From positions 1-32,660 of the IMG/VR virus record IMGVR_UViG_3300017730_000044: a DNA stretch of 32,660 nucleotides. One strand, 5' to 3'. Shown one piece after another: positions 1 through 32,660 of the stretch (position 1 is its first letter; every line of letters starts with the position of its first letter). A model generated the notes under the pieces. The model did no database searches and was not told where the DNA came from. It saw nothing but the letters and a program-made list of their open reading frames with translations. Position numbers and translations under genes: made by a program. Source of the DNA: a virus.

Positions 1-1206
1 AATACAAGTACGATAAAATCATTAAATCCATTTGAACAACAATATCCAATACGAGGAGAATATGTTGTAGTTGTAACTTATAATAAAGTTCAATTTTACA
101 TTAGTGGTATTAATATATTTAATAATCCTAATAGTAATGTTAAACCAGGTTTAAGTGGATATAGACCTGATGAGCTTATAGAAGAAGATTTTATTTATGA
201 AAATTTTGAAATAGATAATGAAATCAGAAGATTATTTCCGTATCAAGGGGATAGTATTTTACAAGGTAGATGGGGAAATACTATACGATTTGGAAGTAAT
301 ATTGTACCAGATTCTCACGGAGATGAGAATACTAAACAAGATTCACCAAACATTCTTATTAGGGCAGGACAACTATTCGACGCTTCAGATTTTGGTAAAA
401 GTGGGGAAGTACAAAATTTAATAGATAGTCCAAAGAAACCTGTAAAAGAAGATATCAACGCCGATGGTAGTTCGATATGGGTGACTACCGACCAATCAGT
501 AAAACTTAATATTGCAACTACAAATGCAATAAGTCATAAGTATATGACTGCTAACCATCAAGACGACCAACCACAAGAGGGTGGGAAACAAATTACACTT
601 AATTCCGATAGGATAACCTTTAATACAAAAAAAGGAAAACTACTCGGATTCAGTAATGATGGTATAGGATTTTCTACACAAAAAAGTTTTACGGTTGATG
701 CAGATAATGGAGTTGCTATGAATTCGGGCGGAGGAACTTCTATGGCTATGGTTCCAGGTGGTATAAGTTTAGTCACTCCAGGAAATTCAAGACTTGATTT
801 AGGTGGTGGTGAAACAGGTGATGCAGATAAGATTACTTTATCAAGTGAGTGTCCATCATTTTTAATACTTGATGATAAGGCACATTTAGAATCTTGTGAT
901 GGTGCAAAAATACATCTTGATGATTGTGCCGGAATGGAAGATGACCAAGGTTCGTTTCTAAGAATAGGTGGTAAAGCACAAGGTGTGACAGGATATGTAC
1001 TTGGTAGAGATGATATGGGACAACAACATCTCGTTTATGGAGAAGCATTAACTGATATATTAGATGAACTTATTACATCTATTTTAAATATAACGGCAAT
1101 TCCAACTGGAGCAGGACCAAGTGGACCTGTAAGTGCAACACCATCACTTGCAGATTTTGAAAGTGTTCGTGCAAAACTTTGTGATTTATTAATGAAACCA
1201 GAATAA
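1..1206 (+). CDS. gp5-like baseplate central spike / OB-fold protein (5' truncated)
   Basis: The frame is open from base 1 to the TAA at 1204-1206, so the gene begins outside the window; the GTG at 481 is internal, not a start. At least 401 residues are present. Around fragment residues 82-102 it has the motif GDSILQGRWGNTIRFGSN, typical of the OB-fold region of gp5/gpV-like spike proteins in marine T4-like phages. From about residue 200 come short beta-rich repeats (LNSDRITFNTKKGKLLGFS and similar) of the kind seen in spike stems. No lysozyme domain is visible in this part. Its place just upstream of gp25 and gp6 homologues supports a role at the baseplate hub. The exact family assignment is from motif memory and is moderately sure; a general baseplate structural protein is the fallback. 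Confidence 0.7.
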   Translation, partial: NTSTIKSLNPFEQQYPIRGEYVVVVTYNKVQFYISGINIFNNPNSNVKPGLSGYRPDELIEEDFIYENFEIDNEIRRLFPYQGDSILQGRWGNTIRFGSNIVPDSHGDENTKQDSPNILIRAGQLFDASDFGKSGEVQNLIDSPKKPVKEDINADGSSIWVTTDQSVKLNIATTNAISHKYMTANHQDDQPQEGGKQITLNSDRITFNTKKGKLLGFSNDGIGFSTQKSFTVDADNGVAMNSGGGTSMAMVPGGISLVTPGNSRLDLGGGETGDADKITLSSECPSFLILDDKAHLESCDGAKIHLDDCAGMEDDQGSFLRIGGKAQGVTGYVLGRDDMGQQHLVYGEALTDILDELITSILNITAIPTGAGPSGPVSATPSLADFESVRAKLCDLLMKPE

Positions 1207-1781
1207 TGGCACTTGATAAAAATACTTTAAGGGATAACTTAGTTGATAATTTTACTACAATTAGAGATGATACTACGGGTAAGTTAACTAAACAAGATTC
1301 TGCAAATGGATTTGCAACAGCAATTGTAGATTACGCAAAAGAAGCCGAAGTTCAGATTCCAGCTCCTATATCATTATTTATAACTGCGGCCGGTCCTGAT
1401 CCATCAGTAGCTGGTATGAAATTAAAAGTAAGTGGAATAGAGACTGCTAAACCAGCACTTGTAGCTCAGATTATGTCGAGTTATACATTAATGGACCCGA
1501 CTATGAATTTAATCTCATTGGGTATAGTAACTTTTACAGCATTAATGATAAATTTTAGTAATTCACTTAAAACTGTAAATGCAATAGGAACAACTATAAT
1601 GGCAGTACCACCAATATTTCTACCCTCAACTAAGAAAGGTATGGATGGTGGAAGTATAGAAAATGTTTGTGATGAGATGGCAAAAGTAATACATACATCA
1701 TTCTCAGCAAGTGTATTTACTGGAGTAGGAACTAATGTAACAGCCGTATCAACTGGTCCTGTTGCAGGAAAATTAGTGTAA
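1206..1781 (+). CDS. Hypothetical baseplate-region protein
   Basis: 191 residues. The ATG shares its A with the preceding stop (TAATG), so the two genes are translationally coupled. I do not recognise the family. The N-terminus (residues 1-50) is polar and probably helical; the middle (about 95-140) is rich in Leu, Ile, Met and Thr without a clear membrane helix; the C-terminus is Gly/Thr/Val-rich (TGVGTNVTAVSTGPVAGKLV). Position between the spike-like protein and gp25 suggests a virion or assembly component of the baseplate, but nothing in the sequence proves it. Confidence 0.75.
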   Translation: MALDKNTLRDNLVDNFTTIRDDTTGKLTKQDSANGFATAIVDYAKEAEVQIPAPISLFITAAGPDPSVAGMKLKVSGIETAKPALVAQIMSSYTLMDPTMNLISLGIVTFTALMINFSNSLKTVNAIGTTIMAVPPIFLPSTKKGMDGGSIENVCDEMAKVIHTSFSASVFTGVGTNVTAVSTGPVAGKLV

Positions 1782-1794
1782 AAATAAAAACAAA

Positions 1795-1802
1795 ATATTT
1801 AT
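1795..1802 (+). promoter_or_regulatory. ATATTTAT box upstream of 1825 gene
   Basis: Octamer ATATTTAT in the 43-nt gap between two genes, 22 nt before the ATG at 1825 and followed by the ribosome binding site AAAGGAG. The same octamer precedes other unit starts in this window. Promoter -10-like role is inferred. Confidence 0.45.
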
Positions 1803-1824
1803 TAGAAGAATAAAGGAGTTTATA

Positions 1825-2334
1825 ATGAAAAAACAAGAACTAATAAAGATAATCGAACTTGTAGTTCGTAAAGAAGTGAAGAAACAGGTTAACGAGATAT
1901 TTATTAACGAGAATAAGTTATCTCAAGAACCATCACTTACCGAATTAGTTTCAGAACCAATACCTAAAAAAGTACAAAAACCTAAAAAGAAGGTTCAATA
2001 TACTTCAAATAAAACTTTAAATGAAGTTTTAAATGAAACGGTTGGATTAACTGGTAAAGGTAGTACACCAAATTCACAAGTAGATGAATTTGAAACTTTA
2101 GGGGGTGGAGTATTTGACCAATCAAAAATGGCTGAAATGATGGGATATGGTGGAGTAAACTCATCCGGCAATGAAGAACAGCGAAGAAAAATAGCAGCGG
2201 TAGATTCAATCAAAAAGGCTGGTGTTAAAGTTGACCAAGTTCCAGATCATGTAACGGATGCATTAACAAAAGATTATCGTGGTGTATTAAAGGCCATTGA
2301 TAATAAAAAGAATGGAGGAGGATTCCGTCCATAA
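1825..2334 (+). CDS. Hypothetical charged protein, coiled N-terminus
   Basis: 169 residues, ATG preceded by a good AAAGGAG. The first 30 residues are a Lys/Glu/Ile-rich amphipathic helix (KKQELIKIIELVVRKEVKKQ), then a Pro/Lys-rich linker (about 45-65), a Gly-rich segment (about 75-115) and a short helical C-terminus ending in NNKKNGGGFRP. The disordered, charged composition resembles scaffold or chaperone-like phage proteins, but I do not recognise a family. It opens a gene run that continues directly into gp25 and gp6 (gaps 12 and 16 nt), so a role in baseplate assembly is plausible only by position. Confidence 0.75.
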   Translation: MKKQELIKIIELVVRKEVKKQVNEIFINENKLSQEPSLTELVSEPIPKKVQKPKKKVQYTSNKTLNEVLNETVGLTGKGSTPNSQVDEFETLGGGVFDQSKMAEMMGYGGVNSSGNEEQRRKIAAVDSIKKAGVKVDQVPDHVTDALTKDYRGVLKAIDNKKNGGGFRP

Positions 2335-2346
2335 TGGAGTTAGTAA

Positions 2347-2775
2347 ATGGGTAGAGCACGAAGTGCATTAGAATTAGATTTAGATCCAGATGTAACAATC
2401 GGTTTGGGTTTACCTATGCAACACGATGATAATAATGGATTTTTTCCAGGTACTCAAACAACTCTTTCACAGACTGGTAGTAATATTAGAAATCTTTTAT
2501 TAACCAATAAGGGTGAGAGGGTTGGACAACCAACTTTTGGTGCAGATTTAATGAAGGTTTTATTTGAACCTATGAGTGATGATTTAATTTCACAAGTTGA
2601 ACAGAGTATTGGAGAATCTATGGCGCAGTGGTTACCGCATGTTACTGTAAAAAAATTAGAAGTAGAGGCAAATGATGTCAAACCAAATCAGTTAGATATA
2701 AATCTTCAATTTGCACTTGCTATGAACCCAACGGTTCATGAAACCATAACCCTAAGTTTTCTTACGGGTACATAA
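2347..2775 (+). CDS. gp25: gp25-like baseplate wedge protein
   Basis: 142 residues, the usual size for the GPW/gp25 family. The core of the family is visible around residues 45-68: NIRNLLLTNKGERVGQPTFG, then a region ending in a conserved acidic/Phe stretch (ADLMKVLFEP). In T4-like phages gp25 is a small wedge protein that bridges the inner baseplate to the start of the sheath, with an EPR-type loop mimicking sheath contacts. Immediately upstream of the gp6-like gene, an order conserved in T4-like phages and in contractile injection systems. No oddities seen. Confidence 0.9.
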   Translation: MGRARSALELDLDPDVTIGLGLPMQHDDNNGFFPGTQTTLSQTGSNIRNLLLTNKGERVGQPTFGADLMKVLFEPMSDDLISQVEQSIGESMAQWLPHVTVKKLEVEANDVKPNQLDINLQFALAMNPTVHETITLSFLTGT

Positions 2776-2791
2776 TTAGTGGAGAAACAGA

Positions 2792-4801
2792 ATGGCAAAT
2801 AGAGTCCAAAAGGATGTAAGATATTTAAACAAAGACTTTGGTGCCTTTAGAGAAAGTTTAATAGAGTTTGCAAAAACTTATTATCCAAATACATATAATG
2901 ACTTTAATGAGGCATCACCTGGTATGATGTTCATAGAAATGGCATCTTATGTAGGAGATGTCCTTTCTTACTATGTTGATAGTCAGTTTAAAGAGATGTT
3001 ATTAGCATATGCCGAAGATAGAAAAACTATCTATGAAATGGCACAAGTATATGGATATAAACCTAAAGTAACACGACCAGCATTTACAACAGCTGATGTT
3101 TTTCAGACTGTACCAGCACGAGGAACTGGTACTAATGTTAAACCAGATATGAATTACGCATTAACTATCAATGAAGGTACACAAGTTAGTGCAAATAATG
3201 GTACTACCTTTAGAACATTAGAAGATGTAAATTTTAAATTTTCAAGTTCTTTTGACCCGTTACAAATAGATGTATTTGAAGTCAACCCAACTAATAAAGT
3301 TCCGTCATTATATTTGTTAAAAAAATCAGTTAAGTTAGGAAGTGGAACTATACAATCTGAAACTTTTGATTTTAGTTCTGCAGAATCATATCCAAGAATA
3401 AAATTAGCAAAACAAAATGTAATCGAAATACTTTCTGTTACAGATAGTGATAGTAATAAATGGTATGAAGTTCCATACTTAGCACAAGATACATTATTTA
3501 CAGATGTAGAAAATACAGCAGCAACTGATCCAGATTTAGTTCAATACAACGACACCGTTCCGTATCTTTTAAAATTAAAAAAGACACCAAGAAGATTTGT
3601 TACTTACATTGTACAAGATGGTTCAACTGAATTAAGATTTGGTTCAGGTATATCCGATAGTCCAGATGAGGAAATAGTTCCAAACCCAAGTACGGTTGGT
3701 TCGAGTTTACCTGGTAGTCCAAATAAACTTGATACATTTTTTGATCCTGCAAACTTTCTTAAAACTGAAGCTTATGGTCAGGCACCAGCAAATACTACAC
3801 TTACTATAAAATATGCATATGGTGGTGGTATAGAAGATAATGTAGCCGTAAATAGTATATCAAATATTTCCGAAGTTTCATTTACAGTAGAAGAAGATAA
3901 TCTTGTAGCAAGTACATTACTAACTACCAAGAATTCAGTAGCAATTGCAAATCCATATCCAGCTACTGGTGGTAAATCGGCAGAATCTACCGAGGAGATT
4001 AAACAAAACGCATTAGCTTATTTTCAAGCACAAGGTAGAGTTGTGACTAAAGAAGATTATATAACACGAACATATGCTATGGGTAACAAATATGGTGCAG
4101 TTGCAAAGGCATACATTGTACAAGACGAACAATTAAATATACCAAATATGCAATTAGAAACTTCTCCAGGATCTGGATTGTTTATAGACGAGAGAAATAT
4201 AGACCAACTTAGGTCTAAAGATTTAGTTTCTTCTAAAACAAAATTAGATAATCCTATGGCATTAAATTTATATACACTCGGATATAATGAGAATAAACAT
4301 TTGACTCAATTAAACACCGCAGTAAAACAGAATTTAAAAACATATTTATCTCAGTATAGATTGGTGACAGATGCAATCAATATTAAAAATGCTTGGATTA
4401 TAAATATTGGAGTTAAATTTAGTTTTATAGCTAGACGAGGATTTAATAAAAATGAAATTACTTTAAGGGCAATAGAATCAATTAAAGAATTTTTCCGAAT
4501 AGATAAGTGGCAAATAAATCAACCTATTGTGGTTGCAGAATTAGCACAAATTATTTCACAAGTGGAAGGAATAGGAGCCATTGTTCCACCAGCAGAAAAC
4601 AATCCTAATAAATTACCACTATTAATTACTAATAAATTTCAAGAATCGGATGGTTATTCGGGTAACATATATGATATAAATTATGCCACAAAAGATGGTA
4701 TTATTTATCCGTCATTAGATCCAAGTATTTTTGAATTAAAATATCCAAATACAGATATCGAAGGTAGGTCGGTTGGTGATTCTGTTGGTGTGGCGTATTA
4801 A
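2792..4801 (+). CDS. gp6: gp6-like baseplate wedge protein (baseplate J family)
   Basis: 669 residues, close to the T4 gp6 size. The N-terminus (YLNKDFGAFRESLIEFAKTY, then SPGMMFIEMASYVGDVLSYY at about 44-63) is characteristic of the gp6/J-like wedge family. The J-like core follows at about 340-425, including GGKSAESTEEIKQNALAYF and RVVTKEDYITRTYA. gp6 dimers form the inner ring that ties the wedges together and drives the change from hexagon to star at contraction. It lies 16 nt after gp25, as expected. The C-terminus (after about 600) is Asn/Tyr/Asp-rich. Assignment is by family motifs and synteny, with high certainty. Confidence 0.92.
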   Translation: MANRVQKDVRYLNKDFGAFRESLIEFAKTYYPNTYNDFNEASPGMMFIEMASYVGDVLSYYVDSQFKEMLLAYAEDRKTIYEMAQVYGYKPKVTRPAFTTADVFQTVPARGTGTNVKPDMNYALTINEGTQVSANNGTTFRTLEDVNFKFSSSFDPLQIDVFEVNPTNKVPSLYLLKKSVKLGSGTIQSETFDFSSAESYPRIKLAKQNVIEILSVTDSDSNKWYEVPYLAQDTLFTDVENTAATDPDLVQYNDTVPYLLKLKKTPRRFVTYIVQDGSTELRFGSGISDSPDEEIVPNPSTVGSSLPGSPNKLDTFFDPANFLKTEAYGQAPANTTLTIKYAYGGGIEDNVAVNSISNISEVSFTVEEDNLVASTLLTTKNSVAIANPYPATGGKSAESTEEIKQNALAYFQAQGRVVTKEDYITRTYAMGNKYGAVAKAYIVQDEQLNIPNMQLETSPGSGLFIDERNIDQLRSKDLVSSKTKLDNPMALNLYTLGYNENKHLTQLNTAVKQNLKTYLSQYRLVTDAINIKNAWIINIGVKFSFIARRGFNKNEITLRAIESIKEFFRIDKWQINQPIVVAELAQIISQVEGIGAIVPPAENNPNKLPLLITNKFQESDGYSGNIYDINYATKDGIIYPSLDPSIFELKYPNTDIEGRSVGDSVGVAY

Positions 4802-4814
4802 AGGGAGATAGTAA

Positions 4815-5936
4815 ATGCATTATTTTGAATTTCCAACAAAAGATACTACATTATATGAAGATAGTGGAAGTAGAAATACAGGATTAGATGAAATTCTCGA
4901 AGTTCGTAAAGATATGAATGCTGATGGCAGTGTGGTTACGGTATCGAGAGCTTTAATTAAATTTGATTTAACTTATATTTCATCATCTGTACATAGTGGT
5001 TTAATACCATCTAACGCAAAATACTATCTAAATTTATTTGATGCAAATTCATCTGAATTGAATGTAGAACAAACATTATACGCATATCCAATTAGTCAAT
5101 CTTGGACAAATGGTTCTGGAAAACATGATTCTAATCCTACTATCGAAGATGGATGTAGTTGGAAATGGAAAGATGGTGTTACTGGAAAAACTCAATGGAA
5201 TGAAGTTTCACAATCGGGTGGAACTTGGTATAGTGGAAGTGGATATATTGCTTCTCAATCATTTACTAACGAAGCTGCAGATGTAAGAATGAATGTTACA
5301 GATATTGTTAACAAGTGGATAGGTGGTAGTGGTTATGTACCAAATGAAGGTTTTATGTTAAAGCGTAGTGGAAGTATAGGTAATACTGATACAAGTCTTG
5401 ATGAGGGTAATACTACAAGATTTGGAAACTTTAGTTTCTTTTCAAGAGAAACTCATACAATTTACCCACCTAAGTTAGAAGTGGTGTGGGATGATTCTAA
5501 ATGGAATACTGGATCATTAAGTCCTTTAACATCCGATAATTTAGAAGATATGGTTTTGTATATGAGAGGATTACGACCTGAATATAAAGAAAAATCAAAA
5601 GTAAAATTTAGAGTTGTTGGTCGAGAAAGATATCCTGAACGGACATATTCATCAACAAATTTATATGAAACAGGACACAACACTGCAAAATATCTACCAA
5701 GTGGAAGTACCTATTATGAAATAAAAGATGCATATACTGAAGATGTACTTGTACCATTTGGAAGTGGTTCTGTTGTAAGTTGTGATTCTACTGGAAACTA
5801 TTTTAATTTTTGGTTGAATGGATTACAAGCAGAAAGATTTTATAGAATAAATTATAAAATTGTAAGTGGTAGTGGAACTGCCGAAGAAACTATTCAATAT
5901 TTTGATGAGAAGAATTCATTTAAAGTAACGAGATAA
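4815..5936 (+). CDS. Virion protein with DNRLRE-like jelly-roll domain
   Basis: 373 residues. Residues 1-205 match the pattern of DNRLRE/CBM96-like beta-sandwich domains: an early DTTLYEDSGSRNTGLDEILEV, a central strand SRALIKFDL, then the paired SQSWTNGSGKHDSNPT and GCSWKWKDGVTGKTQW segments, and ADVRMNVTDIVNKWI. Such domains occur in surface adhesins and fibre-associated proteins. Residues 230-373 are a separate Tyr/Ser/Gly-rich beta region. Its place right after gp6 (13-nt gap) suggests a baseplate-attached fibre or peripheral wedge protein. Role in binding is inferred; the fold call is moderately sure. Confidence 0.78.
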   Translation: MHYFEFPTKDTTLYEDSGSRNTGLDEILEVRKDMNADGSVVTVSRALIKFDLTYISSSVHSGLIPSNAKYYLNLFDANSSELNVEQTLYAYPISQSWTNGSGKHDSNPTIEDGCSWKWKDGVTGKTQWNEVSQSGGTWYSGSGYIASQSFTNEAADVRMNVTDIVNKWIGGSGYVPNEGFMLKRSGSIGNTDTSLDEGNTTRFGNFSFFSRETHTIYPPKLEVVWDDSKWNTGSLSPLTSDNLEDMVLYMRGLRPEYKEKSKVKFRVVGRERYPERTYSSTNLYETGHNTAKYLPSGSTYYEIKDAYTEDVLVPFGSGSVVSCDSTGNYFNFWLNGLQAERFYRINYKIVSGSGTAEETIQYFDEKNSFKVTR

Positions 5937-5939
5937 CAT

Positions 5940-6272
5940 ATGCCGTACACAAAAAAAGAACTAAAAGAAAACGAGTTTTGGCAAAAATTACATGAACAAG
6001 ATAGAGTTGAGTATGAACACAAATTACAACAAGCTATCGATTTACAAGATGTAGTTGAAGTAGTCGATGAAAAACTTGGAAAACTTCCTTTAGAAAAAAC
6101 TAAACCATTGAGAAACGATTCTGGTACTTTTTTGGCATTTGAAAATCCTGATACTGGATTAAATTATGATAGACCAGACCAATACATTTCAGTAGAAAAA
6201 TTATCACCTCAGTACCATAGTGGTGAAATAAGAGATAAAGTTTTAGATACAGAGATAAAGGAACTCGTATAA
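5940..6272 (+). CDS. Hypothetical small virion-cluster protein
   Basis: 110 residues, starting 3 nt after the previous stop. Highly charged and probably helical at the N-terminus (KKELKENEFWQKLHEQDRVE, residues 5-24), followed by a Glu/Val-rich helix and a Pro/Asp-rich C-terminal half. No family recognised. T4 has the small wedge protein gp53 with its wedge genes, but I see no gp53 signature here. Tight packing between two virion genes argues that it is real and expressed with them. Confidence 0.75.
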   Translation: MPYTKKELKENEFWQKLHEQDRVEYEHKLQQAIDLQDVVEVVDEKLGKLPLEKTKPLRNDSGTFLAFENPDTGLNYDRPDQYISVEKLSPQYHSGEIRDKVLDTEIKELV

Positions 6273-6273
6273 T

Positions 6274-8226
6274 ATGGGCCGTAAATTAACACAACTTAGT
6301 GATAAAGATTATCAGCTTCTAAAGAAAGAAACTCCTACAATATTAGGTGAAAACGGACAACATTTTCCTACATTTGGAAACAACATGGAAGATTATGTAA
6401 AGTTCTGTATTTACAATGTAAATGATGAGTATATTAAATCTGGTATTAGTGAAGATTTTGAAAATAGTGGAGAATCAATAAAGTTAAAACCAGGAAATGA
6501 TTTACGAAAGGCTGGTTTTACTCGTGGTGATTACAAAATTAAATATTTCTTTCATAGAAGAATTGGTGGTGCTGATGAAATGGTTCTCACCAAAACTGTC
6601 GGAAGTGAATCAGGAATAATTCATAGTAGTAATCCACAGCTTACTGGTGTACCTATGGGTGAGTTTTATATAGAAGAAGATGGTAAAGTTTATATGGGTT
6701 CTAATAAACCAACCGATGGAAGTAAACCACAAGAACTTGATGTAAAAGAATATAAATATTTTATAGATGAAATTTCTGCAGATAGAACTGAGGTAAGACT
6801 TGCAACTCAAATGATTAATTTAAAAAAATATAAAGATGAATTTTATGAATTGTCAAATACGGTTGGTACATATACATCTATAACAGATGATTCTGGAAAA
6901 GGATTTGGTGAAATAGCAAATAAAAATAACCCAAGATTTGAAATTAACGCCAAAGATGGAAATGATTTAGGATTTGAAAGTAAATATATCGGTGGACAAG
7001 TCCAAGTAGATAACGCCTTTATTGTCGGATATAACAATAAAACAAATACAACACAAAATGATAATTGGTCACCAAGTGATCCTATACCAGCAGCATATAT
7101 TGAAGCATATGATTTAAAAGATGCTGGTTTTCCTATGGCAGTTAGATATGTGGTAAAAGATGAACAAACAGAATTAACCTTGTTAGGACATGATTTTGTA
7201 GGTTATCAACCTATACCAAATTTAGTAACTCCTGGATTAAAATATCTTTTTGATTTTGGTTGTGGACACACAGAGATGACCGATGCACCTTTTGCTAATC
7301 ATACATATGATACAATAGGAAATTATAATCCTACCGTAACCATAATGACACCTGATTTCACATCAGTTGTTGATGAGGTTTACAAAAATACAGGCATATC
7401 ACAAGACGGGCCTGGATTAAGAGGTAGTAAATTAAGTGGATTTACACCGACACCTGCAGATTCAACACCAGGAACTTCAACACCAGATGTTCCGAGTATA
7501 TCTGCATTAGATGGAAAGGTAATCAGGTGGGATGGTAATGCACAGAGTCAAGGAATACCACAAAAAATCGTTGGTGAACCTGCAGCCTCAACTACAAGAT
7601 GGTATATTCAAAATGGATATAGAAGGTGGATTACAAGTGATTACAATATAAGTTTGTTAAGAGAGACATTAGGATTAGATGAAGTAAATGATTTTCAATT
7701 ATACACAAATTTAATTAATTCAATACCTGTAGGTCCTAATATATCAGGACTTACTTTTACTACGGGTACACCAAATTTAACCGATACAATAACAGAGGCT
7801 GATTACGGAGTTTTAATATTACCAAGCTATGAAGAAGATGAAACCGAAGAAGAAACTGATGATAGTGATTCCGATGATAGTTCTGAATCAAATGAAATGT
7901 ACACCTTAGAACTTAACTTAGAGGCATTTTTGGGAGGAAATGTAGAACAATTACCATATAATGATGATGATGATGATAATCAAGGTACATCGTTAGATGC
8001 AAGTTGGTTAGTAAATGGACAGCCAGTAAATTCTTACTACTCCAGTCAAATGTTTGAGGCAGGTACAAGTGTTGAGGTTCAGGTGGTTGTAGAATCATAT
8101 CCACCTCAAGAATATGATTTTATAAATTGGACAACTGGTGGTCAAAATGTTAGGTACTCAAATCCAAGAACTTTTATAATGAATAATGATAAGTCCACCA
8201 CAGCTCAAGTTGGGATACCATTCTAA
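6274..8226 (+). CDS. Multidomain baseplate/fibre protein with PKD-like and InlB-repeat-like domains
   Basis: 650 residues; ATG 1 nt after the preceding stop with AAAGGA upstream. N-terminal ~250 residues are a virion-type region of unknown fold (LSDKDYQLLKKETPTI; GFTRGDYKIKYFFHRRIGG). A PKD-like segment lies at about 310-365, with YLFDFGCGHTE and HTYDTIGNYNPTVTI as the hallmark strands. A Pro/Thr linker (about 390-412) and a strongly acidic linker (about 519-541) separate this from a C-terminal domain (about 555-648) that resembles divergent InlB B-repeats: YDFINWTTGGQNV and TFIMNNDKSTTAQV. Such domains are common in bacterial surface adhesins, so this looks like a modular extracellular-facing protein on the baseplate. 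Domain calls are by motif only. Confidence 0.75.
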   Translation: MGRKLTQLSDKDYQLLKKETPTILGENGQHFPTFGNNMEDYVKFCIYNVNDEYIKSGISEDFENSGESIKLKPGNDLRKAGFTRGDYKIKYFFHRRIGGADEMVLTKTVGSESGIIHSSNPQLTGVPMGEFYIEEDGKVYMGSNKPTDGSKPQELDVKEYKYFIDEISADRTEVRLATQMINLKKYKDEFYELSNTVGTYTSITDDSGKGFGEIANKNNPRFEINAKDGNDLGFESKYIGGQVQVDNAFIVGYNNKTNTTQNDNWSPSDPIPAAYIEAYDLKDAGFPMAVRYVVKDEQTELTLLGHDFVGYQPIPNLVTPGLKYLFDFGCGHTEMTDAPFANHTYDTIGNYNPTVTIMTPDFTSVVDEVYKNTGISQDGPGLRGSKLSGFTPTPADSTPGTSTPDVPSISALDGKVIRWDGNAQSQGIPQKIVGEPAASTTRWYIQNGYRRWITSDYNISLLRETLGLDEVNDFQLYTNLINSIPVGPNISGLTFTTGTPNLTDTITEADYGVLILPSYEEDETEEETDDSDSDDSSESNEMYTLELNLEAFLGGNVEQLPYNDDDDDNQGTSLDASWLVNGQPVNSYYSSQMFEAGTSVEVQVVVESYPPQEYDFINWTTGGQNVRYSNPRTFIMNNDKSTTAQVGIPF

Positions 8227-11200
8227 TGAAAAATAAACGAATCATATATTGGGGTGGAACACATCAAACTACAATTCCTCGAATGGGGGCATGTGGTGAT
8301 GGAGTGGAAGTCAATCCTGCAGAGGGAGCTGGTGGAGGACCAGGAAAACCAGCAGCGTCAGCTTCAGCACCAGACGGGCCAGGATTATTTGATAAACTTA
8401 AAGGATTATTACCTGCATTAGCACTCGGAGCTTTAGCTATAGCTGCAATAGCTGGTGTGGCATTTATGTTAAAAAAGAATCGAGAGCCAGATGGTGGTCT
8501 TGATTTAGATTTTGATGCCAGTTTATCTGATGAGGAGAATTTCGCAAATCTTGGGCTTGATATACAAGGGGCAACATCTGTAGCCCGTGCAGGAAACGAT
8601 GGAAAACCTGGATTTGATTCTAATGGATTATCAATCCCACCTGCATTTGTTGGACAACAAGTAATAGATGAAGATGGTAATCTTTGGGTATATAAAGATC
8701 CACCAGGAATGTGGATTATGTTTGATGATGCAGAACCAAGATATATTAGTGATGGTGATGAAAATTTACCAATTTATGCACCTTATGTTGCAAATATAAC
8801 AGATGTTTTAAATCCTGTAACTATTACGGTTGATAAAACTTGGGCGGAAGCTTCATCAGAAATAGATAACCAAAAGAATTTTCACCCTACCCATCCATCT
8901 TGGAAAGTTTTATTTCCAAAGGATAAAGATTTATACACATATCTACAATTTGATGGAGATAAACAAAGTTTAACAATTAATTTTTCAAAGGATACTGAAA
9001 ATTATAAAGAATATCCTAACTCATTAGTTTATAAATTATATGAACCATTACCTGATGGAATAGAAAAGGGTGATTTAACATATGTGGTTAAGGAGATGGC
9101 ATCACCTTATACTGAAACGGTCGAGTTGGTAGATTTTGTAGAAGAAGATATAGATGCTGTATTATTGAGAAACCCTAAGTGGGATAATGAAACTCATCAA
9201 TCAAGTTATTTTAGTCCTCGTGATACTAAATTTAAAAATTATGATGAATTAGTTACGAGTGATTCTAACATAAAAGAAAAGATTGAAAATGAAATTATAA
9301 GTGGTAGTTTTATGGATAGCATAGAACTTTCAGGAATAGATTATAGAAGATGGGATAACTTTGTTCATTTTAGTTCGATTGAAGATAGACTTGTAAATTT
9401 TAAAACTAAATTACAAAAAATTGAATTATTTGAAAGTCAGAGTAAAAGTTTATTTGGTATATCTGGCTCATTAACATATACACAAACTTCAAGTTTATCA
9501 ACAAAAGTTAAAAAAATTAAAAATGAATTTACACCTTTTGAAAACTATATGTATTTTCAATCTTCATCTTATATATCAAGTTCTCTTGGAGAATTTTTTG
9601 ACAATACTTGGCCAAAGAATGGTGGAAGTGGAACTAAATTAAACGCATATAGTTTATATCCAGTTACATCATCTAAGGCAACATCTTGGTATAATGAACA
9701 AATAACATCAGCATCCCTTTTTGATAGAAATAATAGAAATAGATTATTGACTAATATACCAGACCACATTACAAATGATAATAGAAATGTAGCGTTTCAC
9801 ACTTTTATTAATATGGCTGGAGAGCACTTTGATGGTATATGGTCATACATAGAACAGATACCACAAATATATGATAGACGACAACCATTAAATGAGGGAC
9901 TATCTAAAGATTTAATTTATGCAGTTGGTAGGTCATTAGGGTTTTATTTAAATGACGGACAAGATTTAATTGAACTTCCAAAATTATATCTTGGTCAAGA
10001 GGCTACTGGTTCTGATGCTAGTGTTTTTAGCCAACATTCTTCTGTAGCACAAAAAGATATATCGAGAGAAATTTGGAAAAGAATGATAAACAATATGCCA
10101 TTCTTTTTAAAGACAAGAGGAACTCTGAGGTCGTTTAAAGGATTAATAAGTTGTTATGGTATACCATCAACAATATTAAGAGTTAAGGAGTATGGAGGAC
10201 CCGATCCAGCACCTGATGCACAGCCATCATATTTTATAGATAAAAATTTTACTAAGGCATTAGATTTTAAAGGTGAACAATATGTATTGACAACTTGGGC
10301 AAACGATACCAATAGTGGTAGAAAACCTGATACAATAGAATTTAGATTTCGTTCTCAAGCAGCAAGTGGTTCGTTTCAAACATTATTACAGGCAGGGGCA
10401 AATCCTGGTGGATTCGCTATAGGTATAAAGGAAGATACGAACTCATCAAGTGATAATTATGGACACGTCGCATTCAGACTTGCACATGGTTCGGATTCAA
10501 GTAAAGGTTATGCCGAACTTTCTTCATCATCACTTCCTGTTCATGACGGAGAATTTTATTCTGTAGCATTAACTCGTGTATCTTCAAGTGGTGCACAATT
10601 AAGTGTTGATACCACATCTCAAAGAATACAATACAGATTGATGGTTAAGAAGTATGACGAGGGTAGGAGTAAAATTTATTTAGATTCTGATGAAACTATG
10701 ATTGTAAATGGTGCGGTTAGTTCATCGTGGAATGGTTCGTTTACAGGAAACGAAACTGCTTATATTGGTGGGGCACCTGATAATTCGTTTGGTAATCAGA
10801 TGACTGGTTCTATGATGGAATTTCGTTATTGGAACACAGCTTTATCTGAATCTAACTTTGATAATCATGTAAGGTCACCAAAATCATTTAATGGAAATCA
10901 CCCATCTGCATCTTGGACAGATTTAGTATTACGATATTCGTTTGATGATAATAAAGCATTGAATAGTGATGGTGATATTCGTGATACAAGTGCAGACCAA
11001 TCTTATATTCAGTCAGGAAGTGCACAAGGATATACATCTGGTACATTACCACATTTCCGTTCAGTTGTAGACGAAGAACAGATGAGAATTCCTAACTTAG
11101 GCCCAAATAGACGAGTATCAAATAAGATTAGATTAGAAAATAGTAAATTAGTTTATGGTAATTTAAGTCATAACAAACGAGTTGAATTAAGTGCATACGA

Positions 11201-12188
11201 TACTGCAGCTTTAGATAGTAATAAGTTGGGAATTTATTTTTCACCAACTGATGTAATTAATGAAGATATTATTCGTTCTATAGCAGACTTAGATTTTGAC
11301 CAATACATAGGTGATCCTCGTGACCAATATAAATTAAGATATAGACAACTCGAAGATATAGGATTACAATATTGGCAAAAGTACTTATCACCAAATAATT
11401 TTTGGGATTATATAAGATTAATAAAATATTATGATACTTCTTTATTTGAACAACTAAGGTCATTTGTACCTGCAAGGGCCAGAGCAAATGTTGGTTTATT
11501 AATTGAACCAAATATACTTGAGAGAAAGAAAGAAGTTGTAGGTGAACCACCTAATTTTGATGATTTGTATATTGAAGGAGATGCAAACGCATTAACATAT
11601 TCTTCATCAGCCGTTCCTGAAGCATATGCAGTTTCAATGTCAGGATATGCAGTTACCATAAGTGGTTCATATCCAGTTTATCGAAGTGCGATAAGTATGT
11701 CGAGTTACATCAACCCAAGTGGTTCGTTTGATTCATACGAAGGTACAATTACAAGTTCATTTCACGAACCATCTAAATATATCTTAACTCAGTCAATCAA
11801 CTCGGATTATGGATATAAAATATATGATATCACAGTAGGTGGTCCTGCTCATGTATTTGAGGAAGCATTACAACCTACAATAACAGGTTCAAGAATATCT
11901 GAACATAATTATGAGTATAGGTTCTTCTATACATCTTCAAGAGATGCCTTAAAGGATCACGGATATACTTTTGATTCACAGAAAAATAATTTTCATTCTT
12001 CTTCTTTTCATAGAAGTGAAATACAAAGTGTGGGATATGATAATTCATACTTTAGATTGGCATACTTAGGATGTCAGCAAACAAAATATACTACTACGGA
12101 CAAAGAACCTCCAGTTTCTATAACTGTAACTTCACCAACAACATTGGTAACACAGGAACCTGGAGAATCTAAGTTAAAAGTAAAGTAA
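8226..12188 (+). CDS. Large baseplate wedge protein (gpI/gp7-like region) with inserted LamG-like domain
   Basis: 1320 residues, ATG overlapping the previous stop by one base (TAATG). The N-terminus is Gly/Ala/Pro-rich, then a hydrophobic helix at about 60-81. Residues about 520-655 resemble tail protein I / gp7-type wedge proteins, with SKDLIYAVGRSLGFYL and the RGT motif in FFLKTRGTLRSFKGLISCYG. Residues about 675-895 form a laminin-G/concanavalin-like beta-sandwich (ALDFKGEQYVLTTW; AYIGGAPDN; MMEFRYWNTALSESNF). Residues about 1020-1101 (DFDQYIGDPRDQYK; FVPARARANVGLLIEPNILE) are a segment I have seen in wedge proteins of marine T4-like phages. Its size and location after gp6 match T4 gp7. 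A glycan-binding role for the LamG part is inferred. The membrane-like helix is odd for a virion protein. Confidence 0.78.
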   Translation: MKNKRIIYWGGTHQTTIPRMGACGDGVEVNPAEGAGGGPGKPAASASAPDGPGLFDKLKGLLPALALGALAIAAIAGVAFMLKKNREPDGGLDLDFDASLSDEENFANLGLDIQGATSVARAGNDGKPGFDSNGLSIPPAFVGQQVIDEDGNLWVYKDPPGMWIMFDDAEPRYISDGDENLPIYAPYVANITDVLNPVTITVDKTWAEASSEIDNQKNFHPTHPSWKVLFPKDKDLYTYLQFDGDKQSLTINFSKDTENYKEYPNSLVYKLYEPLPDGIEKGDLTYVVKEMASPYTETVELVDFVEEDIDAVLLRNPKWDNETHQSSYFSPRDTKFKNYDELVTSDSNIKEKIENEIISGSFMDSIELSGIDYRRWDNFVHFSSIEDRLVNFKTKLQKIELFESQSKSLFGISGSLTYTQTSSLSTKVKKIKNEFTPFENYMYFQSSSYISSSLGEFFDNTWPKNGGSGTKLNAYSLYPVTSSKATSWYNEQITSASLFDRNNRNRLLTNIPDHITNDNRNVAFHTFINMAGEHFDGIWSYIEQIPQIYDRRQPLNEGLSKDLIYAVGRSLGFYLNDGQDLIELPKLYLGQEATGSDASVFSQHSSVAQKDISREIWKRMINNMPFFLKTRGTLRSFKGLISCYGIPSTILRVKEYGGPDPAPDAQPSYFIDKNFTKALDFKGEQYVLTTWANDTNSGRKPDTIEFRFRSQAASGSFQTLLQAGANPGGFAIGIKEDTNSSSDNYGHVAFRLAHGSDSSKGYAELSSSSLPVHDGEFYSVALTRVSSSGAQLSVDTTSQRIQYRLMVKKYDEGRSKIYLDSDETMIVNGAVSSSWNGSFTGNETAYIGGAPDNSFGNQMTGSMMEFRYWNTALSESNFDNHVRSPKSFNGNHPSASWTDLVLRYSFDDNKALNSDGDIRDTSADQSYIQSGSAQGYTSGTLPHFRSVVDEEQMRIPNLGPNRRVSNKIRLENSKLVYGNLSHNKRVELSAYDTAALDSNKLGIYFSPTDVINEDIIRSIADLDFDQYIGDPRDQYKLRYRQLEDIGLQYWQKYLSPNNFWDYIRLIKYYDTSLFEQLRSFVPARARANVGLLIEPNILERKKEVVGEPPNFDDLYIEGDANALTYSSSAVPEAYAVSMSGYAVTISGSYPVYRSAISMSSYINPSGSFDSYEGTITSSFHEPSKYILTQSINSDYGYKIYDITVGGPAHVFEEALQPTITGSRISEHNYEYRFFYTSSRDALKDHGYTFDSQKNNFHSSSFHRSEIQSVGYDNSYFRLAYLGCQQTKYTTTDKEPPVSITVTSPTTLVTQEPGESKLKVK

Positions 12189-12212
12189 AAATACGAAAAA
12201 TTAGAGTTTGAT

Positions 12213-12220
12213 ATATTTAT
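12213..12220 (+). promoter_or_regulatory. ATATTTAT box in the 12189-12306 gap
   Basis: ATATTTAT at the left of the longest intergenic gap (118 nt), 86 nt before the ATG at 12307. Placement at a transcription-unit boundary matches the other boxes. It is further from its gene than the rest, leaving a long leader that holds the inverted repeat at 12249-12266. Confidence 0.4.
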
Positions 12221-12248
12221 AGTTGAGAAAGTTTTATTCACGATTATA

Positions 12249-12266
12249 TTTAAACTCCAGTTTAAA
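12249..12266. repeat. Perfect 7-bp inverted repeat in leader of 12307 gene
   Basis: TTTAAAC, 4-nt loop TCCA, GTTTAAA. The stem is AT-rich and not followed by a T-run on either strand, so it is a poor intrinsic terminator. It could be an operator or a weak leader hairpin upstream of what may be an abundant virion protein. Confidence 0.4.
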
Positions 12267-12306
12267 AGAACAAAAACAATAAATTATCTTTATTTAGGAG
12301 ACAAAA

Positions 12307-12978
12307 ATGGGATTTCTAAACAACACAACGATTACAATCGATGCTATTCTAACCAAAAGAGGTAGAGAATTATTAGCTAGAGGTAGAAACGAATTTAAAG
12401 TAACAAAATTCGCATTAGCAGATGATGAGGTTGATTATCGTCTATGGGATACATCGCATCCAAACGGAACTAATTTTTATGGAGCTGTTATTGAAAACAT
12501 GCCAATATTAGAACCTGTACCAGATGAAACACAAGTATTAAAATATAAACTTGTTACCTTACCAAAGGAAACTTCAAGATTACCAATACTTGATGTTTCT
12601 ATTAGTTCACTAAACTTTACTTCGGGACTAGCAAGTGCAGAAATTGTTGCACCAGGAACATTAAACTCAACAGATGCAGAACAAGGGTATACATTTATCA
12701 TACACGATACATCGGTAGCTAAACTTGAAGTAAATCAAGCAGCACCAAGTCCTTCTGCACCATTAATTCCAGTCGCTTTAAGTGGTGATGAATTAACACA
12801 GAGTCAGAATACAACTGGTTTATCAGCAAAAATATTACCACAAACATTTACTACACCTACGAAGAAATCAACACAATTGACTATCGTGGGTAATCAGACA
12901 GGAGCAACAACTACGGTAACTGTTTCGGTCAACAAAACACAATTAGGAAGTCCGGCATCAGCAGCGGGTTCAATCTAA
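12307..12978 (+). CDS. Conserved phage virion protein
   Basis: 223 residues, strong TTTAGGAG before the ATG and a long leader with an upstream ATATTTAT box, features fitting a highly expressed gene. The N-terminus (TITIDAILTKRGRELLARGR; FALADDEVDYRLWD) matches a family of uncharacterised structural proteins I associate with marine T4-like phages. The rest alternates beta-like strands; the C-terminus (about 180-223) is Thr/Val-rich and could be a small Ig-like strand pair. It leads a run of three virion genes. Whether it belongs to baseplate, neck or fibre cannot be told. Confidence 0.8.
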   Translation: MGFLNNTTITIDAILTKRGRELLARGRNEFKVTKFALADDEVDYRLWDTSHPNGTNFYGAVIENMPILEPVPDETQVLKYKLVTLPKETSRLPILDVSISSLNFTSGLASAEIVAPGTLNSTDAEQGYTFIIHDTSVAKLEVNQAAPSPSAPLIPVALSGDELTQSQNTTGLSAKILPQTFTTPTKKSTQLTIVGNQTGATTTVTVSVNKTQLGSPASAAGSI

Positions 12979-13000
12979 AGAATTATACAAGGAGTTAGAA

Positions 13001-14047
13001 ATGGCATTATCAGGCGCATATAAAGCATTTAATGATGATAACGATATAGTAAAAAACATTAAAAGCGTAATCTCATCAGGAATATGGAGTACAGGAGCGA
13101 ATACTTTAACGGCCTTCTATACTCAATCCGCACAAAGTTCAAGTACTGGAAAGTATTTTTACGATGTATATAAAACAGACCATACCGATACTGAAAGAGA
13201 AGTTCAGTTTTCGATAACTTATGGTCATATACACGGAAGTGGTTCTTTAGGAACTGCGGGAGCCGCGACTGGTAATAGAGCATCAGCTGCGATACACGCA
13301 CAATTTGTTAATTTACTATTAGGACCTAATGTAGAAAAATTTACATATGGTGGTGATGTAACTTCAAAACATTTTTACGCATTATCTTTACGAAGAGCTC
13401 GTATGAGAGAAAAAGTAGATCCAGGAAATTGGGAACTACATTTAAGTGGTAGTGATGTAGCACTGCTACCAGGTACCGATTCACTTATTAAGTTAATTGA
13501 CGATAGTGGAGCAACAACCAATCCAACCACAGGAGTTGGTGGTCGAGTATTTAATGTTGTTAGTGGTTCAATATCCACTGGAACAGCAGCTACCAATTTA
13601 GCAGCAGCATCTCAACCGGGTGGTGGATACGGATTATTCTATCCTGATTTAGGACTCATCGTACTGAACGCTGACATACTACATGCGTCAGGTGGTATAG
13701 CAACAGTTACAGGTTCAAATACCGAAGGTGGTAATGTTAGTAAATTTTTCTCTATGATAGAAGGTGGTGGTAAATTCCAAGCCCGTAGAGAAGAAAGAAT
13801 ATCATCGACACATTATTTCTGTCGAGCAGGAAACAAAGAATTTAACTTTTCTAACAATCCAACATTCTTCACAGGTTCAACTGGTGAATTTACTCAACCT
13901 ACATACTTTAAAGATCCAAAGTCGTACATTACAACCGTAGGTCTTTATAATGATTCTAACGAACTTTTAGCAGTAGCCAAGTTGAGTAAACCCGTTCTTA
14001 AATCTTTTTCAAGGGAAGCTCTTATCAAAGTAAAGTTAGATTTCTAA
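13001..14047 (+). CDS. Virion structural protein A (shared C-terminal module)
   Basis: 348 residues with AAGGAG before the ATG. Gly/Ser/Thr-rich beta composition, with conserved-looking early segments (MALSGAYKAFNDDNDIVKN; VQFSITYGHIHGSGS). The last ~40 residues, TTVGLYNDSNELLAVAKLSK followed by an alternating hydrophobic end (KVKLDF), closely parallel the end of the next protein. The shared end looks like an attachment or assembly module. Family known to me only as phage structural protein of unknown position; the long gene run after gp6 places it in the baseplate/fibre group. Confidence 0.82.
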   Translation: MALSGAYKAFNDDNDIVKNIKSVISSGIWSTGANTLTAFYTQSAQSSSTGKYFYDVYKTDHTDTEREVQFSITYGHIHGSGSLGTAGAATGNRASAAIHAQFVNLLLGPNVEKFTYGGDVTSKHFYALSLRRARMREKVDPGNWELHLSGSDVALLPGTDSLIKLIDDSGATTNPTTGVGGRVFNVVSGSISTGTAATNLAAASQPGGGYGLFYPDLGLIVLNADILHASGGIATVTGSNTEGGNVSKFFSMIEGGGKFQARREERISSTHYFCRAGNKEFNFSNNPTFFTGSTGEFTQPTYFKDPKSYITTVGLYNDSNELLAVAKLSKPVLKSFSREALIKVKLDF

Positions 14048-14066
14048 TAGATAAGGAGCAAAACAT

Positions 14067-15152
14067 ATGTTAGGAAATGTCCATCCGCAAGACGTTTCAG
14101 TAGAACCATTCAAAGTCCATAAACGATTTCAATTTAGGACTGCCGATACAGGTAGTGGAGTTTATGCTTTAAAAGGAGTTAGTGGAAGTTTTCATAATTT
14201 CATGACAGGTTCTGCAAATTCTCAGAGCTTTGGTGTTTATAATTCCATATCTGAAAGTATGGACAAACCAAAATCTACTTGGTATAGCCTTGGAACATAT
14301 TACGAACTACCATTATATTATAGCATTAATCATTTGTATTATGAAAAATTTAGTGGTAATCCAAAATTACCACACATGAATGAACAACCACAACCATATC
14401 TGAGTTGGGGTCCCTCTAATAGAAACAAAATGAATAGAGAATTACACGACAGATGTTCAGTAATTTCGTTACCACAATCTTTAATCGGTGAAAGAATAAA
14501 ACCTGGTTCTGTAAAAATACTTGATGATTCTAAAGATATAACTTTAGATATAAGAGATGACGGAGATGGTAATTTATATGATTTTGCATTTAGTTCATCA
14601 TATGCATCACATAGGTCAGCAAGTTTCGATACGGGTGTTGGTATAACAGCACAAGGTAGTGGTAGTGTTGTCGGTAATGTATTTTATGATACTGGAATGG
14701 TAGTAATGACAAATACAGGTTCAAGTTATGTAAATGCATTTTTAGGATCAGGTACAGACGGATTTGAAATAGATTATAGAGCAACTCATACAATTTATCA
14801 ACACGAATATACTGTAATTGCACCAGCAGGTAGATTCAGTAATTCAAAAAATATAAGTGTTACACACCAAAGGAGTGGTAGTATAACCGTAAAAGAAGGG
14901 GCAAGTCCTCACTCTCTTTTTCCACCAGGAGATAATCCATCTGCAGCCGCAGGAAGCGGTTCGTTTAATAGTTCTTATGAGGCAACTGAATTTGTAAATT
15001 CTTTTGTAACTCATTCTCAGTTTGCACCCTATGTAACAACAATAGGTCTCTACAACGAAAATAATGAACTATTGGTGATTGGAAAAACATCAAGACCTAT
15101 AAGAAATGAACCAGATTTAGATATGTCATTTGTTTTACGATTTGATGTCTAA
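14067..15152 (+). CDS. Virion structural protein B (shared C-terminal module)
   Basis: 361 residues; ATG preceded by AAGGAG, 19 nt after the previous gene. N-terminal region (HPQDVSVEPFKVHKRFQFRT) and Ser/Gly/Tyr-rich beta body. C-terminus YVTTIGLYNENNELLVIGKT and the terminal VLRFDV align with the end of protein A, while the remainder does not align obviously, so the two are modular relatives rather than simple duplicates. Probably co-assembled with protein A. Function unknown. Confidence 0.82.
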   Translation: MLGNVHPQDVSVEPFKVHKRFQFRTADTGSGVYALKGVSGSFHNFMTGSANSQSFGVYNSISESMDKPKSTWYSLGTYYELPLYYSINHLYYEKFSGNPKLPHMNEQPQPYLSWGPSNRNKMNRELHDRCSVISLPQSLIGERIKPGSVKILDDSKDITLDIRDDGDGNLYDFAFSSSYASHRSASFDTGVGITAQGSGSVVGNVFYDTGMVVMTNTGSSYVNAFLGSGTDGFEIDYRATHTIYQHEYTVIAPAGRFSNSKNISVTHQRSGSITVKEGASPHSLFPPGDNPSAAAGSGSFNSSYEATEFVNSFVTHSQFAPYVTTIGLYNENNELLVIGKTSRPIRNEPDLDMSFVLRFDV

Positions 15153-15167
15153 TTCGCCATATATATA

Positions 15168-15175
15168 ATATTTAT
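15168..15175 (+). promoter_or_regulatory. ATATTTAT box upstream of 15216 gene
   Basis: Octamer inside an AT-only run in the 63-nt gap after the structural block, 40 nt before the ATG at 15216. It marks the start of the accessory cassette. Confidence 0.45.
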
Positions 15176-15187
15176 TATAGAATAAAA

Positions 15188-15202
15188 GAGACTGAAAGTC
15201 TC
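15188..15202 (+). promoter_or_regulatory. Short leader hairpin before the RBS of 15216 gene
   Basis: GAGACT, 3-nt loop GAA, AGTCTC: a perfect 6-bp stem ending 2 nt before the AGAAAGGAG ribosome binding site. It lies downstream of the ATATTTAT box, so would be at the 5' end of the transcript if that box is a promoter. A role in RNA stability or ribosome access is inferred. Confidence 0.4.
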
Positions 15203-15215
15203 AGAAAGGAGTAAT

Positions 15216-15596
15216 ATGATAGGATTACTCGAATTATTAGTAGGTATTGTATTGGGTATTGGTATTTCAGATGCATTAGATAGTGCTAAACCAATCTACC
15301 CAAATGATTCCACTAAAGTTAGTACAGAATATTATATAATTTATCAAGATAGATATTTTGGTAGAAGATATGGATATTCTTTGTTTAATGACTATTGGTG
15401 GCACACACCAAATAATTATCATTATGGATACCGCACTCAAAGAGGAACTGATGTTCCATTAAGAACTTGGGGTGGTACAAGTAAAGGTAGAAAAAGTGGT
15501 GAATATACCAAACCTAAAACTCGTAGAGACGGAGAGGGGGGTGGTAAAGGTCGACATCACGGAGGTAAAGGAAATAAAGGAAGAAAGAAAAACTAA
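15216..15596 (+). CDS. Small membrane protein with basic Gly-rich tail
   Basis: 126 residues, strong AAAGGAG. One hydrophobic helix at residues 2-20 (IGLLELLVGIVLGIGISDAL), then a Tyr/Trp-rich middle (about 38-72, with YFGRRYGYSLF and YWWHTPNNYHYGY) and a Lys/Arg/Gly-rich C-terminus from about 85 to the end. The helix could be a signal anchor. The tail is unlike the acidic or neutral virion proteins around it and could contact nucleic acid or acidic surfaces; this is a guess. No family recognised. First gene of the envelope-directed cassette. Confidence 0.72.
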   Translation: MIGLLELLVGIVLGIGISDALDSAKPIYPNDSTKVSTEYYIIYQDRYFGRRYGYSLFNDYWWHTPNNYHYGYRTQRGTDVPLRTWGGTSKGRKSGEYTKPKTRRDGEGGGKGRHHGGKGNKGRKKN

Positions 15597-15611
15597 AATA
15601 GGAGAATAATC

Positions 15612-15962
15612 GTGGACAACCAAACACAAGGTCTTGTCGAAGGGTTGATAGGACAATATGGTTGGTTATTTATTGTGGGTGTAATAACACTCATCTTTCA
15701 AAATACCATAAGAAAGGCAGTAGATGGTTTCATGGTCTTTTTGGGTAATGATTACAACGAAGATGATGTCGTAGAAGTTGATGGAGAACCAGGAAGAATA
15801 GTAAGAGTGAGTATGTGGAAAACCGTATTCTTTATCTATCATATAGTTGAGGGTAAAGTTGTCGGTGGTTCAAAGTTGGTAGTGGCAAATTCAAAGTTGA
15901 AAGATTTGAAAATAGAAAAACCATTAGCTAATCTTGATTTATCTAAATATTCAAAAAAATAG
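15612..15962 (+). CDS. Minimal MscS-like protein (one TM helix plus beta domain)
   Basis: 116 residues from a GTG start with AGGAG 8 nt upstream; no better start is near. One membrane helix (about 17-32, WLFIVGVITLIFQNTI) is followed by a region matching the MscS pore-helix end and beta domain: NDYNEDDVVEVDGEPGRIVR (46-65) parallels the MscS pattern of aromatic-x-x-G/E-D-x-V-x-V-x-G-x-x-G-x-V, and KLVVANSKL matches the iPNs-type strand. Full MscS has three helices and a C-terminal vestibule; here only the equivalent of TM3 and the beta ring remains. MscS forms heptameric tension-gated channels; whether this short form makes a pore, acts holin-like or alters the host channel is unknown. The family match is by eye and fairly convincing. 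Confidence 0.7.
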   Translation: MDNQTQGLVEGLIGQYGWLFIVGVITLIFQNTIRKAVDGFMVFLGNDYNEDDVVEVDGEPGRIVRVSMWKTVFFIYHIVEGKVVGGSKLVVANSKLKDLKIEKPLANLDLSKYSKK

Positions 15963-15969
15963 TATTGTG

Positions 15970-15977
15970 ATATTTAT
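15970..15977 (+). promoter_or_regulatory. ATATTTAT box upstream of 16013 gene
   Basis: Octamer 35 nt before the ATG at 16013, within the 50-nt gap after the MscS-like gene; GGAG lies between box and start. Suggests a separate promoter for the outer-membrane protein and following genes. Confidence 0.45.
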
Positions 15978-16012
15978 AATTGTTAAGTAACGCTAGCAAT
16001 ATGGAGATATAA

Positions 16013-17299
16013 ATGAAAAAAATATTGATTGGTCTGTTAATTAGTGTAAATTTATTATCAGCCGAAAATGAACTTTGGAAATTCTTTAAGTATTCGACTG
16101 CATACGCAAGTTTCAGTTTGAATGCACCAAGACACCAAGATGATAGGTTTGCTATTATAGGTGGGTTGAGTACAGGACAATTACAAGTCGGTAGAACCGA
16201 AAGAGAATTAAAACCTGATTTTCAAACATCATTTGGATTAAGAAAAATTGGTAGATTTAATTATGAACCAAAACGAGGTGTTAAGAATGCTGGAGTTGGT
16301 GGAACTTGGTATGATGGTTCAGAATCTAATGCTAATGAAAGTGCTACATTTGGTCCTGTTCAAGGATGGGAATATCTAATTAAATGGTCAGAAGGTAGAC
16401 AATGGGGTAACGAATATTTAAATCAAGAGTATTGGGTAAGATACACAAGTGATTGGTGGATGGCTAAAATAGGTTGGACGGAGTTAGGATTAGAAGAACT
16501 TGAATATGGTCAAGGTGAATTAAGATTTAAATGGACACCACCTGTTTTAGATGACAAAATAAATTTAAGTATTGGTGTAAAACATAGACAACATCCTGTT
16601 TATGGATTTGATGCTATGGTATTGGATACGACTTGGTACAAAGGACAATGGTGGAATTTCGCAGAAGATGCCTTTGGTATTGATGATAATGCTTGGTTTA
16701 CAGAAGATTATCATTTAAATGGTGACCGAGATATTCAACTATATGAAATAGATCCTGAAACTGGTGAGTTAAGACCGATTGAAGGTGGTGGTCCTTTTTG
16801 GAATGATGATGGTAGATTTGTCGGTGTTGATTGGCTGTGGAGAGATGAGAATGGTAAAATATTTGCATATACAGATAGAGAATATTTCTTATATCACTTT
16901 CCAAGAATGTTAGAAAAGTATATTGGTGGTGTCAAACAAGAAATAGGATATCAAAGAGAAACTTCAATAGTATTGGGAGCTGATTTTTATCATTATGATG
17001 ATTATTGGTGGTTACATGCTTGGGGTAATTGGTTACCTTACCACTTTGGACACGATAAATATTCATATCATAACGGAGCACATTACCAAACTCATTTAGA
17101 AGAAGGTGGTGAACCAAATGAATTTAAATTTAAAGACGCGATGTGGCATAATTGGCACGATTATGATTTTGGAGCAATTTTTGGTGTAAAAATTAAAGAT
17201 AACTTAGGTGTGTTCGCAGAAGGTCGTTATTTAAATTATTGGGAAAGACCAGCATACGATATTAAGTTCGGTATAAATTATCAATTTATGGGATTTTAG
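16013..17299 (+). CDS. Putative outer-membrane beta-barrel protein with signal peptide
   Basis: 428 residues. A clear signal peptide (MKKILIGLLISVNLLSAEN; cleavage likely after LSA). The mature part alternates hydrophobic/aromatic strands, is very rich in Trp, Tyr, Asp and Gly, and ends in a terminal Phe (FGINYQFMGF), as in Bam-inserted barrels. Segments such as TSFGLRKIGRFNYEPKRG and FGVKIKDNLGVFAEGRYLNY look like barrel strands. Three or more internal HYDDYWW/YHNGAHY-type loops are His/Tyr/Asp-rich and could bind metal or glycans. A phage-encoded outer-membrane protein could block superinfection or change permeability; that is inference. It does not look like a virion protein because of the signal peptide. 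Confidence 0.75.
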   Translation: MKKILIGLLISVNLLSAENELWKFFKYSTAYASFSLNAPRHQDDRFAIIGGLSTGQLQVGRTERELKPDFQTSFGLRKIGRFNYEPKRGVKNAGVGGTWYDGSESNANESATFGPVQGWEYLIKWSEGRQWGNEYLNQEYWVRYTSDWWMAKIGWTELGLEELEYGQGELRFKWTPPVLDDKINLSIGVKHRQHPVYGFDAMVLDTTWYKGQWWNFAEDAFGIDDNAWFTEDYHLNGDRDIQLYEIDPETGELRPIEGGGPFWNDDGRFVGVDWLWRDENGKIFAYTDREYFLYHFPRMLEKYIGGVKQEIGYQRETSIVLGADFYHYDDYWWLHAWGNWLPYHFGHDKYSYHNGAHYQTHLEEGGEPNEFKFKDAMWHNWHDYDFGAIFGVKIKDNLGVFAEGRYLNYWERPAYDIKFGINYQFMGF

Positions 17300-17309
17300 G
17301 AGAAAACTT

Positions 17310-17441
17310 ATGAGAGATTGTGAATGTAATGGTTGTCAATGTGAGTATGCATGTGAATGTGGATGTTGTTGTGAATGTGAATGTGAAGCATGTGCATGTG
17401 TAGTGATATGTGAATGTGAGTGTTGTAAAGACACCGAGTAG
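17310..17441 (+). CDS. 43-residue cysteine-saturated microprotein (metallothionein-like composition)
   Basis: ATG at 17310 with AGGAGA 6 nt upstream, stop TAG at 17439-17441. 17 of 43 residues are Cys (positions 4, 6, 9, 11, 15, 17, 19-21, 23, 25, 28, 30, 34, 36, 38, 39), mostly as CxC pairs with Glu between; nine Glu and two Asp make it acidic. It sits on the coding strand with a 10-nt gap before and a 12-nt gap after, both filled by ribosome binding sites, which supports real translation. Cys density and CxC spacing resemble metallothioneins, but no known family is matched and it has no signal peptide. Metal binding, redox buffering or a disulfide-rich structure are options. Repeated TGTGAA codon pairs suggest growth by hexamer expansion. 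Confidence 0.7.
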   Translation: MRDCECNGCQCEYACECGCCCECECEACACVVICECECCKDTE

Positions 17442-17453
17442 AAAGGGAAAAAA

Positions 17454-18056
17454 ATGTTAAAAAAAGTATTGACTTTACTGAGTATTATATTTATATTCAG
17501 TTGTGATGATAGAATAGAAGAAATAGGACCTCAAATAATCAATATGTGGATTGATGGTGAAGTTGTGAATGTGGAAGAAAGATACAAACAAATAACCACT
17601 TATGGTTCAAGAGATACTTATATAGATTCAATTGGTTCAGACGGAACTTGGATTGTAGAACAAAAAACGAAAAAGATTTTCGTAATACATTTTCAAGTAG
17701 AAGATGGTAGAGTTCTTGCATTAAATGAACATTATGCACTTATTTTTGTTGATTGGGATGCAGCAAACTACACCACAAGTTTAATTAACGAAGGATTTTA
17801 TAGTAACCCACATACAGATGATAAAGAAGTATTGTTACAAATTGTAGGACCTTATGATTACACAATAGGTGCACAAGCATCTATTACTGAGTTGAAAATG
17901 ATTTCATCAGGACAATATGCAACTGGTAGATGTGAAGGAAGTTTTTATAATCCATTTACTGATTCTGTAATGGAAGGTGTATTGGAATTTGAAAATGTAA
18001 GAATAAGTACAGATGAAGCTAATACTACTTATTTTGATATCACTCGTGATAATTAA
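17454..18056 (+). CDS. Putative lipoprotein
   Basis: 200 residues, AAAGGG ribosome site. The N-terminus is a lipoprotein signal: Lys3-Lys4, hydrophobic LTLLSIIFIF, then lipobox IFSC with Cys17 as the lipidated residue, followed by Asp-Asp. In enterobacteria Asp at +2 favours inner-membrane retention; other phyla use different rules. The mature part is beta-rich, acidic and without a family I recognise (VFVDWDAANYTT-like and GPYDYTIGAQASITELKM segments). Phage lipoproteins often mediate superinfection immunity by blocking receptors or DNA entry, which would suit its place next to the outer-membrane protein; this is inference. Confidence 0.75.
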   Translation: MLKKVLTLLSIIFIFSCDDRIEEIGPQIINMWIDGEVVNVEERYKQITTYGSRDTYIDSIGSDGTWIVEQKTKKIFVIHFQVEDGRVLALNEHYALIFVDWDAANYTTSLINEGFYSNPHTDDKEVLLQIVGPYDYTIGAQASITELKMISSGQYATGRCEGSFYNPFTDSVMEGVLEFENVRISTDEANTTYFDITRDN

Positions 18057-18085
18057 GAAAGTAGTATAAAACACGGAGAAAAGTA

Positions 18086-18679
18086 ATGGCAGATCAAGCC
18101 AGAACAAAACAAGGACAGAGATTGGGAGAATTGTTATTGGATGCGGATATCGTAACCAAACGACAACTTGCCAAAGCTGCTCAAGCACAAGTAAAGGGTG
18201 ATAAAAGAAAAATAGGTGAAATACTTGTAGAATTAGGATTTTGTACAATAGAAGATTTAACAGACGCGATGTTAGATACACATCACGAAGAAGTAAAGGA
18301 AGAAGTAGTGAATAAACCAACAGAAATTAGTGAAGAAAAAGTATTAGGTACTAAATTCACTTTATCAGTTCAAACAATGGTAGCTGCAGGAACAGGATTA
18401 GCCTCATTGATTGGTATGTGGTATGCCTTGCAAGCTGAAATACAAGAAGCTAAAGAATTACCGAGTTTAGAAAGTTTATATTCTGCGGAATACCCATCAA
18501 GACCAGAGGGATATAATTGGCCAAGATCTTACGAACAATATAAAGACCAAGTAGGTTCACTTCAAGAAGATATGGATGATGTGTATGATAAATTGGATGA
18601 ATATGAAGAAACGATTGAAGAACTTGAGAAACTCGTAGCAGATTTACGAGTCGAAGTTGCAAAGAAAAGGAATAAATAG
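18086..18679 (+). CDS. Membrane protein with MshEN-like (T2SSE N-terminal) domain and coiled coil
   Basis: 197 residues. Residues 12-35 (RLGELLLDADIVTKRQLAKA, then AQAQ) and 42-63 (KIGEILVELGFCTIEDLTDA) form the tandem motif of the MshEN / GspE N-terminal family, in which RLGxxL-xxG-hh-xxxxLxxxLxxQ repeats bind cyclic di-GMP. Position 21 is Asp where Gly is usual in repeat 1; Gly51 is kept in repeat 2. A hydrophobic helix at about 92-115 (FTLSVQTMVAAGTGLASLIG) is followed by an acidic coiled coil (about 145-190). No ATPase domain is present. The fusion could place a c-di-GMP sensor at the membrane, but ligand binding is not shown. Shares a tight run with the next genes (2-nt gap). Confidence 0.72.
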   Translation: MADQARTKQGQRLGELLLDADIVTKRQLAKAAQAQVKGDKRKIGEILVELGFCTIEDLTDAMLDTHHEEVKEEVVNKPTEISEEKVLGTKFTLSVQTMVAAGTGLASLIGMWYALQAEIQEAKELPSLESLYSAEYPSRPEGYNWPRSYEQYKDQVGSLQEDMDDVYDKLDEYEETIEELEKLVADLRVEVAKKRNK

Positions 18680-18681
18680 TT

Positions 18682-19122
18682 ATGAATAATGGAAAATTAA
18701 TTAAAATTACTTTTAAAACATTATGTGTCATGGGATTAGCATTTATACTATGTGGTAATGTTGTAAATGGTCAAGATAAAAAACCAAAGGTAGAAGTTAT
18801 CAATGATGATAATTTTAAGAAATCAATATCAAAGGGATTTTTTCTTATAAAATTTACATCTGGTTATCAAATGACTACACTTGATAAGAAATTATTTGAT
18901 GGAGTTAGTGGATTTGAAGGTTGTAAAATAATCGAAGTTGATGCGGGAAATGCAAAAAAAGTAATTAAAAAACTTAGAATACGAAACTATCCATCTTTAG
19001 CATTATTTCACAACGGAAAAAAGAAAGAAGTTTGGAAGGCCGATATGGATGGTGTTGTAGATATTAATAATAAAGATATCAAAAAGGCTATTTCAAATGC
19101 GATAGCAGGTGATGTGTTTTAA
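18682..19122 (+). CDS. Exported thioredoxin-fold protein lacking the CxxC active site
   Basis: 146 residues with a signal peptide or anchor (hydrophobic about 14-29). From residue 36 on it follows the thioredoxin pattern: VEVINDDNFKKSISKGFFLI, the central strand FLIKF, then IEVDAGNAKKVIKKL and RIRNYPSLALFHNGKKKEV with the cis-Pro at Pro104. Where WCxxC should be, it has S60-G61-Y62-Q63-M64, and Cys81 is the only cysteine in the folded part. So the oxidoreductase chemistry is probably lost, leaving a binding or chaperone role in the periplasm. Starts 2 nt after the MshEN-like gene. Fold call is fairly sure; function is not. Confidence 0.75.
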   Translation: MNNGKLIKITFKTLCVMGLAFILCGNVVNGQDKKPKVEVINDDNFKKSISKGFFLIKFTSGYQMTTLDKKLFDGVSGFEGCKIIEVDAGNAKKVIKKLRIRNYPSLALFHNGKKKEVWKADMDGVVDINNKDIKKAISNAIAGDVF

Positions 19123-19125
19123 TGT

Positions 19126-19782
19126 ATGAACATCGCAACGATAGCTGGACATTTAGCATTTGGGTTAATAGCATTTTCGTTTCTTGTAAAGGATATACTA
19201 TATCTTAGACTACTTTCAATTTTAGCAAGTCTATTCTCAGTATTTTATAATTTTTATATACCAGACCAACCCATGTGGTTGGCAATCAATTGGAACATTG
19301 TCTTTGTTCTTGTAAACCTTTATCACATCGCTGTTATCATATATGAAAAACGACCTGTCCACATGGACGATAAGAATAATGAGTTATACGAAACCCTATT
19401 TAAAGATTTAACACAAGTAGAGTATTTAAAAATTAGTAAGGCTGCTATTTGGAAAACATTTCAACCTAATGAATTTATTACAAGACAAACACATCTTGTT
19501 CCAGATTTAGTATTGATATACAATGGAACAATAGATGTATTAGTAAATGGTAAAAAGGTGGCACAATTAAAAGATGGACAATTTGTTGGTGAGATGTCAT
19601 TCCTTACAGAGAAATCAGCAACTGCAACTTGTATTGTAAAACATCCGTGTGAATGTTTAGTTTGGAAACAAAGGGAGTTTAAAGAATTGTTAAAAAGAAA
19701 CCCATCATTATATTTCACACTTCAAACTCTGTTGAGTGCACAAGTTTCAGATAATCTTGTAAGTAGTTCAAAATCTGAATAG
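19126..19782 (+). CDS. Three-helix membrane protein with cyclic-nucleotide-binding domain (Popeye-like layout)
   Basis: 218 residues, 3 nt after the previous stop. Three hydrophobic helices fill residues 3-72 (AGHLAFGLIAFSFLVKDILY; LLSILASLFSVFYNFYI; INWNIVFVLVNLYHIAVIIY), then a cNMP-binding beta-roll at about 90-215. Its phosphate-binding cassette is at 151-168: GQFVGEMSFLTEKSATAT. Gly155-Glu156 are kept, but the usual Arg is Lys163. The three-helix plus cNBD arrangement is that of Popeye-type proteins. Upstream strands LVLIYNGTIDVLVNGKKVAQ fit the fold. A role in sensing or sequestering cyclic nucleotides, for example to alter host signalling or defence, is possible but not shown. Confidence 0.78.
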   Translation: MNIATIAGHLAFGLIAFSFLVKDILYLRLLSILASLFSVFYNFYIPDQPMWLAINWNIVFVLVNLYHIAVIIYEKRPVHMDDKNNELYETLFKDLTQVEYLKISKAAIWKTFQPNEFITRQTHLVPDLVLIYNGTIDVLVNGKKVAQLKDGQFVGEMSFLTEKSATATCIVKHPCECLVWKQREFKELLKRNPSLYFTLQTLLSAQVSDNLVSSSKSE

Positions 19783-19785
19783 TCT

Positions 19786-19793
19786 ATATTTAT
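19786..19793 (+). promoter_or_regulatory. ATATTTAT box just before the 19798 ATG
   Basis: Octamer ends 4 nt before the ATG at 19798, and no Shine-Dalgarno is visible there. If the box is a -10 element, the transcript would start at or near the ATG and be leaderless. Confidence 0.4.
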
Positions 19794-19797
19794 TAAT

Positions 19798-20190
19798 ATG
19801 TTAAAACTCAAAGACCTACTCGTAGAAAGAATTGATTATGAAGATACTGCCCGTATGTTGGTCAAAAAATATGGCCTTCGTTCCAAAGTAAGATTTGGTA
19901 AAGTCAAGGGACAAAACGAAGCAGATTACGATTGGATTAAAGATGTTATAAATTTAAAACGAAAATACCCAAATGTCAAAGAATTTGTTGTATCGGTTTT
20001 ACACGAGATAGACCACGCAAAGATGAGATATAAAATGGGAGCTAAAAAATACGAACACGAATACACGATGGCTGGACAGGACGCAGTAGAAAAAGGTGGT
20101 GATTTCCACGATGATAATTTCTACGAAGAACAGGCTGAAAAGTGGGCACAAAACGAATATAGAAGAAAATGGAAGCGAAAATTTAAATGA
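19798..20190 (+). CDS. HExxH putative zinc metallopeptidase-like protein
   Basis: 130 residues. VLHEIDHAKMRYKMG carries His69-Glu70-x-x-His73, and FYEEQAEKWAQNEY supplies Glu110, Glu111 or Glu114 as a possible third ligand, the layout of small gluzincin-like proteins. The rest is Lys/Tyr-rich with no export signal, so it acts in the cytoplasm. Start at 19798 is chosen because the MLKLKDLLVE beginning is common among phage proteins; the next in-frame Met is residue 20. No Shine-Dalgarno is seen. Proteolysis of phage or host proteins is possible; inactive or non-peptidase HExxH proteins also exist, so activity is uncertain. Confidence 0.72.
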   Translation: MLKLKDLLVERIDYEDTARMLVKKYGLRSKVRFGKVKGQNEADYDWIKDVINLKRKYPNVKEFVVSVLHEIDHAKMRYKMGAKKYEHEYTMAGQDAVEKGGDFHDDNFYEEQAEKWAQNEYRRKWKRKFK

Positions 20191-20211
20191 TTTGAGAAAT
20201 TTAGGTTATAC

Positions 20212-20219
20212 TTATTTAT
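20212..20219 (+). promoter_or_regulatory. Variant TTATTTAT box abutting the 20220 ATG
   Basis: TTATTTAT differs from the common box at one base and is directly followed by ATG at 20220. No Shine-Dalgarno is evident. Because TTATTTAT also occurs inside genes here, this is a weak call made mainly on the parallel with 19786-19793. Confidence 0.25.
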
Positions 20220-20552
20220 ATGAAAACAAGATCTGCCAAGAATAAAGGTAAAAGGTTACAAAATAATATTCGAGATATTCTTCTCGAAAACTTCAAAGAA
20301 TTAGAGCCTGATGATATTAAATCCACTACTATGGGAGAAAGTGGAGAGGATATTCAGTTATCACCTGCTGCTCGTAAATTAATTCCATATGCTATTGAAT
20401 GTAAGAATCAAGAAAAATTAAACATATGGGAATCATTAAAACAGGCAGAGTCTAATAGTGAGAAAGGTAAACCTGTTTTAATATTTAAGAGAAATCGTAG
20501 TAAAACCTACGCTGTTTTAGAAATTCAAGACTTTATAAACTTAATAAAATAA
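20220..20552 (+). CDS. Putative PD-(D/E)XK-fold nuclease
   Basis: 110 residues. The core pattern is present: Gly42-Glu43-Asp44 (SGEDIQLS), then IPYAIECKNQEKLNIW with Glu60-x-Lys62 as the E-x-K, followed by a helix (ESLKQAESNS) and strand KPVLIFKRNRSKTYAVLE. This matches small Holliday-junction-resolvase or VRR-NUC-like nucleases. The N-terminus is basic (MKTRSAKNKGKRLQNNIRD), suiting DNA contact. Upstream sequence has no Shine-Dalgarno, only an AT box against the ATG. Lies with primase and Mre11/Rad50 genes, so recombination or DNA processing fits. Substrate is unknown. Confidence 0.72.
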   Translation: MKTRSAKNKGKRLQNNIRDILLENFKELEPDDIKSTTMGESGEDIQLSPAARKLIPYAIECKNQEKLNIWESLKQAESNSEKGKPVLIFKRNRSKTYAVLEIQDFINLIK

Positions 20553-20553
20553 T

Positions 20554-21420
20554 ATGAATACTGATATAGGATTTGATAAAACTTATGTCATCAGTTTAAA
20601 ATCACGACAGGCTAGGCGTGATACAATAAAACAAACACTAAATGGAATTGATTATGAGTTTGTTGATGCAATAAATGGTAAAAATCTTAAAATAAGAAAA
20701 TTAATTAAGGATGGTATATTAAATACAGAGTATTATGATCCAGGTGGAACTTGTAATCGTAGTATTATAGGTTGTAGTTTATCTCATATAAAAACATGGA
20801 AAAAATTTTTAAAAAGTGGACTCGATACTTGTTTAATATTAGAAGATGATATTTTTTTGACCAAAGAAATTGTTAGGTCACAGATGGATGTGGAATATGG
20901 AAAGCCACGAAATGAATATCAAATGATACTTGATGAAATAAATTCATTAGATACTTGGGATGTTATTTTTTTAGGAAAAAAAACCGAAGATGTAGATGGT
21001 GAGAGAATTACGGATAATTTAATTAAACCAATATTTGGAACTTCACGATATGGTGCACATGCATATATCATAAACAAAAATAGTGTGAAAAAATTACTTG
21101 ATAGTTATGTACCAATAACTTATGCAGTGGATGTTTTTATGGATGAGACATTATCTAATTTAGATATAGTTTCAGTTAAAAAGTCTTTTATTAGACAAAG
21201 GGGTGATTTGGTAGAAGATGAACTTTTACTTAATCCACAACCAAAAAACACACCAGATTCCGATACATTTTGGAATCTATTATATAAAGGAAAATTAACT
21301 ACTTGTTCCGTTGATGATATAGTAGAATCAATAGAATTTTCTAATTACAAAAAGAGTTCAAATCATTTAAAAGTAGGAAACCAACCAATGGTTAGCATGA
21401 AACTTAGGACTTATGGTTAA
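20554..21420 (+). CDS. Glycosyltransferase family 25
   Basis: 288 residues. The N-terminus is the GT25 signature: DKTYVISLKSRQARRDTIKQ, then FVDAINGKNL, GCSLSHIKTWKKFL and the acidic LILEDDIFL with Glu97-Asp98-Asp99, the usual nucleotide-sugar/metal site. WDVIFLGKK and YGAHAYIINKNSV follow as in the family. GT25 members add galactose or glucose to lipopolysaccharide and other acceptors. In a phage it could modify host LPS, virion proteins or DNA; the acceptor cannot be told. Overlaps the next glycosyltransferase gene by 8 nt, so the two are probably co-translated. Confidence 0.88.
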   Translation: MNTDIGFDKTYVISLKSRQARRDTIKQTLNGIDYEFVDAINGKNLKIRKLIKDGILNTEYYDPGGTCNRSIIGCSLSHIKTWKKFLKSGLDTCLILEDDIFLTKEIVRSQMDVEYGKPRNEYQMILDEINSLDTWDVIFLGKKTEDVDGERITDNLIKPIFGTSRYGAHAYIINKNSVKKLLDSYVPITYAVDVFMDETLSNLDIVSVKKSFIRQRGDLVEDELLLNPQPKNTPDSDTFWNLLYKGKLTTCSVDDIVESIEFSNYKKSSNHLKVGNQPMVSMKLRTYG

Positions 21421-22573
21421 TTTTGACGAAGAATACGATGTCTACGTGGCATCAGAAGTACGTGATTTTTCTATCGGTGGGGTTTCATTTTGGGTAGATA
21501 GTTGGATTAGGTATGTCGTTCCATATTTAAGAGTAAAACCAATTCTTATTATAGAAGTAGAACCAACAGATAAGTGGATGAATTATGCATCACAATTTGT
21601 ATCGGTTATAGACCGACCAGGTTCTAAACATAAATACGAATGTAGTTATCCATCAATTGGAGTAGAAAATTATTTTTCTTTACCTGATACAAAATATACA
21701 AATGAGATAATAAAAAAATCAAGGAGAGTTCACATTTTATCGTGTCCATATGGTTCGTTGTATAAGAAAAAAGTAAAAAGTGTGTTAAATAAATATGGTA
21801 TTATAGACACTGCAATTATACATAGTTTGGAAACCCAATCAGTATCTACGAGTAGCAAATATTTTAACATAAGTAAAAGAAAAACTAAAAATCAAGAACG
21901 TTCATTAGAATTACAAGAAAATATAAATAATACAGCAAATGAAACTATATGGATAGGTATAAATAAAGAAAGTGATATCACACACCATATCCCAAATTTT
22001 TACAACTTTACAGAAAATTATGAAAAAGAATCATGTATGAGTAATGTTGTTGGTTATGCGGCAAGGTCGGAAGCTAGAAAGAATTTTTATTACTTACAAA
22101 AATTAGAATCTAAGGCGTTTACTGCTGATGATATTATTACTTATTGGGAAACAAGTTTTAAAAGTAAGATAAAATTTGATAATGTTGAAGTTATACCATA
22201 TTCACGAGATGGAGTACACGATTTTTTCTCAAGAACTGATTGGGGGATTTTTCATGGGGCATATGAAAACGAACCTTTTGGATATTCAATATTTCAGGCA
22301 TTAGATTATAATAAAATTCCTATTATATCTAAAGATTGGTGTGTAGATTATGAGTATCCGTTTAGGTCATCTACACAAAAAGAATTTGAAGAACAAGTTG
22401 CTAAAATATCTAAGTTATCACAGAAAGAACGTGATACTTATATAAGAGGCTTTAAAGTACATTTATCTAAATATACAAATACAAATGAATGGAGAGATAA
22501 ACTATTGAGTATATACAATAAGTCAGAAAATGAGACTTGGTTACCTGGTAGTTTACAACCAAGTAATTCATAA
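21413..22573 (+). CDS. GT-B-type glycosyltransferase
   Basis: 386 residues starting inside the end of the GT25 gene. The N-terminal half has a GT-B-like start (YDVYVASEVRDFSIGGVSFW), and the C-terminal half holds the nucleotide-sugar site, WGIFHGAYENEPFGYSIFQA followed by LDYNKIPIISKDWC, a GT4/GT1-like E-PFG motif in which the second Glu of E-x7-E is Gln. The middle (about 180-230) contains a possible donor-binding segment (VVGYAARSEARKNFYY). It may act with the GT25 enzyme on the same glycan. Donor and acceptor are not known. It could also be a DNA-hydroxymethyl glucosylator as in T4, but no hydroxymethylase is in the window. Confidence 0.75.
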   Translation: MVNFDEEYDVYVASEVRDFSIGGVSFWVDSWIRYVVPYLRVKPILIIEVEPTDKWMNYASQFVSVIDRPGSKHKYECSYPSIGVENYFSLPDTKYTNEIIKKSRRVHILSCPYGSLYKKKVKSVLNKYGIIDTAIIHSLETQSVSTSSKYFNISKRKTKNQERSLELQENINNTANETIWIGINKESDITHHIPNFYNFTENYEKESCMSNVVGYAARSEARKNFYYLQKLESKAFTADDIITYWETSFKSKIKFDNVEVIPYSRDGVHDFFSRTDWGIFHGAYENEPFGYSIFQALDYNKIPIISKDWCVDYEYPFRSSTQKEFEEQVAKISKLSQKERDTYIRGFKVHLSKYTNTNEWRDKLLSIYNKSENETWLPGSLQPSNS

Positions 22574-23523
22574 TGATAGATCAAAACAAATTAATATATC
22601 TGATTGACAGAACGATAGGTTCTAAAGGTCAGAAGCTTAAAAAACAAAATGAGTATATGTATTGGTCACCCTTTACTTCTCATCACAAACCAAAATTACA
22701 AATCAATATCATTACTCAAAAATGGCATTGTTGGATTAGTAATCAAGGCGGTCATAAGCTATATCAGTTATTTAAGAAGGTAAATGCTACTTACGAACAG
22801 CTAACAGAGTTACGAGAAATTGTAGGAGATACTCGGCCACTATCATCAAATAATGAGAAAGTCAAGGAAAAAGTTTGTGTATTACCAAAAGAATTTTTAT
22901 CATTAGAACATAAACATTCTTCTACGGCATATAAACACTCGATGTTATATTTGAATAGGAGAGGAATAACTCGTGAAGATATATTAAAATATGGTATTGG
23001 TTATTGTGAAGAAGGAATGTACACAAATAGAATTATTATTCCATCATATGATGGTAATGGACAATTAAATTTCTTTGTAGGTAGAGATATATTTGAAAGT
23101 AAAATGAAATATAGAAACTCTCCCACACAAAAAGATATCATAGGATTTGATTTATTCATCAATTGGGATGAACCAATAGTACTTTGTGAAGGTCCTTTTG
23201 ATGCTATTGCCATCAAAAGAAACGCCATTCCATTGTTTGGTAAAACCATATTACCAAAATTAAAATTAAAAATTATAGAGAAAAAAGTAAAAACTATATA
23301 TATATCATTAGACACGGACGCAATAGGAGATGCAATGAAGATGGTTGAAGATTTCATGAATCATAATATTGACGTCTACTTTGTTAAACTAACGGAGAAG
23401 GACCCATCGGATTTAGGATTTGAAAAAGTTACAAAACTTCTTAAAGAAACTGATAAGATGAGGTTTTCAGATTTGATGAGGATGAAATTAAATGGTAGAA
23501 CAAGAAAATATATGGAAATTTAA
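22573..23523 (+). CDS. gp61: DnaG-type DNA primase with degenerate zinc ribbon
   Basis: 316 residues; ATG shares one base with the previous stop. The N-terminal domain keeps the phage primase frame (YMYWSPFTSHHKPKLQINII, then QKWHCW), but the two CxxC pairs are S32-x2-T35 and C53-x2-S56: three of four zinc cysteines are gone. The TOPRIM part has PIVLCEGPFDAIAIK with Glu206 and SLDTDAIGDAM with Asp247 and Asp249, the metal-binding acidic residues, intact. Primase makes RNA primers at the phage fork with the helicase. The C-terminal ~30 residues overlap the next small gene by 32 nt. Without the zinc ribbon, template recognition may differ. Confident in the family, less in full activity. Confidence 0.85.
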   Translation: MIDQNKLIYLIDRTIGSKGQKLKKQNEYMYWSPFTSHHKPKLQINIITQKWHCWISNQGGHKLYQLFKKVNATYEQLTELREIVGDTRPLSSNNEKVKEKVCVLPKEFLSLEHKHSSTAYKHSMLYLNRRGITREDILKYGIGYCEEGMYTNRIIIPSYDGNGQLNFFVGRDIFESKMKYRNSPTQKDIIGFDLFINWDEPIVLCEGPFDAIAIKRNAIPLFGKTILPKLKLKIIEKKVKTIYISLDTDAIGDAMKMVEDFMNHNIDVYFVKLTEKDPSDLGFEKVTKLLKETDKMRFSDLMRMKLNGRTRKYMEI

Positions 23524-23713
23524 TGATGAAGAATGGAAGATTCATATTAGTGATGAATCGTTGAAGGTAAAAGTGCAAGAAAAATTTAATATTGAGAAAC
23601 CAGGTACTATTTATTATGGTAATGGTAATTTTCAAGAAGAAACATCTTGGGATTTAATTATTCCTAATGCTCTCATAAACAAAGTAAACAAGTACATCAA
23701 GGATAATAGTTGA
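23492..23713 (+). CDS. Hypothetical small protein between primase and Mre11/Rad50
   Basis: 73 residues in a different frame from the primase, starting 32 nt before the primase stop and ending 4 nt into the TTG start of the next gene. Sequence is mixed and acidic (WKFNDEEWKIHISDESLKVK, residues 8-27; SWDLIIPNALINKVNKYIKD near the end). No family recognised. The 4-nt overlap at both the logic of spacing and the AAGGA ribosome site inside its end indicate coupling to the next gene. Confidence 0.65.
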   Translation: MVEQENIWKFNDEEWKIHISDESLKVKVQEKFNIEKPGTIYYGNGNFQEETSWDLIIPNALINKVNKYIKDNS

Positions 23714-26700
23714 TAAAAAATGTTGTAAAAGTTCCTTTTCGAAAACTTAAACACATACATCACATATCGGATATTCAAATCCGAAATCTTAAGCGACATA
23801 CAGAATACGAAGAAGTATTCAATCGTCTTTATGAAAAGGTCAAAGAAAACAAAGACAATGCTGTTGCTTATATAGGTGGTGATATAGCACACTCAAAAAC
23901 AGAGATGTCACCTGAATTGGTAGACCAACTCTCAAGGTTATTTAAGAATCTATCTGATATAGTACCGACAATAATTATTGCTGGTAATCACGATTGTAAT
24001 CTAAACAATCGTTCTCGGATGGATGTACTCACTCCAATAGTACAGAATTTAAATCATCCTAATTTACACTACCTCAAAGATAGTGGTATCTATACTTGTG
24101 CCGATGTACAATTCGTAGTATGGGATTGTTGGACAGATGAAAAAGATTTTATCACTGCCGACCAAGTTGAAGGTGATACTAAGATTGTATTGTTTCATGG
24201 AACGGTAGATAAATGTGAAACTGATTTAGGATTCAATTTACCTTCTGATGTCAAGATTCATAAGTTTGATGGATATGATATGGGATTACTTGGTGATATT
24301 CATAAACGTCAACATCTTAACAAAGAGGGAACTATATCTTATTGTGGTTCATTGGTTCAACAGAATCATGGTGAAGGATTAGATCACGGATACTTGTTAT
24401 GGGATGTTCCAAAGAGAAAATCTACATATATTCAAGTACCAAACGATTATGGTTATTACACAATAGACATCAAAGATGGTAAGTTTCCTGATTGTCCTGA
24501 TATGCCCAAAAAGGCCAGGTTAAGAGTAAGGGTATCTGATACCGACTCTGTACAATTAAAGAAGGCCTTGAGTGTAATACAGACCAAATATGGTATAAAG
24601 GAGATAGCTGTTAATCGTACAGATAGATTGACAGAAAGAGTTCGTGATGGACAAATTGTTGATGTTGGAGATGTTCAGAATCCAGAATATCAATATGAGT
24701 TAATTGAGGATTACATTGGTAGAAATCATATTGTAGATGAAAAAACATTATTAAAAATTAAAGAAATAAATGATGATTTAAATAGAAACTTACCAGCGGA
24801 AGAAATATCTCGTAATGTGTTTTGGAAGATAAAGAAATTTGAATGGTCGAATATGTTTAGTTATGGAGAAGATAATGTAGTGGACTTCACAAAACTAAAT
24901 GGTATCATTGGAATGTTTGCACCAAACGCAAGTGGTAAATCAGCATTATTAGATTCACTTTCATTCTGTTTGTTTGATACATCGGCAAGAGCATTTAAGG
25001 CCGATAGGGTTATCAATAATAAAAAAGGTAGTTTTAGTTGTAAGGTAAATTTTGAAATAAACGAAACAGATTATTTTATTGAAAGAAAAGGTAAACGATT
25101 AAGTAATGGACACGTCAAAGTTAATGTAGAGTTTTGGATGTTAGATGATGCAGGTGATATTGTTTCTTTAAATGGTGATCAACGAAGAACTACAAACTAC
25201 GCTATAAAAAAGGTTATTGGTTCTTATGAAGATTTTGTTTTAACTGCACTTTCTCTACAAAACAATTCTACGGTATTCATAGACAAGACTCAAAAGGAAA
25301 GAAAAGATTTATTGGCTCAGTTTATGGGTATGGGAATCTTTGATAGACTTTATACAAGTGCTAATGATAATATATCTGATATAACTGCTTTATTGAGAGA
25401 CTTTAACAAGACAGATTATGATGTTGATTTAGCTGATATTGATAAAAGTGATACTCAATATAAGGAAGTACAAGTAGATTTAAGAAGTCAAAAGAAAAGT
25501 CTTACCGATAGGAAGAAAGAATTGACAACTCAGACATTTAAATTAACCAAGAAGTTAAGGCCTGTTGATGAATCAGTTACTAATATCAAGAAGTTAGAAA
25601 ATGATAGGTTAGAATCTGAAAATTCTCTTGATTCAATAGATACAAGATTAGGTTCACTCGAATCCACAAAGGAAGAAAATAAAACTAAACTTACAGAATT
25701 TAAAAATAGAATACAAACTTATACCGAATCAAATATAAATCAACTATACACCGACCTTTCTGAATTAGAAGTTCAACAAACGGAAAGTCAAATTGAGATT
25801 GATAAGTTAAAAATAGAAGTTCGTTCTAAATTAGATAAAATTGATAAGTTAGGTAATTTAGAATGGGATGAGGATTGTGATTTTTGTATGAGTAATCCAT
25901 TTACATTAGATGCCATAGATACAAAAGAAAAACTAAACGAAGATAAAGTATTGGCTGGTCAATTTGTTAGTTCGTTAGATTCAATTGTAAATAAGATTGA
26001 TGAACTTGGTAATGTAAAAAATGATAAATTAGATTATGACAACACCATAGAAAAATTGAAGAATGTTGAAATTAATCAAAACAAATTAGAATCAGAAGAA
26101 GTGTTATTAACCGAGAGAAAAAAACATACCCTTTCTCAGATAGCAATTCAAGAAGATAAGATTGAAAAGTATCATGAGAGTAAGAATGACATCGTTTACA
26201 ATAAACAAATAGAAGAAGAAATAGAAAGTCTTAAAAATTCTATTGATGATTTAGATTATCAAGTCGATACAATAGATAAGAAGATACAAACTATTCATGG
26301 TGAGATACAGATTAACGCTACCAAAAAGAAAACTATTATGGAAACAATGAAACGTGTTCAAGATTTAGAAACAGAACACGAAGCTTACAAGTATTATCTT
26401 GACTCTATTAAACGAGATGGTATTCCCTACGAGTTAATAGAAAAGGCCTTACCTACAATTGAGGGTGAGGTTAATGATATATTGGCTCAAATGGTAGACT
26501 TTGGTATTGTGTTAGAAATGGATGGTAAGAATATCAATACATATCTAGCCTATGATGATGACAACGTGTGGCCTTTAGAATTATCAAGTGGTATGGAACG
26601 ATTCATATCAAGTCTTGCAATGAGAGTTGGTTTGATTAATGTTTGTAATTTACCACGGGCTAACTTTTTAGCCATTGATGAAGGTTTTGGAAACATGGAT

Positions 26701-26859
26701 TCTGATAATCTTAACTCTATTTATATGCTGTTTCAATATTTAAAATCTCAATTCCAATTTGCATTTGTAGTATCTCATATAGAATCTATGAGAGATACCG
26801 TGGATTCACTTCTTGAAATATCAAAAATTGATGGATTTAGTAATGTGGACTTTAATTAG
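23710..26859 (+). CDS. gp47-gp46: Fused Mre11 nuclease-Rad50 ATPase (gp47-gp46 in one protein)
   Basis: 1049 residues from a TTG start (AAGGA 6 nt upstream; no nearby ATG), overlapping the previous stop by 4 nt. Residues about 12-345 are the Mre11/SbcD phosphoesterase: D21-I-Q23, GGD at 56-58, GNHD 92-95, FHG and GDIH 195-198. Residues 380 on are the Rad50/SbcC ATPase: Walker A GMFAPNASGKS 401-411, a long coiled coil with a zinc-hook CDFC at 723-726, signature LSSGMERF from 958, Walker B FLAIDEGFG with Asp990-Glu991. In T4 these are two genes (47 and 46) that make a DNA-end resection complex for recombination-dependent replication. Motif I has Gln23 in place of the usual His. No frameshift is needed: the frame is continuous. 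Confidence 0.9.
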   Translation: MIKNVVKVPFRKLKHIHHISDIQIRNLKRHTEYEEVFNRLYEKVKENKDNAVAYIGGDIAHSKTEMSPELVDQLSRLFKNLSDIVPTIIIAGNHDCNLNNRSRMDVLTPIVQNLNHPNLHYLKDSGIYTCADVQFVVWDCWTDEKDFITADQVEGDTKIVLFHGTVDKCETDLGFNLPSDVKIHKFDGYDMGLLGDIHKRQHLNKEGTISYCGSLVQQNHGEGLDHGYLLWDVPKRKSTYIQVPNDYGYYTIDIKDGKFPDCPDMPKKARLRVRVSDTDSVQLKKALSVIQTKYGIKEIAVNRTDRLTERVRDGQIVDVGDVQNPEYQYELIEDYIGRNHIVDEKTLLKIKEINDDLNRNLPAEEISRNVFWKIKKFEWSNMFSYGEDNVVDFTKLNGIIGMFAPNASGKSALLDSLSFCLFDTSARAFKADRVINNKKGSFSCKVNFEINETDYFIERKGKRLSNGHVKVNVEFWMLDDAGDIVSLNGDQRRTTNYAIKKVIGSYEDFVLTALSLQNNSTVFIDKTQKERKDLLAQFMGMGIFDRLYTSANDNISDITALLRDFNKTDYDVDLADIDKSDTQYKEVQVDLRSQKKSLTDRKKELTTQTFKLTKKLRPVDESVTNIKKLENDRLESENSLDSIDTRLGSLESTKEENKTKLTEFKNRIQTYTESNINQLYTDLSELEVQQTESQIEIDKLKIEVRSKLDKIDKLGNLEWDEDCDFCMSNPFTLDAIDTKEKLNEDKVLAGQFVSSLDSIVNKIDELGNVKNDKLDYDNTIEKLKNVEINQNKLESEEVLLTERKKHTLSQIAIQEDKIEKYHESKNDIVYNKQIEEEIESLKNSIDDLDYQVDTIDKKIQTIHGEIQINATKKKTIMETMKRVQDLETEHEAYKYYLDSIKRDGIPYELIEKALPTIEGEVNDILAQMVDFGIVLEMDGKNINTYLAYDDDNVWPLELSSGMERFISSLAMRVGLINVCNLPRANFLAIDEGFGNMDSDNLNSIYMLFQYLKSQFQFAFVVSHIESMRDTVDSLLEISKIDGFSNVDFN

Positions 26860-27025
26860 AATATAAAACATTTTTTGGGGCGGGACGACCTTCTCGTTCT
26901 CGTTTTAAATTTAAAATATATTGATTGATAAGGGCGGACATAGTAGTATGTTCGTCCTTTGAGTGCAATCGAAACCAACCGATTAAATCTTTATCTATCG
27001 TAAAAGATACTTTTTCTTTTTTCAT
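26852..27025 (-). CDS. Ribbon-helix-helix DNA-binding protein
   Basis: 57 residues from the ATG at 27025-27023. A longer reading from 27040 (62 residues) is possible, but GGAG sits 9 nt before the inner ATG and lies inside the longer form, so the inner start is preferred. VSFTIDKDLIGWFRL is the beta strand and first helix, and HTTMSALINQYILNLK the second helix, of an Arc/CopG-like fold. The 3' end overlaps the Rad50 stop by 8 nt. It is the only clear - strand gene in the window. Probably a dimeric repressor; an adjacent ATATTTAT pair could be its operator. Confidence 0.72.
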   Translation of the reverse strand: MKKEKVSFTIDKDLIGWFRLHSKDEHTTMSALINQYILNLKREREGRPAPKNVLYSN

Positions 27026-27054
27026 ACTGATATTCTCCATATTTTATACCGACA

Positions 27055-27062
27055 ATAAATAT
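27055..27062 (-). promoter_or_regulatory. ATATTTAT box for the - strand regulator
   Basis: On the + strand this reads ATAAATAT; on the - strand it is the same octamer as at the + strand units, 29 nt before the ATG at 27025. Its flipped orientation in step with its gene is the best sign the box is directional. With 27081-27088 it also forms an 18-nt-spaced inverted pair. Confidence 0.45.
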
Positions 27063-27080
27063 TAAGAATTTTTGCATTTG

Positions 27081-27088
27081 ATATTTAT
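27081..27088 (+). promoter_or_regulatory. ATATTTAT box upstream of the fibre gene
   Basis: Octamer 27 nt before the ATG at 27116, followed by CGGAG as ribosome site. Lies in the 90-nt divergent gap opposite the - strand copy. Likely promoter core or regulator site for the fibre gene. Confidence 0.45.
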
Positions 27089-27115
27089 AAATGAATAAAT
27101 CTATTCGGAGAACAA

Positions 27116-30100
27116 ATGGCAATACTTAGAAGATATAACAAATATCAAGGATTAAAGGATATCGATGTCCTTATTGAAGATGATGCGCCAATCTCACAAT
27201 ATTTTAATGTTGCAGAAGTTCCAGATATTATCTCACAAGGTCGTAGTTCATTTTTAGTTGGTGGTTCATCATTATTAAAAAATGGTGTAGAGTTAAAATT
27301 TGAATTAATAAATGATGCTACTGGTAAAACTATTTATTTAGAACCAGTTTCAAATTATCTTGAAGGTGATGCCCGTAGAATATCAGTTGAAATATATGAT
27401 GACGCCGAAACCTTTGGTGATGCCACTTTATATTGTCTTGGTGAATTAAACCCAAATGAAGTAGATGTACCAGCCGAATGGAGAGATATTTATAATGTTC
27501 GTTGGTATCGAAAAATTTATATTAGTGGTGCGGGTACAAATTCAGAACCAATATATTTTTATAATCAACCATCCATGTGGGTTGGAGAAATAGTAAAAGG
27601 TTTTGTAGAAACATCGTTTCCGACTGGTTCAGTACAGCAAACTGGAGAAGTTAGTGGAGAACCATTACCAGGAACAGAAGGTACAAATCCATCAACTGAA
27701 GAAGTAAGTAGTATAAAGGTTTTACAAAAGGGATTTAAATCTAAAGTATTTGGTGGTGGTGGAAAAAATGCTGGTGTTAGTCGTAGAGGTAGAAAGGCAA
27801 GACGAGCCTCTCCTGAAGTTGATAAATTTAGTTTCTCCATTGAAGATGAAACATCAAAGTCTGATGTAAGACACGTTGGTGCAACATTTAAAGTAAACAA
27901 TCCCCAACCTGCAGAGTCATTTGAATTAGAATCATATCATGAAGTTCCAACTATATATGAAACGGATATTGTAGATGTAAAAACTGATAAACAATTAGTT
28001 CCTGCAAAAGAATTTGTTATAACGGATACAAGATTTCCTGAAGATGATGAAAGACGAAAGGTAATAGTTCCTTTAGCAAAGTCGCCATATACGATGTCGT
28101 TTCAACCAGCACCTACTCATTCAGTAAGTACGGTTAATTTCCGTTCTTTTGCAGATGTAAGAATATCTAAAATGAGAACATTTAGTGGTGATGTTCATAG
28201 AGTAAAATTATATGCAAAAAACAAAGATGCGTTTGGTGATTTTGAATTAATAGCAGACACTCCAATAGAAAGTCCTGAAATATTATTTGATGTATTTAGT
28301 TCGGCTGGTTCAAAAAGAATTGGTTATTTTAATGACCAAAGTACACTTGATGATTATTGGAGTAGTGCATCAAATACTACTGCATCTTTAAATTCTACAT
28401 ATGTTCTTGATTCTGTTCATATATCTGGTTCAAATAGTCAACCTAATGAATTATTAAAATTTCAAATTACAGGATCAAGACCGATAGAATTTTATAAAGG
28501 TATTGATTATTCAATTAGGGCAAGAATAATTGGAGAGGCAGGTCCTAAATCTTTTACCGATGGAGAAGCATTAACTTCATTTGGTGAACTTGGTATTTTC
28601 TTATCGGGTTCATCTTTTGAAACTAATCACAATTTTGGTAATGAATATGGATTTCAATTAACACCACCCGGAGAAAGCACTCCTGGTTCATTAACCATTG
28701 AATCAGTAGATGGTCCTGGTTTAAAAGATTTTGGAATAGTAGAGGAAGTTTTTACACCACTTCGTAATGGTGAAGATAATGTTTTACAATTTGGTATTCC
28801 AGCTGGTAATTTTTATATATCTGATATTTCTATAACACCAGTAGCAGATACAGGATTTTCACCTGATTGGATTAAAATAGTAGCTCCTGTTCCACCATTT
28901 TCACAAGAAAGGCCTGATGATTATGAATTTATGGCAGAGTTTTATGATGTAAATAATAATGTAGCCGATACCGTAACTCATGTTAGTGCATCTACTTTTG
29001 TGGGGGCAAATAATTACATAGTTGGTTCTGATAATGTATTAAGTGGTTCTATGTTTATTGGAAGTGCAATTGGTAGTGGTATAGAAATGGCTGGAGTTAG
29101 TTCAGGATTTATTCGTAGTATAGGATACAAAGGATTTACAAGTGCGTCCGCATACCCAACTCAAGGTCCTGGATTCTTAATGTATAGTGGTTCTGTATTA
29201 ACTGATGTAACAGATGATTATAGTAATGGTGGAATTGGATTAGAATTAGTAGGTCATAGTGGTAGTTATCTTAGATTTCGAACTAATCCAAGTGAACTTG
29301 ATATAAGAACCGATGCATTCTTTATAGGACAAGAACCACTTCAATATATTAGTGGTTCGGAAGGTAATATAGAAATTAGTTCTTCATTATTTCATCTCGA
29401 TCCTAAAAATGAACGATTAGTAATTGGTGCAGATGCTACAATTAATGCTGATTTAACAGTAAATAATATACGAACACCTGCACAAATAGGTGGAGCTCCA
29501 TCTACATTTGCAAATGCATCTGCTTCTATAACTTCACAAGGTAATGTGGTATTTAGGTCGGGTTCTATTGCAAATTGGAAAATATTTGGTAGTAAACTAT
29601 CAGGTTCAAACGCCACATTAGATGCCGATGGGGCAGCATTATATATGTCTGATAAAGGACCTAATACTGATAATTCCGCGACATTTGATATTCAAAGGGA
29701 TGAGTATTATATTGACTTTACACCTGCAGACCAAGGTAACGACAGAAATTATTATGTTAAGTTTGGTCCTAATTTTGCAGTAGATAGTGATGGAGTTTTA
29801 ATTGCTAGTGGGGCAGTATTTGAAGGGCAAATAACTGCTTCTACTGGATTAATTGGTGGAGCAAGTATAGAAAGTGCATCTTTAGCCTATTCACCATTTT
29901 GGAGAATATCCTCATCAGCAGACCAAACTGATCCTACATCGTTTATTTCATCAAGTGAATTTAAAGTATCGGCTGGTGGATTAGTTACGGGTTCTGCCAT
30001 CTTATTAGGTGATAAAGGTGGTGGAAATTATTTACAATTCATAGATGATACTTTGACGGTTGAAGGTAATATTACGGTTAATAGTATTAAGACACCTGCT

Positions 30101-32660
30101 ACAATCGGTGGAGTTGCATCAACTACTCTAAATTCATCAGCTAGTATAGAATCTGATGGATTTGCCTCATTTAAATCTGCTTCCATAGGTGGATTTCATG
30201 TTTCTTCGGATACCATAAACGATACAAATGATAGATTGATATTAAAATCAAGTGGTCAGATAACTGGTTCAAAAGTATTATTTAGTGGTGGTAATATTGG
30301 TGGATGGACTATTAATGAAACGAATATAACAAGTCCAGGAGCTGGAATTAGACTTAATGCAAATGGAGATAATTCAGAAATATCCATAAACTCTCATACC
30401 TTCGCAAATGAAGGAATACAATTAGGATTCAATGGTGGAAGTCCAAGATTTTACGCTGGTGATGGGGCCCAAAACTTTTTAAGATATGATTCGAGTAATG
30501 GTGTATCAATTAAGACAACTTTATTTGAATTAGATACACCTACACTTGAACTATCTACGACACATGCTTCCATGTCATTGGGTTCAAGTCAAGAAATTAT
30601 TATGAGGGGTAATAGTAATAGTCCATTTATAGCTATTCAACCAAGTGTAGCCCTTCAAGATAAAGCTTATGGTGAGATAGGAATAATGCTTGCAGTTGCG
30701 GCAGGTACAACACCATTGTTTTCAGCGGTGGGAACTGGTGGACATATAAAATTTAATGGAACTCTATTAGATATAAGTACTGATACAGCAGTAATTAGTG
30801 GTAGTTCAATACAATTAGTCACTCCAACATTCCTACTTGGTAGTGTATCCGATGGTAATTACATTAGTGGTTCTAATGGAAATATGGAAATTCAATCAAA
30901 TGCCTTTGAATTAGACGCAAATAATATTGAAATTAGTTCTACAAACGCAAGTATGTCGATAGGTGAAACCTCTGATGGTGGTCATGCTATTAAACTTGAT
31001 GGTGCACAAGGTAAAGTTTTTGTTGGTTCTAATAGTTCGAAACAAATCGAAATATCTGGAAATCACGCCAAGGGATACATAGCAACTGGGAAAAATAGTG
31101 TAGATTCTACAACTGAAGGTTTTTGGTTCGCAAATAATAATGCGAATCCTGAATTTCATATTGGTGACGCAACCGATTTTATAAAATTACAGCATGGTAA
31201 CTTAGATATAGCATCTCAAAAACTTGAAATATCTGCATCAACCATACAAGTCTCTACAACCCACGCTTCTATGAGTTTTGGACACAACTCAAGTTACCCA
31301 CAAGGTAAATTGATTGTGGAAGGAAGTGGTACACCTACATTTAAGATGGGTCCTGATGTAGGGTTTATCTCTATGACTACTGGTAGTGGTGTTTATATGG
31401 ATGGTGATGGTAATTTCAGATTTGGTGATGACGATGGTGGAATAACATTTAATAATGGTTCATTTGCAATTACTGGTTCAGACCTTGATATATCCGTTAC
31501 AGAATTAAATATAGTAGCGACTGGTTTTGAATTATCTTCACAAGAAGCTTCAATGTCGTTGGGAACAAATCGTCAATTACATTTTCAAGGTGGAAATGCA
31601 AATCCATATATCAGTATTGGTATGGGGGGAAGTGGAAGTTACGGAACTGAAGGTGTATGGTTAGCACATAATAACACACAAAATAGACCACAAGTTTCTT
31701 TTGTAGGTTCAGCAGGACATTTTAAATTTGATACTGGTGTAGATATTGATACAAGAACATTTGAACTTGATGCAAATAATGGTGATTTACAGATTTCATC
31801 TACACAAAAGTCCATGTCACTTAATGATCAAACTATTGTATTGGATGGAACAAATGCAAAAATAACAATTGGTTCAGCAAATCCAGTAATAATACAAGGT
31901 GGGGCTACCGATAACTTTATGACTATGGGAAGTAAAACTTCCTTTACTCATTTTGACCAATCTACTCAAGGTATTATAGTTGGTATGGATTCAACCGTAC
32001 CTAAATTTGAAATGGTTGGAAGTGCTACCAATTACCTATCATATGATGGTTCTAATTTTGACATAAAACTTTCACAAGGACTTGAGTTAGATGCTACAAA
32101 TATAGAATTATCATCTACACACGCAAGTATGAGTCTTGGTGAGGGTAAAATTAAGATGGTTGGAGCATCTACTTCATTTATCCAAATTGGAGCAGCGAAT
32201 TCCATAACACTAAAAGATGATGGTACTGATAGGTTTATGTCTATTGGAAAAACAAGTTTTTCACACTTTGACCAATCTACGGCAGGATTTATAGTTGGAA
32301 CAGATGGTGGTACGACTAAATTTGAATTAGCAGGAAGTGCAACAAATTATCTTTCTTTTGATGGTTCAAATTTTGATATAAAATTATCACAAGGATTAGA
32401 ATTAGATGCCTCAAACATAGAATTATCTTCTACACAGGCAAGTATGTCATTAGGTGAAGGTAAAATAGTATTACAAGGTGCTTCTTCACCATTTATGGCT
32501 ATCAATTCAGGAAGTGCTAATCAACTACTTGTCAAAACGGATGGTACAGATGCCTTTATGACTATGGGAAGTAAGACAAGTTTCTCAGACGAGGGTAGTG
32601 GAACAGCAGGTATCTTGATTGGAATGGACGCAAGTAACCCACAGGCAGAATTCGTTCTTC
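27116..32660 (+). CDS. Very long tail-fibre / virion surface protein (3' truncated)
   Basis: ATG at 27116 with CGGAG upstream; I read the frame through to base 32659 with no stop, so at least 1848 residues, and the gene leaves the window. Residues about 1-170 (MAILRRYNKYQGLKDIDVLI start) look like a folded attachment domain. About 180-250 is a basic, Gly/Arg-rich linker (GGGGKNAGVSRRGRKARRAS). From about 390 a beta-sandwich-like part follows, and the rest is Ser/Thr/Gly/Asn-rich beta repeats, including TxHASMS units and a ~106-residue tandem repeat near the end. Composition and length fit a long fibre or tailspike stem, with a receptor-binding tip or chaperone-cleaved end beyond the window. 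It lies after the - strand regulator and has its own box. Confidence 0.85.
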   Translation, partial: MAILRRYNKYQGLKDIDVLIEDDAPISQYFNVAEVPDIISQGRSSFLVGGSSLLKNGVELKFELINDATGKTIYLEPVSNYLEGDARRISVEIYDDAETFGDATLYCLGELNPNEVDVPAEWRDIYNVRWYRKIYISGAGTNSEPIYFYNQPSMWVGEIVKGFVETSFPTGSVQQTGEVSGEPLPGTEGTNPSTEEVSSIKVLQKGFKSKVFGGGGKNAGVSRRGRKARRASPEVDKFSFSIEDETSKSDVRHVGATFKVNNPQPAESFELESYHEVPTIYETDIVDVKTDKQLVPAKEFVITDTRFPEDDERRKVIVPLAKSPYTMSFQPAPTHSVSTVNFRSFADVRISKMRTFSGDVHRVKLYAKNKDAFGDFELIADTPIESPEILFDVFSSAGSKRIGYFNDQSTLDDYWSSASNTTASLNSTYVLDSVHISGSNSQPNELLKFQITGSRPIEFYKGIDYSIRARIIGEAGPKSFTDGEALTSFGELGIFLSGSSFETNHNFGNEYGFQLTPPGESTPGSLTIESVDGPGLKDFGIVEEVFTPLRNGEDNVLQFGIPAGNFYISDISITPVADTGFSPDWIKIVAPVPPFSQERPDDYEFMAEFYDVNNNVADTVTHVSASTFVGANNYIVGSDNVLSGSMFIGSAIGSGIEMAGVSSGFIRSIGYKGFTSASAYPTQGPGFLMYSGSVLTDVTDDYSNGGIGLELVGHSGSYLRFRTNPSELDIRTDAFFIGQEPLQYISGSEGNIEISSSLFHLDPKNERLVIGADATINADLTVNNIRTPAQIGGAPSTFANASASITSQGNVVFRSGSIANWKIFGSKLSGSNATLDADGAALYMSDKGPNTDNSATFDIQRDEYYIDFTPADQGNDRNYYVKFGPNFAVDSDGVLIASGAVFEGQITASTGLIGGASIESASLAYSPFWRISSSADQTDPTSFISSSEFKVSAGGLVTGSAILLGDKGGGNYLQFIDDTLTVEGNITVNSIKTPATIGGVASTTLNSSASIESDGFASFKSASIGGFHVSSDTINDTNDRLILKSSGQITGSKVLFSGGNIGGWTINETNITSPGAGIRLNANGDNSEISINSHTFANEGIQLGFNGGSPRFYAGDGAQNFLRYDSSNGVSIKTTLFELDTPTLELSTTHASMSLGSSQEIIMRGNSNSPFIAIQPSVALQDKAYGEIGIMLAVAAGTTPLFSAVGTGGHIKFNGTLLDISTDTAVISGSSIQLVTPTFLLGSVSDGNYISGSNGNMEIQSNAFELDANNIEISSTNASMSIGETSDGGHAIKLDGAQGKVFVGSNSSKQIEISGNHAKGYIATGKNSVDSTTEGFWFANNNANPEFHIGDATDFIKLQHGNLDIASQKLEISASTIQVSTTHASMSFGHNSSYPQGKLIVEGSGTPTFKMGPDVGFISMTTGSGVYMDGDGNFRFGDDDGGITFNNGSFAITGSDLDISVTELNIVATGFELSSQEASMSLGTNRQLHFQGGNANPYISIGMGGSGSYGTEGVWLAHNNTQNRPQVSFVGSAGHFKFDTGVDIDTRTFELDANNGDLQISSTQKSMSLNDQTIVLDGTNAKITIGSANPVIIQGGATDNFMTMGSKTSFTHFDQSTQGIIVGMDSTVPKFEMVGSATNYLSYDGSNFDIKLSQGLELDATNIELSSTHASMSLGEGKIKMVGASTSFIQIGAANSITLKDDGTDRFMSIGKTSFSHFDQSTAGFIVGTDGGTTKFELAGSATNYLSFDGSNFDIKLSQGLELDASNIELSSTQASMSLGEGKIVLQGASSPFMAINSGSANQLLVKTDGTDAFMTMGSKTSFSDEGSGTAGILIGMDASNPQAEFVL
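30550..32455 (+). repeat. Degenerate ST(x)HASMS-type repeat series in fibre stem
   Basis: Seven copies of a short protein motif, S/T-T-x-x-A/K-S-M-S-hydrophobic (for example TTHASMSLG, STNASMSIG, TTHASMSFG, SQEASMSLG, STQKSMSLN, STHASMSLG, STQASMSLG), each preceded by an ELD/LEIS-type strand. Spacing is irregular until the last three, which fall in the longer tandem repeat. Typical of trimeric beta-structured fibre stems. Confidence 0.6.
31919..32660 (+). repeat. Tandem ~318-321 bp repeat, third copy cut by window end
   Basis: Copies start at the Met of FMTMGSKTSF (31919), FMSIGKTSF (32237) and FMTMGSKTSF (32558), giving periods of 318 and 321 bp, 106-107 residues. Shared units include FDQST, SATNYLS-DGSNFDIKLSQG, and LELDA-NIELSST. 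The third copy is truncated and has already diverged (SFSDEGSGTAG). Indicates recent duplication in the fibre stem. Confidence 0.75.

Follow-up and report, generated by a model that had tools for sequence, protein, structure and literature searches.

Ultra-short cysteine-rich peptides encoded by aquatic phages, proposed as minimal metallothionein-like chelators

Many aquatic viruses of bacteria encode cysteine-rich peptides of ~9 to 50 amino acids (aa), and this is a family for which we found no earlier description. One member is the 43-aa product of an open reading frame (ORF) in a 32.7-kb virus record, here called the window (the whole stretch of DNA that was analyzed). Judging from its sequence and from that of its relatives, we think that, on balance, this phage-encoded micropeptide works in trans, as a minimal kind of metallothionein.

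Results

The micropeptide gene occupies positions 17310 to 17441 on the plus strand of the window. It encodes MRDCECNGCQCEYACECGCCCECECEACACVVICECECCKDTE, a peptide with a net charge of −9 in which 17 of the 43 residues (40%) are cysteines, arranged mainly as CxC; its translation contains no histidine, and no signal peptide was seen. A ribosome-binding site, AGGAGA (17298 to 17303, plus strand), overlaps the stop codon of the upstream ORF and is followed 6 nt later by the ATG, and similar sites are kept in relatives. On the other side, 12 nt separate the stop codon from the start of the next ORF, which is preceded by AAAGGG. The original prediction had described this ribosome site, the number of cysteines, and a metallothionein-like composition, all of which we confirm, and we agree that the ORF is shorter than common gene length cutoffs. 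A degenerate hexanucleotide array of TGTGAA (Cys-Glu) extends from 17319 to 17423 on the plus strand (Tandem Repeats Finder: period 6, 17.5 copies, 66% matches), and a second repeat signal has a period of 33 to 39. The array suggests that the window's copy arose from a short core by hexanucleotide (Cys-Glu) expansion, a step that we infer from the repeat pattern.

A TGTGAA simple repeat might also leave a frame open by accident, in which case there would be no gene at all, and the tandem signals inside the ORF are what such an accident would produce. We consider this highly improbable in view of the homologue at locus L012, which likewise has 43 aa. The outer-membrane barrel protein encoded at L012 is 92% identical to that of the window, and the micro-ORF follows the lipoprotein gene there, whereas it precedes it in the window. 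Sixteen nucleotides differ between the two ORFs, 12 of them at third positions, which amounts to 7 synonymous and 7 nonsynonymous codon changes (stop codon included), and all 17 cysteines are kept. When this comparison was simulated with a random mutation model, every cysteine was retained in 0.1% of the trials (P = 0.00095), so few amino acid changes were seen in 0.6% (P = 0.006), and a stop was introduced in 54%. The third-position bias and the retention of cysteine show that the frame is a coding gene under constraint and not a product of chance. Short relatives such as MCECENCQCGKK, which have a correct Shine-Dalgarno (SD) sequence and almost no repeat, and the dependence of the family on the ribosome site (see below) also speak against an accidental frame. 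No broken copies were seen at homologous loci; in relatives the ORF is either cleanly missing or moved. The earlier proposal of a translated gene is thus borne out by the dN/dS-type pattern (mostly third-position changes, few amino acid changes), by the conserved cysteines, and by family members at the same locus.

The window looks, from its gene content, like a fragment of a tailed phage, with a baseplate wedge gene, then tail genes, and then a block of exported and envelope proteins. The baseplate wedge gene is 38 to 43% identical to those of Flavobacterium phage immuto and Microcystis phage Mel-JY01, the former being structurally related to the phage of the window. Immediately upstream of the micropeptide gene, positions 16013 to 17299 (plus strand) encode an exported protein of 428 aa with 79 viral relatives and a putative signal peptide read from the sequence. 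AlphaFold2 (pLDDT 55, pTM 0.54) and Foldseek similarity to NanC, NalP, FapF, and OmpG point to an outer-membrane beta-barrel; the protein had no Pfam or PHROG match, no solved structure was matched by sequence, and none of its relatives was confirmed in GTDB genome contigs. Downstream, positions 17454 to 18056 (plus strand) encode a putative lipoprotein of 200 aa with a lipobox, ..IFIFSCDD, read from the sequence, and with relatives that are 80 to 100% identical. Three further ORFs on the plus strand of the window deserve mention. An exported thioredoxin-fold ORF (18682 to 19122; Pfam E = 1.8e−6) apparently has no CxxC active site. The ORF at 19126 to 19782 encodes a membrane protein with Popeye and cyclic-nucleotide-binding domains (Pfam E = 1e−14 and 4e−14); such a protein is unusual for phages and might sense a second messenger. 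From 27116 to 32659 runs a single ORF of at least 1,848 codons that continues past the end of the window and likely encodes a large tail protein or adhesin.

The original prediction also suggested that the micropeptide loads metal into the neighboring outer-membrane protein. We dropped this idea because a specific histidine signal is absent: the histidines of the barrel are no more conserved than its tyrosines, tryptophans, and glycines. Moreover, similar peptides elsewhere adjoin iscU, hsp20, capsid, terminase, phoH, or nrdB-type genes.

To find relatives, 79 viral loci were picked by the neighboring barrel protein alone, and the micropeptide was not used in the selection. Barrel-fetched and lipoprotein-fetched loci and the window were then scanned on both strands, at every base, for SD-preceded ORFs of 10 to 60 aa with at least 20% cysteine. 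This gave 34 matches in 785 kb (33 of them convincing; 4 loci were fetched twice), against 0 to 2 per 785 kb of Markov sequence, and all but one of the 34 lie on the same strand as the barrel gene and within its cassette. The search of related phage loci that had been called for found a cysteine-rich ORF of 11 to 43 aa beside the barrel gene in 29 of 79 loci (28 by the scan, plus L042). The window protein is no singleton but belongs with a large set of phage peptides that are even shorter, among them MCECENCQCGKK, MCDCTDCGCGK, MCDCCGCDCNCNCGK, MSECGCKDCICNGGCMNCKCCKC, and MCNCNDCSCDKCLSGCTCTSCDC, most of which are far shorter than the window's copy.

Alignment of the family reveals a common core, the N-terminal M(0-2)C-x-C-x-x-C-x-C, which corresponds to CECNGCQC and its flank in the window (17319 to 17338, plus strand). 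The N-terminal C-x-C-x-x-C-x-C is present in 14 of 20 distinct peptides, compared with 1.9 expected from residue shuffling, and CxCxxC occurs somewhere in all 20. The tails vary in length and content, and members of 9 to 15 aa stop after the core. Charge varies as well, from −9 in the window protein to +4 in MCKCKDCKCNPCRCK, as do the flanks, the total length, the neighbors, and the position relative to the barrel gene, which is downstream in most loci and upstream in some relatives. The gene is missing from many related phages and is therefore dispensable in some hosts. Nine relatives (L016, L017, L020, L023, L024, L026, L044, L051, and L053) carry other small ORFs in the slot after the outer-membrane protein gene, namely basic RK-rich ORFs of ~45 aa, His-rich membrane-anchored ones, or a Lys-rich exported one (MKTILTGILSLF..); small accessory genes thus have a hotspot in this slot.

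Scans of IMG/VR with a pattern made of an SD sequence, ATG, and CxCxxCxC recovered dozens more peptides from unrelated viral contigs, which in this database are predicted viruses, some of only a few kilobases. Seventy-one distinct peptides passed the filter, of which a few from GC-rich contigs may be due to chance. When GGAG in the pattern was replaced by the control CCTC, the count collapsed from 73 stretches to 10, none of which resembles the family, showing that the family depends on the ribosome site. In bacterial and archaeal contigs (257 Gb) there were 11 pattern matches, most of them chance-like and lying in GC-rich or 4Fe-4S frames, and the one good member of this cellular set (L116, from a Flavobacteriales metagenome-assembled genome [MAG]) represents the same phage locus. 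Two class-level scans (369 and 395 genomes, 764 in total) returned only the two seeds and three chance-like matches, which is background; as the pattern used for viruses was not quite that used for cellular genomes, these counts make the family phage-specific at this sensitivity only.

Among cultured phages, tblastn with the 43-aa protein gave nothing at E ≤ 10, and searches with the outer-membrane protein or a longer relative gave no credible match, within the sensitivity that low-complexity filtering leaves to such searches. No ORF of this kind occurred in the tail region of phage immuto or in cultured autographiviruses of Pelagibacter and Roseobacter, which are relatives of the iscU-bearing phage L189. 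In the literature outside the main catalogue of phage small genes, we found no report of phage metallothioneins or of phage CxCxxCxC peptides. Two observations from the scans stand apart. Contig L102, which looks bacterial and not viral, encodes on its reverse strand (~113 to 149) the 9-aa MCNCTNCTC, with an SD sequence, after a CopC-domain gene and thus in a copper context. Contig L090 (1826 to 2020, plus strand) has a 64-aa ORF that starts with MCDCENCDCEKK and continues into a zinc-ribbon-like part, possibly a micropeptide core fused to a larger metal-binding domain.

The genes that adjoin the micropeptide change with the lineage. Neighbors confirmed by Pfam are NifU_N (IscU), HSP20, PhoH, the small chain of ribonucleotide reductase (RNR), WhiB, and CopC, of which HSP20, the RNR small chain, WhiB, and CopC are each linked in single lineages. 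Capsid and terminase neighbors were assigned by reading the sequence, with only a subthreshold Pfam match to capsid protein E, and nrdB-type genes are among the neighbors in other viruses. Such placement before or after many different genes is expected of a product that acts in trans. A second exported protein, unrelated but with a similar signal sequence (..SSLFGQ), directly precedes a cysteine-rich micropeptide in five loci (L163, L172, L195, L196, and L209); adjacency to surface protein genes therefore arose more than once.

A second unbiased set consisted of 80 viral loci fetched with IscU. An SD-preceded, cysteine-rich micro-ORF was present in 23 of these, and without the SD filter C-x-C-x-x-C-x-C-x-x-C-x-C was found in 31 of the best 35 iscU loci. 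The peptide starts inside iscU, directly after it, or one small gene away, and the residue before the fifth cysteine is proline in nearly all cases. These peptides are encoded by 25 distinct DNA sequences, in which TGT and TGC replace each other at cysteine codons; the regular expression fixes the cysteines, so their conservation is no evidence in this set. Six other loci have a longer type of 27 to 36 aa upstream of iscU. Iron-sulfur (Fe-S) assembly genes of marine phages (IscU/NifU auxiliary metabolic genes) are already known, and here many of them have the micropeptide as an overlapping neighbor, one that the consulted passages of that report do not mention (PMC7785012).

Does this linkage point to a more specific role? 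The thiols could transfer or shield Fe-S clusters, or buffer the thiol-disulfide balance, instead of storing metal. Of the 35 closest viral iscU loci, 31 have a CxCxxCxCxPCxC peptide at or directly after the gene, and this, the RNR small chain and WhiB neighbors in L149, and the small HSP20 neighbors would all fit a helper of this kind. However, NifU_N was absent from the 19 records of the window's own lineage, iscU does not lie beside the peptide in most other lineages, and the thioredoxin-like ORF of the window (18682 to 19122) seems to be without CxxC. We therefore regard an Fe-S or redox helper as rather unlikely; mainly because of the iscU linkage, it is the closer rival to the chelator, whose chief alternative of another type is a cis-acting leader.

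In such a leader (uORF), translation of the dense cysteine codons would respond to a shortage of cysteine or to metal on the nascent chain, and stalled ribosomes would set the expression of the next gene. There is a precedent in CruR (DUF2946), a copper-sensing uORF before an outer-membrane transporter gene, which has ~145 aa, one CXXC, and a RAPP arrest motif and heads its operon (PMC9426467). The phage ORFs resemble it in having a cysteine motif next to an outer-membrane protein gene, and their small size, their many cysteine codons, and, in some relatives, their placement ahead of the barrel gene would suit a leader. They differ from it in that all listed peptides lack RAPP and have no fixed position, and the window protein had no Pfam match to DUF2946. 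An attenuation leader would always lie upstream and come with an RNA switch, but in most loci the micro-ORF follows the barrel gene, in L012 it comes behind the lipoprotein gene, and the next genes are unrelated to one another. Only 12 nt follow the ORF in the window, RNA folding is unremarkable (z = −1.16), and there was no Rfam match and no terminator-like site on the ORF's strand. The downstream placement, the unrelated next genes, the short gap, and the ordinary fold weaken the case for a leader, which we judge improbable.

Discussion

What might a peptide consisting of little more than four cysteines do in an infected cell? Invariant thiols on a short chain without a signal peptide, combined with variable charge, length, position, and neighbors, suit a chelator that acts in trans. 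We hypothesize that one soft metal ion (Zn2+, Cu+, Cd2+, or Fe2+) is held by the four core thiolates, in a tetrahedral or cluster site, and that longer members such as that of the window bind several ions as metal-thiolate clusters. The peptide would be made in the cytosol, alongside the products of neighboring envelope, capsid, stress, or Fe-S genes, and would buffer or carry metal, or guard against thiol-reactive metal stress, during phage production.

The nearest counterparts are the prokaryotic metallothioneins (PF02069; SmtA, PDB 1jjd; Pseudomonas metallothioneins, 6gv6 and 6gv7), which are cysteine rich and presumably cytosolic, like the phage peptides. SmtA of Synechococcus has an N-terminal CxCxxCxC in KCACEPCLC (CACEPCLC), the same spacing as CECNGCQC in the window peptide, and it binds four metal ions (PMC7387436). 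By analogy, the sharing of this motif with a four-metal metallothionein counts for the chelator, as do the linkage to iscU in the second unbiased set and the single-lineage links to HSP20, RNR small chain, WhiB, and CopC genes. The window protein is also small and rich in cysteine with CxC and CxxC motifs, as functional metallothioneins are, and its relatives have at least 20% cysteine by the scan. However, SmtA has 53 or more residues, with 9 cysteines plus histidine and a folded zinc finger part, whereas the phage peptides have 9 to 50 aa and lack that part together with its conserved Cys/His residues.

The window protein and its longer relatives had no match to PF02069 at E ≤ 10 (SmtA control, E = 3.7e−21; peptides below 20 aa are not scannable), the metallothionein models of Pfam and NCBIfam gave no meaningful match among the scannable peptides, and the PDB had no match to the window protein. 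The eukaryotic metallothionein family PF12749 shares the dense CxC spacing, but its best E-values (0.49 to 6.2) fall far short of the cutoff, and we do not claim homology. Hence, the earlier statement that the spacing fits no known family holds for family profiles, but not for the N-terminal CxCxxCxC, which is the first cysteine motif of bacterial metallothioneins. The window peptide may act like a metallothionein, but it stands outside the metallothionein family profiles.

Phytochelatins are gamma-Glu-Cys peptides that are made enzymatically and are not gene encoded. The CECE segments of the window peptide resemble the Glu-Cys runs of these compounds and of synthetic (Glu-Cys)n analogues, but most phage relatives are not rich in glutamate. 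A methanobactin- or RiPP-type precursor was considered, but no modifying enzyme was seen beside the gene.

Four points count against the chelator. The missing metallothionein profile match is one; the 12-aa forms, which would hold one ion at most, perhaps as dimers, are another; the iscU linkage fits a specific Fe-S or redox role too; and many related phages do without the gene. A broader proposal is more tentative still: from the spread of the core motif, many unrelated phage lineages may have evolved a common class of ultra-short, ribosomally made metal-thiolate peptides (CxCxxCxC, often 9 to 20 aa), nearly missing from cellular genomes. These would be the smallest known genetically encoded metallothioneins and a general tool with which phages control metal or Fe-S chemistry during infection, a possibility to which we give slightly less than even weight.

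Gene callers skip ORFs this short, and a recurrent class of phage genes has been overlooked as a result; for annotation, the family can be found with a single DNA pattern. The iscU-overlapping members offer a clean, testable system for a micropeptide that feeds, protects, or competes with an Fe-S scaffold. If the peptides bind metal, those of 10 to 20 aa would be the smallest natural metallothioneins, and the control of metal or Fe-S would join nucleotide and photosynthesis genes among the functions that phages manage.
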